Shown here: positions 1-64,000 of the stretch, piece by piece
Position numbering within the stretch: position 1 is the stretch's first letter
How the letters are laid out: each line of letters opens with the position of its first letter
The notes under the pieces: generated by a model
What the model was told of the DNA's origin: nothing
Database searches by the model: none
What the model saw: the letters and a program-made list of their open reading frames with translations, nothing else
Translations under genes and position numbers: made by a program
From: Candidatus Iainarchaeum sp.
GTDB taxonomy: Archaea; Iainarchaeota; Iainarchaeia; Iainarchaeales; UBA10191
Assembly: GCA_030649735.1 (NCBI GenBank)
Contig: JAUSFL010000035.1
Span: 1 to 64,000, forward strand
Reading direction: 5' to 3'
DNA: 64,000 nucleotides

Positions 1-2
1 AT

Positions 3-437
3 GAAGAATCATATTTCAAAATCTCAAAAATCGAGGTTGTTTTAGAGCCTTACCCTAAAGGCACAGTTCCTGAAGCCCCGTTGTATGTGGACATGGGCGG
101 CGTGAAAAAAGTTTCACAGCTTGAGGCATTGATTGCAAAGAAGATTAATGGCGAGGAAAATTATGGCGGCGTAATTGCCTACAATGACATTGATGCACTT
201 TGGGGCGAGCCGGACTGGAAAATCTCTAGCGCAAATTACATTGTAGTCTATGACTTGCCTGAAGGCCAAGTTTGGCTTGACTTCAGCAAAGATAGCAGCG
301 GGCCTTCAACCTTAAGCCATGCATTGGTTTTCAAGAAAGGCCAGTCCGCAAAATTCTTGTTTGATTACTTTTTCAAGACTGCCGCAAAGTTTAACGAAAA
401 CGCATATTCAGAGCATGGCTTTAGCGTGTTTGACTAA
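3..437 (+). CDS. hypothetical protein, 5'-truncated by window start
   Basis: The frame is open from position 3 (EESYFKISKIEVVLEPYPKGTVPEAPLYVDMGG...) into the listed ORF 81-437; stop TAA at 435-437. Confidence 0.6.
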   Translation, partial: EESYFKISKIEVVLEPYPKGTVPEAPLYVDMGGVKKVSQLEALIAKKINGEENYGGVIAYNDIDALWGEPDWKISSANYIVVYDLPEGQVWLDFSKDSSGPSTLSHALVFKKGQSAKFLFDYFFKTAAKFNENAYSEHGFSVFD

Positions 438-452
438 AAGCGGGCTTTGCAA

Positions 453-953
453 ATGAAAAACATGGGCGACTTTGACTATTTGCCTTACTGCATTCCCTGC
501 AAGGCCTGGTGCTGCCATTCTGAAAATCCTTTTGCCTCAAAAAGCGAGCTCAAAGGGCTTTCAATATCAAAAATAACCCATAAGAAAAACACTGACTGCG
601 TTTTTTTGAAGGACTCAAAGTGCAAAAAGCATGCCTTAAGGCCTTTTGAATGCAGGATTTTCCCGTTTGACGTCAAGGAAATTGATGGGGAATTGTGGTG
701 GGTTTTGTGGAAAAACTGCCCGGCGTCCTCAAAGCTTCCGGCAAAAGAATTCGTCAAGTTTTTTGAGAAAGAATACCCAAAAAAATGGGGTTTGAAATAT
801 GTAAAAGACTATGTAAATTACCACAAGAAGGCCGAGCCCGCAAAATATTCTGGATTAAAGTTCAAAAAACTGAAAAGGCTTGACTGGAATATTTTGAAAA
901 AAAAAGGAAAAGAAAATTGCGTGAGATTTTCGGTTTTGTTTCCGATACCATAA
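453..953 (+). CDS. YkgJ-type cysteine-cluster (putative metal/Fe-S chelating) protein
   Basis: Motif CIPCKAWCCHSE...DCVFLKDSKCKKHALRPFECRIFPFD; ATG at 453. Confidence 0.75.
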   Translation: MKNMGDFDYLPYCIPCKAWCCHSENPFASKSELKGLSISKITHKKNTDCVFLKDSKCKKHALRPFECRIFPFDVKEIDGELWWVLWKNCPASSKLPAKEFVKFFEKEYPKKWGLKYVKDYVNYHKKAEPAKYSGLKFKKLKRLDWNILKKKGKENCVRFSVLFPIP

Positions 954-985
954 AGTATTTAAATATCTACAACTGTAATATTGTT
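954..985 (+). promoter_or_regulatory. archaeal TATA-box promoter for the downstream diadenylate cyclase gene
   Basis: AAAGTATTTAAATATC; near-identical to the element upstream of ftsZ (AAAGTATTTAAATAG). Confidence 0.5.
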
Positions 986-1065
986 GCCTTTTGTAAAGAA
1001 ACGATGGCTCCCAATGCAATCGTTTTTTTGTTAACCTTAGCGAAAGCTAACCGGGGTGTAGTTTA

Positions 1066-1746
1066 GTGTTTGGTTTTATTTTATCAGCCGTGGCTCAAAA
1101 AGAAGAGGAAAAGAACATGCTTGCCTTGCTTGAAAAAAGCAAGGATTTCAAGAGCCTTTCAAAATTTGAGAAAGTGCAGGCAATCAGCATTCAAATTGCT
1201 TCAGAAGTCGTAAAGCAAGGCGAAGGCTCTTTAATAGTCATTGGCAAAACCAAAAGCTATCATTCTATCTTTCCAAACTTTTTCAAAAAAGGCAAGACAA
1301 GCATTTTTGACGCGGGCATGGAAAAAGTGCTGATTAAGCTTGCCCAAGTGGATGGCGCAATAGTTCTGGACAATTCGGGCTTTATTCAGGCTTACGGCGC
1401 GCGCATTACGAAATCCTCGACTTTCAAGGGCGCTGGAACAAGGCATTCTGCAGCCAAGGGAATTTCGCAGGAAAAAGGCGTTATTGCAATTCTTTCTTCA
1501 GAAGAAGACAAAGTAGTGAGGATTTTCAAGGGCGGCACAGTAGTTGCTGAAATAAACCCTAACACTAAAGGCGTTGAAAGCAGTGTCTCAAAGCTTGTAA
1601 AATTCGTTAATTCGCCGGACGGCGCTGTTGCCGCAGGAGCCGCCATTGCAATTCCTTTCTTGAGCATTCCAGGAGTCATTGTTTTTGCAGGCTCTTATTA
1701 CGTTGCAAAAAACATACTGAAGCTCACCCAAAAAGGGCAAAAGTAA
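1066..1746 (+). CDS. diadenylate cyclase (DAC/DisA_N domain) with C-terminal hydrophobic segment
   Basis: DGAIVLDNSGFIQAYGARI and GTRHSAAKGIS match the DAC DGA and GTRH(R) motifs; C-terminal AVAAGAAIAIPFLSIPGVIVFAGSYYVAK. Confidence 0.75.
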   Translation: MFGFILSAVAQKEEEKNMLALLEKSKDFKSLSKFEKVQAISIQIASEVVKQGEGSLIVIGKTKSYHSIFPNFFKKGKTSIFDAGMEKVLIKLAQVDGAIVLDNSGFIQAYGARITKSSTFKGAGTRHSAAKGISQEKGVIAILSSEEDKVVRIFKGGTVVAEINPNTKGVESSVSKLVKFVNSPDGAVAAGAAIAIPFLSIPGVIVFAGSYYVAKNILKLTQKGQK

Positions 1747-1788
1747 AGCCCAGAAAGTTTTAATAATTCTGGATTCTTATTCTAGAAC

Positions 1789-2250
1789 ATGAGCATTTAC
1801 AATAAGGGCTTTGACTTTAATTTTAGCTTGGGCCGGGCAAAAACAATAATCATTGCCGGCCTGGTGGTATTGTTTGCTGTTTTTGCATTGTACACGTTGT
1901 ACAATTTGTTCACTCAAAGCCCTTTGGAAGTCAGGTTTGAGCAAAACCCTTGGAAGCAAGGCGAGCTGCAGTCAAACCTCTTGTTTGTCAAAGTCGCAAA
2001 CATTACTGGCAAGAATGTAAAGCTCGCTGTGCTTGAAGTCAGGCCGCGCGCTTTCAATTCAATCATAATTTTGCCTCACAACGCGAGAATTTCAGAGACT
2101 TTGGCGCCAAACGACAGCAGAATTTTGGCTTTTGACATTCGCAAGGCATTCCCGCAACAGGCCTTGCCTCCAGGAAAGTACACTATAGACCTCACTGTCT
2201 CTTTTGACGGGAAAGAGTATGTTTCAGAAACCGTGCTTGAAGTTGAGTAA
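1789..2250 (+). CDS. N-terminally membrane-anchored protein of unknown function
   Basis: One N-terminal TM segment (TIIIAGLVVLFAVFALYTLYNLF) followed by a beta-rich extracytoplasmic domain. Confidence 0.6.
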   Translation: MSIYNKGFDFNFSLGRAKTIIIAGLVVLFAVFALYTLYNLFTQSPLEVRFEQNPWKQGELQSNLLFVKVANITGKNVKLAVLEVRPRAFNSIIILPHNARISETLAPNDSRILAFDIRKAFPQQALPPGKYTIDLTVSFDGKEYVSETVLEVE

Positions 2251-2265
2251 GTTTCCAAAAATTCT

Positions 2266-3024
2266 TTAAAAAAGTATTCTGCCGGCTTTTTGCATGATTG
2301 GGCTGATTATTTCGTCGCCTTTCATTGTCCTGATGCGGACTTCTTCAATTCCTTGGATTTGCCTTGCAGTCTTCAAGAGCTTTTCATAGCTTGGTGAAGG
2401 GCAGCCTTCAACTTCTTTTCCCAGAGTTCCTTCGCTTCCAATGAATTGCTGCAGCACAAAGCGTTTTGCGCCTTTAAGCTGGCGTGAAAGCTCGAGCACG
2501 TCGCGGTGAGAGTGAAGAGCCGGAACAAAAGTCATCCTGAACTCGTAGTCATTGCAGTAGAATTTTGTGGCCTGAATGCTTCTCCACACTTCTTCAATGT
2601 TAACGCGCTTTCCAGTGATTTTAAAGTAGGAGTAATCGTTGATTTGGCTTTTCAAGTCTATTGAAACAAAGTCCACAAGGCCTTTTCCGAGGATTTCTTC
2701 AAGCAAGACGCTGTCAGAGCCGTTAGTGTCAAGCTTTACTTCAAAGCCTTCGGCTTTGAGCACTTGCAAGAATTCGACAAGCTTTTTTCCCTGCAGTAAT
2801 GGCTCTCCGCCAGAAATCACTACGGAATTCACTTCAGGAAAGCCGTTGAACAATTCCTGCAGTATTTTTTCTTGCGGGATTGTTTCCAAGTTTTCAGAAT
2901 CGGCAATTATTGAATGCGCGTAGCAGTACTTGCATTCGAAATTGCAGCCTGGAGCGTACACAACTGAACTTTTTCTTCCAGGCCATGCCGTAAGGCTTTG
3001 CGGAAAGAATGCCGCTATCTGCAT
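2266..3024 (-). CDS. radical SAM protein, anaerobic RNR-activating protein family (NrdG-like, paralog 2)
   Basis: APGCNFECKYCY (CxxxCxxC), ISGGEPLLQ, KLDTNGS; probable start MQIAAFFPQSL. Confidence 0.75.
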   Translation of the reverse strand: MQIAAFFPQSLTAWPGRKSSVVYAPGCNFECKYCYAHSIIADSENLETIPQEKILQELFNGFPEVNSVVISGGEPLLQGKKLVEFLQVLKAEGFEVKLDTNGSDSVLLEEILGKGLVDFVSIDLKSQINDYSYFKITGKRVNIEEVWRSIQATKFYCNDYEFRMTFVPALHSHRDVLELSRQLKGAKRFVLQQFIGSEGTLGKEVEGCPSPSYEKLLKTARQIQGIEEVRIRTMKGDEIISPIMQKAGRILF

Positions 3025-3101
3025 AGTAAAACCAACTCTCAAGCAATTAGAATGCAGGTTCTTTTTAAAAATCATTTCTTTGGGTGGTTTATTTTTAAAT
3101 G

Positions 3102-3803
3102 CTAGTCCAAATTCCTGAATTCGACTTTTTTGACTTTTTTTTCAAGGACTTTCTTGAATTTTTCAAAATCCGCCAGGGAAAATTTTCTCGCATTTCTCAA
3201 ACTGCTGTCAATTAAGGTGTCGACTGGAACAAACTGCTGCAAATAATAAATTTTTGCGCCTTCCAAAAGTTCTGCGATTTTTTCAAAGTCTTCTTCCTTG
3301 TGGAATTCAGGCAATAGCGTGGTGCGGAATTCATATTCAATTTTTGAGTTTTTCAAGAGCTCGATGCTTTTTCTGATTTTGTCCAGTGGCGCAAGAACTC
3401 CGCAAATCCTTTCATAATTTTCCAAAGGCCCCTTAATGTCCATTGCAACATAATCAACCAGTCTTTTTTCAATCAATTCCTCAAGCATTTCGGGGTTTGT
3501 TCCATTAGTGTCCAGTTTTACCAAATAACCTATGGCTTTCACTTTTTCCAAAAATTCGGGCAGGTCTTTCTGCAGTGTTGGCTCGCCGCCCGAGACAACA
3601 ACGCCTTCAAGCACTTTTTTCCTTAAAGCCAGAAAATCAAGGTATTCTTGCACTGGAACTTCGCCTAATTCTTCATCGTCATTCACAATGCCTGAATTAT
3701 AGCAGAACCCGCACTTGAAATTGCAGCCTGGAGTGAAGGCAGTGCTTGCAAGCCTGTCCGGAAAGTCAAGTAGTGTTGTTTTTTGAATGCCTTTGATTCG
3801 CAT
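3102..3803 (-). CDS. nrdG: anaerobic ribonucleoside-triphosphate reductase activating protein
   Basis: TPGCNFKCGFCYN, VSGGEPTLQ, KLDTNGT; close to nrdD and sharing an upstream 14-nt motif with it. Confidence 0.8.
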   Translation of the reverse strand: MRIKGIQKTTLLDFPDRLASTAFTPGCNFKCGFCYNSGIVNDDEELGEVPVQEYLDFLALRKKVLEGVVVSGGEPTLQKDLPEFLEKVKAIGYLVKLDTNGTNPEMLEELIEKRLVDYVAMDIKGPLENYERICGVLAPLDKIRKSIELLKNSKIEYEFRTTLLPEFHKEEDFEKIAELLEGAKIYYLQQFVPVDTLIDSSLRNARKFSLADFEKFKKVLEKKVKKVEFRNLD

Positions 3804-3829
3804 AAAATACCATTAAAGAGAATATTGCT

Positions 3830-3843
3830 GAAACTTCTTTAAA
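3830..3843 (-). promoter_or_regulatory. TTTAAAGAAGTTTC promoter motif upstream of nrdG
   Basis: Identical 14-mer is present upstream of nrdD at 7938-7951. Confidence 0.45.
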
Positions 3844-3868
3844 GGGTTTGCAAGGCAACTGCCTTTTT

Positions 3869-4126
3869 CTAAAGCAGTCCTTTATGCCTGCATTCTTTTA
3901 TGAAGTCAAGCACTGCCGCATAATGCGTTTCTTCGTCATTTAGCTTGTATATTTTTTGAATTCTTCTTTTCCTAATTTCAAAAGACCGCAGCCAAATGGG
4001 ATTCTGCAATATTCTGCTTTGATAAAAGCCATCGCAAATTTGCCTGTTTTTTGCGGGATGGCCTGTCAAGCCAAGCGGGTGAGCCCTTAAAGCCTGCTTT
4101 TTTTGCGGTTTTCTGGCTTGCGGCAT
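3869..4126 (-). CDS. small basic hypothetical protein
   Basis: Likely ATG at 4126 (MPQARKPQKKQ...FIKECRHKGLL); ORF fits the gap after the MazG-like gene. Confidence 0.4.
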   Translation of the reverse strand: MPQARKPQKKQALRAHPLGLTGHPAKNRQICDGFYQSRILQNPIWLRSFEIRKRRIQKIYKLNDEETHYAAVLDFIKECRHKGLL

Positions 4127-4157
4127 AATTGTCAATAATTTGGCTTTAGAATGGCTT

Positions 4158-4859
4158 TTACTTGAATCTTCTGACAAACCTGTAAGGGCATTCGCAAGGC
4201 GCCTTGTGGCACACGTGGCAGTTGTTGAAGAAAAGCTTTGAAAGCTCTCCTGCAACGTCAACATTCAATGAATTGAAAACGCTCATTACTGTCGAGTAAT
4301 AGTCTGCTGCTTCCTTTACCGCGATTTCCAAATCGCAGTACCTTCTTTCTCCCCTGAAAGTCCAGACTGCTTCTGAAAGCTCTCCGAGCTCTTCAGCCAA
4401 ATGCAGGCCCGCGATTTCCAAAGTCCTTGCGCTTGCAGGATATATTTTGTTGAACATTTCCTGGAATTCGCGCATTGTTTTTGGTCTTTTGGATTCGTCA
4501 ATGATGACTTTCTTTCGCCCTTGCACTGCGTTTTTCTTGCACTCGCAAGGGGCTTTTCCGCAGTAAGAGCAAAGGTAAGGGAATCTTTGCCAGACTGCGT
4601 CTTCAACGTCAATGTGAAGCCTTGACATTGTGGAGCTGAACCAGCTTAATGAAATCAAGGCGTTTACTTTGGTTTTTTCCGCGTTTCCTTGGCGTATTCC
4701 TTTGATGCAGCGCATTGCGTGCCTTTGAATGTTGTTGAGCATTTCTGAAAGCTCGTAATCGCGGTCATTGGGCAGAAAATAGACTTCTTTCACGAATTCT
4801 TGAAAGTCATGAATGTTTCCGTTCTCTTGAAAACTTGCCATTAAGACAGCCTCTTGCAT
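4158..4859 (-). CDS. MazG-like nucleotide pyrophosphohydrolase with zinc-knuckle motifs (copy A)
   Basis: HLAEELGELSEAV...KEAADYYSTV (EExxE...ExxD-like); CSYCGKAPCECK and CHVCHKAPCEC. Confidence 0.65.
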   Translation of the reverse strand: MQEAVLMASFQENGNIHDFQEFVKEVYFLPNDRDYELSEMLNNIQRHAMRCIKGIRQGNAEKTKVNALISLSWFSSTMSRLHIDVEDAVWQRFPYLCSYCGKAPCECKKNAVQGRKKVIIDESKRPKTMREFQEMFNKIYPASARTLEIAGLHLAEELGELSEAVWTFRGERRYCDLEIAVKEAADYYSTVMSVFNSLNVDVAGELSKLFFNNCHVCHKAPCECPYRFVRRFK

Positions 4860-4901
4860 TCTTTTTTTAAACGCTCTTAAAATCCCTGAGTTTCTCCAAT
4901 T

Positions 4902-5585
4902 TCATTTGAATCTTAAAACAAGCCTGTAATCGCATTCGCAAGGCGATTTATGGCATGCAAAACAGTTATTGTCGAAGTTTTTTGCCAATTCTTTAGCCAG
5001 GTCAGTATTTAATGAGTTGAATATTCCAAAGACTGTTGACAGGTAATCTGCGGTTTCTTTCATGATTGTTTCAAAATCGCTGTTGCGCCTTTCTCCCCTG
5101 AAAGCAAGGATTGCGTCAGAGAGCTCGCCAAATTCTTCAGCCAAGTGAATGCCTGCAATTTCAAGGCTTCTTGAAGCCGGGGGGTAAATTCTTTTGAACA
5201 TTTCCTGGAATTCATGCATTGTTTTAGGCCTTTTGCTTTCAATCACGTCAACTTTTCTCCTTCCGGGAATTGATTCTGCCTTGCAAGTGCATGAAATGTT
5301 TCCGCAGTAAGAGCACAAGTAAGGAAACCTTTGCCAAAGCGCGTCTTCAATGTCAATGTGAAGCCTTGTCGCCATTGAAGTGTACCAGCTTAAAGAGCGC
5401 AAAAAATTAAGCTTGGCTTTCTCAGGATTTCCCTGGCGTATTCCCTTAATCCCTAAAGTGACAAACCTGTGGACATTCGCGAGCATTTCAGCCAATTCAA
5501 ACCCGCGGTCGTTCGGGAGGTCGTAGACTTCGTTGATGAATTGCTGGAATTCTTTAATGCTTCCGTTTTCTGGAAAATTAGCCAT
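4902..5585 (-). CDS. MazG-like nucleotide pyrophosphohydrolase with zinc-knuckle motifs (copy B)
   Basis: Collinear paralog of 4158-4859: HLAEEFGELSDAI...KETADYLSTV; CSYCGNISCTCK; CFACHKSPCEC. Confidence 0.65.
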   Translation of the reverse strand: MANFPENGSIKEFQQFINEVYDLPNDRGFELAEMLANVHRFVTLGIKGIRQGNPEKAKLNFLRSLSWYTSMATRLHIDIEDALWQRFPYLCSYCGNISCTCKAESIPGRRKVDVIESKRPKTMHEFQEMFKRIYPPASRSLEIAGIHLAEEFGELSDAILAFRGERRNSDFETIMKETADYLSTVFGIFNSLNTDLAKELAKNFDNNCFACHKSPCECDYRLVLRFK

Positions 5586-5669
5586 TACAATTGCCTATTT
5601 AATTGTTTTTAAAAAGCCAAATATTAGTTTAAAAGGAATTTTTGGAAAGAAGAATGAAAGGCAGAATTT

Positions 5670-5816
5670 TCATTCTACCTTGTATGTTTTCCTGTCGCAG
5701 AATTCTTCTTTTTTTCCCGCATTCCAGTTCTGGATTGGCCTATAGTATCCGACAACTCGGGAATACACTTCTGTCTTTTCTCCGCATTCTATATTTCCTT
5801 CTTGTTCTTGTGTCAT
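5670..5816 (-). CDS. glycyl-radical C-terminal segment of anaerobic RNR encoded as a separate 48-aa ORF
   Basis: Manual translation: MTQEQEGNIECGEKTEVYSRVVGYYRPIQNWNAGKKEEFCDRKTYKVE*. GGAGG lies 9 nt upstream of the ATG, inside the end of the large NrdD ORF. Not in the supplied ORF track. Confidence 0.85.
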   Translation of the reverse strand: MTQEQEGNIECGEKTEVYSRVVGYYRPIQNWNAGKKEEFCDRKTYKVE

Positions 5817-5817
5817 A

Positions 5818-7848
5818 TTATATTACCTCCAAGGCTCTCTCTTTAATCATATTGGTTTTGACGACTACAGGGCATGTTTCATGATTTCCCGCAACATAAC
5901 CGTGCGTTTTGCAAATGCTGAATGTAGGCGTTATTGTAAAGTACGGCAAGTGATAGTTTTCCGCAATTTTTCTGACGAGTTTTTTGCAGGCTGTCGGACT
6001 TGAAATTTTTTCCCCAATAAAGCCGTGCAGCACTGTTCCGCCAGTGTACTTGCATTGCAGTTCGTCCTGGTGGTCTAATGCTTCAAAAATGTCGTCAGTG
6101 TAATCAACAGGCAAGTGCGAGGAATTCGTGTAGTATGGCGCGTTTTTTCCGGCCTGCAAAATGCCTGAAAGGTTTTTTTGGTCATGCCTTGCAAACCTGT
6201 ATGACGTTCCTTCTCCAGGAGTTGCTTCCAAATTGTACATGTGGCCTGTTTCTGCCTGGAATTCCTGCAGTCTTTCGCGCATGAAGTCCAAAACCCTGAG
6301 TGCAAAGGCCTTTCCTTCAGGAGTCTGGATTCCGCTGTCAGGCCCTAAAAAATTCAGGCAAGCCTCATGCATTCCATTCAATCCAATTGTTGCAAAGTGA
6401 TTGTTCAAAGTACCCAAGTATCTTCGCGTGTAAGGCAATAATCCTTGGTCCATGTTTTTTTGAACTTCTTTCCTTTTGATTTCAAGGCTTTCTTTTGCCA
6501 GAATCATCAGCCTTTCAAGCCTTGCAAAGAATTCTTTCTCGCTTTTTCCCTTGCTCAAGAAAGCCAAGCGAGGCATGTTTATTGTAACGACTCCAACGCT
6601 TCCAGTTGACTCTCCGGCCCCAAACAATCCGCCAGTCTTGCTTTTGAGCTTTCTCAGTTCATTCAAGTCAAGCTGCAGCCTGCAGCACATTGAGCGCACG
6701 TCATGCGGTTTTAATGAACTGTTGATGAAGTTTTGAAAGTATGGAATTCCGTACTTTGCGGTCATTTCAAAAAGCAATTCCGCATTTTCTGAATCCCAAT
6801 TAAAGTCTTTGGTTAAGTTGTAGGTTGGGATTGGGAATGAAAAAGTCCTTCCGTCAGCGTCTCCCTTAATCATCATGTCCAGGAAAGCCCTATTTATCAA
6901 GTCCATTTCATCCTGGAAGTCGCTGTAAGTCTGGTCTTGCAATTTTCCTTTAATGATTACTGGCATGTCTTTCATGTCTTCTGGAACAGTCCAGTCCAAT
7001 GTAATGTTTGTGAAAGGCGGCTGATTGCCCCAGCGGGAAGTCTGGTTGACGCTGTAAACAAACTCTTGCAGGCCTTGCTTTACTTCCTCGTAAGACAATC
7101 CTTCCTTCCAAATGAACGGGGCAAGATAAGTGTCAAAGCTTGAGATTGCCTGCGCTCCAGCCCATTCATTCTGCAAAGTTCCAAAAAAATTCACTAGCTG
7201 TCCTACTACTGCATGCATGTGTCCTGCCGGGCCTGCAGCAATTCTTCCAGAAACTCCCCTGAATCCTTCAGTGAGCAATTGCCTGAAAGACCATCCTGCA
7301 CAATAGGCCGCGAAAACCCCGTGGCTTAAGTCATGAATGTGCAAGTCCGCGCTCCTGTGCGCGTCAGAAATTTCTTTTGGGTAAATGTTATTCAAAGTGT
7401 ATTCTGCGACAATGTTTCCTGAAATGTGCGCCTGCAGGCCGGTCATTGAGTAAGTTTCGTTCGCGTTTTCTTTCACGCGCCAGTCAGTTCCAATCAAGTA
7501 GCCGTCAATTATTCCCTCGGCTTTTCTCAAAAAGCTTTTCGTGTCCCTTAACTGCCTTCTTTGCTCCCTGTAAAGAATGAAAGTCTTTGCAGTGTCTGCG
7601 TATCCTTCCTTGATTAGGATTCTTTCAACAATGTCCTGGATTTCTTCAACAGTCGGGTTGGTGTTTCCAAATCTTTCCTTCAACTGCTGGACTATTTTGT
7701 CAGTCAATTCTTCAGCAATCCAACGGTCTTTTCCACCGACTGCCTGTGCTGCGGCAAAAATTGCATTGGTGACTTTTTCACGGTCAAACCTTGTTGTACG
7801 GCCGTCTCTTTTAATCACGCAGTCAAAATACTTTTTTGCCTCTTGCAT
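5818..7848 (-). CDS. nrdD: anaerobic ribonucleoside-triphosphate reductase, catalytic chain lacking the glycyl-radical motif
   Basis: N-terminal ATP-cone (VIKRDGRTTRFDREKVTNAI), MCCRLQLDLNEL, GGLFGAGESTGSVGVVTINMPRLAF, TPTFSICKTHGYVAGNHETCP; stops before any RVxGY motif. Confidence 0.9.
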   Translation of the reverse strand: MQEAKKYFDCVIKRDGRTTRFDREKVTNAIFAAAQAVGGKDRWIAEELTDKIVQQLKERFGNTNPTVEEIQDIVERILIKEGYADTAKTFILYREQRRQLRDTKSFLRKAEGIIDGYLIGTDWRVKENANETYSMTGLQAHISGNIVAEYTLNNIYPKEISDAHRSADLHIHDLSHGVFAAYCAGWSFRQLLTEGFRGVSGRIAAGPAGHMHAVVGQLVNFFGTLQNEWAGAQAISSFDTYLAPFIWKEGLSYEEVKQGLQEFVYSVNQTSRWGNQPPFTNITLDWTVPEDMKDMPVIIKGKLQDQTYSDFQDEMDLINRAFLDMMIKGDADGRTFSFPIPTYNLTKDFNWDSENAELLFEMTAKYGIPYFQNFINSSLKPHDVRSMCCRLQLDLNELRKLKSKTGGLFGAGESTGSVGVVTINMPRLAFLSKGKSEKEFFARLERLMILAKESLEIKRKEVQKNMDQGLLPYTRRYLGTLNNHFATIGLNGMHEACLNFLGPDSGIQTPEGKAFALRVLDFMRERLQEFQAETGHMYNLEATPGEGTSYRFARHDQKNLSGILQAGKNAPYYTNSSHLPVDYTDDIFEALDHQDELQCKYTGGTVLHGFIGEKISSPTACKKLVRKIAENYHLPYFTITPTFSICKTHGYVAGNHETCPVVVKTNMIKERALEVI

Positions 7849-7937
7849 CTCTCTCAACACCTTTTTTCAATGACTAAAACTCCCATTCAAAAAGAGAACA
7901 ATTTTTTTCTTTCGAAAATTGTAAAGTATTACTAAGC

Positions 7938-7951
7938 GAAACTTCTTTAAA
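7938..7951 (-). promoter_or_regulatory. TTTAAAGAAGTTTC promoter motif upstream of nrdD
   Basis: Same 14-mer as 3830-3843. Confidence 0.45.
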
Positions 7952-8065
7952 AAACTTTCCAAAAAAAACAAAAACCGAAAAAATACCCCGCAAATCAGTT
8001 TGCAAACCAGAGTCTAATCTTCGTTTTGTTCACTTTCCAAATTTAAGTTGGTTTCGTCAAAAGCC

Positions 8066-8350
8066 TTAAAATTTTATTGAAAATTCTTCCATCTGGTTTT
8101 TCTTTGAAGAAAACTTTTTTTCAATCCTTTCCACTCTCGCAAACCCGGCATCCTGCTCTAAAATTTCCAGCAGTGAAAGCAATTCTTTCTTTTCTCCAAA
8201 AGCCTCTAATTCCACAGTCCCGTCCCCGCAATTCTTGACCCATCCGGCAAGTCCCAGTCTTCGTGCGTTTTGCCTTACAAACGCCCTGAATCCAACGCCT
8301 TGCACTCTTCCAAAAGCCTTTGCGAAAACGCAGTTTTCATTATTGCTCAA
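8066..8350 (-). CDS. acylphosphatase
   Basis: FGRVQGVGFRAFVRQNARRLGLAGWVKNCGDGTVELEAFG. Confidence 0.92.
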   Translation of the reverse strand: MSNNENCVFAKAFGRVQGVGFRAFVRQNARRLGLAGWVKNCGDGTVELEAFGEKKELLSLLEILEQDAGFARVERIEKKFSSKKNQMEEFSIKF

Positions 8351-8796
8351 GCTTTCGCCTTCAATTCCTTCAATTTTTCCTCAAGCTCTTCAAGCGAGCT
8401 TACTATTTCAACGCAAGAGTTTGAAATCATCAGGTTCAATTGCTTTTTTTGGTCAAAAATCCTGCTGTCATTCAAAAACCCTATTATTGGAATTCCTTTA
8501 GAATACAAATAACCAATCTCAAAGGCAGTTCCTGAATCAACATCCAGCCCATCAAGCAATGCAACGCAAGCACTGCAGGAATCCATTGCCTTCAAGTCTT
8601 TTTCAAAAAAAGGCCTTGGGGGACAGTCTCTTTTGAAGACTCCGGCGTTCTTGTGCGGCAAATAAGCAATAAAGCCCCCTCCTTCTTCTTCTCCTCCTCT
8701 TCCGGCCTTTTCGCAAACAGCGCCGATTTCTTCAATGTGCTTTCTATGGTATTCAGTGAACAATGGCCCGGCTACATAAACGATTGGCTTTTCCAT
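8347..8796 (-). CDS. nucleoside 2-deoxyribosyltransferase-like protein
   Basis: VYVAGPLF...FFEKDLKAMDSCSACVALLDGLDVDSGTAFEIGYLYSKGIPIIGF. Confidence 0.75.
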   Translation of the reverse strand: MEKPIVYVAGPLFTEYHRKHIEEIGAVCEKAGRGGEEEGGGFIAYLPHKNAGVFKRDCPPRPFFEKDLKAMDSCSACVALLDGLDVDSGTAFEIGYLYSKGIPIIGFLNDSRIFDQKKQLNLMISNSCVEIVSSLEELEEKLKELKAKA

Positions 8797-8845
8797 AACT
8801 TGTCTTGTACCTGTTTGTTTTTTTAATTCTTTCCAGCCTTCAATA

Positions 8846-9439
8846 ATGCACATGCTTAAAGAGATCAGGATTCACGGCCGGGGAGGCCAAGGCGTTGTCA
8901 CAAGCAGCGAGCTTTTGGCAATTGCGGCCTTTAATGACGGAAAGCAATCCCAGGCTTTTCCTAATTTTGGGGTTGAAAGAAGCGGCGCGCCGATTTCAGC
9001 ATTCACCAGAATAAGCAATGAAAAAATTAATTTGCGCCAGCAAATTTACGAGCCTGATTATGTGATTGTTTTAGACTCAAGCCTGCTTTCAACTGTCGAA
9101 GTCACCAAAGGGCTGAAAAACAACGGCCTTTTGATAATAAATTCTGACAAAAAGCCAGAAGAGCTCGGCTTGAAAACAAATGCCAGAATGGTTTCTTTTG
9201 ATGTTTCAAAAAAAGCAATTGAAATTTTGGGAAAGCCATTGGTTAATGTTGCAGTGCTTGGGGCTTTTGCAGCGCTGACAAAAGAAATAACGCTTCCTTC
9301 ATTGCTTAATGCAATAGACCAAGAGTTTGAAAGCAAGAAAGAAATTGCTGAAAAGAACAAAAAGCTTGCGGAAATACTTTACAAAGAAAACATTGCGGTC
9401 GAGAAAGAAAAATCAAGGGCTGGCAAAAATGGCAAATGA
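8846..9439 (+). CDS. porG: pyruvate/2-oxoacid:ferredoxin oxidoreductase gamma subunit
   Basis: IRIHGRGGQGVVTSSELLAIAAF...FPNFGVERSGAPISAFTRI. Confidence 0.9.
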   Translation: MHMLKEIRIHGRGGQGVVTSSELLAIAAFNDGKQSQAFPNFGVERSGAPISAFTRISNEKINLRQQIYEPDYVIVLDSSLLSTVEVTKGLKNNGLLIINSDKKPEELGLKTNARMVSFDVSKKAIEILGKPLVNVAVLGAFAALTKEITLPSLLNAIDQEFESKKEIAEKNKKLAEILYKENIAVEKEKSRAGKNGK

Positions 9440-9707
9440 AAAAAAGAAACTGCCGGTCGGCGCTGTCATTTCAGCAGCTGGAAGCTCTGTTAAGAACAAG
9501 ACTGGCGGCTGGCGCTCTTTCAAGCCAGTGATTGACCAGAAAAAATGTAACAAGTGCAAGCTGTGCTGGATTTACTGCCCTGACAATGCAGTCAAGGTTT
9601 TGAAGGACGGAAGCGTGGAAATTGATTACAATTATTGCAAAGGCTGCAGCATTTGCGCCAACGAGTGCAAAGCCAAGGCCATTACAATGGAACTCGAGAA
9701 AAAGTAA
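9429..9707 (+). CDS. porD: pyruvate:ferredoxin oxidoreductase delta (ferredoxin) subunit
   Basis: GWRSFKPVIDQKKCNKCKLCWIYCPDNAV...CKGCSICANECKAKAI; overlaps the porG stop. Confidence 0.9.
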   Translation: MANEKKKLPVGAVISAAGSSVKNKTGGWRSFKPVIDQKKCNKCKLCWIYCPDNAVKVLKDGSVEIDYNYCKGCSICANECKAKAITMELEKK

Positions 9708-9725
9708 AACGCGGGGTGGTTTTGA

Positions 9726-9956
9726 ATGGTTATTAAAAGCTCTCAGGAAGTCTTTAACGAAAACCTTGTGAAAGGCGAAGAACTGGCAAAAAAACAGGCT
9801 GAAAAGTCAAAAAAAATCAGGGAATTGCGCGAGCAATTAAACCTGGCAATAACTAAAGCAGGCTTTTCGCAGTCAGAGTCTGAAAAATCAAGGTATTCTT
9901 CCCAAGCGCAAGGCCTAAAGCGCCAGATTGACATGCTTCAAAGCATGAGCAAGTGA
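9726..9956 (+). CDS. small coiled-coil hypothetical protein
   Basis: ATG start with GGGGTGG upstream; heptad-like helical content. Confidence 0.5.
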   Translation: MVIKSSQEVFNENLVKGEELAKKQAEKSKKIRELREQLNLAITKAGFSQSESEKSRYSSQAQGLKRQIDMLQSMSK

Positions 9957-9961
9957 TTCAA

Positions 9962-10366
9962 ATGAAAAAAGAAACCATGATTCTTGCAATTTTGATTGGA
10001 AGCATGGTTGCATTAAGCGGATGCATTGAAGCGCTTTTTTCTTCAGGCATATATAATACTCCAGCGAACTGCACTCAATTTGGCGGCAGATTATTGCTTA
10101 AAGATTATTCTATGGCTCAAAATTCAATAAAATTGACAGTGCAGAATGGAAGCTCTGGAGAAATCAGTTCAATAAAAGCTAAGGCTTCAGGATTTGCCGC
10201 GAGAATAAATGGAGTTGAAGACTTGGATTCGCTGCCAAGGTCTGACAATGCTGAAATTGTTTTTTCGGGAAACACTGAAAAGGGAAAGTCTTACTCATTA
10301 ATTGTCAGCTACTCCAGCAATGGGATAAATCATGAAGAAACCACGACTTGCACTGTTGCAAAGTAA
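9962..10366 (+). CDS. putative lipoprotein
   Basis: MKKETMILAILIGSMVALSGCIEA signal with lipobox-like LSGC. Confidence 0.55.
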   Translation: MKKETMILAILIGSMVALSGCIEALFSSGIYNTPANCTQFGGRLLLKDYSMAQNSIKLTVQNGSSGEISSIKAKASGFAARINGVEDLDSLPRSDNAEIVFSGNTEKGKSYSLIVSYSSNGINHEETTTCTVAK

Positions 10367-10369
10367 GGC

Positions 10370-10681
10370 TTGATTATGGAATTCATTTACATAACCTGCA
10401 AAAATCCAAAAGAGGCAGAAAAAATAGCAACAGCCCTGCTTTCAAAAAAACTCATTGGCTGCGCAAACATCCTTCCGTCAGTTTCACTTTACCATTGGAA
10501 GAAAAAGCTCAAAAAGAGAAAAGAAAGCATTTTGATTTGCAAAACTTTTGGGGAAAAATTCTCTGAAATCGAGCGCGTTGTGAAAAAGCTTCACTCTTAC
10601 GAAATTCCATTGATTGCTTCACTCGATGTCGAAGATGTCAATCCAGAATTCAACAAATGGCTTGAGAAAGAAATCCGCTAA
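10370..10681 (+). CDS. cutA: CutA1-family protein
   Basis: FIYITCKNPKEAEKIATALLSKKLIGCANILPSVSLYHWK...SYEIPLIASLDVEDVNPEFNKWL. Confidence 0.88.
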   Translation: MIMEFIYITCKNPKEAEKIATALLSKKLIGCANILPSVSLYHWKKKLKKRKESILICKTFGEKFSEIERVVKKLHSYEIPLIASLDVEDVNPEFNKWLEKEIR

Positions 10682-11418
10682 TTTTCCTTCAATATTATTA
10701 TATTTCCCCTGCCTTTCTTGATTTTCTTCACTTTTCCCTCGCTTTCCAATTCTGCAATCACAAGGCTCAAGTAAGCCTCTCCAAAATGCACTTTCTCCAA
10801 AAGCTCTTTTTGAGTCGCCCTGTTTCCCCTCTCGCGCAATGCCTGCAAGACTTCTTCAGCATTCTTATCCAAGACTTTCGGCTTTGCCTTTGGCGCGCTT
10901 TCTCCAACAGTGCCTGAAACAGTTCCTGCCTTTTGGCCGCTGTTTTTCCAAAAGACCCAAATCATTACAATAATCAACAAAGCCAGTATTCCAGCAAGCA
11001 AAAACCATGAATTGTCCTTTTCGGCAGGCGGCAGTTCTGACTGGTTGACGTCAAAGTTTTCCAATTGATTTCCCAAAAGCTCTTGCTCCAAGTTTTCATC
11101 ATTGGCTGCCGGAAGCATTATCAAATCCAGCCGGTAATTTCCTTCCTTATTTATCCTGATTTTTTCTGAAGATTCCAGGACAAGCATTGAGTTCTCAAAA
11201 TACTTTGCCCTGATTTCAAAATCTCCAAAAGGAAGCTCAAAAGAGTAATTCGCGTCTTTTGAAACAATCTGCTGGCCCGGGGTTGAATTTACTGAAACAA
11301 TCGCGTCTTTTAACAGCTCAAAAGTTTCAGCATTGTAAATGCTTCCAGAAATTGTCGCGCTGCTCGCAAAGCCGGCCGCAAGCATTAAGGCAAAAAGCAA
11401 TAATTTCAGTTCCATCAA
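10678..11418 (-). CDS. membrane-anchored protein with extracytoplasmic carboxypeptidase-regulatory-like domain, one TM and cytoplasmic winged helix
   Basis: Signal peptide, SGSIYNAETFELLKDAIVSVNSTPG, TM WFLLAGILALLIIVMIWVFW, C-terminal EEVLQALRERGNRATQKELLEKVHFGEAYLSLVIAELESEGKVKKIKKGRGNII. Confidence 0.65.
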   Translation of the reverse strand: MMELKLLLFALMLAAGFASSATISGSIYNAETFELLKDAIVSVNSTPGQQIVSKDANYSFELPFGDFEIRAKYFENSMLVLESSEKIRINKEGNYRLDLIMLPAANDENLEQELLGNQLENFDVNQSELPPAEKDNSWFLLAGILALLIIVMIWVFWKNSGQKAGTVSGTVGESAPKAKPKVLDKNAEEVLQALRERGNRATQKELLEKVHFGEAYLSLVIAELESEGKVKKIKKGRGNIIILKEN

Positions 11419-11611
11419 TTAAAACATTGCGGAAAAATGGTTTTAAAACTTTACTAAAGCTTTTCTTTCAAGGAAAGCTACTGGCTTTCCCCCCAATTCG
11501 CCAAAAACCCATTATTTGGGCTTGCTTTTTTTTAGTGAAGAATTGTTTTAAACAACCTGCAATGTTTCTTATTCAACGAACACGCGATTCTGAAAGGAGG
11601 ATTGGTTTCTT

Positions 11612-12523
11612 ATGAAAGCAAACAAAGCAATTATAGTGCTTGCAGCACTCTTGATTTTGCTTTCCTTTAGCGCTTTTGCAATTGCAGAGCCGCAAAAGGA
11701 AAACTTGAGGGAAAAAATCCAGCAAAAAATAGAGAATGCCAAGCAAAATTTTGAAAAGGCGCAAGAGCGCTTTGAAAAGCAAAAAGACAAGTTTGAGGAC
11801 GCCAAAACAAAATGGGTGTCTTTTAAGACTGACTGGCAGTCAGGAAAAAACAAGGACAAGAACAGGCTTTATAATGGCGCAAAAAACTACATTGTGAATG
11901 CCACTGAACGCATGGAAAATTATTTGGAAGTCACAAAAAGAAGGGCGCAAAACATTCAAGACCTGCCTGAAGCAGACTTGAATAGCATTGTGGCGCAAAT
12001 TGACGCTGAAGCCGCAAAATTGGCCTTGTTGAAATCAAAAGTCAATGACGCAAATTCTAATGAGGCAATCAAGGCATTGGTTCCTGAAGTGAATGCGGAG
12101 TGGGATTTAGTAAAGGCTTTTTCCAAGAAAATCACTGGATTGATTTTGTCGGCAAACACGCAAAAAGCAATTGACGCCGCAGAAAAAATCAGCCAAAAAG
12201 CGCAGGACAAAATCAATGAATTGGACGCAAACTCAACAGCAGACTTGAACGCCGCAAAAGCAAGGCTTGCACAATACCAAGCTGACATTAACCTTGCAAT
12301 CCAAAAAAAGCAGGCAGCTGTGGCAAAGTTTCTGCAAATAACAGACTCAAACAACGCGCAGCCGTTGTTCAAGGAAGGCCAAGACTTGCTAAAAGAAGCG
12401 CACAAGGAATTGAGGAATGCGGCGCAAGACTTGAAGGACATAATAAGGGACATTGTGAAGGCTAACAGGCCTGAAAGGCCAAAAGACAGCAATTCAGTCC
12501 GCGACCAGAACGAGCAGGATTAA
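11612..12523 (+). CDS. secreted coiled-coil protein of unknown function
   Basis: Signal peptide (MKANKAIIVLAALLILLSFSAFAIA) and long K/E/A-rich helices; RBS GGAGG at about 11597. Confidence 0.6.
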   Translation: MKANKAIIVLAALLILLSFSAFAIAEPQKENLREKIQQKIENAKQNFEKAQERFEKQKDKFEDAKTKWVSFKTDWQSGKNKDKNRLYNGAKNYIVNATERMENYLEVTKRRAQNIQDLPEADLNSIVAQIDAEAAKLALLKSKVNDANSNEAIKALVPEVNAEWDLVKAFSKKITGLILSANTQKAIDAAEKISQKAQDKINELDANSTADLNAAKARLAQYQADINLAIQKKQAAVAKFLQITDSNNAQPLFKEGQDLLKEAHKELRNAAQDLKDIIRDIVKANRPERPKDSNSVRDQNEQD

Positions 12524-12535
12524 GGAGTTGATTGA

Positions 12536-12886
12536 ATGAAAAAACCAATTCTCTTGATTTTTGGAATCCTGGCTTTTGCAGTATTGCTTTCAGGCTGTTC
12601 TCAAGACCAGCCAAAGCAGCAAAGCGGCTTGGAATCTGACAGCACTGCATTGGACAGCACTTTAAACAGCGCTGACCAGCAGCTTAATGATCCCGGCACT
12701 GACTTGACCGGCATTGTTCCAGTCGATTTGCCTGCTGATGCCGGCATTGCTTCAACCACTGCGCTTGAAGCAGATGCCGCTTCGCTTTCAGCAGACGCAT
12801 CAAGCCTTGACTCATTAAGCACAGAGCTTTCAGACTTTTTAACCCTTGATTCAGTCCAGGCAATTAATCCGGCAGATTTGCAATAA
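12536..12886 (+). CDS. putative lipoprotein
   Basis: LIFGILAFAVLLSGCSQD; Ser/Asp/Ala-rich repeats. Confidence 0.55.
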   Translation: MKKPILLIFGILAFAVLLSGCSQDQPKQQSGLESDSTALDSTLNSADQQLNDPGTDLTGIVPVDLPADAGIASTTALEADAASLSADASSLDSLSTELSDFLTLDSVQAINPADLQ

Positions 12887-12912
12887 TGCCAAAGTACGGC
12901 AATGCTTTGATA

Positions 12913-12965
12913 TTCATCAAAAGGCAACTTTTGATGAAAAATCTGCTTTTTTTCCTTCTTTTTTA
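12913..12965 (+). terminator. perfect 11-bp hairpin followed by a T-rich tract
   Basis: TTCATCAAAAG-GCAA-CTTTTGATGAA then TCTGCTTTTTTTCCTTCTTTTTT, in the gap after 12886. Confidence 0.5.
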
Positions 12966-12993
12966 AAAACTCCAATTGCGTTAGAATAATCAT

Positions 12994-13785
12994 ATGTTCA
13001 AGGCATTGGAAAAGTATTCCGGAGTTTTCAAGATAGAATTAATTGACTTTTTCCAAAGCAAATGGGACGTGATTTTCGGCTTTCTTTTCCTTGGAATAGT
13101 GATTTTTGTATTCTACCAGCTTTGGGCATTGGGTTTTGCGCAAAAGGCAATTCCAGGATACTCGCTTGCAAAACTGGTTTTTTACGTTGCAATTGCAGAA
13201 AGCGTCACGATTTCAACAATCAGGATTTACAAAATCATTGATGACGACTTGAAAAAAGGCCTTTTGACAAATTACCTTTCAAAGCCGGTCAATTATGTCT
13301 TCTTTCAGTTCTCGCGCGCCTTGGGAAAAAGCGCAATCACTTTATTCATCAATCTTGCATTGACTCTTGCATTCTGTTTTTTGCTTTTCGGCTTTTTTCC
13401 ATTCTCTCTCTTGGAATTTGCGGCAGTTATTTTTGCGAGCATTTTTTGCCTTTGCCTTTTGGTTCTTGTCGGGGTTTTTTTCGGGCTTTTGGGATTTTAC
13501 ACTGAAGACAGCTCCGCATTCTATTTTGTTTACAGCAAGGCAATCTACATTTTCGGCGGCCTTGTTTTCCCATTAGACCTTTACCCGCAGTGGCTTAAGT
13601 CAATCTCGGACTTTTTGCCATTCAAGTGGGCTGTTTTTGCCGCTGGAAAGCTTGCAATTTCCTTTTCCACTGACTTTTTTATCGAGGTTTTGCTGATGCA
13701 ATTGTTCTGGATTGCAGTGTTTGCCGGGCTTTGCCTTTTTGTTTTTTCAAGGATTTCAAGGAAGGTTTTCATCAATGGCGGTTGA
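12994..13785 (+). CDS. ABC-2 type transporter permease
   Basis: Six or so TM segments; paired with a second permease. Confidence 0.7.
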   Translation: MFKALEKYSGVFKIELIDFFQSKWDVIFGFLFLGIVIFVFYQLWALGFAQKAIPGYSLAKLVFYVAIAESVTISTIRIYKIIDDDLKKGLLTNYLSKPVNYVFFQFSRALGKSAITLFINLALTLAFCFLLFGFFPFSLLEFAAVIFASIFCLCLLVLVGVFFGLLGFYTEDSSAFYFVYSKAIYIFGGLVFPLDLYPQWLKSISDFLPFKWAVFAAGKLAISFSTDFFIEVLLMQLFWIAVFAGLCLFVFSRISRKVFINGG

Positions 13786-13797
13786 GGTTGGATTAAG

Positions 13798-14583
13798 ATG
13801 CTGAAAACTTTGGATTTTGTGCTTTGTGCCTGGAAGCTCCAGTTCAAGACTTTGTTTGAGTACAAGAAAAGCTTCGCAATTTCAGCAATCACAATGGTAG
13901 TGAATGACTTTTTCATGGTTTTCTTCTGGTATGTTTTCTTCAATGTAATGCCAAAGATTGCTGGCTGGGGCTTGAATGAAACAATCCTTTTGGTTGGGTT
14001 TACAGCAACTGCCTTTGGAGTTTATGCATTGCTTTTTGCGGGAGCGAGAAACTTCAACGAGTTTGTCGCAAACGGAGAACTGGATTTTTTCCTTTTGAAG
14101 CCAAAAAACATCCTGCTGCACGTCTGTGTCTCAAAAACAGACATTTCCGCCGCCGGAGAGTTTGTTTTTGGCTGGATTTGCCTTTTGATTTCCGGCTATT
14201 TCAGCCTTGGAAACTTCATTTTGTTCAATGCATTTGCTTTTTTGAGCGGAATAATTTTTGTCTTCACTTTCATCCTGATAAGCCTGCCCGCGTTCTTCAT
14301 TCCAAAAACTGACGTTTTATACCACAACTTGTGGAATTCCACAATTCATTTTGCGACATACCCGACAGACTTCTTTTCAGGCTTTGTAAAGTTCATTCTG
14401 GTCTTTATTATTCCGGCATTTTTCATTACCACTCTTCCAGTCCAGACACTGACTCATTTTTCCTGGATGAGCGTCTTAATTTTGTTTGCTTTCGCAATTG
14501 TTTTTGGATTTACAGTAAGCTTTTTGTTCAAGTTGTGCCTTAAAAGATACGAGTCCGGCAATTCAATTGCATTGAGAACTTGA
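13798..14583 (+). CDS. ABC-2 type transporter permease
   Basis: Multi-TM; LDFFLLKPKNILLHV typical of ABC-2/DUF990-like permeases. Confidence 0.72.
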   Translation: MLKTLDFVLCAWKLQFKTLFEYKKSFAISAITMVVNDFFMVFFWYVFFNVMPKIAGWGLNETILLVGFTATAFGVYALLFAGARNFNEFVANGELDFFLLKPKNILLHVCVSKTDISAAGEFVFGWICLLISGYFSLGNFILFNAFAFLSGIIFVFTFILISLPAFFIPKTDVLYHNLWNSTIHFATYPTDFFSGFVKFILVFIIPAFFITTLPVQTLTHFSWMSVLILFAFAIVFGFTVSFLFKLCLKRYESGNSIALRT

Positions 14584-14592
14584 GGTGGGAGA

Positions 14593-14907
14593 ATGGGTTT
14601 TAAGAAAGCGCAAAAAGACGTTGAAGAATGGGTTTCGCAATACACTGAAGGCTATTGGCCGCCCTTGGCAATAATTTCAAGGCTTACTGAAGAGACAGGC
14701 GAGCTTGCTCGCGAAGTGAACCATCGCTTTGGTCCCAAAAAGAAAAAATCCACTGAAGAAAATGCCGAAGTCGCTGACGAAATCGCTGATGTGATTTTCA
14801 CCTTGTGCTGCCTTGCAAACTCTCAAGGAATTGACCTTGATGAGGCTTGGGAAAAAATGATGCAAAAATTAAGGACCCGCGACGACAAAAGGTTTGAAAA
14901 AAAGTGA
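14593..14907 (+). CDS. MazG-like nucleotide pyrophosphohydrolase
   Basis: RLTEETGELAREVNHRFG...EVADEIADVIFTLCCLANSQGIDLDEAW. Confidence 0.85.
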   Translation: MGFKKAQKDVEEWVSQYTEGYWPPLAIISRLTEETGELAREVNHRFGPKKKKSTEENAEVADEIADVIFTLCCLANSQGIDLDEAWEKMMQKLRTRDDKRFEKK

Positions 14908-15897
14908 TTACTTTCTTTTGTAAATTTCTTCAATGATTTCCTCAACTGGCGGATCAGAGATTGTGATGTCTTCGATTCCCTCAAGCTTTGCGACTTCTTT
15001 CAAGAATTCCTTGATTGGCTTTTTCTTGCAGTCAACCTCTAGCTTGAATCCCAAGTCGTCCTTGGATTTTCTCAAGACCTTGCAGTTCTTGATTTTAAAA
15101 TCCTGCACTTTGTCCTCAAAAAGCACGCTCACGACTTTCTTGTTCAAGTAATTCCTTTTCAGCTCAGTGACTGAATTGTCATAAATTGTCTTTCCATGGT
15201 TGATTATCATTATTCTCTTGCAAAGGCTTTCAATGTCTGAAACATCATGCGATGTCAAAAAAATTGTTGTTCCTTCCTCTCGGTTCAATCTTTTGATTTC
15301 TTCGCGAAACTTGCGTTTGGCAATCAAGTCAAGGCCAATTGTCGGCTCGTCCAAGAACAATATTTCCGGATTGTGCAATAGCGATGCAATCAATTCGCAT
15401 TTCATTCTTTGCCCCAAGCTCAATTTTCTCACTGGCTGGTTGACGAATTCTTTCGCTTCCATTCTTTCAATCAATTCATCCCGACGCTTTTCAAATTGGG
15501 CTTTTGGGAGCTCGTAAATTTTTCCCATGAGCTCGAAAGAGTCCATTGCGGGCAAGTGCATCCATAACTGGCTTTTCTGTCCGAACACTGTCCCAATCTT
15601 GAAAGCGAGCTTTTGTCTTTGCTTCCACGGGTCAAAGCCAGCCACGCTTGCGCTTCCGCCGGATGGAGTTAAAATTCCAGTGAGCATTTTAATCGTTGTT
15701 GACTTTCCAGCGCCATTAGGCCCGATGAACGCGAGCATTTCCCCGCCTTCAACTTCAAAGCTTACTTTGTTGACTGCGTGAATTTTTTTCTTTTCAGAAC
15801 TCACAAGCGCTTTTAACGCGCCCGCAAGGCCCGGCTTTCTTTCACTAAACTCAAAGTCTTTGGAAAGTCCGCTGACTGTGATGATTGGCTCGCTCAT
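14908..15897 (-). CDS. ABC transporter ATP-binding protein
   Basis: Walker A GPNGAGKSTT, signature LSLGQRMKCE, Walker B ILFLDEPTIGLD. Confidence 0.92.
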   Translation of the reverse strand: MSEPIITVSGLSKDFEFSERKPGLAGALKALVSSEKKKIHAVNKVSFEVEGGEMLAFIGPNGAGKSTTIKMLTGILTPSGGSASVAGFDPWKQRQKLAFKIGTVFGQKSQLWMHLPAMDSFELMGKIYELPKAQFEKRRDELIERMEAKEFVNQPVRKLSLGQRMKCELIASLLHNPEILFLDEPTIGLDLIAKRKFREEIKRLNREEGTTIFLTSHDVSDIESLCKRIMIINHGKTIYDNSVTELKRNYLNKKVVSVLFEDKVQDFKIKNCKVLRKSKDDLGFKLEVDCKKKPIKEFLKEVAKLEGIEDITISDPPVEEIIEEIYKRK

Positions 15898-15965
15898 GCT
15901 AGAATCACGCGCTGGCAGAATTTAAAATTGCTGTTTTAAAAGAACTGAAAAGCCCAAAACCTGAT

Positions 15966-16526
15966 TTAATTCTTGACTTCTTTGATTTTTTCAAAAAGCC
16001 TTTCGAATTTTATGTAGCCTGATTTTTTGTTGAAGTGGCCAGCGCCTTTAACTATGATAAATTCCGCGCCGAGCTTTTCAGCCAATTCCTTGCCTTTTGC
16101 CAGTGGGACAAAAGGGTCGTTGTCTGAATGGAACACTACAAATTTTCTGCAGTTCTCTCGGATTTTCTTCCAATCGAACTCCCGCTCTGCAAAGCTGGCA
16201 TTCAATTTATCCAATTCAGAGTCTCCCAATTTTCCAATAAATCCAGAAATCAGGAATGCTGCCTGGATTTGCTTCGGGCTTTGCTCTAAAAGAGAAAGTA
16301 TGAAAGCGCAGCCAATGCTGTGCCCGATGATTATTGAGTTTTCATTCAATTCTCTTTCAAAGTCTTCAAAGCGTTTCATCCAGTTTTCCAGGCTTTGGCC
16401 TTCAGGCGTTGGAAATTCAGGCACAAAAACCTTGTTGTGCTCTTTAGTCAGCTGTGCCTTAAGCCAGGGAAACCAGTTTTCTTGAGGGTTTCCGAAAGCC
16501 CCGTGAATTATGAAAAAATTAGTCAT
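15966..16526 (-). CDS. RBBP9/YdeN-like alpha/beta hydrolase
   Basis: FIIHGAFGNPQENWFPWL, IGHSIGCAFIL, SDNDPFVP, GAGHFN. Confidence 0.82.
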   Translation of the reverse strand: MTNFFIIHGAFGNPQENWFPWLKAQLTKEHNKVFVPEFPTPEGQSLENWMKRFEDFERELNENSIIIGHSIGCAFILSLLEQSPKQIQAAFLISGFIGKLGDSELDKLNASFAEREFDWKKIRENCRKFVVFHSDNDPFVPLAKGKELAEKLGAEFIIVKGAGHFNKKSGYIKFERLFEKIKEVKN

Positions 16527-16539
16527 AAGCTAAATTAGG

Positions 16540-16863
16540 TTAGTAAAGTATCTTATCCACTTCTTTTTCGATTAAAGAATCAAGGATTGCCGTGGTTTCA
16601 AAATCAAGGCTGCTTTTCCTGCGCACGAATTCTTTTTCTTCCCCGCGCACTACTCCATCAATGTATCTTCCGATAGAATTCCAGGGAACTCCGGGAAAAC
16701 TCATTTTCTCGGCTTTTTTGCGCGAATTGAAAACCACTGTTGCCCTGCCTTGGCCTGAAAGGCTTTTCAATTGCTTTTCAAGCGGCATTTTGACTGTTTC
16801 CGCGGGCTTTTCCAAATCCTGCCTTGGAGCATCAGTCCTTTTCAAAAAATCAAGCATTCCCAT
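16540..16863 (-). CDS. hypothetical protein
   Basis: Coding-length ORF in otherwise uncovered minus-strand space. Confidence 0.45.
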   Translation of the reverse strand: MGMLDFLKRTDAPRQDLEKPAETVKMPLEKQLKSLSGQGRATVVFNSRKKAEKMSFPGVPWNSIGRYIDGVVRGEEKEFVRRKSSLDFETTAILDSLIEKEVDKILY

Positions 16864-16958
16864 TTCATTTCACACAGAGTATTATAGCAAAAACTAATAT
16901 TTAAACATTATTTGAGAGCTTTAAAAACTGTCTTTTCATTCTTCATCCATTAACCGCA

Positions 16959-18011
16959 TTAATTCCCAAGTGCTTGCGAAATCCTGTCGCGTATGCCCTG
17001 CAAATAATCATTATAGTTGACTTGCTTTACTGTCCTTGATTCTGCAAGCGGTTTTTCGCCCTTGCTGTTCGCTGCGTTAAGAATCATTTGCTCATAACCG
17101 GCAGGCTCAATAAAACACATTTCTGTTTGAGTACGAACGCGCAATATTGAGGCTTCCGCGGGAGAGTAATCATCATACTTGCCGAACTGGGAAGCAGGAT
17201 AGTATTTTCCGTCATTTAGGTTCGCCAAATAAGTTGTTTTCTTTGACTTCAATTCTTCAACGCTTTTGAAACCGTCCACAAATTGGTCATTGTATTCTAT
17301 GATGCTAATGCAATTTTCCCTTGACGTTCTAGTGCTTTCGCATTCTGAAACTCCAGAGCACACTGGCTTTTCTACTATTCCAGTTCCTGCAATTGCCTGT
17401 CCTTTGCTGCAAAGGCTGCAGTATGGCGGGTTTATTGCGCCGTTAGTGCAGGAATTGTCAGGGCTTGAAATGCAAGTGCCATAATATTCTCTTTTAACTT
17501 CAGTGTTGACGCTGTTGTAAGGGAATAACGCCCACCTTTCAAACTCCAGGCCTTCTTCATTCACTTCTGGGGCAGAACTTGAAGACGGGATTTTTGCCTT
17601 GCTTAAATAAGAATAAGTGAACCAAGTTCCTGAACTGCAGGAATCGCATTGCGGCGGGTTTGAAGCGCCATTAGCGCATGCTTTTGGAACGCATTGATTG
17701 CCTTTAAGTTCGTCAGTGCGCCAGCATTCATTGCACATTGGCGGATTGGCTGCCTTGTTGTCGCATATTTTGCAATCAACCATTACTTTTGTTCCAGCTC
17801 CAGTTCCTCCGCCAGTTCCGCTGCCAGAACCGCCACTACCTCCAGAGCCAGTATTGCCTCCGCTTCCTCCAGAGCCATTGCCCAAACCGCCGTTTCCTCC
17901 ACCGGCAATTGCGTTAAAGTCATTTCTGTCTGCTCCATTAATTGGGCCTTGAGAGCAGCCGGCAAGCATTATTGCGGCCAAAACAATCAGGATTATTATT
18001 GCCTTTTTCAT
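16959..18011 (-). CDS. lipoprotein with Gly/Ser linker and repeated Cys-rich NGAxNPPxCxxC motifs
   Basis: MKKAIIILIVLAAIMLAGCSQG; linker GGNGGLGNGSGGSGGNTGSGG; CKICDNKAANPPMCNEC, CANGASNPPQCDSC, CTNGAINPPYCSLC. Confidence 0.65.
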   Translation of the reverse strand: MKKAIIILIVLAAIMLAGCSQGPINGADRNDFNAIAGGGNGGLGNGSGGSGGNTGSGGSGGSGSGTGGGTGAGTKVMVDCKICDNKAANPPMCNECWRTDELKGNQCVPKACANGASNPPQCDSCSSGTWFTYSYLSKAKIPSSSSAPEVNEEGLEFERWALFPYNSVNTEVKREYYGTCISSPDNSCTNGAINPPYCSLCSKGQAIAGTGIVEKPVCSGVSECESTRTSRENCISIIEYNDQFVDGFKSVEELKSKKTTYLANLNDGKYYPASQFGKYDDYSPAEASILRVRTQTEMCFIEPAGYEQMILNAANSKGEKPLAESRTVKQVNYNDYLQGIRDRISQALGN

Positions 18012-18151
18012 GATCTAAAGTTTTTAGCGCTCTTTTATTTAAAAGCCTTTCTTGGCTTGTTTTTAATCGGCCTTGTAACTTAGAGTTTTTTAAACAATGC
18101 TTGAGATTATTATTTGAAGGTTTTTTCTTGGGTGCGGTTTTTGAGACTTCA

Positions 18152-19273
18152 ATGAGTGTTGCGCAAGCCGTAAAGCTCGCCAAAGTCAATGTCTTTCCAA
18201 TGTATCCAATCACTCCAGCCACGCACATTGCTGAAGAAATTTCCAAAATGGTTGCAAATGGGGAAATTAATACTGAAGTGATTACTGTGGAAAGCGAGCA
18301 TTCCGCGCTTTCAGCGGCAATGGGGTCTATTGCTTCAGGCGCCCGCACTTTTACGACAACCAGTTCTCAAGGCCTGGCTTTAATGTTTGAAATTTTGCCG
18401 ATAATTTCCGGCAATAGATTGCCAATGGTAATGGCGGTTGCAAACAGGGCTCTTTCGGCGCCAATCAATATTTGGAACGACCATTCTGACGCTGTTTCCT
18501 GCAGGGACCAAGGCTGGATTCAATTATGGGTTGAAAGCTCTCAAGAGGCATTGGACGCTACAATTCAGGCCTTTAAAATTTCTGAAGACCTTTCAGTGCA
18601 GTTGCCTGTAATGGTAAACCTTGACGGTTTTACACTATCGCATGTTTTTGAGCCGGTTGACGTGCCAGAGCAAAAGAAAGTTGATTCTTTCCTGCCGGAA
18701 TTTGCGCCAGTGAATATTTTAGACCCGAAAAACCCAAAAACTTTTGGCCCGATTGCTTTCCCGAACGTTTACATGGAATTCCGCAAGGATTTGGATGATG
18801 CAATGCTTGCTTCAGAGGCAGTTATTGAAAAAGCCAATAAGGATTTTGCAAAAATTTTCAATCGCTCTTACGGAGACGGCCTTTTAGACTTGTATAAAAT
18901 GGAAGACGCGGAGTTTGCAATCATTGGAATGGGCTCTCTTTGCGGCACAGCGCGTTCTGTAATTGACAAATTGCGCAAAGAAAAGAAAAAAGTTGGCTTG
19001 ATAAGGCTTCGCACTTTACGCCCTTTCCCTAAAGCCCGCTTGCTTAAGGCCTGCAAAAATTTGAAGGCATTGGCTGTTATTGACAGGCATGTTTCTTACG
19101 GTTTTGAAGGCCCATTGCTCACTGATGTTCGTTCTGCATTTTTTGAAGAAAAGAAACGGCCTTTCATTAATGGCTTTATTGCAGGGCTTGGCGGGAGAGA
19201 CATTACTGAACAGCATTTGCAAAAGGCATTAGAGCTTGCAATGCAGGAAAAGCAAGGCGAGTGGTTGTTTTGA
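18152..19273 (+). CDS. porA: pyruvate:ferredoxin oxidoreductase alpha subunit
   Basis: FPMYPITPATHIAEEI, TTTSSQGLALMFEIL, NIWNDHSDAVSCRDQGWIQLW. Confidence 0.9.
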   Translation: MSVAQAVKLAKVNVFPMYPITPATHIAEEISKMVANGEINTEVITVESEHSALSAAMGSIASGARTFTTTSSQGLALMFEILPIISGNRLPMVMAVANRALSAPINIWNDHSDAVSCRDQGWIQLWVESSQEALDATIQAFKISEDLSVQLPVMVNLDGFTLSHVFEPVDVPEQKKVDSFLPEFAPVNILDPKNPKTFGPIAFPNVYMEFRKDLDDAMLASEAVIEKANKDFAKIFNRSYGDGLLDLYKMEDAEFAIIGMGSLCGTARSVIDKLRKEKKKVGLIRLRTLRPFPKARLLKACKNLKALAVIDRHVSYGFEGPLLTDVRSAFFEEKKRPFINGFIAGLGGRDITEQHLQKALELAMQEKQGEWLF

Positions 19274-20187
19274 CTATTAACGGATTGGAAGAGTTTGAAG
19301 GCTTTGCATCAGGCCATAATGCCTGTTCAGGCTGCCTTGAGGCTTTAGTGCTCAGGCACGTGATTAAGGCGAGTGGACCGAACACCATTGCTGTTTCAGC
19401 GACTGGCTGCATGGAAGTAATTAGCACTGGCTTTCCGCAAACTTCCTGGCAAATTCCATGGATTCACTCTGCCTTTGAGAACGCTTCTGCAGTTGCTTCA
19501 GGAATTGATGCCGCATTAAAGGCTTTGGGAAAGCGGGAAAACGTGAACATCATAGTTTTTGGCGGCGATGGAGCGACTTTTGACATTGGCTTTCAATCGC
19601 TTTCTGGCGCAATGGAGCGCGGCCACAAGTTCTTGTACATTGTTACAGACAATGAAGCCTACGCCAACACTGGGGTTCAAAGAAGCAGTGCGACTTTTCC
19701 ATTCGCCAACACTACAACAACTCCGGCCGGCAAGAAAAGCTCTGGAAAGCTCGAGCCAAAAAAGCCATTGGATTTAATTATGGCGGCTCACGGAATTCCT
19801 TACATTGCCACTGCAACTCCGGCAAATGCCTTGGACATTTCCCGCAAAGTGAAAAAGGCGCTTTCAATCAATGCGCCGACTTTACTTCACGTGCTTTCCC
19901 CATGCGTTAAAAGCTGGGGTTATGCAGGCCCTAATGGCGTTGACTTGGCAAGGCTTGCAATCCAAACCCGCGTGTTTCCTTTAATGGAAATTGAAAAAGG
20001 CGTTCTAACTTTCACGCAAAAAGTCGAAAAGCAAAACGCAAGGCCTGTTGAAGAATACTTGATGCCTCAAAATCGCTTCAAGCATTTGACTCCGGACTTG
20101 ACAAGAAAAATCCAAGAGTACGTGAACGCGCGCTACGAGTTCTTGGAAAGCATTGAAGGAAAGAAAGCGTTTGACGTGCTTTACTGA
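19261..20187 (+). CDS. porB: pyruvate:ferredoxin oxidoreductase beta subunit
   Basis: [64 protein letters not shown]-like TPP site. Confidence 0.9.
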   Translation: [308 protein letters not shown]

Positions 20188-20706
20188 TTAAGCATTTCTT
20201 AAAATCAGCACGCAATAAGTTTCGCTTTTGTCAGGAAAGCTTGTTCCGCCATCGCCGCATTGCATTTCGCCAGTGGCAATGCTTTGGTTCTGCAAGTCTG
20301 CTGCAAGTCTTTTTGCAGCATCGCAGATTATTCCAAGTCTTGCTCTTTGGGAATTGCCGGAATATCTTAAAATTACATTATTTTCCGTTTGGATGAATTG
20401 AAAAGTATTGTTTGCTGAAAAATCGCCTTTCCCAATGCAAAGCTGCGTGGGCGAAATGTTCTTTGACTGCTGTGCGATTGATTTCCCGTTTAGGGTTGGG
20501 TTCATTTTATTGAATGTTGTTAGCGGGCTTTCAAGGTATCTTGTGTTGTTTAATAAGCCATACTTAACACGGTCCGCCGCTACTTTGTCTACTGGAATGC
20601 CCCCCTCTCCAATTGGGCCAAATCCGGGAGATAAAACAAGAAATATTATTGCGGCCAGTAAGATTATTATTAAAATTGCGATTCCAATCTTTTGAATTCT
20701 ATTCAT
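20188..20706 (-). CDS. membrane-anchored hypothetical protein
   Basis: N-terminal TM (IGIAILIIILLAAIIFLVLSPGFG). Confidence 0.55.
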   Translation of the reverse strand: MNRIQKIGIAILIIILLAAIIFLVLSPGFGPIGEGGIPVDKVAADRVKYGLLNNTRYLESPLTTFNKMNPTLNGKSIAQQSKNISPTQLCIGKGDFSANNTFQFIQTENNVILRYSGNSQRARLGIICDAAKRLAADLQNQSIATGEMQCGDGGTSFPDKSETYCVLILRNA

Positions 20707-20731
20707 GATTTAGAACAAGTGTTTTGTGTAT

Positions 20732-22276
20732 TTATTCTTTTGGCTTTTCCTTGCGCTTTCTTTTGACTATCTTGTCTGCTGTCTGGACAACGCCTTCGAT
20801 TGCGTGCTCTACTCTGTTATCTATTTCGTGCATTTCGTCCTTGATTATTTTCGGAAGTTTTGCAATGTTGTGGGCTGTTTTTTCAGTGCGCGTGGCGAGC
20901 GTTGTGATTAATTCGACTGTAAATCCCTTGAATGGGTTTCCGACTATGGCGTTGTAGAACATTTGCCTGTCCTTGATTTCTTCAACCAGCCTTACTTCCT
21001 TGATCCTGTTTTGGAAAACATACCACACGCCAATTCTTGCAAAAAAGCAAATCAGGAATATTGCCAAAAGATTTATCTTGAATATTAAAAAGTCATTCGG
21101 GATTATTGTCGCGAGAATTCCTCCAATCATTGCCCCGATGAAAACTCCGGTTCCGTTGAAAATGTTGTAGTATGCCGCGCAGCGCGTTCTTTTTTCAGGG
21201 GTTGTGGTGTCGAAGATGAAGTTTCCAGCCGCGAGGTTGAATCCAGCCCAGAAAAAGCCGGAAATGAAGAATTCGCAAAGGAAAATCAGCACCGGGTCCT
21301 TGAACAAGAACCAGTATAATGGAATTAATGAAACCATTAGTCCGCAAACCCGCAGGATTTTTTGGTTTCCAAAGCGGTCTGCTATTGGCCCCCAATATTG
21401 CATCATGAAAAGCGTTGAAATCATTGGCGCTATTGCGATTAGGGTAAAAGTCAAATAGTCAAAATGCAAGTATCTTAATTGGTAGACTGCAAAGAATGGC
21501 GCCGCAATGTTGACTGCCAATGAAAGGCAGCTTACGTAAAGCACGAAGTTTCCAAAATTATTGCTGCGCATTTTGCTGATGAATTGCGGAAATGTGAATT
21601 GGGCGGCCCTATTTGGGATGAACTGCGGGTCGTGCATTTTCATCAGGAAGTGGCGTGAAATCATTCTTGCAAGAAAGCTTATGAAAAACAATGCGGCAAA
21701 GCCGTACAGTATTTTGCTTTGCGGGAAAATGTTCAGGTAAAATCCCGCAAAAAGAGTTATTAGAAGAGTTATTGTTCCTGCTGCCGCGTTTCGCATTCCA
21801 AAATAAGTTCCCCGGTTTTCAATGGGCACTAAATCCCCCATCAGGCTTTGCCAAATTGGGCCGACAATTGCGCCGAAAACCGTGAACATTGTGTAAAATA
21901 TTATCACAAACCATACAATCCAGGAAGAATTCAATCCAGTGAAAATGAAAGGCGCGAGCAGTATTGGAATCCAGGTTATTGCCTGCAGGAACACGAAAAT
22001 TCCAATGAGTTTTTTCCTGTCTTTCACGATTTCCAAAAGCTCTGAAGAAAGCAGTTGAATCCATGCTGAAAGCAATTGCGGTATTGAAACAAGCATTGAG
22101 ATTTGAAAATTAGTGGCTTTTAATGCGACAGCAAAGGCGTTCATGAAGTTGATTCCAGCGCCTTGCATTACATTGAATGCCATTGCGTCCTTGACTGAAG
22201 CGTCAAGGCTTTTTTTGACTTTTTCCCCTTTTTCTTTTTGAATTCCAGCTATCTTTTGCTTTTCTAAAGAATCCAT
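20732..22276 (-). CDS. major facilitator superfamily transporter
   Basis: About 12 hydrophobic segments; IAPMISTLFMMQYWGPIADRFGNQKIL MFS motif. Confidence 0.75.
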   Translation of the reverse strand: MDSLEKQKIAGIQKEKGEKVKKSLDASVKDAMAFNVMQGAGINFMNAFAVALKATNFQISMLVSIPQLLSAWIQLLSSELLEIVKDRKKLIGIFVFLQAITWIPILLAPFIFTGLNSSWIVWFVIIFYTMFTVFGAIVGPIWQSLMGDLVPIENRGTYFGMRNAAAGTITLLITLFAGFYLNIFPQSKILYGFAALFFISFLARMISRHFLMKMHDPQFIPNRAAQFTFPQFISKMRSNNFGNFVLYVSCLSLAVNIAAPFFAVYQLRYLHFDYLTFTLIAIAPMISTLFMMQYWGPIADRFGNQKILRVCGLMVSLIPLYWFLFKDPVLIFLCEFFISGFFWAGFNLAAGNFIFDTTTPEKRTRCAAYYNIFNGTGVFIGAMIGGILATIIPNDFLIFKINLLAIFLICFFARIGVWYVFQNRIKEVRLVEEIKDRQMFYNAIVGNPFKGFTVELITTLATRTEKTAHNIAKLPKIIKDEMHEIDNRVEHAIEGVVQTADKIVKRKRKEKPKE

Positions 22277-22403
22277 TTTCCAAACCCTTTGTTTTAAAGA
22301 TTGAAGGCTGGAAGGTTTTTAACAAATTGCATTATAATTAATTAGCAATTGTTTTCTTGGATTTCTTTAGAGAAAAAGAGAAACAGAATAGAAAATAGCC
22401 CAA

Positions 22404-22475
22404 CTACATAATAGAAAGATAATACATAATTACTTAGAAAAGCTACATAATACACAGGATTAAGCTACATAATAG
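22404..22475 (+). repeat. four iterated (C)TACATAAT repeats upstream of ftsZ
   Basis: CTACATAATAG 22404, TACATAAT 22423, CTACATAATAC 22443, CTACATAATAG 22465; core spacings 18, 21 and 22 nt. Confidence 0.7.
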
Positions 22476-22542
22476 TATATTTTTCAAACTATTTGACTAC
22501 TATTTTATTCATTGTCTTAACTGTTTTCGTTAATCGTAGAGT

Positions 22543-22557
22543 AAAGTATTTAAATAG
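22543..22557 (+). promoter_or_regulatory. TATA-box promoter of ftsZ
   Basis: AAAGTATTTAAATAG, about 55 nt upstream of the ATG. Confidence 0.55.
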
Positions 22558-22611
22558 AAAAAGCAGAAGTCTATAAATTTCATTTTTATACTACATTGGG
22601 GTGATTTTTGA

Positions 22612-23703
22612 ATGAAATCTATTTTAGAAAGCGCAGTCACTAAAGGTGGTTCAAAAGCACGCGAAGACGATTCCAGAATTGAAGAGTTTGGAGCTCCAAA
22701 AATTATGGTTATCGGATGCGGTGGTGCAGGATGCAACACAGTTAACAGACTCGCAAACATGGGAATAAGCGGCGCTCAATTGATCGGAATTAACACAGAC
22801 AAGCAGCACTTGGCCTTGATTAACGATGAAATCACAAAGATTTTAATCGGAAAATCAGTTACAAGAGGACTCGGAGCTGGAGGATATCCAGAAATCGGAG
22901 CCAAAGCAGCAGAAGTTTCAAAGCAAGCTTTGGAAGAAGCATTAAGCGGCGTTGACATGCTCTTTATTAGCGCTGGAATGGGTGGAGGAACTGGAACAGG
23001 ATCTGCGCCAGTCGTTGCAGGAATTGCAAAAGAACAAGGGGCAATTGTTATCGGAATAGTCACATACCCTTTTGCTCTGGAAAAAGCAAGATTGATTAAA
23101 GCAGAAGAAGGACTAGACAAGCTTTTGGGATGCACTGACACTGTAATTGTCATTGACAACAACAGATTGGTCGAATTAGTGCCAAACTTGCCAATTTCTG
23201 ACGCATTCAAAGTTGCAGACGAAGTAATCGCAAGAACTGTCAGAGGAATTACTGAAACCATTACCCAGCCTTCATTAATCAACTTGGATTTTGCAGATGT
23301 CAGAAGCATCATGGGAAACCAAGGATTAAGCATGATTGCTGTTGGAGAATCAAAATCAGTAAACAAAGTCGAAGAAGTTGTCGAAGACACCTTGAAGAAC
23401 GCATTGTTGGACGTTGACATTGCAGGAGCTTCAGGAGCATTAATCCACATTACTGGCGGTCCAGAATTGACTTTGGGAGAAGCAAACGCTGTCGGCGAAA
23501 TGCTTACAGAAAACATCGACCCTAAAGCAACAGTCATTTGGGGAGCCAGAGTAGACCCGACTTTCGAAAACAAGATTGAAGTAATCGCAATCTTCACTGG
23601 AGTCCACAGCCCGTTCATCAAGAGCGGTTCAGCAAGGCAGCCACAGCAAAAGTACGGCTATACGAGCAGAGACAAAGACTTCGGAATAGACTACATCAAG
23701 TAA
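22612..23703 (+). CDS. ftsZ: cell division protein FtsZ
   Basis: GCGGAGCNTVNRL, GMGGGTGTGSAPVVA tubulin signature, NLDFADVRSIM. Confidence 0.97.
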   Translation: MKSILESAVTKGGSKAREDDSRIEEFGAPKIMVIGCGGAGCNTVNRLANMGISGAQLIGINTDKQHLALINDEITKILIGKSVTRGLGAGGYPEIGAKAAEVSKQALEEALSGVDMLFISAGMGGGTGTGSAPVVAGIAKEQGAIVIGIVTYPFALEKARLIKAEEGLDKLLGCTDTVIVIDNNRLVELVPNLPISDAFKVADEVIARTVRGITETITQPSLINLDFADVRSIMGNQGLSMIAVGESKSVNKVEEVVEDTLKNALLDVDIAGASGALIHITGGPELTLGEANAVGEMLTENIDPKATVIWGARVDPTFENKIEVIAIFTGVHSPFIKSGSARQPQQKYGYTSRDKDFGIDYIK

Positions 23704-23827
23704 TTAAGTAAAATTTCAAAAGGGAAAGGGAATGATTTCCCTTCCTTTTTCTCTTTCTTTTTCTAATCATTTTTAAATTTAGGAAAGATTAAATACTGCT
23801 TCGGCTTTCTTTCTAACTGAAACAACC

Positions 23828-24781
23828 ATGCCGCAAAAGCCAATTAGAATAAGATACTCTGAAGACTTGACCCGCAAGCGAAAGCTTGCAGTTGCAAAAA
23901 AGGTTGGAAATGCATTTGCCGTGGTTGGAGACCCTAAATTTGGATTCAGCCCTAATGAGAAGCAGCAAATCAATGAGCGGCTTGGAAGATTTCAAAGAAT
24001 AAGCCTTGATAGGATGAACAAAAGGCAATTAAGCGATCATTTACGGCGTTTTGTCCAAAACCAGTCAAGGTTAACAAGCACTGCAATTCCGGAACGCGGA
24101 CTGGCCAAATTAAGCAGGCATACTATCGCAGTTGATAAGACATTGAACTTGAGAACTCTCGAAAATTTGGCAGAAAACATACTGAAAGAATCTAATTTTG
24201 GTTCTGAAATGCACAATTTTGGCGGCATTGACCCTTACGCCAAGCTTTCTGCATTGATTTGCTCAGCCGATGTAATGTACGGCCAGAAAGCCGGAGACAG
24301 AATTTTGGAAAGAATGATTTCTTCAAAAAAATTTTCCGAATTTGGCGACCTTCACTCTTATTTAGAGGCAACAACCAATGCTTTCAGGGGAAGATTGAAT
24401 GAAGGAAAAATTAAGGAATTGCTTAACAAGAGAGATGGGGGACCGCTTGAGGAAAATACCAAGGCAATTGCAATCAATGCCGCAATAATTGGGGGCTTTG
24501 ATGTTCACAAATTGTATTCTGGCAGAATACAGCCTTACCAGGAATTCTTGAACAGCATAATGCAGGGCAGGATTAGAGAAGCCTCAAAAAACCCGATTTT
24601 GGAAGCCAATAGCCCGGAAGCCCACGCCAGTTCTGTATTATTGAAGCAATCAATTCTGATGGAAGAACAGCTAAAAGGAATGGGCCTTGAAGGAGTTTCA
24701 ATGATGCAGCGTTCTATTAGGGGCCTGATGGTAATGTCTATTTTGGAAGGCGGCAGCGAAAGCAAGCGCAAAATAATTTGA
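23828..24781 (+). CDS. orphan hypothetical protein
   Basis: Long ORF with ATG start; no family recognised by eye. Confidence 0.55.
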   Translation: MPQKPIRIRYSEDLTRKRKLAVAKKVGNAFAVVGDPKFGFSPNEKQQINERLGRFQRISLDRMNKRQLSDHLRRFVQNQSRLTSTAIPERGLAKLSRHTIAVDKTLNLRTLENLAENILKESNFGSEMHNFGGIDPYAKLSALICSADVMYGQKAGDRILERMISSKKFSEFGDLHSYLEATTNAFRGRLNEGKIKELLNKRDGGPLEENTKAIAINAAIIGGFDVHKLYSGRIQPYQEFLNSIMQGRIREASKNPILEANSPEAHASSVLLKQSILMEEQLKGMGLEGVSMMQRSIRGLMVMSILEGGSESKRKII

Positions 24782-24847
24782 ATATTCTATTTCTCGCAAA
24801 CCAATTTCTTCATCACTTTAATATACCTTTTACTGCTTCAATAATTC

Positions 24848-25429
24848 ATGTTCGGCCTTGAATTGACAATTCCACTCCTTGGATTGATTGTTTTCTTAGT
24901 GAATGTAATTCCTGCATTCATGCCCCCAACCTGGATTGTGCTTGCTTATTTTTACATCACTAAAGGCGGTGATCCGTTAATGCTTGCCGTTTTTGGCGCT
25001 TTGTTCTCCACATTAGGGCGTTTGGTGCTTGCAAAATGGTCTGGGCCATTAGTTTCAAGGCTTTTGACAAAGCCGATGAAAAAGAACGCGGAGTTCGCGC
25101 ATGAAAAGTTTTCAAAGAATCCTTTCGCGAGCTTTTTTTTCACTTTCCTTTATGCCTTGAGCCCTTTCCCAAGCAATGCAATTTTCATGATTGCGGGAAC
25201 AGCAAAAATCCGCCTTGTTCCAATAGTTTTCGGATTTTTCATTGGCAGAATAATCTCTTATTTTGCGCTATTGCACCTTTCATTGTTTGCTGTCGGCTTT
25301 GTAAATTCCGGCCTTTCTTTTGAGGATCCCTTGGTTTGGGCAATTGACATTCTTGGAATTATCCTTACAATCGCGTTTTTCATGATTGACTGGACAAAGT
25401 TTCTGGGGAAAGAGGACAGCAAGAAATGA
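24848..25429 (+). CDS. small integral membrane protein (DedA/VTT-like)
   Basis: Multiple TM segments; ALSPFPSNAIFMIAGTAKI resembles a VTT loop. Confidence 0.5.
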   Translation: MFGLELTIPLLGLIVFLVNVIPAFMPPTWIVLAYFYITKGGDPLMLAVFGALFSTLGRLVLAKWSGPLVSRLLTKPMKKNAEFAHEKFSKNPFASFFFTFLYALSPFPSNAIFMIAGTAKIRLVPIVFGFFIGRIISYFALLHLSLFAVGFVNSGLSFEDPLVWAIDILGIILTIAFFMIDWTKFLGKEDSKK

Positions 25430-25465
25430 AAAGCAATATTAATCCTAAATTGCATTAATTCTTTG

Positions 25466-26176
25466 ATGAGCAATTTTGGAAAGCCAGTAATCATAATTCC
25501 CGCATTTGACGAGGCAGAATTCATTGGCAGGACTTTAGGCTTGGTTCATGGTTCTGGCGTTGACGCCAATGTTTTGGTAGTTGATGACGGCTCCAAAGAC
25601 AAAACTGCAGAAATTGCGGCAGCCAAGGGCGTTAAAGTTTTGAGAATTCCTGAAAACTTCGGAAAGGCTTTCGCTTTTATTTCTGGCGTGAAAAAGGCAG
25701 TTCAGTCAAGGCCGATTGCAATAGTCTCGCTTGACGCAGACATGCTTAAGGCCACTGCGGCAGGCCTTAATGAATTAATCCAGCACGCGTCCAATGCAAC
25801 TTTGAAGAAAACCAGCGCAATGTTTGTGACTAGCGTGCGTGAAGGAGGCCCTGACGGCTATTGCTTTAGCCAGTCTTCTGGAATGCGAAGCTTTTCCCTG
25901 CCAGCGGTTGAAAAGCTTTCAAAATTAAGAATTGGCAGGTTTAAGACAAAATATGTTGGTTATGGCCTGGAAAAATTCTTGAACTTCTATTTTGGCAATG
26001 AATCCAAAGAGCTTTTCCTGTCTCGCGAGTTTCACGCGGCTGGCGCGCACAGAAAAGGCGCTTTAAGGCAGGATGTCGAAAGAGGCAATACTTCAAGGAG
26101 AATTGAAAAGCTTTCAGCGTTTCTGAACTTGCGAGAGCGAAAGAAAATCATCCGCAGGCAAAACTTTCCAAAATAG
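25466..26176 (+). CDS. family 2 glycosyltransferase
   Basis: VIIIPAFDEAEFIGRTL, VLVVDDGSKDKTAEIA, SLDADM. Confidence 0.82.
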   Translation: MSNFGKPVIIIPAFDEAEFIGRTLGLVHGSGVDANVLVVDDGSKDKTAEIAAAKGVKVLRIPENFGKAFAFISGVKKAVQSRPIAIVSLDADMLKATAAGLNELIQHASNATLKKTSAMFVTSVREGGPDGYCFSQSSGMRSFSLPAVEKLSKLRIGRFKTKYVGYGLEKFLNFYFGNESKELFLSREFHAAGAHRKGALRQDVERGNTSRRIEKLSAFLNLRERKKIIRRQNFPK

Positions 26177-26193
26177 CTGCCGGGTGTTTTGTA

Positions 26194-27174
26194 ATGAAAA
26201 CCAAAATTCTGAAGCCTTCAGCAAAAAGCATTTCTCAAGCCGCAAAAATCCTTTGCGCTGGGGGATTGGTTGCTTTTCCTACTGAAACAGTTTATGGCCT
26301 TGGCGCCAATGCCTTGAATGCAAAAGCAGTCAGCAAAATTTTCAAGGCAAAAGGCCGCCCTTCAGACAACCCGCTAATAGTCCATGTTTCTTCAATCGAG
26401 CAAGTGCCTTCGTTAGTCAAGAAAATTCCAAACAACGCGAAAGTTTTAATGAACAAGTTTTGGCCGGGGCCTTTGACTTTAGTGCTTTCAAAGTCTCCCG
26501 AAATTCCAAAAATAGTTACTGCTGGCCTTGACAGCGTTGCAATTCGAATGCCAGCCCATAAAGTGGCTCTTGAATTAATTCGCGCGGTTGGATTTCCATT
26601 GGCTGCGCCAAGCGCCAATCTTTCCACCACTCCGTCGCCAACAAATGCCTTGCATGTTTTTGAAGACTTGCACGATAGAATTTCATTAATCCTTGATGGT
26701 GGTAGCGTTAGAATTGGCGTTGAATCAACTGTTTTAGACCTTACTGGAAGAACTCCGACAATTTTAAGGCCTGGAGCAGTTACTTTAGAGCAATTGCGCA
26801 AAGTTTTAGGAAAAGTCAAAGTTCACAAGGCGGTTCACGGCGTGAAAAGCAAAGTCGCAAAAGTAAAATCTCCAGGCTTGAAGCACAAGCACTATTCTCC
26901 AAAAGCAAAAGTCTTGCTTTTCACTGGCGCGCGCGCAAAAGCCTTGGCAAAAATACGTAAGGAAAAATCAGCTTTGGAAAAGCAAGGCTTTAAGGCTGGA
27001 ATTATTTCAATTTCAAGCCCAAAGGCTTTGGCAAAGAGCGTTTTCAAAAAATTCCGCGAGTTTGATACTCAAGGCGTCCACTTCATTCTTGTTGCCGGGG
27101 TTGAAGAAAAAGGAATTGGCTTTGCTGTAATGAATAGGCTGAAAAGGGCTGCATCTAAAGAAATCAAGGCTTAA
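26194..27174 (+). CDS. threonylcarbamoyl-AMP synthase (Sua5/YwlC/TsaC), long form
   Basis: GGLVAFPTETVYGLGANALNAKAVSKIFKAKGRPSDNPLIVHV; SPGLKHKHYSPKAKVLLF Sua5-domain start. Confidence 0.93.
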   Translation: MKTKILKPSAKSISQAAKILCAGGLVAFPTETVYGLGANALNAKAVSKIFKAKGRPSDNPLIVHVSSIEQVPSLVKKIPNNAKVLMNKFWPGPLTLVLSKSPEIPKIVTAGLDSVAIRMPAHKVALELIRAVGFPLAAPSANLSTTPSPTNALHVFEDLHDRISLILDGGSVRIGVESTVLDLTGRTPTILRPGAVTLEQLRKVLGKVKVHKAVHGVKSKVAKVKSPGLKHKHYSPKAKVLLFTGARAKALAKIRKEKSALEKQGFKAGIISISSPKALAKSVFKKFREFDTQGVHFILVAGVEEKGIGFAVMNRLKRAASKEIKA

Positions 27175-27175
27175 T

Positions 27176-27583
27176 TTAATGGAATCTTTTGTCTTTAATT
27201 GCTTTGGCATTGATTAGTTTTTGCAATAATATTTCCACTGACTGGTCAATGACTGCCTTTTGGTTCACGTCAGTGAATTGCTCGAATTCTTCGTCTGAAG
27301 ACTCGCCAAGCTCAGCGTACAATTGGCTTAATGATTTCTTGTACTTTTTCGTGAAATCCTTCAGTTCTTTGAATTCCGGGACTTTTTTAATGTAAGTAAG
27401 CAGGTATTGCGTGATTTCTTCCTTGTCTCCAGGGTCTATTTTGCCGTCTGCAAGGCTTTTGAGCATTTTGTCCCATTCTTGAGGGTTTGACTGCAGTTCT
27501 GAAATTTTCATCCACAAATTGAATGAAATCCTTGCCTGCTCTTTCACTATTTTCCTGAAGGCTTCAAATTCCATGCTATCCAA
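27176..27583 (-). CDS. hypothetical protein
   Basis: Compact helical ORF between Sua5 and the DHH gene. Confidence 0.5.
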   Translation of the reverse strand: MDSMEFEAFRKIVKEQARISFNLWMKISELQSNPQEWDKMLKSLADGKIDPGDKEEITQYLLTYIKKVPEFKELKDFTKKYKKSLSQLYAELGESSDEEFEQFTDVNQKAVIDQSVEILLQKLINAKAIKDKRFH

Positions 27584-27603
27584 AGAATTAGAATTTACTG
27601 GTA

Positions 27604-28695
27604 TTAATACTTTTTCTTTCTGGCTGCGGCATATTTTCTTTCAAGGATTTCCAGCACGTTTTGCCTGAATTTTTGCAAGTCTTGCGCGCGGATTTTCCCG
27701 CCAGCTGCAGGAGCATGGCCCCCGGCTGTTCCGCCATTCAAGTTTTTCACTGCTTCTTCCAAAAGGTCATTGACTGCGACTTTCCTGTCCTGCCTTCTTG
27801 AAGAAAAGCTTATTCCATTGTCTGCGTTTTGAGCAATTATCAAAGTCGTGTTTTTTGCCTTGTCCGAAATCCGGTTTATCAAGGCAGAGGCTGAAGTGTG
27901 GTTTTCTTCCGAAAAGTAAAAGCAGTACTCTAGCCCTGGAAAGCATTCGGCGTTTTTCCAGAACGCCTTTTCGCCCTTGTCCAGTATTTTCTCATACTTT
28001 TTGTTGTACTTAAAAAACGCGTTCAAGGCTGTTTTTGGCTCTGTTGAAAGCAGGTTGTTGAAGCAGTCAGGAATTCTTGGAAAATCCAGTATTCTAACAG
28101 CAGTCAGTGTCTCGTTCAATTGCTCAAGTTTTGCCTTTGAAGGATTATGATTCAAGTGCGCTTCCAGAAAGTCAGGCCAATCTTTCTCTGCCTTGTCTCC
28201 AAACAAGCCCACGATTGCAATCCATTCGCTTCCTTTCAAACTCGCATGCCTTGAAAACAAGTCAAAGCACAATTTTGCAGAACAGTAAGAGCTTGATTCT
28301 TTTTTTGAAAAAAACTGCGGCTTTACCAAAACACTGCCTTTTGGAAGCTTTCCGTAAACCTTGTGGTGGTCAATGTTCAGTATTTTCGCGAATTTTGCAA
28401 TCTTTTTCGCAAAAAGCAGGCGGCTTTCCTGGTCTAAAGAAATGTCAGTGCAAATGAACTTGTTGATTTTCTTTTTCTTTAATTCTTTTACTGTCTCTTC
28501 GCTTATTGGAGCGCTTCTTTTCGGGGCAAAAAGCACTAGTTCGGGAAATTTTCCAGTAATTTGGTACAATGCCTTGAAGACAAGCACGCCGGCAGTAATT
28601 CCGTCAGTGTCATTGTCTGTCAAAATTCCCACGCGGTCTTTTGATGAAAGGCTTTTTACGTAATTGTCGAATTCTTGAAGAATTTTTGCGGGCAT
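27604..28695 (-). CDS. DHH/DHHA1-family phosphoesterase (RecJ-like)
   Basis: ILTDNDTDGITAG, NIDHHKVYG, GGTAGGHAPAAGG. Confidence 0.8.
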   Translation of the reverse strand: MPAKILQEFDNYVKSLSSKDRVGILTDNDTDGITAGVLVFKALYQITGKFPELVLFAPKRSAPISEETVKELKKKKINKFICTDISLDQESRLLFAKKIAKFAKILNIDHHKVYGKLPKGSVLVKPQFFSKKESSSYCSAKLCFDLFSRHASLKGSEWIAIVGLFGDKAEKDWPDFLEAHLNHNPSKAKLEQLNETLTAVRILDFPRIPDCFNNLLSTEPKTALNAFFKYNKKYEKILDKGEKAFWKNAECFPGLEYCFYFSEENHTSASALINRISDKAKNTTLIIAQNADNGISFSSRRQDRKVAVNDLLEEAVKNLNGGTAGGHAPAAGGKIRAQDLQKFRQNVLEILERKYAAARKKKY

Positions 28696-28759
28696 TGCTT
28701 GTTTGAAAGACCAAAAAGATTAAAATAACAAAACACTTAATCTTAGAAGGTGTTTTGGA

Positions 28760-29719
28760 ATGAAGTTGAAGGAAATCCATGAATTCTTTGTCAGTGAAGG
28801 AAAAAAGGCAGACCCGCGCGGCCTTGAAGCCATTGAAAAGCTTTTGAAAAAGCGCGCTGACGCTTTCAAGGAATTAAAGGAAGACGAGAAGGAAGAATTT
28901 GACAAAGAAGCATTGTGGAATCCTTACGCCGACTGCCGCATTTACCACGGGGCTGGAACTGAAGAAATCTCTTCAATAATGGTCGGCATTGACATGGAAG
29001 GCCAGGAACTCTTGCTTGCAAACGAGCTCAAAAAAAACGGCAAAAAAATAGACCTTGTCTTGGCGCATCATCCTGAAGGAAAAGCCCTTGCAGGATTGTA
29101 TGCAGTAATGGACTTGCAGGAAGACATTTTGCACAATTATGGAGTTCCAATAAACGTTGCCGAAGGCCTAATGGGTGAAAGAATCCGTGAAGTGGAAAGA
29201 GGCCTTTCGCCAATAAACCACAATCGTTCTGTGGATTTTGCGCGCTTGCTTAACATTCCATTCATGAACACTCACACGACTGCCGACAATCATGTTCAAA
29301 AATTCCTTTTGGAACTGGTTGAGGAAAAAAAGCCGGAAACCTTGCGCGACTTGCTGAAGCTTTTGAAAACGCTTCCAGAATACAAGAGCGCGATAAAAAT
29401 TGACGCCGGCCCAAAGATTTTTGCTGGCACTCCTGACAACCGCTGCGGAAAAATAGTCGTTGACATGACTGGCGGAACAGAAGGCCATGAAAAAAACTAT
29501 GAGGCCTTGGGAAAAGCCGGCGTTGGCACAATTCTTGCAATGCATGTCGGAAAGGAAATGCGCAAAAGCGCCGAGGAAAACAAGGTAAACCTTGTTGTTG
29601 CAGGCCACATTGCCTCTGACAATTTGGGAGTGAACTTGCTTTTGGACAAGCTTGAAAAAAAGCAAAAGCTAGATGTCACTGAATGCTCCGGATTTTTGAG
29701 AGTGAAAAGGAACAAATGA
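28760..29719 (+). CDS. NIF3-like protein
   Basis: DLVLAHHPEGKAL, NTHTTADNHVQKFL, AMHVGKEM...VAGHIASDNLGVN. Confidence 0.7.
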   Translation: MKLKEIHEFFVSEGKKADPRGLEAIEKLLKKRADAFKELKEDEKEEFDKEALWNPYADCRIYHGAGTEEISSIMVGIDMEGQELLLANELKKNGKKIDLVLAHHPEGKALAGLYAVMDLQEDILHNYGVPINVAEGLMGERIREVERGLSPINHNRSVDFARLLNIPFMNTHTTADNHVQKFLLELVEEKKPETLRDLLKLLKTLPEYKSAIKIDAGPKIFAGTPDNRCGKIVVDMTGGTEGHEKNYEALGKAGVGTILAMHVGKEMRKSAEENKVNLVVAGHIASDNLGVNLLLDKLEKKQKLDVTECSGFLRVKRNK

Positions 29720-30792
29720 CTTCTTTAGAGTTTAAAGCGCGCATTGACAGTTTTTTCAAGGAATCCAAGGCCGACAGCCTATTGCTTAGGAGCTTTCCCC
29801 GCTTTAGCGACCCAAACTTTCAATATTTTGCGGGAATGCAAAAAAGCGATTGCTTCTTTTGCGCTAAGAAAGGCAAAAAGCCTGTTTTGCTTGCAAACAA
29901 TCTGGAGTTTGGAAACATTTCCCAGCTTGCCGAATTTGACGTGCGTTCTTTCAATTCAGAAAAAGAATTGGTTGCACAGCTCAAGAAAAGCCTTGGAAAG
30001 AAAATTGCGCTGAATTTTGCGAATTATCCAGTAAAAAACTACCAAAGCCTGCAAAAAATCCTTAAGGGAAGAAAGTTTTCTGACGCTTTCGAAAGCCTTG
30101 CAAGAATCCGCTCTAAAAAATCTTCGCTTGAACTTTCAAAAATAAGGGAAGCATGCAAGGTTTCTGAAATGGCCGCTGATTATTTGGAAAACTTTTTCAG
30201 GCAAGGCATGACTGAATTGGAAGTTTCTGAAAAGCTCAAGGAATTCTTTAAAAGAATGAGCTGCCAAAGCGCTTTTGAGCCAATTGTAGCATTTGGGGAA
30301 AACTCGCGCGTTCCGCACCACGAGTGCTCGCGCAAGAGAATTGAAGGAAACAGTTTTTTGCTTTTGGATTTTGGGGCAAAATTTGAAGGTTATTGCTCTG
30401 ACATTTCAAGGACTTTTTTTGTAGGCAAGCCATCGCTTGACCAGCGCGACAAATACTACAGTGTTTTTGAAGCCAAAAAAATTGCTGAAAAGCACTTGAT
30501 TGTCGGAGAAAGCGCCGCAAAAATTGCAGTCGAAGTCGACGGTTTTTTGAAAAAGCGCTTGGGGCAGGAATTGCCGCACGCTTTAGGCCATGGAATTGGG
30601 CTTGAAGAGCATGATTCTCCTTCAGGATTCTCAAAATTCGCGAAATGGAAGATTGAGGAAGGCCAATGCTTGGCAATCGAGCCTGCGTTTTACGGCAAAG
30701 AATTCGGAATCCGCATAGAAGACAATTGCTACATTGGAGCGCAAGGCGCAAAAATGCTTACCGCAGCCCCAAAAGAGCTTTTAATTCTTTGA
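29716..30792 (+). CDS. M24-family Xaa-Pro aminopeptidase
   Basis: LLLDFGAKFEGYCSDISRTFFVG, ALGHGIGLEEHDSP, AIEPAFYG...IRIEDNC. Confidence 0.88.
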   Translation: MTSLEFKARIDSFFKESKADSLLLRSFPRFSDPNFQYFAGMQKSDCFFCAKKGKKPVLLANNLEFGNISQLAEFDVRSFNSEKELVAQLKKSLGKKIALNFANYPVKNYQSLQKILKGRKFSDAFESLARIRSKKSSLELSKIREACKVSEMAADYLENFFRQGMTELEVSEKLKEFFKRMSCQSAFEPIVAFGENSRVPHHECSRKRIEGNSFLLLDFGAKFEGYCSDISRTFFVGKPSLDQRDKYYSVFEAKKIAEKHLIVGESAAKIAVEVDGFLKKRLGQELPHALGHGIGLEEHDSPSGFSKFAKWKIEEGQCLAIEPAFYGKEFGIRIEDNCYIGAQGAKMLTAAPKELLIL

Positions 30793-31032
30793 AGATTTCT
30801 TCTTTTCAGCCAGGCTCCAGACCAGGTAAACAATTATTGCGCCAGCAAGCCCCGCAGCCAATGGCACTGGGTCAGCCATGTGTGCATAGAATACTGGGTA
30901 ATATCCGCAAATGGAGTCAGTGTTTGGACTACAATTTAGTTTGGTGATAACTCTTGATGAAAGAAAAGTGTCTACTATAAAGAAAGCAATTACTGAAAAC
31001 AGCACTTTTAACTTTGAAGGTTTGAAATTCAC
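30781..31032 (-). CDS. small membrane protein
   Basis: Two TM segments. Confidence 0.45.
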   Translation of the reverse strand: MNFKPSKLKVLFSVIAFFIVDTFLSSRVITKLNCSPNTDSICGYYPVFYAHMADPVPLAAGLAGAIIVYLVWSLAEKKKSSKN

Positions 31033-31073
31033 AAAATAATCAAGAGTTTTTCATTAATAAAGATTTGCATCTG

Positions 31074-31898
31074 CTAAATGCTGGCCAGTTGCTGCCTTAC
31101 TTTCTCCTCGTCTTCAGGATTCGTGATTCCAAACCATTGGTCTTCAGTGTTCAAAAGCTTTAATTCCAATTCTCCATTCTTGATTAAGTTTCCCAATTCC
31201 ACTGGCAAAAGGCATTCAATCTTCCTGTCTCCGGCATTCTTTTGCCTGAATCCCAAAAGCCGTTTTTCCAAAAGCCCTAAAGTTTGCGGAGTCAAGCCAA
31301 ACAAGTTCATGCTGCAAGGCGAATTCCCGTTCAAGCTTAGTTGATGAATGTTTTCTTTTCCAACCCCAATCATTTCTTGGATTTCAGTGATTTCGCTATT
31401 CTTTCCAAGCTTGAAAATTCCCCTATTGGCTAGGCCGGTTTCAGGCAGCACTTTTCCCAACTTGTAGCCTATTGCAATTCCTTCATTTGCCTTCAAATCC
31501 TGCAATGCCTTTGCTACTGTTTTGAAAGCATTTTTGCCGTAAATGTCGTCTCCATTGCAGACCGCAAAATTCTCCTTCACAATTTCTTTAACGCTAACTA
31601 ATGCATCAACAGTTCCCCAAGGCTTGTCTCTTTCTTCAGGATCAAAGCTTTGCAATGCATATTCTATTGGAATTCCCTTGAAAGAATTTCCGAACTTTTT
31701 CTTGAATGGCTGTTCTGTCATTCTTCCAACAATGAAAACAATTTTTCCAAAGCCGGCCTTTAACGCCTGATTTATTGAAAACTCAATTAGAGTTTCCCCT
31801 TCAGGGCCCACGCGCGCGAATTGCTTGATTTTTCCGCCAAAACGGCTTGACAAGCCGGCAACCATGAAAACTACCGCGATTTCTTTCTTTTTTTGCAT
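31074..31898 (-). CDS. sugar-phosphate nucleotidyltransferase-like protein
   Basis: VVFMVAGLSSRFGGKIKQFARVGPEGETLIEFSI; FAVCNGDDIYG. Confidence 0.8.
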   Translation of the reverse strand: MQKKKEIAVVFMVAGLSSRFGGKIKQFARVGPEGETLIEFSINQALKAGFGKIVFIVGRMTEQPFKKKFGNSFKGIPIEYALQSFDPEERDKPWGTVDALVSVKEIVKENFAVCNGDDIYGKNAFKTVAKALQDLKANEGIAIGYKLGKVLPETGLANRGIFKLGKNSEITEIQEMIGVGKENIHQLSLNGNSPCSMNLFGLTPQTLGLLEKRLLGFRQKNAGDRKIECLLPVELGNLIKNGELELKLLNTEDQWFGITNPEDEEKVRQQLASI

Positions 31899-32019
31899 CC
31901 TATATCCAATTTAGCGAGTTTTAAAAAGCGCTTTTTGATTCAAAATTGAGAATTTGAAAAGAATCCAGCGGAATAATGCCCTGGTTTGTGTTTTAATTCA
32001 TTCTTTCAATAAAGCAATA

Positions 32020-33948
32020 ATGACCGTGGATTATTCTGGCTTTTTTCCTTATTCTGAATTCAAGCCTTACCAGCGCGAAGTCTTGGACTTTACTGGTCAC
32101 GTGGTTTCAAACAGCCAGATTGGATTGATTGAAGCTTACTGCGGCTTTGGAAAGACAATTTCAACTTTTGCGCCAGCGCTCGCGCTTGGAAAAAAGATTT
32201 TGCTTTTGACTCCGACTTATTCTGCAAGGAATGCGGCAGTTGCTGAAGTATTGCGCATGAACAAGGTTAATGGAAAAGAATTGGTTGTTGCAGACTTGCG
32301 GGGCAAGGCAGTCATGTGCGCGCGCTTTCAAAAAGACTCTTTCTCCCACGAGGCCTGCGAACGTTCAAAAAACGACCAGACCTGCTCTTACTTCAGGAAA
32401 ACTTTCTCAAAGCCTAAAGAGCTTTCAAAAAACGCGTTTTCCTTCAATCAAGAGCTTGTTGAAAGAATGCTTTCAAAGCCAGAGATTTTCTTTAATGGAA
32501 AATCAACTGATTCAGAGCCCTTGCTTTTTGAAAAAGTGCAAAAAGTCGCCGGCAAGAGAATGCTTTGCTCTTACGAGTTGGTGAAAAACCTTGTGAGCGA
32601 GGCAGACGTTGTGATTTTGGATTATTTTTGGGTTTTTACGGGAATTTTTTCGATACTGGCAAAACTAATCGGAACTGAAGACTTTGTGCTTTTGATTGAT
32701 GAGGCAGATTTGCTGGTTGACAGGATTTACAACAACTATCACACGCAGTTAAGCCTTCAGGCATTGAAAATCCTTCACTCGCAGGCAAAGCACGGCTTGA
32801 AAGCCGGAATTCTGATGGAAACCGACATTTTGTTTTTGGAAGAATTCATTCGCTATTCAGAACAGTACATTACAAACTCGCGAAGCGAGCTAGAGCTTTC
32901 ACCCAATGAAATAATCTCTTTTTTTGAAACGCGCTTTAAGGAAACCGCAAAAAGGCAGGGCTTGAAGGGAGAAATTTCCCTCGCGCAAATTACTAAAAAC
33001 CTTGAAACAATAATTGAATCATTGAAGGGATTGGCAGAGTCTGAAAAAGCCACTGCCCGGCCTGATTTGTTCCTAAAACAGCTTGAAGCAATAAAGGATT
33101 CTGGCGAGTTTTTGGCTTTCATTCCTTCAGCAAAAGACAAGATTGTGATAAAGCCTTTTGAAATCAACGCAATCACTTTAACGAATGGAAAAACATTGAA
33201 GGACACTTTGCTTGAATTCCAAAGCGTTATCTTGTTTTCTGCAACAATTGGCGATCCAGACCTTTTCCTTAAAGAATTCGGCCTGAAAAGAACTGAAGTG
33301 AATATCTTACGCATTAAGGAAATGCCGCACAAAAAACTCTTGTTTGTAGTAGACACTGAATTGAACACTTTGTACACTTCACGCGAGCAAAGCTTTCCAG
33401 CATACTTGGAAAAAATCAGGATGCTGATGAAAATTGACAATTCATTGCTTGTCAGCTTTTGCAACCAAACAGAGCTTGAAAAAGCCCTTGCTGAAATTCC
33501 AGAACTGCAGGACGCCTCAAAACTTTCAGTCCTCGATCCTGAAAAATCCTATGCATTGAACATTCGCACAAGAAGCGCCCGTTCCACAAACAAAGCCCGC
33601 CATTTGAGGAATTGCCTGATTGTTGGGCTTCCGCTTCCAGACTATTCTGACTTTTACCTCCAAAAGCGCAAGGATTACCTTGAAAAAAAGTACAGTAAAC
33701 TCGAGGCTGGAAAAATAATCAATGGAAAAGCAGTTGACAATGCAGTGCAATTCATTGGAAGAATCACAAGGGACTTGAAAAGCCCGCGGGCGATAATCCT
33801 TGCAGACTCGCGCTATTACTCAGACTATTTCCTAAAGCATTATTACTTTCAGTCCTTGCCTGCGTACTTTAAGCCTTTCCTGCGAATTGCAGCATACAAT
33901 TCAGACTTGAAGCAAATGCTTGAAGAATTCTGGGAAAAGCCTGCTTGA
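32020..33948 (+). CDS. Rad3/XPD-like DNA helicase
   Basis: EAYCGFGKTIST Walker A, CARFQKDSFSHEACERSKNDQTCSYF cysteine cluster, LLIDEADLLVD, QFIGRITRDLKSPRAIILADSRY motif VI. Confidence 0.75.
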   Translation: MTVDYSGFFPYSEFKPYQREVLDFTGHVVSNSQIGLIEAYCGFGKTISTFAPALALGKKILLLTPTYSARNAAVAEVLRMNKVNGKELVVADLRGKAVMCARFQKDSFSHEACERSKNDQTCSYFRKTFSKPKELSKNAFSFNQELVERMLSKPEIFFNGKSTDSEPLLFEKVQKVAGKRMLCSYELVKNLVSEADVVILDYFWVFTGIFSILAKLIGTEDFVLLIDEADLLVDRIYNNYHTQLSLQALKILHSQAKHGLKAGILMETDILFLEEFIRYSEQYITNSRSELELSPNEIISFFETRFKETAKRQGLKGEISLAQITKNLETIIESLKGLAESEKATARPDLFLKQLEAIKDSGEFLAFIPSAKDKIVIKPFEINAITLTNGKTLKDTLLEFQSVILFSATIGDPDLFLKEFGLKRTEVNILRIKEMPHKKLLFVVDTELNTLYTSREQSFPAYLEKIRMLMKIDNSLLVSFCNQTELEKALAEIPELQDASKLSVLDPEKSYALNIRTRSARSTNKARHLRNCLIVGLPLPDYSDFYLQKRKDYLEKKYSKLEAGKIINGKAVDNAVQFIGRITRDLKSPRAIILADSRYYSDYFLKHYYFQSLPAYFKPFLRIAAYNSDLKQMLEEFWEKPA

Positions 33949-33989
33949 AGGATTTTTATACTGTTTTTTTCCCAAACTCTAGGTTGGGT

Positions 33990-34730
33990 ATGGACTTAAC
34001 TATTGCAAAGCAGGTTTTGGACAATGCTTTCAGGCAAAAGCAATTGTGCATGGTTATTGGAAACTGCAAGGCAGAATACTGGGGTAGAGCGGCTTCAAAG
34101 CTTTCTGAAGGCGACAGGATGCTTTTGATTAAAGGAGACGGTTCTTTTGCAATTCACCAGAACAAGCTCTTGCGGCCAGTGAATTATATGATGAGCGCTT
34201 CAATGAAGACTTCGCAAGAAAATGGCCAGCTTGTTGTGCTTGCTGAAAAGCTTAAGCCGAAAGAAAGCCTGAAGGTTTTTTTCAGCAGCATTGACTTTTG
34301 CCAGTGCTTTGAAATGCACGACATTCACGACGTGCGATTGTTTGGAAGCGAAAAGCAATTGCAAGAGCTTTTGGGAGATGACCTTTCATTCATTGAGCCC
34401 GGCCTTACGCCACTCAAAAGAGAAGCGCATTTTGAGCAGGGCTTTGCAGACATTATTGCAGAAGACAGCAAAGGCAGGATTTGCCTGATTGAAGTGAAAC
34501 GCCGCAAGGCATCGCTTGATGCTGTCTCACAATTGCACCGTTACCAGCAAAAAATGAAAAATTTGAAGAACAAGGAAGTGCGTGCCTTGTTGCTTGCGCC
34601 TGAAATTACTGAGAACGCAAAGCTTTTGGCGGACAATTATGGGATTGAATTCTTCAAACTGGATTTTGAAATCTCCAATCCTTCCGCAAAAATAAAAGGC
34701 ATTGAAAAAAAGCAAACAACGCTTGTTTGA
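33990..34730 (+). CDS. nucS: endonuclease NucS/EndoMS
   Basis: ADIIAEDSKGRICLIEVKRRKASLDAVSQLHRYQQKM; KGDGSFAIHQNKLLRPVNYM N-terminal domain. Confidence 0.92.
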   Translation: MDLTIAKQVLDNAFRQKQLCMVIGNCKAEYWGRAASKLSEGDRMLLIKGDGSFAIHQNKLLRPVNYMMSASMKTSQENGQLVVLAEKLKPKESLKVFFSSIDFCQCFEMHDIHDVRLFGSEKQLQELLGDDLSFIEPGLTPLKREAHFEQGFADIIAEDSKGRICLIEVKRRKASLDAVSQLHRYQQKMKNLKNKEVRALLLAPEITENAKLLADNYGIEFFKLDFEISNPSAKIKGIEKKQTTLV

Positions 34731-34737
34731 GTCAGAA

Positions 34738-35115
34738 TCAGCTTGCTGTCAATTGCCTTACTTTTTTCAGAATTTCTTTTGCAGTGAATGGCTTTGCAAT
34801 GTAATGGCCGTCCAGTTCCTTGCAGTATGCCTTGTCTTTTTCCTTGCAATGACTTTCCTTGTTTGTGAAAAGCACTGCCTTTATTTTCTCGAGCTTTGGG
34901 TCCTTGTGCATTTCGTAAAGAGTTCTCCAGCCAGACATTACTGGCATTGCGGCATCCAGAATAATCAGTTTCGGCTTCAATCCGTCATGCAATTTTTGCA
35001 GGCATTCAAGCCCATTGCTTGCTTCAACAACTTTAAAATCTCCTTTTTCCAAGGCTGCCTTCACTGCCTGCTTTACTTTGGAATCGTCGTCAACAATCAG
35101 GATTGTCTTTTTCAT
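34738..35115 (-). CDS. stand-alone CheY-like receiver-domain response regulator
   Basis: ILIVDDDSK, LIILDAAMPVMSGW, VLFTNKE, IAKPF. Confidence 0.88.
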   Translation of the reverse strand: MKKTILIVDDDSKVKQAVKAALEKGDFKVVEASNGLECLQKLHDGLKPKLIILDAAMPVMSGWRTLYEMHKDPKLEKIKAVLFTNKESHCKEKDKAYCKELDGHYIAKPFTAKEILKKVRQLTAS

Positions 35116-35214
35116 AAAACTCTAAAGAATTAGAATTTTTAAAGTTTAAAAAGTTGCTGGTTTATTCGCCAGCAAATATTTCAAAAAATGTTCTTTTTTG
35201 AAAATCTTCAAATT

Positions 35215-36498
35215 TTAATTCGAAAACTTTTCCAAAAGCTTTTTTCCAGCGTAAACCGCTTTCTTGCCAAGTTCTTCCTCAATGCGCAAGAGCTGGTTGT
35301 ATTTTGAGGTTCTTTCAGAACGGCAAGGAGCCCCGCTTTTTAACTGCCCGCTGCTTGTTCCAACCGCAAAGTCTGCAATGAAAGCGTCTTCAGAGTCTCC
35401 AGACCTATGGCTCACTATCGCGTTGAATCCTGCTTCTTGCGTTATTTTGATTGCTTTTAAAGTCTCGCTCACTGTTCCAATCTGGTTTAATTTTATGAGC
35501 GTTGCATTGCATGCTGAAAGCTTTATTGCCCTTAAAATTCTTTCAGGGCTTGTCACAAGCAAGTCGTCGCCGATTATTTGCGTTGTTTTTCCCTTGCCTT
35601 TGGTCAAGGCGCAAAACCCTTGCCAGTCGTCTTCAGCCAAGCCGTCTTCAACGCTGATTAGCTTAAAGCGGTCTATAAAGTCTTCAATAACTTCGACAAA
35701 TTGGATGTTTGAGTATTCTTTTCCTTCAAAAGAGTATTTTTCGTTCTTGAAAAAGCTTGAAGCCGCGCAGTCCAGCGCAAGCCGTACTTGTTTTTCATAG
35801 CCTGTTTCCTTCAACGCAAGCTGAATGAGCTTTAAAGCATCTTCAGTACGGGAAATGTTTGGCGTAAAGCCGCCTTCATCACCGACATTGATTGCTGTTT
35901 TGCCGAATTTGTCCTTTATGATTTGCTTTAATGTCTGGTAGACTTCAACATTCATTTGCAATGCTTCAGTAAAGCTTGCAGCTCCGACTGGAGCAATCAT
36001 GAATTCTTGGACTGCCAATCCATTGCCTGCGTGCTGTCCGCCATTGATTACATTCATTAAAGGGACCGGCAAAAGCAATTCCTTGTTTTCTGAAAGCTTT
36101 CCCACATACTCGAATGCCGGAAGCCCTGCATTCAATGCCGCTGCCTTGCAGGCCGCAATGCTCACGGATAATATTGCGTTTGCTCCCAAGCGCGACTTGT
36201 TGGTTGTGTTGTCAAGTTCAATCATTATTTTGTCAATCAATTCCTGCTTTGAGCAGTCCTGGCCTTTAAGCTTTGGCGCAATTATTTCATTAACGTTATT
36301 CACTGCGTCCTTGACGCCTTTTCCCAAGAATGCCTTTCCGCCATCCCGCAATTCCATTGCCTCATGGACTCCAGTTGAAGCGCCTGAAGGCACTATTGCA
36401 ATTCCAGTTCCGGCCTGTGTTTCAACTTCGGCTTCAACTGTCGGGTTGCCTCTAGAGTCTAAAACCATTCTAGCCTTAACATTCAATATTTTTGCCAT
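35215..36498 (-). CDS. eno: enolase
   Basis: MVLDSRGNPTVEAEV, SGASTGVHEAMELRD, QIGDDLLVTSPERI-like, SHRSGDSEDAFIADFAVG. Confidence 0.97.
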   Translation of the reverse strand: MAKILNVKARMVLDSRGNPTVEAEVETQAGTGIAIVPSGASTGVHEAMELRDGGKAFLGKGVKDAVNNVNEIIAPKLKGQDCSKQELIDKIMIELDNTTNKSRLGANAILSVSIAACKAAALNAGLPAFEYVGKLSENKELLLPVPLMNVINGGQHAGNGLAVQEFMIAPVGAASFTEALQMNVEVYQTLKQIIKDKFGKTAINVGDEGGFTPNISRTEDALKLIQLALKETGYEKQVRLALDCAASSFFKNEKYSFEGKEYSNIQFVEVIEDFIDRFKLISVEDGLAEDDWQGFCALTKGKGKTTQIIGDDLLVTSPERILRAIKLSACNATLIKLNQIGTVSETLKAIKITQEAGFNAIVSHRSGDSEDAFIADFAVGTSSGQLKSGAPCRSERTSKYNQLLRIEEELGKKAVYAGKKLLEKFSN

Positions 36499-36564
36499 TT
36501 TTCACCACTTTTAGTGTAATTATAGAGAAACCAACACTCATTTAAACTTAAACTTTTCAAGCCC

Positions 36565-37266
36565 TTAAGAGCCCGCAATCCTGCTTAAAGCCCCCAGTTT
36601 AGTGCCTTCAAACAGTTTTTCCTTCATTTTGCTGAAAACAAACTTTTCAAGCAAGGCATAATCCTGCTTTGGAAACTCGCCTTTAATGAGCTTTTCAATG
36701 TCTCCCCAAGTCCGGTCAATGTAAGTCAAATTCTTGATTTCTTCATCCTTGCACTCTCCAAGGCATGAATGAGAACTCCTTATTAACGCAAAGTCTATTT
36801 TTGAAAACCTGAAAGTGTAATAGCCTTCAGTCCACAAGTCATGGCCTACAAAAACCATTTCTTCAGGCGTGTAGCCAAATTTTTCTTGAATTGCTTGAAT
36901 TGTCACTTGCTTGAAGTATTCGTCCTTGAATTCCTTGTTTTCAGTTATTTTTTGCTCATACAATTTCCTGTCAATTTCTTCCCTTCCGGCCAGGTATTCC
37001 CTGTTCACGAAAGAAATCCTGTCTTCTGGAAAAAACTCCCGCAATTTGTATTGTTCAATTCTTTTCAATGCCTCGTCTGCTGAATATCCAGTGGCTGCAA
37101 AAAACCTGAAGCGCGGGAATATTTCCTCGACTTTCTTCAAATTTTTCAGAATTCCCGAAACATTCTTCATTTTCACGTCCTTGTCAATGTTTCCCGGGAT
37201 CAGCACGTCTTCAAACCCAAAAATAAGGCATTTTTTTGCCAAATCAGAATCTTTCTTAATTTTCAT
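36565..37266 (-). CDS. HAD-like hydrolase-related protein
   Basis: CLIFGFEDVLIPG, FAATGYSADEAL, PEEMVFVGHDLWTEGYYTFRF. Confidence 0.5.
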   Translation of the reverse strand: MKIKKDSDLAKKCLIFGFEDVLIPGNIDKDVKMKNVSGILKNLKKVEEIFPRFRFFAATGYSADEALKRIEQYKLREFFPEDRISFVNREYLAGREEIDRKLYEQKITENKEFKDEYFKQVTIQAIQEKFGYTPEEMVFVGHDLWTEGYYTFRFSKIDFALIRSSHSCLGECKDEEIKNLTYIDRTWGDIEKLIKGEFPKQDYALLEKFVFSKMKEKLFEGTKLGALSRIAGS

Positions 37267-37293
37267 AATTAACAGTTAAAAATTGTCGTTAAA

Positions 37294-37394
37294 TCAATAA
37301 AAACCTTTGTTCGCCAACTGTCCAGCCAGTTGGCATCTGGGAATGTGCGCTATCTTGCGATAGCGCGGTAATGCTTAATTCAATAAAAACCTTT
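37294..37394 (+). repeat. 15-bp direct repeats TCAATAAAAACCTTT flanking structured element copy 1
   Basis: 37294-37308 and 37380-37394 are identical. Confidence 0.6.
37314..37375 (+). repeat. structured repeat element copy 1 (stem, conserved loop, then 8-bp hairpin)
   Basis: CCAACTG-TCCAGC-CAGTTGG-CAT-CTGGG-AATGT-GCGCTATC-TTGC-GATAGCGC-GGTAATGCTT. Confidence 0.65.
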
Positions 37395-37435
37395 CCGCAC
37401 TCTACTTGTAAATAAGTTCTAGAATGAGATCTTTT

Positions 37436-37509
37436 GGGGCTGTAGTCTAGCTTGGTTAGGACCTATGCTTTGGGAGCATAAAACCACGGTTCAAATCCGT
37501 GCAGCCCCA
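37436..37509 (+). tRNA. tRNA-Pro (anticodon TGG)
   Basis: GGGGCTG/CAGCCCC acceptor, GTC/GAC D stem, TATGC-TTTGGGA-GCATA anticodon arm, CACGG-TTCAAAT-CCGTG T arm. Confidence 0.96.
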
Positions 37510-37570
37510 AACCGCCCAGCCGGTTTATGTCTGGGCATGTGCGCTATCTAAAGACAGCGCGGTAATGCTT
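37509..37570 (+). repeat. structured repeat element copy 2, immediately 3' of tRNA-Pro
   Basis: AAACCG-CCCAGC-CGGTTT-ATGT-CTGGG-CATGT-GCGCTATCTAAAGACAGCGC-GGTAATGCTT. Confidence 0.65.
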
Positions 37571-37590
37571 TCGATCGCGCGTGCCAAAGT

Positions 37591-37624
37591 ATGTGCGCTA
37601 TTTTTGATAGTGCGGTAATACTAT
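37591..37624 (+). repeat. structured repeat element copy 3 (second hairpin half only)
   Basis: ATGT-GCGCTATTTTTGATAGTGC-GGTAATACT. Confidence 0.6.
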
Positions 37625-37640
37625 TCTAATTTTTTGACTG

Positions 37641-39212
37641 TTAGTTTTCGGCAAGCTTGCCGAATTTCCAAAAGTCAAATTCTGAAGGAAAGCAGGAATT
37701 TTTTCCGGAAAATCCTTCACTGCGCTGTTTTTTCTCCAAAACAAGGCTTTTCATGATTTCCTCTTTTTCACTGGCGCTTTTTCCATTAAGGTCTTTTCCA
37801 AATTCCTTGAAAATAATGCAATTGCTTGCCTGGCCTGTGGGATTGACCCTGATTTTCCTGCATTTTTTCGGGTCGCATTCAAAGTCTATCGAGTATTGCG
37901 GCAAAATTCCAAAAACCACTTTGTTTTCCATTATTTCAAAATACTCGCTTTTTGGGTTGTCGCCCTTGAAAAAAACAGGCCTGATTTGCCCGAATTCTTT
38001 CCTGACTGCCTCGACTGCCTTTCTGACTGGCACGTATTCTTTCTTGACGAATTGCGCGTCTTTTTCAAAACCGCCTGGAATTAGCTCCAAAAACCGTACG
38101 GCAATCTTGCAGTTTCTATTGCGTTCAGACAATTCCTTTATGAAATTAATTATTTTTGGAATTTCCTGCAAGTTTTGCTTTGAGAGCACAAAATGAATTT
38201 TGACTGTCTCAAAGAATTCTGCGGCCTTTTCTATTGACTGCAAAACTTGCGGCAGGAAATCAAAGCCGGTGATTTGCGCAAATTTTTCCCTGTCTAAAGT
38301 GTCCAGGCTTATGTTGGCGCGGCTGATTCCGCAGTTTTGCAATGCTTCAGCATTTCTAAAAAGCGTTGTCCCGTTTGTTGAAATGCACTGTTCTGAAAAC
38401 CCGAGCTCTTTTGCTTTTTTTGTGAGCTGTAAAAAACCTTGATTTATTGTGGGCTCGCCGCCAGTCCATCTGACTCGCTTGATTCCGGAATTTTTTGCAG
38501 CCTGCAGTATTTCAATGATTTCTTCATTGCTTATTTTTGGCATTCTTTCCTGGTTGTTTTCCCTCTTGCAGTAGTTGCAGTTCAAATTGCATTCCCTTAA
38601 GGAAATTTCAAGCATGAAATCATTGATTTTTCCGATTTCTTCAACGACTTTCTTGAATTCTTCATTCTTTGTCCCATCAAGCTCAAAGCCCGCTTTTTGC
38701 TTTAATGGCTCAATGTGCAAGTCGTGCATTGGACGCACGTGCTCTTCAAGCCGTTTGCGCACTTTCTCTTGCGAAATATTCCTTTCAATGCAGTCTCTTT
38801 TAATGCGCCTTGCAAATCTTTCAGCCTCGGGCGCGTTGACAAAAAACTTCAAGTCCATTTCCTTGTTCAATTCATTGTCGTGCAGTGCGAGAATTCCCTC
38901 AAAAATTATTATCTCGGCGGAATGGATCTTTTCAAAGCCAGTCCTTCCGTTCTCGTACTCGTAAATTGGGGCCCTAAAATCCCTGCTGTTTTTCAGGCTG
39001 GCAATGCAGTTTTTGATTAATTCCCAGTCAAAGGATTCCGGGCAGTCAAAATTCTTTTCGCCATTGAATTCTGGAATTTCAGAATGGCTTTTGTAAAACC
39101 TGTCCTGGCTTAAAATCAGCGCGTTCTTTCCAAGATTCTCGGCGGCCTTTCTCGCAATTGTTGTTTTTCCAGAAGCAGAACCCCCGGCAATCCCAACAAC
39201 CAGCACCATCAA
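37641..39212 (-). CDS. fusion protein: N-terminal uridine kinase/PRK-like domain + C-terminal MoaA-like radical SAM domain
   Basis: GIAGGSASGKTTIARKAAENL, LSQDRFYKSHSEIPEFNGEKNFDCPESFDWELI; then SLRECNLNCNYCKREN, RWTGGEPTINQGF, ISLDTLDREKFAQITG, C-terminal CDPKKCRKIRVNPTGQASNCII. Confidence 0.88.
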   Translation of the reverse strand: MMVLVVGIAGGSASGKTTIARKAAENLGKNALILSQDRFYKSHSEIPEFNGEKNFDCPESFDWELIKNCIASLKNSRDFRAPIYEYENGRTGFEKIHSAEIIIFEGILALHDNELNKEMDLKFFVNAPEAERFARRIKRDCIERNISQEKVRKRLEEHVRPMHDLHIEPLKQKAGFELDGTKNEEFKKVVEEIGKINDFMLEISLRECNLNCNYCKRENNQERMPKISNEEIIEILQAAKNSGIKRVRWTGGEPTINQGFLQLTKKAKELGFSEQCISTNGTTLFRNAEALQNCGISRANISLDTLDREKFAQITGFDFLPQVLQSIEKAAEFFETVKIHFVLSKQNLQEIPKIINFIKELSERNRNCKIAVRFLELIPGGFEKDAQFVKKEYVPVRKAVEAVRKEFGQIRPVFFKGDNPKSEYFEIMENKVVFGILPQYSIDFECDPKKCRKIRVNPTGQASNCIIFKEFGKDLNGKSASEKEEIMKSLVLEKKQRSEGFSGKNSCFPSEFDFWKFGKLAEN

Positions 39213-39331
39213 ACCACCTTGGCAGTTTTCCTATTTTTTCCAGTTTTTCAGCAGAAAATCCCAAATTTTGTCGTCTGCCGCGTGAACCAAATTATTGAGC
39301 AGTTTTTTCAAGCCGCTCACCTTTGGAATTG

Positions 39332-39386
39332 ATAGTGTTTTATTTTTGTTAAGCAATCCTGCAAAAAAACACCCTATAGTGTTTTA
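39332..39386. promoter_or_regulatory. candidate operator: direct repeat ATAGTGTTTTA x2 and inverted AAAACAC-N6-GTGTTTT
   Basis: Direct repeats at 39332-39342 and 39376-39386; inverted repeat 39366-39385; lies between divergent genes. Confidence 0.5.
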
Positions 39387-39410
39387 ATTTCTTGCGTTCA
39401 CATTGGGATT

Positions 39411-40253
39411 GTGCTTTCAAAGGAATTGCAGGAAAAGATACTCAAGCTTGTGAAAAAAGAGCCTTGCCTGGTGCAGGACATTTCTCGGCACATTGGAAAA
39501 AGCTGGGTTGCGACTGAAGGCTATGTTGAAAGAATCTCGAAAGACACTGGCTTGATTAGGACAAAGGCATTCCGCAAGGGAACCAAAGGCGCTGTCAAGG
39601 TTGTTTACTGGAATTATTCTGAAAGCGTCCAGGATGACGAGGTCAAGGAAAGGCTTTTTCAGAGAATAAAGCTGTTTTCAAGCAAGAAAGAATTTGATCC
39701 CTTGGAAATCTTCCAGTTTGCCAAGGACAAACGCTCTAATGCGACTGTGGAGTTCAAGAGCAAAAGGCTTTCAAGCAAGCACCATAAAAACTTCCTTTCA
39801 TTCCTGAAAAAGGCGGATTCTGAATTATTGTGCTTTTCAGGAAACATTTCCTGGATTAGCATCAAGGAAGGAAACGAAAGCGCCTTAAGAATAATTGAGG
39901 AATTCCTGAAAAAGCGCGGAGTCTTGAAAATACTCTGCAGGATTGACATTGCCTCAATGAAAAACATCCGCTTGCTCGAGCCCTTGATGAAAAAATTTCC
40001 AGGCCAGGTTGAAGTAAGGCATTCAAGCCAGCCAGTGCGCGGCTTCATAATGGATTCCAAAATTGCGCGCTTCAAGGACGAGAAAAAAATTTCAGACTTC
40101 AAGGAAGGCGAATTGTCAGAAGACCTGTACTTGTTTTATGAATTGTTTGACATTGACTGGGTCGAGTGGTGCAAGAATGTTTTCTGGTACTTGTTCCGGA
40201 ATTCAATAGGGCTTCAGGAACGGGTCAAAGTGCTTGACAGGCTGGTTTTCTAG
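39411..40253 (+). CDS. HTH transcriptional regulator with C-terminal PLD/TrmB-like effector domain
   Basis: Winged-helix-like N-terminus (LSKELQEKILKLVKKEPCLVQDISRHIGKSWVATEGYVERI) and an alpha/beta C-terminal domain. Confidence 0.6.
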   Translation: MLSKELQEKILKLVKKEPCLVQDISRHIGKSWVATEGYVERISKDTGLIRTKAFRKGTKGAVKVVYWNYSESVQDDEVKERLFQRIKLFSSKKEFDPLEIFQFAKDKRSNATVEFKSKRLSSKHHKNFLSFLKKADSELLCFSGNISWISIKEGNESALRIIEEFLKKRGVLKILCRIDIASMKNIRLLEPLMKKFPGQVEVRHSSQPVRGFIMDSKIARFKDEKKISDFKEGELSEDLYLFYELFDIDWVEWCKNVFWYLFRNSIGLQERVKVLDRLVF

Positions 40254-40311
40254 AATTCTCTGCAATTGTCAAACTTGTACTAATTATTCCCCGCCAGTGA
40301 ATACTAAAGCT

Positions 40312-40320
40312 TTTATATGC
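40312..40320 (+). promoter_or_regulatory. TATA box of the ncRNA candidate
   Basis: TTTTATATG about 25 nt upstream of the predicted RNA 5' end at about 40341. Confidence 0.5.
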
Positions 40321-40340
40321 GCAATCCTAAAATATATTCG

Positions 40341-40487
40341 AGAGGTGGTTGGACAATAGTGGATGCTAAAAAGGGGCAGTAGAGCAGGCTCACTCTGCTT
40401 AGAGAAAAAACTTTCGGACGCCGAGAATTTGGCTGTTCACTTGAAAGGTTTTATAATGGCTCTCGCCCCTTTTCCACTATATCTCTG
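40341..40487 (+). ncRNA. structured non-coding RNA candidate, family not recognised
   Basis: P1 = ATAGTGGA(40356-63)/TCCACTAT(40473-80) plus AAAGGGGC(40370-77)/GCCCCTTT(40465-72); P2 = AGCAG/CTGCT (40383-87/40395-99); P3 = AGAG/CTCT, AAAACTTTC/GAAAGGTTTT, GGACGCC/GGCTGTTC. No long ORF. Confidence 0.75.
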
Positions 40488-40730
40488 ACTTTCTTCAATT
40501 TCTCTTTCTTTTTTCACGATTTTTTGCGGTTTTTTGCAAGAACTTTTTAAAAACTTCTGCAGCACAAGTCTTTCAAGGGCTTGCGGAAGCAAATTTAAAT
40601 ATTAGTTTGCAATTAGGTTTATTAGAAAAGTTTTTTGAAGGCTTCAGGCAAAAATTGGAAAATTGCGCGTTAAAATCTAGTTCTTTAATTTTTCATGAAA
40701 AAATCACTGAAAACAAGGGGTAATTGAAAA

Positions 40731-41336
40731 ATGGTTCCGGCAAAGATTTTTTTTGTAAAAGGCGTGGGAGTCCACAAGGAAAGGCTTGCTTCTTTCGAGG
40801 CAGCCTTAAGGGATGCCGGAATTGAAAAATGCAATTTGGTTTATGTTTCAAGCATTTTTCCGCCAAACTGCAAAGTAGTCTCTAAAGAGCAGGGCTTGGC
40901 TGAATTAAGGCCTGGGCAAATCACTTTTTGCGTAATGGCGCGCAATGAAGCCAATGAGCCAAACAGGCTGATGGCTGCCGCAATCGGCCTTGCATTGCCT
41001 ACAGACAACAACCATTACGGCTACTTGTCAGAGCATCATTCTTTTGGGGAAAAAGCAGTGATTGCGGGCGAGTATGCTGAAGACTTGGCAGCCTCAATGC
41101 TTGCAACCACTTTAGGAGTGCCTTTTGACACTAACGAAGCATGGAGCGAGAGGGAAAAGACCTACAAGTCAAGCGGCCACATTTTCAAGACTTGCAACAC
41201 CTGCCAGTCTGCAGAAGGCAACAAGGACGGCTTGTGGACTACAGTCATTGCCGCCGCAGTGTTTATTATTGATGCTGAAAGCATCAAAAAGTACGAGCCT
41301 TCACAGCAGAGCCAAGGCCCTGTTTGCCCGCTGTAA
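40731..41336 (+). CDS. pdaD: pyruvoyl-dependent arginine decarboxylase
   Basis: [16 protein letters not shown] self-cleavage region; [22 protein letters not shown]. Confidence 0.9.
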
Positions 41337-41412
41337 ATAGCTGGCTTTTTTAATTTTTTTCTACAGAAAGCTTTTTTAACCTCAAATCCTTAATTTTTCA
41401 AGTGGTTTTTTT

Positions 41413-41562
41413 ATGGCAGAGAGTAATGGATCTATTGGGTTCTTCCTGATTGGAATGGCTTTAGGGCTTTACTTGCCCAGCTTTCAAGCGCCAGTCGAAT
41501 TCCTGAACGTTTACTTGGGATTATTGCTCATAGTGATTGCGGTAATAATTTTCGTGAAATAA
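41413..41562 (+). CDS. small two-TM membrane protein (49 aa)
   Basis: Manual translation MAESNGSIGFFLIGMALGLYLPSFQAPVEFLNVYLGLLLIVIAVIIFVK*; GGTTTTTT upstream. Not in the ORF track. Confidence 0.5.
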   Translation: MAESNGSIGFFLIGMALGLYLPSFQAPVEFLNVYLGLLLIVIAVIIFVK

Positions 41563-41587
41563 TGTTGCTTTTTAGCAATACATTCAT

Positions 41588-42862
41588 TTAGTTTTTATTA
41601 TTTGTAGCCGCAAGGATTTCTCTGGAAATTATCTCATCCTCGTGGCTTCGAGTTTTTTTTGCGACAAAAATACTGATTGAGCTCAAAATTATCGAGAAAG
41701 TGATCACTGCGTAAGTGATGCTGGCGATTTGATCTGAGTGAGGAACGCCCTCAATTACAAGGATTTGCGCAATTGCAGCGGCAGCCAAACCGCGTGCAAA
41801 TACTGAGCCAACAATTTTCTGCTCAAAGGAAGTGAAGTCTTTTGCAAAAATCATGGACAAACGCCTTGCAAACATCAGAATAATTGCAATAATGAGGCCT
41901 AATGCCAAAATGAAATAGTCTGAAAGATTAATCAAGATTCCAATGTAAACAAAAAAGAAAGTCTTCAGGAAGAATGAAATCTGCGCGTAAAAGAACTCTT
42001 CATTTTGCGAGACTGCAGCAACTCCGTAATCTCCATTCACTGCCTTTTGCCTGTCTATTTTCGGGTTTACAATCTCTGAAAATAAGGAAGTCAGCTGTTT
42101 TGAATTGCGCAAAACCAGCCCCAAGCACAAGCCAGCAATGACGCCATTGCCGTTCAATGATTCAGCAATCACAAAGACTAAAATAAGGTATGCAATTGTA
42201 ATGAGGTAATGCTTTGATTCCTTGAAAACCTTTTGAACCAAGAAAATCCAGAAAATTCCTGCAACAATTCCAATTGCTGCAGCGACTGAAAATAAAATCA
42301 AAAGATTGCTTGCCAAGACCTGAAAGTTGAAAGCGTTGATTTTGACTGCTTCAACAACAGCCAATGCCATAACTATGCACAATACATCAGTGAAAGCAGA
42401 TTCTAAAGCCAAAACAGAGTATGCTTTTCCTTGAATGTTCAACTGCTTGAGCAATGGAATCACAAACGCAGAGGAAATTTCGCCCAAAATCACTCCAGCA
42501 AGCAATGCGGTGAAAAAATCAAAGCCCGCGAGGACCAAAACTATTGTGATTAAAGCCATGGAAAGTAAAAAATTGAACAAGGTGATTTGCAGGCTTTTCA
42601 AGACGCCTTTTGCGAGTGAAGATAGGTCAATGCTGAATGCGCCGTCAAAAAGCAGGAAGAGCAATGCAAATGTCGTGAACAATGGCGCAATTCCTGCAAA
42701 AGAGGCAGGATTTGCGTAACCCAATACAAAAGGTCCTAGAATAAATCCCAAAATTATCAGGAACAAAATGTCTGGAATTCCGGTTTTTTTGAAAAGGAAT
42801 TCTGAAAAAGCCCCAAAGAATAAAATTAGGCTTATTCCAAACAATATCATTAGAACTTCCAT
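41588..42862 (-). CDS. CPA-type cation/H+ antiporter
   Basis: Start MEVLMILFGISLILFFGAFSEFLFKKTGIPDILFLIILGFILGP; multi-TM; ARGLAAAAIAQIL. Confidence 0.85.
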   Translation of the reverse strand: MEVLMILFGISLILFFGAFSEFLFKKTGIPDILFLIILGFILGPFVLGYANPASFAGIAPLFTTFALLFLLFDGAFSIDLSSLAKGVLKSLQITLFNFLLSMALITIVLVLAGFDFFTALLAGVILGEISSAFVIPLLKQLNIQGKAYSVLALESAFTDVLCIVMALAVVEAVKINAFNFQVLASNLLILFSVAAAIGIVAGIFWIFLVQKVFKESKHYLITIAYLILVFVIAESLNGNGVIAGLCLGLVLRNSKQLTSLFSEIVNPKIDRQKAVNGDYGVAAVSQNEEFFYAQISFFLKTFFFVYIGILINLSDYFILALGLIIAIILMFARRLSMIFAKDFTSFEQKIVGSVFARGLAAAAIAQILVIEGVPHSDQIASITYAVITFSIILSSISIFVAKKTRSHEDEIISREILAATNNKN

Positions 42863-42958
42863 GAAAACCCGTTTTATTGACGGATTTAAAGTTTTTAAGG
42901 CTAACATTGCCTTGAAACCAAATAGAGTTTTATAAAAGTAAAGCTTTTCTTTAGTACA

Positions 42959-45598
42959 ATGATTGAAAGCAGGTTTTTTTCCCAAGGCTTGAGCCATTCG
43001 GAGGCAAAAAAGCGTCTTGGAACTTTTGGGCTTAACGAAGTGCAAGAGGTTTCCCAAGTAAGCCCCCTGCGGATTCTTGCAAGGCAAATAAAAGGAAACT
43101 TTCTCATTTACTTGCTTTTTGCCGCAATGATTGTCTCAGCATTAATTGGGGAAGTAATAACATCAATAGTGATTTTGGCAGTCATTTTTGCTTCTTCAAT
43201 AATTGGCTTTGTGCAGGAATTCAAGGCAGAAACCGCAATCAAGGCCTTAAAGAAAATGCTAGTCCCAATCTCACTGGTTGTCAGGGACGGAAAGATTTGT
43301 GAAGTTGAAACAAAGGAAATTGTTCCCGGAGACATTATTGTATTGAGAACTGGGGAAAAAATCCCCGCAGATTGTGAAATACTTGAAGAAAAAGACCTTT
43401 TAATAAATGAATCAATATTGACTGGCGAGTCAAAAGAAATCAAGAAAACACCTGTTTTGGAAGGCATTAAATCCAGCGAGCAAAATAAGCTTTTTGCAGG
43501 AAGCCTGATTACCAGCGGAAAGTGCATTGCAAGGGCACTGCATACTGGAATGAACACTGAATTTGGAAAAATCGCAAGAATGATTTCAACCGCAGAAAAA
43601 GCGCATCCTTTGCAGGAAAAATTGAACCTGATTTCGAAACAGGCTTCAATAATCGCGCTGGTGATGGCTGCGTTGACTTTTGCATTGCTTTTGGCGCAAA
43701 ACTCGGGCGAAACTGACAAGCAATTCTTGATTCACGCAATGATTGTTGCAATAGCAATCGCTGTTTCAGCATTTCCTGAAGGCCTGCCGATTGTTTTGAT
43801 TACTACCTTGGCTTTAGGCGCTTTCAAGATGGCAAAAAAGAACGCGATAGTGAACAGGATTTCAATCATTGAAACATTGGGGGAAACTACTGTCATTTGC
43901 AGCGATAAGACTGGGACAATAACCAAGGGAGAAATGACAGTCAGAGAAGTTTTTTCAGACAATGAACTAATTAAGGTAAGCGGAATTGGCTTCGAGGCTG
44001 AAGGAAAATTCACAATAAATGGAAAGAATGCGGATTTGGAGGGAATTGTTTTTGAGCAATTCTTCAAAACTGCTTTGTTCTGCAATGACGCAAGAATTGA
44101 AAGAAAAGGGACAGACAATGAGTATAAAATAATTGGGAGCGCTACTGAAGGCGCACTGCTCATAATGGCTGCAAAGGCGCAAAAGTTTATTGAAGACTTG
44201 AAGGCTAAGCGAATTGAGGAATTGCCTTTTAATTCTGAAAGGAAAATAATGAGCGTCTTATGTGCTGAAGGCAATGAAAGTTTTGTTTACGCCAAAGGCG
44301 CTCCAGAAATCATTTTAGGAAATTGCGGGTTTTACTCTTCAAAAGACGGTATTTTAAAGTTTGGTGAAGAAGAAAGAGAAAAAGTCCTTGCTGCAATGCA
44401 TGAATTTTCTGCAAAAAAGTATCGCGTTTTGGCATTGGCTTTCAAAGAACAAAAAAGAGGCGTGCTGGAAATTTCCGAAAAAAACATGGTTTTTGCTGGC
44501 TTAGTTGCAATGGAAGACCCGCCAAGGGAAGAGGTAAAAGCTGCTTTGGAAACCTGCAAAATTGCAGGCATTAATGTAAAAATGATCACTGGAGACAATA
44601 AAGAAACTGCCTTGGAGATTGGAAAAGAAATAGGCCTTTTTGGAGATGTATTATCTGGAGAAGAAATGGACAATCTAACTGATGAAGAACTCTCAAAAAT
44701 TGTCGGCGGGGTTTCATTTTTTGTGAGAGTGAGGCCAGAACATAAGCTCAAAATCATCAAGGCATTGAAAACTAATGGGGAAGTTGTTGCAATGACTGGT
44801 GACGGAGTAAATGATGCTCCGGCCTTGAAAGAAGCGCATATAGGAATTGCAATGGGAAAGAATGGGACTGATGTTTCAAGGGAGGCCGCGGACATTGTTT
44901 TAAAGGACGACAATTTTGCAACAATTGTAAAGGCAATTTCTGAAGGTCGGACAATCTTTCTCAACATTAGAAAGTTTGTTTCATACCAGCTTTCATGCAA
45001 TTTTGCAGAATTATTGATAATATTTTTGGGAATTCTTTTAGGTCTGCCTCTGCCCTTGCTTGCTTTACAGATTTTATTCATGAATTTAGTTACTGATGAC
45101 CTGCCTGCTCTGACATTGGGGTTTAATCCTGCTTCAAGGGACACAATGCGCTCAAAGCCAAGGAAGAACTCATCAATTTTAACTCCCCAATTAATTGCAT
45201 TTTTCCTGATTACTGGCGTAATAATGGTCATTGGCTCATTAGGTGTCTTTTATTATGCATTGAATGTATTAAAACTTGATTTAACAACAGCAAGGACAAT
45301 GACCTTGGCAACATTGATTCTTTTGGAAATAGCAAATGCATTCAACTTCAGGTCTTTCAGAAGGTTGTTTTCCAAAACAAATATTCTTTCAAACAAGTCA
45401 TTGGTTTACGCGTCAATAATCTCGATTATCGCTACACTCTTAGTTTTTTACACGCCATTAAATCAGGTTTTTGGGACAATTGGCCTAAGCATTGGGCAGT
45501 GGATTTTGCCAATATTTGTTTCGGTTGGCATTGTTTTGATTGTTGACTTAATAAAGGCATTGAACAGGAAGAAAAAGTTCTTCCCAGAATTGCTTTAG
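42959..45598 (+). CDS. P-type (P2-like) cation-transporting ATPase
   Basis: CSDKTGTITKGEMTV, LTGES, MTGDGVNDAPALKEAHIGIAMG. Confidence 0.95.
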   Translation: MIESRFFSQGLSHSEAKKRLGTFGLNEVQEVSQVSPLRILARQIKGNFLIYLLFAAMIVSALIGEVITSIVILAVIFASSIIGFVQEFKAETAIKALKKMLVPISLVVRDGKICEVETKEIVPGDIIVLRTGEKIPADCEILEEKDLLINESILTGESKEIKKTPVLEGIKSSEQNKLFAGSLITSGKCIARALHTGMNTEFGKIARMISTAEKAHPLQEKLNLISKQASIIALVMAALTFALLLAQNSGETDKQFLIHAMIVAIAIAVSAFPEGLPIVLITTLALGAFKMAKKNAIVNRISIIETLGETTVICSDKTGTITKGEMTVREVFSDNELIKVSGIGFEAEGKFTINGKNADLEGIVFEQFFKTALFCNDARIERKGTDNEYKIIGSATEGALLIMAAKAQKFIEDLKAKRIEELPFNSERKIMSVLCAEGNESFVYAKGAPEIILGNCGFYSSKDGILKFGEEEREKVLAAMHEFSAKKYRVLALAFKEQKRGVLEISEKNMVFAGLVAMEDPPREEVKAALETCKIAGINVKMITGDNKETALEIGKEIGLFGDVLSGEEMDNLTDEELSKIVGGVSFFVRVRPEHKLKIIKALKTNGEVVAMTGDGVNDAPALKEAHIGIAMGKNGTDVSREAADIVLKDDNFATIVKAISEGRTIFLNIRKFVSYQLSCNFAELLIIFLGILLGLPLPLLALQILFMNLVTDDLPALTLGFNPASRDTMRSKPRKNSSILTPQLIAFFLITGVIMVIGSLGVFYYALNVLKLDLTTARTMTLATLILLEIANAFNFRSFRRLFSKTNILSNKSLVYASIISIIATLLVFYTPLNQVFGTIGLSIGQWILPIFVSVGIVLIVDLIKALNRKKKFFPELL

Positions 45599-45652
45599 TC
45601 ATTCATATAACTAGTGGGTTTCTTTTTTATAAATTTCTCACATTATTGAAGT

Positions 45653-46204
45653 ATGGTCAAGACAATCTTGAAAAAAACCTTGAAAAAATCAAAGGCTTCC
45701 AGTTTTTTGCCAAAGTTTGCTAACGCTGATAAGGCAATTGAGGAAATTAGCGAGCATTTTGGGACTGTCAAGTGGAGTCTGAAGAGAATTATTCTGCCAT
45801 TGGCTGTTTTTTATATCCTTGTTGGGGTCTTTTTCCAAGAGCACATTTTAGGGGCATTATTCGCTGCACTAATGGTCTTTCTTTACACTAATTTTCTTCC
45901 AGACCTTGACGCTTTTTTTCAGCACGGGAAAGGCGGAAAGAAAGCAAATTGGTTTGAGAAAAGGATTGCCTTGTTTTTCACTCCACTAATGATTTATTAC
46001 ATTCTTTCAGAAAAGGCAAGGCCTTTGGATTTGGGGGAAAACAAGCCGTTTCATAATCGCAGGGCGTTGGTAGAGTTCACGATTTTCTTGTTTGCTTTTG
46101 GCTTGATAATTTATTTTTCTCCAATCAAGGCGGCCTTTCTTGCATTGTTTGGGTTTCTGGGATTTTTTACGCACTTGGTTGTAGACAAGCAAATGGCGCT
46201 TTAA
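45653..46204 (+). CDS. integral membrane protein of unknown function
   Basis: Multiple TM segments. Confidence 0.55.
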   Translation: MVKTILKKTLKKSKASSFLPKFANADKAIEEISEHFGTVKWSLKRIILPLAVFYILVGVFFQEHILGALFAALMVFLYTNFLPDLDAFFQHGKGGKKANWFEKRIALFFTPLMIYYILSEKARPLDLGENKPFHNRRALVEFTIFLFAFGLIIYFSPIKAAFLALFGFLGFFTHLVVDKQMAL

Positions 46205-46206
46205 AT

Positions 46207-46881
46207 TTATTTTTCTTTTCCACCAATCCTTGCCTTTGCTGAAATTATTGCCTGATTAAATGCGCTTGTTGTTTCACTGCCGAAAACCTTGCATTTTCTT
46301 TTTAGGATTGCCTTGCGAAGTTCTTCCTTGTTTTTTGCATTGCATTCAACTCCAGCAAGCCCAATTTCTCCCAAAGAATGCGCATCGCTTCCTGCAGTGA
46401 AAGGAAACTTGTGCTTTTCAATAAAACTTGCGGCTTTTTCATTTACTTCCTTATCGCATGCCCGGCCATTGAAGACTTCAATTGCGTCAACTTTCCTGAA
46501 TTCTTTCCCCAAGTCTTTTGCAAATCCCGCCCTTCGAATGTCGAAAGGATGTGCAATGCTGGTTAAAGCATCTTGTTCTTTTGCAGAATCAAGAATTTCT
46601 CCAAAGCTTGCCGGCTTTATTTCTTCCTGCAGGAAATAGCACAGTAATTCTCCGGCGCATTTCTCATTTTCAATGATTTTTACTTCTTCCCCGAGCACAA
46701 TCAGCAATTTTCTGTTTTGCTTTTGCAGTTTTTTGAATTCTGCAAAAGCTGCTGTGGAATTGTGGTCTGTTATTGCAAAGCCGGCAAGCCCTTGCTTTAA
46801 AGCCTGCTTTGCAATGCTTTCTGGCTTTGGAAGCGCGTCTGCAGAATGCAATGAATGCAAATGAAGGTCAAATTTTCCCAT
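46207..46881 (-). CDS. PHP-domain metal-dependent phosphoesterase
   Basis: DLHLHSLHSADALPKPESIAKQALKQGLAGFAITDHNS; AGSDAHSLGEIG. Confidence 0.88.
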   Translation of the reverse strand: MGKFDLHLHSLHSADALPKPESIAKQALKQGLAGFAITDHNSTAAFAEFKKLQKQNRKLLIVLGEEVKIIENEKCAGELLCYFLQEEIKPASFGEILDSAKEQDALTSIAHPFDIRRAGFAKDLGKEFRKVDAIEVFNGRACDKEVNEKAASFIEKHKFPFTAGSDAHSLGEIGLAGVECNAKNKEELRKAILKRKCKVFGSETTSAFNQAIISAKARIGGKEK

Positions 46882-46898
46882 ACTAAAGAATTAAAAAC

Positions 46899-47576
46899 TT
46901 GGATTTTATAAATTATCCCATGCTTGGCGGAAAATTCAGGAATTCCTTGAAAAAATTATTCCTTGCAGTGACAAGGCCATTGGCTGCATTGCCAATCACT
47001 CCAAACCAGTTCACTGCATTGTCAATTCCAATCGCTGCAATTGCCGCGTACTTTTTGTATTTGCAAAATCTTCCGCTTGCATTATTGTTCATTATTTTGG
47101 CAATTTTGGTTGATGTCTTGGATGGAAGCTTTGCAGCCAACAAGAAAATGAAGTCTAATTTCGGGAATTATTTTGACGCGATAGTTGACAAGGTTGTAGA
47201 ATGCATTTTTTACATCGGCTTTGCTTTCATTTCGCCAATTTTTGCAATCCTCGCGCTTGCAGGCACAATGCTCGAAAGCTATGCAAAGCCGCGCGTAGGG
47301 CTTGTGATAATCACTGACAATCACGACTGGCCCGCAATTGGAGAAAGGTCTGACAGGCTTTTGGTTTTAGTGATTGGAATTCTGGCGGCAATAATTGTCT
47401 CAAAGCTTTTGCTTTTCAAGTACGCTGTTTCAATAATTGACGCCACTTTACTCTTGATTTTCCTCCTGACTGTCTGGGGATTTGCGCAAAGAGTCTCTTA
47501 CGCAAAAAGCTTGATTCAAAAGGCCGAGAAGAAAAAACTGCTTTTGCCTTACTTGAAAGCCAAAGGAAAACATTAG
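46899..47576 (+). CDS. CDP-alcohol phosphatidyltransferase family protein
   Basis: DVLDGSFAANKKMKSNFGNYFDAIVDK variant of DGxxAR...GxxxDxxxD. Confidence 0.82.
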   Translation: MDFINYPMLGGKFRNSLKKLFLAVTRPLAALPITPNQFTALSIPIAAIAAYFLYLQNLPLALLFIILAILVDVLDGSFAANKKMKSNFGNYFDAIVDKVVECIFYIGFAFISPIFAILALAGTMLESYAKPRVGLVIITDNHDWPAIGERSDRLLVLVIGILAAIIVSKLLLFKYAVSIIDATLLLIFLLTVWGFAQRVSYAKSLIQKAEKKKLLLPYLKAKGKH

Positions 47577-48103
47577 CCAAACCCAAAGAGCCTTGCAATA
47601 AGCCCGATTCCCCAAACCACGAGCGCCATCACCAAGTAATATCTCGCGATCTTTGCAATCAGTGCCGTGAGAAAAAACTTCAAGGGATTCATTTTCATGA
47701 TTCCACACATTATTCCCACAAAGTCTATTGGCAATGGAATTACAAAGAGAATAAATTCTGCAATTGGGCCTTTGGCGTTAATCTCTCTCCTGACTTTTTG
47801 CAAAAGCTTGCTCTTGCTTTTTTCAACTTTTCCAGAAAGCCACTTGCTTTTCCACCCAGCGTAAAAAATAATCATTTCCCCAATTGCCGCCCCGCTTCCA
47901 GCGGCAAGGGCAATTATCAAAGGGTCTATTCTTGTCGAATAATAGAATGCAATCAGCAGGATTTCCATTGGAATTCCAAAAAACACTGTCGCGTTCAGCG
48001 CTATTGCCGTGGCGAAAATTCCCAAAAGCCCGAATTGCGCGATTGTTGAAGCGCCTGTTGTTGAAAACCAGCTCAAAAAACCGCTTAGAATGTCTGATGC
48101 CAT
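47573..48103 (-). CDS. DedA/VTT-family membrane protein
   Basis: ALAAGSGAAIGEMIIFYAGWKSKWL; FVIPLPIDFVGIMCGIMKMNPLKFFL. Confidence 0.7.
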   Translation of the reverse strand: MASDILSGFLSWFSTTGASTIAQFGLLGIFATAIALNATVFFGIPMEILLIAFYYSTRIDPLIIALAAGSGAAIGEMIIFYAGWKSKWLSGKVEKSKSKLLQKVRREINAKGPIAEFILFVIPLPIDFVGIMCGIMKMNPLKFFLTALIAKIARYYLVMALVVWGIGLIARLFGFG

Positions 48104-48160
48104 GCTTATATTGAAAAAGGCTTGAATTGTTTTTAAACTAATCCTTCATTCTAATAATTT

Positions 48161-48433
48161 ATGGCATGCAATTATGCATTCTTGAACAAGGCCTATTTTA
48201 CCTTGCTGTTGGCCGGCATTCTGGTTTTTGCTGTCTCTGCAGCGGCTTTTTTTGCAATGCAAAATCTTTTTTTCCCATTTCTTGCGTTGGCGTTTGTTTT
48301 GGTTCTTGCAGGCATAATTTGCAAAATCCTTGTGTGGTATAATGTTTACTCTGAAGTCGTGACAAAGGAAGAGTTCAAGAGAGTCACTGCGTCAGGTAAT
48401 ATTTTCAGGAAGCATTCCAAAAGGGGGCAGTAG
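48161..48433 (+). CDS. small membrane protein
   Basis: Two TM segments; stop precedes the SOD start. Confidence 0.5.
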   Translation: MACNYAFLNKAYFTLLLAGILVFAVSAAAFFAMQNLFFPFLALAFVLVLAGIICKILVWYNVYSEVVTKEEFKRVTASGNIFRKHSKRGQ

Positions 48434-48434
48434 C

Positions 48435-49001
48435 ATGGCTTTTGAAGCGAAGAATTTTGAAAATCTTTTAGGACTGAAAGGATTCAGCGATACTTTGTTG
48501 AAAAACCATTTTACCCTATACCAAGGCTATGTGGCGAATGTAAACAAGTTGTTGGATTTATTGGATACTAAAGAACCTGGAACTTTGGAATATTCTGAAT
48601 TGCAGAGGCGTTTTGCTTGGGAATGGAATGGAATGAGGCTGCACGAGTTATATTTTGAGAATTTGACAAAAAAGCAGAATCAACTTAATGACGGCAAGTT
48701 AATGAAAGAGATTGAGCGAATTTACGGCAGTTTTGAAGCTTGGGAGAAAAACTTTGCGGCTGTGGGATCCATGCGCGGAATTGGATGGGTTGTTTTGTAT
48801 TATGATGAGGAATCTAAAGAATTATTCAACATTTGGGTCAATGAGCACGACACAGGGCATTTGGCTGGCTGCAATCCATTGCTTGTAATGGATGTTTTCG
48901 AGCACGCTTTCATGATTGATTACGGATTGAAGCGCGCTGATTACATTGCGGCTTTCTTTAATGCCATTGATTGGCTTGCTGTCGAAAAAAGAATGGTTTA
49001 A
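48435..49001 (+). CDS. sod: Fe/Mn superoxide dismutase
   Basis: H-rich N-terminal helix, SMRGIGWVVLYYD, LLVMDVFEHAFMIDYGLKRADYIAAFF. Confidence 0.9.
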   Translation: MAFEAKNFENLLGLKGFSDTLLKNHFTLYQGYVANVNKLLDLLDTKEPGTLEYSELQRRFAWEWNGMRLHELYFENLTKKQNQLNDGKLMKEIERIYGSFEAWEKNFAAVGSMRGIGWVVLYYDEESKELFNIWVNEHDTGHLAGCNPLLVMDVFEHAFMIDYGLKRADYIAAFFNAIDWLAVEKRMV

Positions 49002-49025
49002 AAACAGGGAATTCTTTCTTTAACC

Positions 49026-49904
49026 ATGCCAAAGCATTCAAGCCAGGAATTCAAGGGAATGGTTTTGGATTTCCAAAAGCACGAGCTTACTGCGCATTTT
49101 GTTTATGCGAATTTGGCAAGGCGCGCTGCTGGAAAAAACCGGTCGGTTTTGAAAAGAATTTCAAAGACAGAATTGGAGCACCATAATTTTTGGAAGTCTC
49201 TTTCAAAAGCCAGTGTTCGGCCTGACTCTTTCGCGATTTTCAGGCATAATTTGCTTTCAAGAATTTTTGGATTGACTTTTGCGTTAAAGCTTCTGGAAAA
49301 AATGGAGCTTGCAGGAGAGCGAAAATATTCCAAGCTGATTAATTCTCTCCCGAAGCTAAAGAAAGGCCTTGAACTTGAAGAGGCTGAAGAATTGAAGCTT
49401 TTGCGCACTCTTTCTGAAGAGCGCTTGGAGTACGTTGGATCCATAATGCTTGGAATTGGCGATGCTGTTGTAGAATTCACTGGGACTCTCTCTGGACTGG
49501 CGTTTGCATTGAACAACACGAAATTGATTGGCCTTGCTGGAATGATTGGCGGAATTGCCGCTTCACTGTCAATGGCTTCTTCAGAATACTTGTCAAAAAA
49601 GTCTGAAGGCTCTTTGAAAAAAAACCCTTTAAAAGCGGGAATTTACACTGGCGTTGCATACTTTGTGGTTGTTTCACTGCTGGTTTTGCCTAACTTTCTT
49701 TTTGAAAACGCAGTGATTGCGCTTGCAGGCACGATAATAAACGCGATTTTGGTGATTGTGGTTTTCACTTACTTTGTTTCAGTGACTCGGGAAGATTCTT
49801 TCAAAAAACGCCTGGCTGAAACCTTGCTTGTGAGCTTTGGGATTGCAGTCATTTCTTTCCTGATTGGAATTGCGCTAAAGGCTTTCTTGAATGTCAGAGT
49901 CTGA
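49026..49904 (+). CDS. ferritin-like/VIT1-CCC1 family membrane iron transporter
   Basis: N-terminal helical ferritin-like region; GIGDAVVEFTGTLSGLAFAL...GLAGMIGGIAASLSMASSEYLS. Confidence 0.8.
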   Translation: MPKHSSQEFKGMVLDFQKHELTAHFVYANLARRAAGKNRSVLKRISKTELEHHNFWKSLSKASVRPDSFAIFRHNLLSRIFGLTFALKLLEKMELAGERKYSKLINSLPKLKKGLELEEAEELKLLRTLSEERLEYVGSIMLGIGDAVVEFTGTLSGLAFALNNTKLIGLAGMIGGIAASLSMASSEYLSKKSEGSLKKNPLKAGIYTGVAYFVVVSLLVLPNFLFENAVIALAGTIINAILVIVVFTYFVSVTREDSFKKRLAETLLVSFGIAVISFLIGIALKAFLNVRV

Positions 49905-49960
49905 AATCAAGGCTTCAAAAACCCAAGAAAGTATAAATAGTACTTGCGCTCATAATTTAG

Positions 49961-51378
<1,418 letters not shown>

Positions 51379-51440
51379 CCCGCAAATTTAAATATCGGCT
51401 TTGCGTTATTAGTTTACAAAATTAAGGGTGATTTTTGAAA

Positions 51441-51881
51441 ATGCCTGGTTTAAGACAAAGAAGCATGTTGCAGCGCGGATCTCACAAGAATTTAGCGCCT
51501 CAAAGAAAGCGCATTATAATGCAAAATTTGGGTTTGACTCCAAGCCAGTACAGAAAGCAAAGTTTGGCCCACAAGCTGTCTGTTTTGGGAAAAGTAAACG
51601 GCGGTACTGGGATGGGAGTCAGGGCAAGGGCTTTACTTAATGCCGGAAAATCAGCAAGCAATGCTGGCGCTTTCAAGTGGAAGGCAAACTTAAGCATGGA
51701 TAGCTCTACTTTTCAGTTTAAACGGCCTGGGCATTCAAGTCATGGAAAAATAGCGCATCACGGCGAAGGCCCTGTAAGGTATGGGACTGCAAAGGCAGTG
51801 AAGGGCAAGTCAAGGGCTGCAAAGGCCGGAACTCAAGGCGCGTTTCCTGGAAGAGAAGCCAGAAAACAAAAAAAGAAATGA
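51441..51881 (+). CDS. small highly basic protein of unknown function
   Basis: ATG at 51441; K/R/G/S-rich with only about 3 acidic residues; TATA-like AATTTAAATATC upstream. Confidence 0.65.
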   Translation: MPGLRQRSMLQRGSHKNLAPQRKRIIMQNLGLTPSQYRKQSLAHKLSVLGKVNGGTGMGVRARALLNAGKSASNAGAFKWKANLSMDSSTFQFKRPGHSSHGKIAHHGEGPVRYGTAKAVKGKSRAAKAGTQGAFPGREARKQKKK

Positions 51882-51890
51882 TTAATGCCA

Positions 51891-52181
51891 TCAAATGGGT
51901 TTCCAGAATTTCAGTTTTTCCGCTTTTTTAAAAAGCAATAGCAGCAAGTCCTTGTCGTAATCATCGGCAATGTGCCGCAAATATTCAGCGACTCCGTCTT
52001 TTCCAAACTTTTTTTCAATGACTGGCAAAAATTTTTGAATATTGGTTATTTTGTGCCTTTCAATTCTTTCGGCAATGCTTAATTGCCTGCCGTCAAGCCA
52101 TTCGTGGACTTTTTGGAATTCTTTTCCTGTTCTTCTCTTGCTTAGCTCAATGTGCTTTTCAAGGCTTGGCATTTTATTCAA
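51891..52181 (-). CDS. hypothetical protein
   Basis: Compact helical ORF. Confidence 0.5.
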   Translation of the reverse strand: MNKMPSLEKHIELSKRRTGKEFQKVHEWLDGRQLSIAERIERHKITNIQKFLPVIEKKFGKDGVAEYLRHIADDYDKDLLLLLFKKAEKLKFWKPI

Positions 52182-52365
52182 CTTTTATTGCGTTCACTGG
52201 GCAGGAGTTTTCGGCAGCCTTGTTTTTTGCAAGCTCTTTTTCTGAAATTATCATTTTTTTTGCTTTTGCCTTGTCTCCGTCCATTATGAAATTGTCGCAT
52301 AGTGCAGTGCATGCCGCGCAGCCAATGCATGCTTCCTTGTCAATGGTTACCTTGTATTTTCTCAT
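52174..52365 (-). CDS. ferredoxin (Fe-S)
   Basis: DKEACIGCAACTALCDNFI...ENSCPVNAIKVE. Confidence 0.88.
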   Translation of the reverse strand: MRKYKVTIDKEACIGCAACTALCDNFIMDGDKAKAKKMIISEKELAKNKAAENSCPVNAIKVE

Positions 52366-52376
52366 TAAATCTCGCC

Positions 52377-53351
52377 TCAAAATGAAGGAGTGAAGCAGCA
52401 ATAGCCGATTTTATCGCAGGCGTTTTTCATCCTTGCCCAGTTCTTTGCCTGAATTGCCTGCATTGCCATTGGGTAAAGAATATTGTCTTCCTTGTAAATG
52501 TGGTCTGGCAGCTCTTTTGCAATGTAGTCCGCGTTTTTTTTCACTTTTTTGACGAATTCCTTAAACTTGATTTTTTTGCCGTTAATTGCAAGATTGAAAA
52601 GCGCTTTTTTCCGTGCCTTTAATTCCTCGTGCTCTTCGCGCATTATTTCCGGCGGTTCGTTGATTCCTGCTTTTTCCATTTCCGGGAACAGGACTTCTTC
52701 TTCCCTTTGGTGGTGCTTGTCTGCTTCAACCAAGTGCTCTGAAACGTGCTTTAAGATCTCGATTTCTTTTCCGGCTTGCTCAAAGCCTTTTGCTTTTTCC
52801 AATTTTTTAACTGCCTTTTTCATTTTTTCAACAAAGTCCAGGATCATTTTGTGCTCTTCCATTAAAGTGTGCAGCAAGTGCCCTGGCTTTAGATTTAGCG
52901 CCTTGCCTTCAAGGCTTTCTTTCATTATTTCCAAATGCACGTCGCAAAGCTTTCTCATGTCTTTTCTTGAGACTCCTTCCTGGATTATTTCTTGTTCTAT
53001 TAGCCCAAGCTCTGCTGGCGAAAGGCCTTTTAGGAGCTTTTTTCCCTTTTCTTTTATTTTTTTGGCGTTCTTTCCGGAATGCAGTTCTTTAAGCAGTTCT
53101 TTCACCTGCTGTCTTTTGCTGTCTTGTGTTTTTTTTATTTTCACAATCCAGTCTTTAGGGCCTTGCTTTTCATAATTCCATTCAAAGCTTCCTTTCATTT
53201 CAGCGTCAAACTGGTAATACAGCGGTTTTGGGTCGTGGTCGTTGATTATGCGCAGGATCTGCCCGCTCTTGAGGCTGTTCCAGTCCTCAAATATTTTTGA
53301 ATGCCTTTCAAAATGGGGCATTTTCCTCAAGTCCAATTTAATTCCATTCAT
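52377..53351 (-). CDS. multi-domain hemerythrin-like protein (DUF2249 + DUF438-like + HHE)
   Basis: MNGIKLDLRKMPHFERHSKIFEDWNSLKSGQILRIINDHDPKPLYYQFDAE; VEADKHHQREEEVLFPEMEKAG; LPDHIYKEDNILYPMA. Confidence 0.8.
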   Translation of the reverse strand: MNGIKLDLRKMPHFERHSKIFEDWNSLKSGQILRIINDHDPKPLYYQFDAEMKGSFEWNYEKQGPKDWIVKIKKTQDSKRQQVKELLKELHSGKNAKKIKEKGKKLLKGLSPAELGLIEQEIIQEGVSRKDMRKLCDVHLEIMKESLEGKALNLKPGHLLHTLMEEHKMILDFVEKMKKAVKKLEKAKGFEQAGKEIEILKHVSEHLVEADKHHQREEEVLFPEMEKAGINEPPEIMREEHEELKARKKALFNLAINGKKIKFKEFVKKVKKNADYIAKELPDHIYKEDNILYPMAMQAIQAKNWARMKNACDKIGYCCFTPSF

Positions 53352-53359
53352 GAGTTCAC

Positions 53360-53659
53360 CTATCCTGAGTGTTTTTTGCATATTCTGCAATTTTTTTGAG
53401 TGTGTTTTTCTATCAAGCGCAGCAAAGGCCGCATTGTTTGCTTGTTGAGGAAGTATATCCTGCTTTTGCCTTTTTTTTCCGCCTTTACAAACCCGCATTC
53501 TTCAAGCGATAGAAGCGCGTGCGAAACCTTGCTTCTCTCCTGCCTTAGCTTTCCCGCAAGCTCGCTGACGCTTAATGGGCTTTCATCAAGAGTTTCAATA
53601 ATGTCGCTTTTCAGCCGCGTGGCGAGGGTTTCGAAAAACAGGTAACAGCCGGAGTTCAC
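53360..53659 (-). CDS. ArsR-family winged-helix regulator
   Basis: LATRLKSDIIETLDESPLSVSELAGKLRQERSKVSHALLSLEECGFVKAEKKGKSRIYFL; GTG start. Confidence 0.85.
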   Translation of the reverse strand: MNSGCYLFFETLATRLKSDIIETLDESPLSVSELAGKLRQERSKVSHALLSLEECGFVKAEKKGKSRIYFLNKQTMRPLLRLIEKHTQKNCRICKKHSG

Positions 53660-53676
53660 GTGAATTATAATTCACG
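53659..53676. promoter_or_regulatory. perfect 18-bp palindrome CGTGAATTATAATTCACG
   Basis: Self-complementary; between the divergent ArsR and hemerythrin genes. Confidence 0.75.
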
Positions 53677-53705
53677 CATAAGAATTTAAACCTTGCGCTG
53701 GTTAA

Positions 53706-54269
53706 GTGTTTGCAAGAGGCGGTTTATTGGAAAAACCAACGGCAATTCTTTCAAACGAGCATAAAAACATCATGAAAGTGATTCAGGCCTTAAATAACGA
53801 GTGCGAAAGCATTGAAGGCGGCGGCAAAATAGACCGGGCTTTTTTTGAAAAGGCGATTGATTTCATAAGAAACTATGCCGACAGGTTCCATCACGCCAAA
53901 GAAGAGGACATTCTATTCAAAGAAGTTTGCAAGGACAGCGTTGAAATGCACTGCAATCCAACAGAGCAAATGCTTTTCGAGCATGATGCCGGAAGGAATT
54001 TCGTCAAAGGAATGGAAGAAGGCCTGCAAAAAAACGATAAAGGAAAAGTTCTGGAGAATGCTCGCGGTTATGCGCAGCTTTTGCAGGAGCACATTTACAA
54101 AGAGGACAACATATTCTATCCAATGGCTGACCAGGCATTAAGCGGCAAAGTGCAAAAAGCAATGATTGAAAGATTCAAGCTGGCGGAAAAGAAAAGATTC
54201 GCCAAAGGCGTTAAAGAAAAGTATTTGGGCATTGCCAAAGAGTTTGAAAAGCGTTCCGGGGGAAGCTAA
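53706..54269 (+). CDS. hemerythrin HHE-domain protein
   Basis: ILSNEHKNIMKVIQAL, DRFHHAKEEDILFKEV, LFEHDAGRNFV, HIYKEDNIFYPMADQAL. Confidence 0.88.
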   Translation: MFARGGLLEKPTAILSNEHKNIMKVIQALNNECESIEGGGKIDRAFFEKAIDFIRNYADRFHHAKEEDILFKEVCKDSVEMHCNPTEQMLFEHDAGRNFVKGMEEGLQKNDKGKVLENARGYAQLLQEHIYKEDNIFYPMADQALSGKVQKAMIERFKLAEKKRFAKGVKEKYLGIAKEFEKRSGGS

Positions 54270-55106
54270 TTGATTCCAGAATTCATAATTGGGTTCAGGG
54301 AGTCTCTGGAAGCCGCATTGATTGCTGGAATAATACTCAGTTATCTTGCGAAAACAGGCCAGGAAAAATACAACCGCATCATTTATTTAGGAATTATCGC
54401 TGGAGTAGTTGCCAGCCTTGCCGGCGCTTTTTTGTTTGCGGCTTTGGCCGGCGGCTTTCAAGGAACAGCAGAGCAGCTTTTTGAAGGCATAACAATGCTG
54501 ATTGGGGCCGCGCTTCTGACAACAATGATTTTGTGGATGATGAAGCAAAAGCATGTTGCTTTGGAATTGCAGCACAAGGTTTCTGAAAGAATATCGCAAG
54601 CGCAAAAGTTCGGGCTATTTTTCCTGGCTTTCATTGCAATATTGCGCGAAGGCATTGAAACCGTGATTTTTTTGGGGGCGGCTGGCTTTGTATCCCAAGA
54701 CAATGGCTTTATTGGGGCGCTTGCCGGAATTGCCCTTGCAGTAGTTTTAGGATACTTGCTGTTTGTTAACTCTAAAAAAATTAACATTAAAAAATTCTTT
54801 AAAATTACAAGCATTTTGCTGGTTCTCTTTGCCGCTGGCCTGGTAGCGCACGCAATTCATGAATTTGAAGAAGCCGGAGTCTTAAATCCAATCATTGAGC
54901 ATGTTTGGGACATTAATCCCGCGCAAAATTCAGATGGGAGCTATCCTTTGCTGCATGAGAACGGCGCTGTCGGAAGCATTTTCAAAGGATTATTAGGTTA
55001 TAATGGAAATCCATCCTTACTGGAAGTCTTGAGCTATTTTGCATACTTGATTCTTGTTTTTGCGCTTTGGAAAAACATTGAGCGCATTCACAAGAAAGTA
55101 ATATAA
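54270..55106 (+). CDS. FTR1-family iron permease
   Basis: IIGFRESLEAALIAGIILSYL, AILREGIETVIFLGAAG (RExxE motifs). Confidence 0.9.
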   Translation: MIPEFIIGFRESLEAALIAGIILSYLAKTGQEKYNRIIYLGIIAGVVASLAGAFLFAALAGGFQGTAEQLFEGITMLIGAALLTTMILWMMKQKHVALELQHKVSERISQAQKFGLFFLAFIAILREGIETVIFLGAAGFVSQDNGFIGALAGIALAVVLGYLLFVNSKKINIKKFFKITSILLVLFAAGLVAHAIHEFEEAGVLNPIIEHVWDINPAQNSDGSYPLLHENGAVGSIFKGLLGYNGNPSLLEVLSYFAYLILVFALWKNIERIHKKVI

Positions 55107-55134
55107 TAAATTAATTCTCTTTCATAAAGCCATT

Positions 55135-57738
55135 ATGCCTATTTCTTTCCAGACTGAAAAATACTCTGACGGCGAGATTTACAAAACCTTGAATCCTTTA
55201 TTGGGCGCTTGGTTCAAGCACTGCTTTGGCTCTTTCACAGAGCCCCAGCGTTATGCAATGCTTAACGTGCACAATAAAATCAATACTTTAATTTCAGCAC
55301 CGACCGGGACTGGAAAGACGCTTTCGGCATTCGGCGCTGTTTTAGGGGAATTAATGAATCTTTCAGAAGCCGGAAGATTGGAAGACCGGGTCTATTGCGT
55401 TTACATTTCCCCATTGCGCGCCCTCTCGAATGACATTCAAAGAAACTTGCTTGATCCTTTGGGGCAAATTCAAAAGGCCGGCGCAAAAATCAACAAAAAT
55501 ATTGACATTCGCGTTGGACTTCGGACTGGAGACACCACAACTTCAGAACGCGCGAAAATGCTCAGGAAAGCCCCGCACATTCTAATTACAACCCCGGAAT
55601 CTCTTGCAATACTCATTAACTCGCCGAAATTCAAAGAGCTTTTGAAAGAAGTGCAATGGTGCATTGTTGATGAAGTGCACGCGCTGGCGGAAAACAAGCG
55701 CGGAGTTCACCTTTCGCTCACGCTGGAGCGCTTGCAGGAAATTTCTCCACAAATGTGCCGCATTGGGCTTTCTGCAACAATCGCCCCTTTGGAAAAAATC
55801 GCGAACTTTCTTGTCGGAATGGAAAAACCCAACAAGCCGAGGGATTGCCTGATTGTTGACGTGCAGTTTTTGAAAAAGCTGGATTTGAAAGTTTTAAGCC
55901 CACTACCAGACTTCATCAACATAACTTCTAAGGAAATTCAGGAAAAACTCTACGAGCAATTGCACTCCTTGATCCAAGAGCACAAGACCACTTTGGTTTT
56001 CACTAACACTCGCTCTGCAACAGAACGAGTAGTGCATAATCTCAAAGAAAAGTTTCCTTCAAAATACTCAAAGGCAAACTTGGAAGCCCATCATAGTTCG
56101 CTTTCCAAAGAGCATCGTTTGAATGTAGAGCAGCGCTTGAAGGAAGGAAAACTAAAATGCGTTGTCTGCTCCACAAGCCTTGAACTGGGAATTGACATTG
56201 GATTCATTGACCTTGTAATCGCGCTTGGAAGCCCAAAGTCAGTGGCAAGGGCTTTGCAGAGAGTAGGCCGCTCTGGCCACAAACTGCATGACAAAGTAAA
56301 AGGCAGGATTGTTGTTCTAGACCGCGATGACCTAGTGGAATGCAGTGTTCTTTTGAAGAATGCGCTAGAGCACAAGATAGACTGCATTGAAGTGCCTGAA
56401 AACTGCCTTGATGTAATGGCACAGCACATTTTTGGCATTGCAATTGACAGAAAACGCGACATTGATGAAGTGTTTGATTTAATACGCAAAAGCTATTGCT
56501 ACCGCGCTTTGCAAAGGACAGACTTTGATGAAATCATTTCTTATCTTTCCGGAGAGTTCGCAAGCTTGGAAAGCAGGCACGTGTACGCGAAAATTTGGTT
56601 TGATCCAAAAACCCGCGAAATTGGAAAGCGGGGAAAACTCGCACGCGTCTTATACCTGACTAATATTGGGACAATTCCTGACGAGGCAAGGGTTTCAGTG
56701 AAAATTCAAGGATTCACTGTTGGAACAATTGATGAAGGATTTCTGGAACGCTTGAAAAAAGGCGACGTGTTCGTTTTAGGCGGGCAAAGCTATGTTTTCA
56801 CTCACTCTTTGGGAATGACTGCTTTTGTGCGCTCTGCAGAACGCAGGCCTCCAACTGTTCCAAGCTGGTTTTCTGAAATGCTGCCTTTAAGCTTTGACTT
56901 GGCTTTGGAAATCCAAAGATTCAGGAGATTGATGGAAGACCAGTTCAGGATGAAAAAAAGCAAGGCAGAAATTGTGGAATTCATCAACAAGTACGTTTAC
57001 GTTGACAAGAATGCCGCGAACGCAATTTTCCAGTACTTTCAAGAGCAATTCCTTTACTTGCAGATTCCGCACGACAAGAGATTAATTGTTGAAAACTTCC
57101 GCGAAGGCGACTTGAGGCATTCAATATTTCACGCGTGCTTTGGCCGCCGCGTCAATGATGCTTTAAGCCGCGCAATTGCTTATGCGTTAGGAAAGCTAAT
57201 CCACAAGGACATTGAAATAATAATCAACGATAATGGATTCATTCTTTCAGCGAATGAAAAGCTTCCAGTGCAGCAGGCAATTTCTCTATTGAAAAGCCAC
57301 GAGATGCGCAAGGTTTTGGAATTGGCAGTTGATGATTCTGAAGTCTTGCGCAGGCGCTTCAGGCATTGCGCCTGCCGTTCTTTGATGATTTTGCGCAATT
57401 ACAAGGGAAGGGAAAAAAGCGCCGGAAGGCAGCAAATGAGCTCTAGGCTCTTGCTTTCTGCAGTGCTTAAGATTTCCCGCAATTTTCCAATCCTAAAGGA
57501 AGCGCGCAGGGAAGTCTTGGAAGACATGATGGACATTAAAAGCGCCTTGAAGGTTTTGGAAATGCTTGAAAAGAAAAGCATTGAATTGAAAATCCTGGAT
57601 TCCGAAAGCCCAAGCCCTTTCGCGCTAGGCCTTTACAGTGAAGGCTATTCTGACATTTTGAAAATGGAAGGAAGATTGGAGTTTGTGAAAAGAATGCATG
57701 AGAAAATAATGGAAAAAATAAAATCCAAAGCCAATTAA
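55135..57738 (+). CDS. Lhr-type ATP-dependent DEXH helicase
   Basis: SAPTGTGKTLSAFG, CIVDEVHALAENKRGVHLSLTLERL, GLSATIAP, TSLELGIDIGFIDLVIALGSPKSVARALQRVGRSGH. Confidence 0.92.
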   Translation: MPISFQTEKYSDGEIYKTLNPLLGAWFKHCFGSFTEPQRYAMLNVHNKINTLISAPTGTGKTLSAFGAVLGELMNLSEAGRLEDRVYCVYISPLRALSNDIQRNLLDPLGQIQKAGAKINKNIDIRVGLRTGDTTTSERAKMLRKAPHILITTPESLAILINSPKFKELLKEVQWCIVDEVHALAENKRGVHLSLTLERLQEISPQMCRIGLSATIAPLEKIANFLVGMEKPNKPRDCLIVDVQFLKKLDLKVLSPLPDFINITSKEIQEKLYEQLHSLIQEHKTTLVFTNTRSATERVVHNLKEKFPSKYSKANLEAHHSSLSKEHRLNVEQRLKEGKLKCVVCSTSLELGIDIGFIDLVIALGSPKSVARALQRVGRSGHKLHDKVKGRIVVLDRDDLVECSVLLKNALEHKIDCIEVPENCLDVMAQHIFGIAIDRKRDIDEVFDLIRKSYCYRALQRTDFDEIISYLSGEFASLESRHVYAKIWFDPKTREIGKRGKLARVLYLTNIGTIPDEARVSVKIQGFTVGTIDEGFLERLKKGDVFVLGGQSYVFTHSLGMTAFVRSAERRPPTVPSWFSEMLPLSFDLALEIQRFRRLMEDQFRMKKSKAEIVEFINKYVYVDKNAANAIFQYFQEQFLYLQIPHDKRLIVENFREGDLRHSIFHACFGRRVNDALSRAIAYALGKLIHKDIEIIINDNGFILSANEKLPVQQAISLLKSHEMRKVLELAVDDSEVLRRRFRHCACRSLMILRNYKGREKSAGRQQMSSRLLLSAVLKISRNFPILKEARREVLEDMMDIKSALKVLEMLEKKSIELKILDSESPSPFALGLYSEGYSDILKMEGRLEFVKRMHEKIMEKIKSKAN

Positions 57739-58400
57739 TGCCCGGCCTTTCTTGCAAGCTCTTCCCTTATCCTGTCCTGCTCTCCTGCTTTCTGCTTTTC
57801 CAAACCCATATACTCGCGCAGCCTTGCATCGGCATTATGCTGGTCTATCGTGAATACAATGTCTCTTCTCAAAAGTTCTTTGATTGAGACCAAAACCAGG
57901 TCAATTCCTTTTTCTTTTTGCGCCAGAATAAAGTTTCCGTTGACTTTCGGGCGCGGAAGTGCCGCATGGTTCATTTTCACAAAAGCTCGCAAGTCGCTTG
58001 CCTTTCCCATGAAAAGCCCGCCTTTAGTCACAAAAATCACGTAATGCGTTTTGTTGTTTACCCATTCTCTGCCGCGGGTTTTCAGCAAAATGTGGTTCCT
58101 TAAAGCCCCGCCCTTGCTTTTCCACTCGCCAAAGCTTGTTTTAACTTCAAAAAACAAGACTTTCCCATCAGGCCTTTTGAATGCAAAGTCTGCGCCTGGC
58201 TCTCCAATATGCTTTAAGCTTTTGAAAACTTCCGCAACTTTTTTTTCCCCGACATACCCTGTATGGTTTGCAACGCCTAGCGCGCCATTGCGTTTCTTGA
58301 ATTTTTGAAGCATTTCCGGCCTTTCAGGCCTTGCTGGCTTTGAAAACTTAATGTTCAATTTTGCTCTTCTGCCCATTAAAACCGCTTTTTTTGTTTTCAT
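57735..58400 (-). CDS. putative PD-(D/E)XK-fold nuclease
   Basis: GYVGEKKVAEVFKSLKHIGEPGADFAFKRPDGKVLFFEVKTSFG. Confidence 0.55.
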   Translation of the reverse strand: MKTKKAVLMGRRAKLNIKFSKPARPERPEMLQKFKKRNGALGVANHTGYVGEKKVAEVFKSLKHIGEPGADFAFKRPDGKVLFFEVKTSFGEWKSKGGALRNHILLKTRGREWVNNKTHYVIFVTKGGLFMGKASDLRAFVKMNHAALPRPKVNGNFILAQKEKGIDLVLVSIKELLRRDIVFTIDQHNADARLREYMGLEKQKAGEQDRIREELARKAGH

Positions 58401-58406
58401 AATTGA

Positions 58407-59372
58407 ATGCTTTGGCGTTTATTATTCCTTTCGCCAGATTTTCAAGCCAGAATTCCGGAAAAGTTAATAAACCAGTTTAAACTTTCAGGTTTGCAGAGAG
58501 TTGCATTAGTGCCGGAAAAAAGCCTTTTGTCAGACAATAATGGGAATTTATTCGCCGAATATTTTGATGAGTCTTCACCCTGCAGGATTTTGGAAGACAA
58601 GTCCGGAATGAATTTCAAGATTTCATTCAACAAGCGCAGGGTTTCAAGGCCTGTTTTTTCAGGCAATAATTCCGCTTGCCCTTTTGACAATCGCGAAAGC
58701 AGGGCGCATCTTGACCTTGAAAGGCATTATCTAACGCCAAACTGGTATCCTTTCTCAAAAAACCATTCAATGCTCATTCCATTCAGGCATTACTCTCTCC
58801 CAACCCTTGAAGACTTGAGGCTTGCGTTAAGCCTTTCAGCAAAACTTAATCAGACAGTCACTTTAAACATTGCCGGCTCTGGCGCAAGCGTAAAGCAGCA
58901 TTTGCACTTCCATTGCTTTGATGAACGACTGCCAATTGTTTCCTGCCTTGGAAAAGAAGTGCTTTCAAATTATCCTAAAAGCCTAAAGATTGAAAGCCTT
59001 TATTACCCGGCATATTGCCTGAAAATTTCAGGCAGTCAAACCGCGGAATTTGTTCACGGGCTTTTGGAAAAATTCAGCCAGCCGTACAACCTGGTTTTCT
59101 TCAACGGATTTGCAATCTTCATTCCAAGAAAAATTGAAGCCCCCCTTGAGGGAGTTGCATGGAATTTTGGCGCTGCTGAAATTGGCGGGTTTTTGGTTGC
59201 TGGAAGCAAGGAATTCTTTGATTCTGCAGATAATAAGCTAGTCTGCGGATTGATTGCCAAAGCAGGCTTTTCTGAAAAGAAAGAAATCGAAATTTTGGAG
59301 AGCGGGTTATTGAAAGCATTGAACTGTGAGGAATTGGTTTTAAGCAAAAAGCCAAAGAATTTAAACCAGTAA
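58407..59372 (+). CDS. HIT-superfamily nucleotidyltransferase/phosphorylase-like protein
   Basis: Histidine triad QHLHFHCFDERLP; ENHSMLIPFRHYSLP-type upstream segment. Confidence 0.6.
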   Translation: MLWRLLFLSPDFQARIPEKLINQFKLSGLQRVALVPEKSLLSDNNGNLFAEYFDESSPCRILEDKSGMNFKISFNKRRVSRPVFSGNNSACPFDNRESRAHLDLERHYLTPNWYPFSKNHSMLIPFRHYSLPTLEDLRLALSLSAKLNQTVTLNIAGSGASVKQHLHFHCFDERLPIVSCLGKEVLSNYPKSLKIESLYYPAYCLKISGSQTAEFVHGLLEKFSQPYNLVFFNGFAIFIPRKIEAPLEGVAWNFGAAEIGGFLVAGSKEFFDSADNKLVCGLIAKAGFSEKKEIEILESGLLKALNCEELVLSKKPKNLNQ

Positions 59373-59402
59373 AACTCTTGTAATATCAAAAGTTGTTGAA
59401 AC

Positions 59403-60377
59403 ATGCCTGCTAGAATGCCATTCTTTAAAAAAAAGCCAAAAACTCCGGCTGCCTTGAGAAATCAAGAAATCAAGGCATTAAAAGGAAAGCTCGCGTCCGA
59501 AAGCTCCAGGCTGGCGAAAGAAACCGCTGGAAAAAAAAATGGATTGGCCCAAAGGCTTGCTGAACTCGAAGCCAAAAAAGCAAGCGCGAAATCCAAAATG
59601 TCACAAGTAAGAATGAACAAGTCTGGCTATAAGATTGGGCGTTATTTTCAATTCTTAAAGATGAAATCATTAAGGAATTCTTTCCGTTTTGCAAGAAGAC
59701 AGCAGGCAATTTCAGGGCTTGCCGGAAAAAACATTGAAAGCGAACGCAATGCGCGCGAAGCATTGCTGAAAGCAAAGTACGGCAAAAGGCTTGCAGGGCT
59801 TGAAGCGCAAAAAAAGCCGAGAACTGCAATGCCTTCATTTTTTGGAACTCCTTGGGGAAAAGCAGTGAATGGAAAAAAGCCTTCAAGGAAAGCGCCAAGC
59901 GCGGGAATTACTGGAAGAAGCAATCAAAGAAATAATGGAAGATTGCCCTCGGTTTTGAATTCAGCGCGCGCAGGAATTGACGGAAATGGGCGAGTTTCAG
60001 TGAAAAAAGCCGCTGCAAAAGCCGGCAAGAATGTCAGAAGAATTTTCAATGCAGACCTTCTAGGGCCTTTGAAACGGCGTGAAGATTTCATTATTGCAAA
60101 GGATGTTCTTTTGGACAGGATTGCCAACATGAAAAAGCAATATGCAGGATATGCTTTCAGGAATAATGGCGCTTCAATGGAAATCAGCGAGGAAAACTTC
60201 AATATTTTAAGAGAGCATTTGCAGGGGATAAAAGACCCGGTTGAATTGGCGGAATTTAATTCCGCAATGCAGGAAATTTACATCGACTTGTCAAGAATTG
60301 GCGTTGAAGAAGCAAGAGGCAAGCAAGTTTACCCATTGCTTTTGACTTTTGTCGAGCAATTAAGGCAAATGAAATAA
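59403..60377 (+). CDS. orphan protein with Lys/Arg-rich N-terminal half
   Basis: MPARMPFFKKKPKTPAALRNQEIKALKGK...; no recognised domain. Confidence 0.5.
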   Translation: MPARMPFFKKKPKTPAALRNQEIKALKGKLASESSRLAKETAGKKNGLAQRLAELEAKKASAKSKMSQVRMNKSGYKIGRYFQFLKMKSLRNSFRFARRQQAISGLAGKNIESERNAREALLKAKYGKRLAGLEAQKKPRTAMPSFFGTPWGKAVNGKKPSRKAPSAGITGRSNQRNNGRLPSVLNSARAGIDGNGRVSVKKAAAKAGKNVRRIFNADLLGPLKRREDFIIAKDVLLDRIANMKKQYAGYAFRNNGASMEISEENFNILREHLQGIKDPVELAEFNSAMQEIYIDLSRIGVEEARGKQVYPLLLTFVEQLRQMK

Positions 60378-60381
60378 TCAT

Positions 60382-62655
60382 TCATTGATTTTCTTTCTCT
60401 GTCCACTTTTTTTCCAAGACTTTGCGAATTTCAGCGGCTTTTTTTTCTCCAACGCCTTCAGCGGCTTGCAAGTCTTTCTCTGAAGCTGAAAAAAGCTTTT
60501 CAGGGCTTCCGAAATGCTCCAAAAGCGTTTTTGCAAGCGTTGGCCCGATATTTGGCAGGCCTTCAATCAAGAACTGCTGCTGTTCATGAAATTCCAATCC
60601 TTTAGACGCGCCAGGCCTTAGCCTGATGTCTTTTTCCTTTCCCAACTGCTCGCGCTTTGCAATAACATGCAAAAACTCCGCGGTTTCCTGAAAATTCCTT
60701 GAAAACAATACTGGAATTTTATAATCCAACGCAATTTTTGTCAAGGCCCCAATGATTGCGTTCTTGTGAATGTTCCGCAAAGAGTACAATTCTTCCAAGT
60801 TTCCTTCAACCAAAAGCAATGGCTTTTCGTAATTCACGCTCAGCCTGCTTAATTGCTCGAAAAGCCTTCCGTCAGTCATGCTTTGCAAAAAATCTTCAAC
60901 GCTTTTCCTTTCAACCGCAATTTCATCAGTCAAAATGAAATCCCCGACTTCCAATTGCTTTAATTTCACAAGCGCCTGCATTTCAGAAAGCTTTTCCGGA
61001 ATTCCAGAGTTTTGCTCGCGAAAGTCAGCGTAAATCAAAACCTTGTCTTTAACGTCTTCCATGTACTTTACAAGCGTGCTTTGCTTTGGAAGAACCGGGC
61101 TTTCATTTCCTGCATCGCGCATTTTCTTTAATGTGGAGTGCATTTTCTTTTCCTTGGAGTTCGCCGCCCAATAGAATGCCTCATCACGCGTTCCGCGCGC
61201 CATTAAAATAATGCATTTTCCCTCAGTCAATCTTCCGGTCCTGCCGCGCCTTTGAATCAGGCGGATTTCTGAAGGCACTGGCTCGTAAAAAATCACGAGG
61301 TCAACTTGCGGAATGTCAATCCCTTCCTCAGCCACTGAAGTGCAAACCAAGACATTATGCTCTCCTGCCTTGAATTCCTTGATTAATTGGGCCTGCTCTT
61401 TTTGAGTCAATCCCTTGTCTTTTCCTTTGGTTGCCTGGCCAATGAATTTTTTTGCCCTAATTTCCGGGAATTTTTCAAACTCTTGCAAAAGGCTTTTCAC
61501 TGAATCGCGGTAGTGGTTGAAGACCAAAACCTTGCTTTCTGGAACTGTTGAAAACTGGTTCTGCAAAATTTCAATAAGTTTTGTGATTTTTGGGTGATTG
61601 ATTCCTTTCTCCTTCAACTCGCCGGTTAAAGCAATTGCCTTTTGAATGCCTGGAGTCTTCATAATCATTGCAAGGCTTTTTGCAGCGTCTGCCTTGGAGT
61701 TTTTTTCCCTCATTTTTTCAAAATAATCGCTTAATGCTGTAATTCCTTGGGTTTCCAAAAGAGTTATTGCGTGAACGACTTTCAAAAGCGCAGCGGCCTT
61801 GATTGCCGCCTGGTAAATCAAAGGGTTTTTGCGCGCTGAACTCATGTCCCGCCTTATTCTGTACTGCAATTCAATGAGGTCTTTTTGCCTTTGGAAGTGA
61901 GGCAGAATTCCCTGCCCATAGCCAGTCCTTTTCAAGGCAAGCACTTGGTCGCGGTTGAATTCAAAAAGCAGTTTTTTTATTTCCAAAAACTCTGCTGGAA
62001 GCTCAACGCTTTCCCACTCAACATTGATCAAGTTCACGAAAGACTTTACATCATCATCCTGCAAGGTCTTGATTTCAATGTTTTTAATGAACAGGTTCTT
62101 GCAAACATCTTGGATGCGCTCTTCTTCCCCGCCAGGCGAAGCGGTCAATCCCAAAATCAATGGTTTGGGATTTTGCTTGATGTACTGCTGCGCAATGAAC
62201 ACGTAACTGTAGTCTTTCACTGCCTTGTGGGCTTCGTCAAAGACCAAAAGATCCACTTCGCCCAAGTAAATGTTTCCATTCATTAAATCATTTTCAATTG
62301 TCTGCGGAGTTGCAGTAATTATTGTCGCTTCCTCGAATTCTTTTTTTCTCTCTTCGGGTTTTATTGTTCCAGTCAGGCACTTTATTTTCTCTTCCGCAAT
62401 TTTCAATACTTTCTTGAAAGAATTCGCGTGCTGTTCTGCAAGCGGCTTTGTAGGCGCCAAAAGCAGGATTTTTCCTTCAGGGTTTTTCCGCAGTATTTCA
62501 GCGGCAACTCTTGCCGCAATTATTGTCTTTCCTAACGCTGTCGGGGCCACAATCAATGAATTTCCCTTGTCCAAAACCCTTGCGGTCAAAAATTCCTGGT
62601 ACTCGCGGTTTTCAACCAAGTCTTTCTTGATTAACGGATGCTCTACAAAACTCAT
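60382..62655 (-). CDS. hef: Hef-type helicase-nuclease (FANCM/XPF-like)
   Basis: APTALGKTIIAARVA, VFDEAHKAVKDYSYVFIAQQY, QRRGRTGR, ERKSVEDFLQS nuclease motif, LIEGLPNIGPTLAKTLLEHFG HhH. Confidence 0.93.
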   Translation of the reverse strand: MSFVEHPLIKKDLVENREYQEFLTARVLDKGNSLIVAPTALGKTIIAARVAAEILRKNPEGKILLLAPTKPLAEQHANSFKKVLKIAEEKIKCLTGTIKPEERKKEFEEATIITATPQTIENDLMNGNIYLGEVDLLVFDEAHKAVKDYSYVFIAQQYIKQNPKPLILGLTASPGGEEERIQDVCKNLFIKNIEIKTLQDDDVKSFVNLINVEWESVELPAEFLEIKKLLFEFNRDQVLALKRTGYGQGILPHFQRQKDLIELQYRIRRDMSSARKNPLIYQAAIKAAALLKVVHAITLLETQGITALSDYFEKMREKNSKADAAKSLAMIMKTPGIQKAIALTGELKEKGINHPKITKLIEILQNQFSTVPESKVLVFNHYRDSVKSLLQEFEKFPEIRAKKFIGQATKGKDKGLTQKEQAQLIKEFKAGEHNVLVCTSVAEEGIDIPQVDLVIFYEPVPSEIRLIQRRGRTGRLTEGKCIILMARGTRDEAFYWAANSKEKKMHSTLKKMRDAGNESPVLPKQSTLVKYMEDVKDKVLIYADFREQNSGIPEKLSEMQALVKLKQLEVGDFILTDEIAVERKSVEDFLQSMTDGRLFEQLSRLSVNYEKPLLLVEGNLEELYSLRNIHKNAIIGALTKIALDYKIPVLFSRNFQETAEFLHVIAKREQLGKEKDIRLRPGASKGLEFHEQQQFLIEGLPNIGPTLAKTLLEHFGSPEKLFSASEKDLQAAEGVGEKKAAEIRKVLEKKWTEKENQ

Positions 62656-62860
62656 TTCAAATTCCTTCAGTTTCTTTCAGAAGTAATCAGCGCAAGTGCT
62701 TTTTAAACGCTTTTTAGGCCAGTATTCCGCTCGAAAAAAACTGCAGAATCAGCAGAAAACAGCTTTTTTCCCAATGTTAATCGCTTTCAAACCAGTAATT
62801 GCGGTAAAAAGCACGTTTTTTATTCTTTTGCTTCAAAAAAGTCTTTAGGAGCGTTTTTTT

Positions 62861-63070
62861 ATGAGTGAATTGCCAATTGCGGCTGTTGACCGCTTAATCA
62901 GGAAGGCTGACTCTTCAATGCGAGTGAGCGATGACGCAAGCATTGCATTGATTGAAATCTTGGAAGAGCACGGCTTGAAAATCGCAAAGCAGGCTTCAGA
63001 ATTCGCCAAGCACGCCAACAGGAAAACAATAACAGACTCAGACATCAAGCTTGCTGCAAAGAACGTTTAA
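62861..63070 (+). CDS. archaeal histone
   Basis: [67 protein letters not shown]. Confidence 0.96.
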
Positions 63071-63096
63071 GTCTAAACTTGTCATAGAGTGGAATC

Positions 63097-63678
63097 ATGG
63101 CCGTAAGAAAAACAAATAAGTCCAGAGTTAATTATTATTCTCGCAGCAATGCTTTTTTCATTTATTTGTTTATTGTGTTTGCGGTTGCAATTTTAGCCCT
63201 GATTCTGAAATCCGCATTAGATGGAAAATATTCTTATGTTATTTCTTTTGCATTTTTATTTGGTTTTTTGATGGTGATTTTTGCAATTGTGATTCTGCTA
63301 AATAGATACTCGGCAGCAGTATCTATTGACAATGGCGTAATTAATATTCCGGCAACCACCAATTATAGAGATGAAATACCGCCAGGATACTGGTCTTTGC
63401 TTGGCAATTCAGATGGCAGTACAATGGTTTATAGTTTTAGGAAAGAACAAATTAGAAAAGCAGAGATTTCATTTAGCAAATTTTTAAGAATAAAGATGGT
63501 CAAAATTGAGTTCAAGAAACCTTTGGAATATTGGGTTGGTCAAACAGATCTTCTTAGGCCATCAATTTTTAAGCCATTCAAACCAGCGTCTGAGAAGAAT
63601 CCTTTTGAAGTGGCAATTGCCCTTAAAGAACCGGATAAATTCATCAATGATTTAGGGCTTTCGGCAAAGAATGTTTAA
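63097..63678 (+). CDS. membrane protein with two TM segments and PH-like soluble domain
   Basis: FFIYLFIVFAVAILALIL, YVISFAFLFGFLMVIFAIVILL. Confidence 0.55.
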   Translation: MAVRKTNKSRVNYYSRSNAFFIYLFIVFAVAILALILKSALDGKYSYVISFAFLFGFLMVIFAIVILLNRYSAAVSIDNGVINIPATTNYRDEIPPGYWSLLGNSDGSTMVYSFRKEQIRKAEISFSKFLRIKMVKIEFKKPLEYWVGQTDLLRPSIFKPFKPASEKNPFEVAIALKEPDKFINDLGLSAKNV

Positions 63679-63703
63679 ATTTGTGTTTGCATAAATTGCT
63701 TTT

Positions 63704-64000
63704 ATGCCTAAAACTTTGAGAGAGTACCAGGATTTCTGCAAGCTGACCGCCAAAAAGTTTGATGACCGCCAGACTGAAATTTTGACTTGGGGCCTCGGAA
63801 TCACTGGAGAGGCCGGTGATGTCGCTTCCTGCATCAAGAAAACCTTCATTCACGAGAATGACCAGACTCAAGGAATCAAGGAAAACTTGGGCGACACTTT
63901 ATGGTATGCCGCAATGATTTGCAATTATTTTGGCTGGAGCCTGCAAGAAATTTTGGAAAGCAATGCCAAAAAGCTTGAAGACCGCTATCCTTCAGGATTT
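63704..64000 (+). CDS. MazG-family nucleotide pyrophosphohydrolase, truncated by window end
   Basis: MPKTLREYQDFCKLTAKKFDDRQTEILTWGLGITGEAGDVASCIKK...ENLGDTLWYAAMICNYFGWSLQEILESNAKKLEDRYPSGF. Confidence 0.88.
   Translation, partial: MPKTLREYQDFCKLTAKKFDDRQTEILTWGLGITGEAGDVASCIKKTFIHENDQTQGIKENLGDTLWYAAMICNYFGWSLQEILESNAKKLEDRYPSGF

Follow-up and report, generated by a model that had tools for sequence, protein, structure and literature searches.

REPs are short simple palindromes that are tied to a Y1-type RAYT transposase (PMC3116915), and they have been reported across archaea (PMC12306157). REPs and REPINs resemble the element described here in being short, dispersed, intergenic, hairpin-forming, non-autonomous and sometimes arranged as inverted pairs (PMC3116915), whereas the present element combines a pseudoknot with a hairpin, carries long flanking repeats and targets tRNA borders, and its copy-rich genomes are without an intact Y1 gene. 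Transposition of tRNA introns on a large scale in Thermoproteales was reported by Fujishima et al. 2010, as described in PMC4033280. According to that source, related sequences occur at the canonical position as introns of different tRNA genes, a likeness to the present family; in contrast, the present family is also found outside tRNAs, at gene and tRNA edges and in both orientations, and has a conserved pseudoknot. Direct repeats near introns, including archaeal ones, have been reported in general (PMC11782384). At the ends of IS200/IS605 TnpB guide RNAs, a hairpin loop likewise pairs with a strand further downstream to give a pseudoknot, and a second hairpin is present (PMC12558985), but the present element has flanking direct repeats, and TnpB was absent from four of its carrier genomes (G013, G026, G033 and G040).

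The three repeats around tRNA-Pro in the window (the whole stretch of 64,000 nucleotides analysed here) are members of a previously unnamed family of DNA elements of about 65-90 bp in one archaeal order. REPINs, mobile archaeal tRNA introns and TnpB guide-RNA ends are the nearest kinds, and each of them either differs in one or more of the features tested or accounts for only a minority of the copies. In the TnpB guide RNA ends, the order of the parts appears different from that of the present element. Integration by casposons or Cas1 leaves a long target duplication, and some casposons target tRNA 3' ends; unlike casposon or CRISPR systems, the ten genomes with the hairpin module (B) showed no match to Cas1 (PF01867), and no terminal inverted repeats were seen. 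The integron attC site is a folded single strand conserved by shape more than by sequence, at which flanking direct repeats are not expected. Its core RYYYAAC/GTTRRRY was not seen by eye in the element, whose copies are dispersed and not in cassette arrays. The target site duplication of about 13-37 bp is a likeness to classical MITEs, in which duplications are usually shorter; terminal inverted repeats, a classical MITE trait, were not seen among the listed copies, in which the 3' end was poorly defined. Unlike a SINE-like retroelement, the family occurred in genomes without a reverse transcriptase (PF00078, RVT_1), which was absent from the five element-bearing genomes tested (G000, the window's own genome, G013, G026, G033 and G040).

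Three copies were found in the window, at 37313-37376, 37509-37570 and 37583-37624, with tRNA-Pro amid them. The features were as follows:

37289-37308, plus strand, upstream direct-repeat copy of copy 1, TTAAATCAATAAAAACCTTT, 19/20 identical to the downstream one
37313-37334, plus strand, first stem-loop S1 of copy 1, GCCAACTG (37313-37320) paired with CAGTTGGC (37327-37334) around the loop TCCAGC (37321-37326), 8 bp including the outer pairs, family core CAACTG / CAGTTG
37333-37341, plus strand, linker GCAT and pseudoknot strand CTGGG (37337-37341) of copy 1, the latter pairing with loop positions 37321-37325
37342-37376, plus strand, hairpin B of copy 1, upper stem 37347-37354 / 37359-37366, GU / GGUA internal loop, 53.3 bits
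37375-37394, plus strand, downstream direct-repeat copy of copy 1, TTAATTCAATAAAAACCTTT, containing CAATAAAAACC
37435-37510, plus strand, tRNA-Pro (TGG), the neighbour gene, as called by ARAGORN (37436-37509 by Rfam)
37509-37535, plus strand, module A of copy 2, S1 AAACCG (37509-37514) / CGGTTT (37521-37526), loop CCCAGC (37515-37520)
37531-37535, plus strand, pseudoknot strand CTGGG of copy 2 (part of module A), preceded by the linker ATGT
37533-37570, plus strand, hairpin B of copy 2, upper stem 37541-37548 / 37553-37560, GGTA 37561-37564, lower stem GCAT/ATGC, 49.4 bits
37583-37624, plus strand, copy 3, hairpin B only, lower stem AGTAT (37588-37592) / ATACT (37618-37622), upper stem 37595-37602 / 37606-37613, 47.2 bits

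The element had a two-part architecture. Module A, an H-type pseudoknot, ran from the first strand of S1 through a loop of six bases to the second S1 strand, followed by a linker of 3-4 bases and the strand that pairs with the loop (helix S2). Module B was a hairpin in which an invariant GU/GGUA internal loop separated the lower stem from the upper one. Both modules were present in copies 1 and 2; copy 3 consisted of B alone, and no family-type first stem was recognisable in it. The stems, loops, hairpins and tails described in the original prediction were all located in the sequence, and the proposed pairing of the loop with CTGGG was possible in both copies (37337-37341 and 37531-37535). The hairpin was likewise kept in all three copies, with a single A.C mismatch (37546/37555) in copy 2 (37541-37560) and two G.U pairs in copy 3 (37595-37613), and the conserved GGTAAT(G/A)CT tail was present in 3/3 copies. 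Copy 2 did start at the tRNA 3' end, its first base being the discriminator base of tRNA-Pro. Features beyond that description were the lower stem under the hairpin, the 20-bp repeat around copy 1 and the lack of a recognisable S1 in copy 3. In copy 1, the linker GCAT overlapped the two outer S1 bases. That the copies exceed chance is indicated by their model scores of 47-53 bits, obtained with all three among the 14 training sequences of the B model, and by a further copy elsewhere in the genome.

The flanking repeat of copy 1 was identical at 19 of 20 bp, compared with a best of 17 and a mean of 13 in 300 shuffles. By inference, CAATAAAAACC in its downstream copy is a possible promoter box of tRNA-Pro. 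The B covariance model found a fourth copy in the window's genome on another contig beside tRNA-Leu, whose 3' end is repeated there in degraded form. The sequence GCGGTAATAC (37612-37621 and the family consensus) resembles the 530 loop of 16S rRNA, which we take to be probably a coincidence.

The compensatory changes first seen between the window copies were upheld in dozens of further copies, and covariation clearly continued. In the B alignment, which consisted of 115 copies fitted to the covariance model, 91.8% of the cells were paired and 12 of the 13 pairs showed two-sided change; the covariation score was 0.503, against 0.181 for shuffled and at most 0.137 for slid controls. The A alignment contained 47 copies of equal frame, gapless, chosen because their S1 pairs and their linker is purine-C-purine; S1 was paired in 94.3% of the cells, a figure inflated by this selection, and the pseudoknot helix, on which no selection was made, in 86.8%, with two-sided changes in 5/5 pairs. 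Its covariation score was 0.668 (0.228 shuffled, at most 0.21 slid). When loop and strand were taken from the same copy, 36 of 78 copies had a pairing score of 4 or more, against a mean of 14.1 and a maximum of 22 in 200 permutations, a comparison in which S1 was picked jointly with S2 and the observed pairing was thereby somewhat favoured. The purine-C-purine linker was present in 57 of the 77 copies with a found S1. Its first base followed the third S1 pair, being A with A-U and G with G-C in 44/47 copies, and its third base tracked S1 pairs 5 and 6; each association was reached by 0/1000 permutations. Both stems, the pseudoknot and the coupling between linker and S1 are thus supported by covariation.

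The original prediction had left the choice between a pseudoknot and two mutually exclusive folds. Since the linker covaries with S1 pairs, as expected for a linker lying in the S1 groove, the exclusive folds are disfavoured, and we read the covariation as pointing to a true H-type pseudoknot. G.U cells did not exceed A.C cells (24 vs 32 in the B stems, 13 vs 16 in A), so RNA is no more plausible than single-stranded DNA in folded form, and the data do not reveal which nucleic acid or strand is selected; the missing G.U excess is mild evidence against one RNA strand being selected.

The covariance-model search of this genome and its relatives, with a B model built from 14 sequences, found about 120 copies in both orientations in 10 of the 87 genomes of the class, and 115 B matches lay in the fetched loci. 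The copies per genome numbered 41 in G033, 39 in G040, 20 in G026, 8 in G013, 4 in the window's genome, 3 in G016, 2 in G037 and one each in G041, G055 and G059. The copy-rich genomes were mostly incomplete MAGs; G013, with its 8 copies, was 99% complete and in one contig. The B pattern with a fully paired stem was found in several genomes of the order and the A pattern in ten. At the A-only loci L069-L081 (CTGCCCAGCCAGTTGACATCTG), some of which abut tRNA ends, the second hairpin was different, often TTCGC...GCTC, and these matches look like a sister subfamily. The tail CATATAATTTTGAATTACAAT followed hairpin B in some lineages. Near an A-type copy in G001 (L035, contig C115), GTAGTGCCTAACT was present three times in a short stretch.

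The B model gave zero matches in 23 genomes of another archaeal phylum, an empty answer that alone proves little. Among the Rfam covariance models, only tRNA and archaeal SRP RNA scored above threshold and no family matched the element; at a lax threshold, the window gave nothing except tRNA. A strict B-pattern scan of a collection of genome contigs returned one archaeal match and two Ruminococcus matches, the latter looking like chance. A viral origin was rejected: across 2.9 million viral contigs the B pattern matched 117 times, never with an 8-bp stem, and these matches looked like chance, as did 68 matches to the A pattern, of which the only one with a long paired S1 (L200) was without family context. 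The phage records contained weak tRNA-like or short matches only. No description of the family was found in the open-access literature, a scope outside which preprints and most subscription journals lie.

The copies were mainly intergenic by simple ORF calls and lay in both orientations, many beside protein genes and some in tRNA introns. Flanking direct repeats scoring at least 12 were found around 12 of 113 copies, with 0.8 expected from swapped flanks, and repeats with the upstream end anchored at S1 and a score of at least 14 around 4 of 57, with 0.2 expected. The repeats were mostly 16-24 bp long, with a range of about 13-37 bp; examples were those of 24 bp (L331) and 23 bp (L316) in G026, 20 bp in G033 (L313) and at window copy 1, 16 bp in G041 and about 37 bp in G059. 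At L318 (G040), an inverted pair was flanked by a 20-bp duplication of the tRNA-Gln 3' end. A clear direct repeat persists in only about 10% of the copies, so with this range of lengths the cut is poorly defined.

The empty sites were few and came from different species. Upstream of alaS, one TTTTCATGCAAAAA was present in G026 and two, around the element, in G033, a sister species of the same genus; the inverted pair at L332 was present in G033 and missing from G026. G001, of the same genus as the window's genome, was without the window copies and had one CAATAAAAACC box at the tRNA-Pro locus, a comparison resting on 69% flank identity. The tRNA-Pro of G001 (L020) seemed to carry an intron, and that of the window had none. 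Another short hairpin, some 50 bp long (AACAAAnnGGCAAAAGAAACATT...TTGTTCACTTGCCnnTTTGTT), was found inside S1 of several copies (L303 vs L323, L281 vs L289, also L340, L351, L310, L355 and L356); since it was present in G033 but not in the G026 ortholog, it is probably mobile too. The original prediction had tied the elements to the tRNA-Pro locus. Instead, they were dispersed in both orientations at 1-41 copies per genome, direct repeats flanked some of them, and relatives had empty sites. The transposon-like spread that it had named as speaking against it was thus found in the distribution. The distribution and the flanks show a mobile element and not a tRNA-linked RNA gene, a reading rejected on account of the dispersal of the copies.

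The S1 start was at most 4 nt away from a tRNA end or a tRNA exon/intron border in 9 of 55 copies, against 0.09 expected; these 55 had a defined S1 start and came from outside the window, so that window copy 2 is an extra case. All 9 pointed away from the exon and 0 inward. Reverse-oriented copies also abutted tRNA 5' ends. In the tRNAs for Thr(CGT), Gly(TCC) and Ala(CGC) called by ARAGORN, the introns started with S1, and further tRNA introns contained B copies. In several tRNAs the element started the intron at the 37/38 splice site; about 6-9 copies were at the tRNA intron position and most were elsewhere. Among the 38 copies with an upstream ORF, 7 had an S1 start between -3 and +5 nt of a stop codon on the same strand, compared with 2.4% of random intergenic positions. 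The border precision could be owed in part to selection. One copy lay close to the 3' end of an archaeal SRP RNA (L305, 322-598, minus strand).

Searches for a mobilising enzyme covered several families. No intact match to the Y1 transposase (PF01797) was found in G000, G013, G026, G033 and G040, and G033 contained a fragment. Serine recombinase (resolvase) was not found in G013, G026, G033 and G040. Tyrosine recombinase had at least one match in 15/15 genomes searched, carriers or not, and exactly one in G013, which may be the chromosomal Xer. Two TnpB-family matches were seen on contig C44 of the window's genome. A shared transposase among the neighbouring ORFs was rejected, as these belonged to ordinary families only and no mobile-type ORF recurred beside the copies.

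We consider it probable that the copies belong to a non-autonomous mobile element, only about 65-90 bp in size, which is confined to one archaeal order and would be recognised by its fold, a proposal built on the observed covariation, both-orientation dispersal, flanking repeats, empty sites and precise, polar borders. Because no mobilising gene was found in the searched families, the cut, the enzyme and its recognition of folded DNA (or RNA) are what we infer. The conserved core would be a folded single strand, with the H-type pseudoknot (S1, S2 and the purine-C-purine linker) at the 5' side followed by the GU/GGUA hairpin. A candidate recombinase or integrase would recognise this strand and cut the target, either A-rich DNA or the edge of a tRNA or other gene, with a stagger of mostly about 16-24 bp; the pseudoknot end would be joined to the side that keeps the gene intact, and a direct repeat would be left behind. 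Copy 1 would have been inserted upstream of the tRNA-Pro promoter region, duplicating 20 bp of it; copy 2 lies against the tRNA-Pro 3' end, and copy 3 would be a decayed neighbour.

A pseudoknot with covarying linker bases is typical for folded RNA, many copies follow immediately, and on the same strand, the 3' ends of tRNAs, an SRP RNA or stop codons, and some are within transcribed tRNA introns, as would suit a functional structured RNA (a small RNA, riboswitch or ribozyme) that was spread by duplication and acts in the transcript, e.g. by helping to process the 3' ends of tRNAs and mRNAs or to stabilise them. However, tRNA 5' ends are also abutted in reverse orientation, either orientation occurs relative to the neighbours, the G.U cells of the B stems (24) are not above the A.C cells (32), some copies form inverted pairs, tail to tail, and both direct repeats at the flanks and empty sites were seen; we regard this explanation as unlikely. 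Smaller still is the chance that the copies are mobile archaeal tRNA introns that spread via RNA splicing and reverse transcription and also escaped into intergenic DNA. The element does open the intron at the 37/38 splice site in several tRNAs, and large-scale intron transposition has been reported in Thermoproteales (Fujishima et al. 2010, via PMC4033280), but the majority of copies are outside tRNA introns, the copy-rich genomes are without a reverse transcriptase domain, and copies in reverse orientation lie at tRNA 5' ends.

The frequency of A.C mismatches, as common as G.U, would be expected from DNA-level correction of the arms, as in a passive palindrome that is kept complementary and spread by hairpin-templated repair or template switching with no dedicated enzyme; the inverted pairs L318 and L332 and the failure to find an enzyme in the families searched would also agree with it. 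This process does not account for the invariance of GU/GGUA, the covarying linker, the polarity at the borders (9 outward, 0 inward) or the flanking repeats of about 20 bp, and we rate it marginally below the escaped intron, as very improbable.

Tentatively, and with a good deal more doubt than for mobility itself, the family may represent a new class of mobile element, in which single-stranded DNA or RNA of <100 nt, folded into a pseudoknot, is inserted by a fold-recognising, possibly host-encoded enzyme that makes a staggered cut of ~20 bp at tRNA ends, tRNA intron borders and gene ends, in genomes without the transposition enzymes tested. If this is true, the integration enzyme would lie outside the families tested here, and small archaea would host a mobile element whose best-kept property is its fold, with a pseudoknot showing base-triple-like covariation. 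The element would be a source of new tRNA introns and new gene ends, and it would offer a testable route to the gain of tRNA introns in the evolution of archaeal tRNAs.

Follow-up and report, generated by a model that had tools for sequence, protein, structure and literature searches.

A PRK/uridine-kinase-type domain fused to a diverged MoaA-like radical SAM domain in one gene of a Candidatus Iainarchaeum genome

PolH and NikJ, the octosyl acid phosphate synthases, are MoaA-like radical SAM enzymes that act on a UMP-derived substrate; we know of no kinase fusion of either enzyme. Viperin, to our knowledge, lacks a C-terminal second cluster. In vertebrates the CMPK2 gene adjoins the viperin gene and CMPK2 raises CTP for viperin (PMC10058120). 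As proposed for the protein described here, a nucleotide kinase is genetically tied to a MoaA-related radical SAM enzyme working on a nucleotide, although the vertebrate genes are separate and the kinase belongs to another family. MoaA carries its C-terminal cluster on three cysteines, and this cluster binds GTP through the base of the nucleotide (PMC5352715); its Arg17, by touching the 3'-OH of the ribose, reduces the barrier to cyclisation and stabilises the GTP transition state (PMC8124187). Among uridine kinases, UCK2 activates the 5'-hydroxyl with D62, grips the ribose 2'- and 3'-hydroxyls with D84 and R166, and recognises the base by H117 together with Y112, H117 being required for uridine (PMC9163393).

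The window, i.e. the whole stretch of 64,000 nucleotides analysed, contains a gene on the minus strand in which a kinase domain of the PRK/uridine kinase type is followed by a radical SAM domain. This architecture is, as far as we know, undescribed, and no paper combining radical SAM, uridine kinase and fusion was found among the papers searched. Two known enzyme families are combined here in a new way, which does not amount to a new kind of system, and the finding rests on one gene in one draft genome. The features of the gene are:

37644..39209, minus strand: kinase-radical SAM fusion gene, a single ORF with two Pfam domains, ATG start, stop codon at 37641-37643
39214..39220, minus strand: Shine-Dalgarno-like AAGGTGG (AGGTGG in AAGGTGGTTTG) preceding the ATG at 39209, read from the sequence
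38688..39200, minus strand: PRK/uridine-kinase domain, residues 4-174 (Pfam PF00485, 2.7e-28; PDB 3w8r, 6.6e-31; genome search)
39159..39185, minus strand: Walker A motif GGSASGKTT, residues 9-17, from the sequence and an alignment with solved uridine kinases
38139..38597, minus strand: radical SAM core domain, residues 205-357 (Pfam PF04055, 1.6e-26; MoaA 1tv7, 1e-18)
38568..38591, minus strand: CxxxCxxC radical SAM cluster motif C207/C211/C214, read from the sequence
37818..37877, minus strand: putative auxiliary [4Fe-4S] cysteines C445, C450 and C464, which align with the ligands of the C-terminal cluster in MoaA

The ORF is uninterrupted over 522 aa, its ATG at 39209 being a likelier start than the possible TTG at 39212, and AAGGTGGTTTG ahead of this ATG is a plausible ribosome-binding site. 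The plus strand in the frame of the ORF has many stops. A preliminary description had placed a fusion at 37641-39212, and the fusion is genuine; this span is exact when the stop codon and the upstream TTG are included, the motifs it listed (GGSASGKTT, QDRFYKS, CNLNCNYC, WTGGEPT and CDPKKC...NC) all occur in the translation, and the gene consists of one ORF with two strong Pfam domains, not of two separate ORFs. GC content and codon usage are host-like in both halves, so that an assembly chimera of foreign DNA appears unlikely for this architecture, known from one genome. Codon adaptation is 0.083 for the whole gene, below most neighbours (0.078-0.200), and 0.074 and 0.088 for the two halves. 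The low value of the whole gene, the single genome and the differing locus in a sister genome (see below) would suit an accidental or decaying fusion that is biologically unimportant, or an error of local assembly in the draft. We consider this unlikely in view of the 522 open codons, the entirely intact catalytic motifs, the Shine-Dalgarno-like site and the host-like codon use and base composition of both halves.

The best NCBIfam models for the protein are MoaA and uridine kinase, and the equivalog cut-offs of both are missed: 166.9 against 284.05 bits (TIGR02666) and 155.1 against 325.25 bits (TIGR02668) for MoaA, 161.7 against 180 bits (PRK05480, slightly under the cut-off) and 147.7 against 220.3 bits (TIGR00235) for uridine kinase. 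Mob_synth_C, the C-terminal domain of MoaA, matches residues 370-489 below the Pfam threshold (31.6 vs 37.4 bits), and the viperin profile reaches 48.7 vs 180 bits (NCBIfam). Models for PolH or NikJ are not among the matches listed. The best solved structures are 3w8r for the kinase half and 1tv7 for the radical SAM half, which we take to be Thermus uridine kinase and S. aureus MoaA, respectively. As far as profile scores can tell, chance is excluded for both halves. An AlphaFold2 model built from few input sequences is too poor to use (mean pLDDT 46.9, pTM 0.40), and the substrate pocket discussed below is deduced from alignments.

With Udk/UCK2 (PF00485; solved structures 1udw, 3asy and 3w8r) the kinase half shares the P-loop with Lys15, the catalytic base D36 (UCK2 D62), the ribose-binding Asp and Arg and the lid arginines. 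When the fusion is aligned to UCK2 and to the kinase from Thermus, its Y39, F54, D55 and Y83 correspond to UCK2 Y65, F83, D84 and Y112, and R135, R138 and R143 to UCK2 R166, R169 and R174; Y65, F83, R169 and R174 presumably have catalytic or ribose-binding roles in UCK2. Unlike Udk/UCK2, the fusion kinase is joined to a radical SAM domain, has no His equivalent to UCK2 His117 in the alignment, where a shortened loop (YEYENGRTGF) is present, and carries Arg at the position of UCK2 Gln184. The nearest stand-alone archaeal kinases (38-40% identity; genomes G209, G349 and G131) also vary in the His117-loop region, so the changed base loop is not unique to the fusion; no radical SAM gene was seen adjoining any of these three. 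The kinase half reads as a predicted active riboside kinase whose base preference is not callable as uridine. The intact kinase of the preliminary description is thus upheld at the level of catalytic and ribose-binding residues, none of which is lost, whereas its uridine-like substrate is not supported, the His that specifies uridine in UCK2 being missing and the base loop shorter.

The radical SAM half resembles MoaA (TIGR02666/TIGR02668; 1tv7/1tv8/2fb3) in its core, in GGEP and TNG and in the Mob_synth_C-like region, and it has three C-terminal cysteines as putative ligands of a second cluster; all six cluster cysteines are kept. The C-terminal triad is spaced C-x4-C-x13-C instead of the C-x2-C-x13-C of MoaA, the x13 being retained. 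Of the GTP-pocket arginines of S. aureus MoaA, Arg17 is matched by Met or Glu in the alignments, R266 by Lys, and R268 by Arg (R454 of the fusion, an assignment from an alignment at about 25-35% identity); the Arg following GGEP in MoaA is Asn. In a leave-one-out test of about 70 positions with 30 archaeal reference MoaAs, which themselves keep 90-100%, the fusion keeps 39/69 archaeal MoaA invariants, 30 (43%) being changed. In the tree the radical SAM half is nested within MoaA (support 99/96), where its terminal branch is very long and no sister is resolved. Given the invariants, the changed pocket and the tree position, it is a diverged MoaA paralogue and not MoaA by membership.

The host genome (G000; 1.28 Mb, 51 contigs, 92.7% complete) and ten relatives possess neither MoaC (PF01967) nor MoeA_N detectable in our searches, while control genomes are positive (11/14 for MoaC). 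Thermococcus-like archaea, which contain the closest MoaA match, do have MoaC. With MoaC and MoeA undetected in a 92.7%-complete genome, an ordinary MoaA of the molybdenum cofactor (Moco) pathway is unlikely, and no remainder of such a pathway was found. The preliminary description, which had named moaC, moaE and moeA as genes to look for, had counted an ordinary MoaA with the rest of the pathway nearby as a refutation, and the undetected MoaC and MoeA and the 30 changed invariants agree with its non-Moco reading. One could still suppose an ordinary GTP 3',8-cyclase in a cell that makes or exchanges Moco precursors, with the kinase as incidental passenger; the best NCBIfam match (166.9 bits), the best solved structure and the position inside the MoaA branch speak for it. 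We regard it as very improbable, since both MoaA cut-offs are missed, Arg17 is not conserved, the R266 equivalent is Lys, far more invariants are changed than in any reference, and MoaC and MoeA are not found.

The fusion gene is flanked by an enolase and a HAD-like protein on one side, with a tRNA-Pro in between, and by a probable HTH regulator and an arginine decarboxylase on the other:

36565..37266, minus strand: HAD-like protein, assigned by eye and unmatched in Pfam; G001 has a homologue close to enolase
37435..37510, plus strand: tRNA-Pro (TGG), found by ARAGORN; convergent neighbour of the fusion gene
39411..40253, plus strand: divergent neighbour, probable HTH regulator read from the sequence, no Pfam match; homologue at the same place in G001

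No operon partners or neighbours hinting at a substrate were seen at this locus, and no defence genes were recognised beside the fusion. In the other genome of the genus compared (G001, 81% complete), the HTH regulator, the HAD-like protein and the enolase (72% identical) have homologues that are grouped together with no fusion gene among them, which shows that the locus is variable between the two genomes. The G001 interval is broken by two runs of N and also has another small ORF; a clean empty site is not claimed. A 61-nt repeat, 80% identical between copies, occurs on both sides of the tRNA-Pro (37316-37376 and 37510-37570), with a third, partial copy at 37591-37620 directly before the fusion gene's end. 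It carries a GCGCTATC...GATAGCGC hairpin, has no further copies within the window, and possibly relates to tRNA processing or is an integration scar. The tRNA-Pro of G001 (L100, about 575-765, minus strand) has a normal start and unrelated sequence from near the anticodon onwards; ARAGORN finds no tRNA there, and an intron or a broken gene is possible.

Whole-genome searches of overlapping sets of 147, 93, 395 (395 archaeal species) and 28 archaeal genomes yielded no second kinase-radical SAM fusion. A single-sequence scan and pattern scans of GTDB contigs returned no fusion and just one bacterial kinase; the patterns, for which extra alignment rows were varied by hand to steer the choice, are insensitive to distant fusions. 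Among plasmids and phages no record covers 80% of the fusion protein, a viral scan with the kinase alone gave no match, and an archaeal kinase alignment is too diverse to use. A 673-aa 'open frame' in G138, tried as a candidate fusion, is in fact a pair of genes separated by a stop. In these searches the fusion is confined to one genome so far, which gives no support to a conserved new pathway. Within the phylum, a minority of genomes encode PRK-family domains, and several of these domains belong to other multi-domain proteins (L088, L089, L090, L091, L093, L095 and L096, partner domains identified by eye): a large membrane protein in G029 and G030, TTM1/CYTH-like C-terminal regions in G089, G090 and G092, and HEAT-like repeats in G047.

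Two genomes, from two other families of the host's order (G014 and G060), possess a fusion in the reverse order, in which a MoaA-like radical SAM domain comes first and a UPF0200/AdkA-like P-loop kinase second:

L058, 2340-3839, plus strand (G014)
L078, 7243-8856, minus strand (G060)

These proteins of about 500 residues are 54% identical to each other over their full length, and their kinase part matches 3lw7 (1.8e-6). Like the fusion of the window, they join a MoaA-derived radical SAM domain, likewise a divergent MoaA paralogue, and a P-loop nucleotide kinase in one protein of the same archaeal order. They differ in the reversed order, the kinase family and an additional cysteine in the region of the C-terminal cluster, and they have in common a divergent HTH-containing neighbour that is different from that of the window. 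The G014 fusion overlaps at its end with a CYTH-domain gene. A common origin of their radical SAM halves with that of the window is neither supported nor rejected (p-AU 0.32), and a sister status is not claimed. As order and kinase family differ, the two kinds of fusion arose separately. This separate reverse-order fusion favours a functional link between kinase and MoaA-like domains; it is the strongest support available, and it provides, in relatives of the host, an independent test of the link.

The reading we prefer, with a probability of about 0.5, is a bifunctional enzyme that would phosphorylate a ribosyl compound and then perform radical chemistry on the same molecule. Domains, motifs, cluster cysteines, altered pockets and undetected MoaC and MoeA are features of the sequence, from which we infer the two activities, the ribosyl substrate, the shared metabolite, the order of steps and the chemistry of the product. 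The N-terminal PRK-family kinase would transfer the gamma-phosphate of ATP to a ribosyl compound at its 5'-hydroxyl; a ribonucleoside with a base other than plain uracil or cytosine is the likeliest acceptor. The C-terminal MoaA-derived domain would cleave SAM at the CxxxCxxC cluster to give the 5'-deoxyadenosyl radical, and the second, C-terminal cysteine-bound cluster would hold the phosphorylated molecule, or one closely derived from it, and activate it for a rearrangement, oxidation or cyclisation. The fusion could pass one metabolite from site to site and keep it local, comparable to CMPK2 feeding viperin. The preliminary description had suggested phosphorylation of a uridine-like nucleoside followed by a radical rearrangement; a ribosyl nucleotide is plausibly the substrate, the suggested order of steps is hypothetical, and the uridine is not retained because the His is missing. 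Against the bifunctional enzyme stand the architecture in one genome, a locus where no operon partner indicates a substrate and, in G001, flanking genes lying together without the fusion (with the two N runs in the interval); a domain fusion alone, moreover, is no proof of a common molecule.

The two domains might instead act on different molecules of one pathway, the radical SAM domain on an RNA base, a protein or a small molecule and the kinase recycling or activating a related nucleoside or sugar. The features that set substrate specificity are lost in both halves, which leaves the substrates open, and the varied partners of PRK-family kinases in the phylum (membrane protein, CYTH-like, HEAT-like repeats) indicate that a fusion need not join enzymes acting in sequence. 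We hold this to be rather doubtful, as the parent MoaA binds its nucleotide substrate via the three-Cys second cluster (PMC5352715) and the separate kinase/MoaA-like fusion favours coupling. A special case of the bifunctional enzyme would be viperin-like or PolH/NikJ-like, the kinase boosting a nucleotide that is converted to a chain-terminating or signalling nucleotide. The pairing of a kinase with a nucleotide-acting radical SAM domain matches the logic of CMPK2 and viperin (PMC10058120), and a CYTH-domain protein follows the reverse fusion of G014; with the viperin profile at just 48.7 vs 180 bits and defence genes unrecognised alongside, this case is quite unlikely. Tentatively, and with low confidence, one may think of a new nucleotide-modifying pathway in this lineage of archaea with small genomes, in which kinase and MoaA-derived domains were joined at least two times and a rearranged ribonucleotide is made, perhaps as cofactor, RNA precursor, signal or antiviral chain terminator. 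Should the domains act sequentially, the possible substrates of this so far uncharacterised MoaA paralogue would be narrowed to what a nucleoside-type kinase produces, and the nucleotide radical chemistry of MoaA, viperin and PolH/NikJ would extend to reduced-genome archaea apparently without the Moco pathway.

Elsewhere in the window, two tandem radical SAM genes (2266-3075 and 3102-3803, minus strand) have the look of NrdG-type activases and lie near an apparent anaerobic ribonucleotide reductase (5818-7860, minus strand). A Cys-containing protein of ~230 aa with no Pfam match is present as a tandem duplicate (4158-4859 and 4902-5585, minus strand). The gene at 1066-1746 (plus strand) encodes a DisA-type diadenylate cyclase domain (DAC, 3.7e-15), so c-di-AMP signalling in the host archaeon is likely. 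Contig C44 of the host genome (L027, 4824-11912) contains a DUF362 protein, a PRK07667-like kinase and two radical SAM/SPASM proteins, the first of which scores NirJ2/AhbD-like, besides an apparent aminotransferase, an inositol-monophosphatase-family protein and an apparent CDP-alcohol phosphatidyltransferase; this cluster looks like an undescribed pathway. Two distant archaea have a PRK-family kinase beside a DUF362-like gene, in L027 (4824-6409, G000), the one case where Pfam confirms DUF362, and in L057 (3652-5386, G131), suggesting a link between kinase and DUF362.
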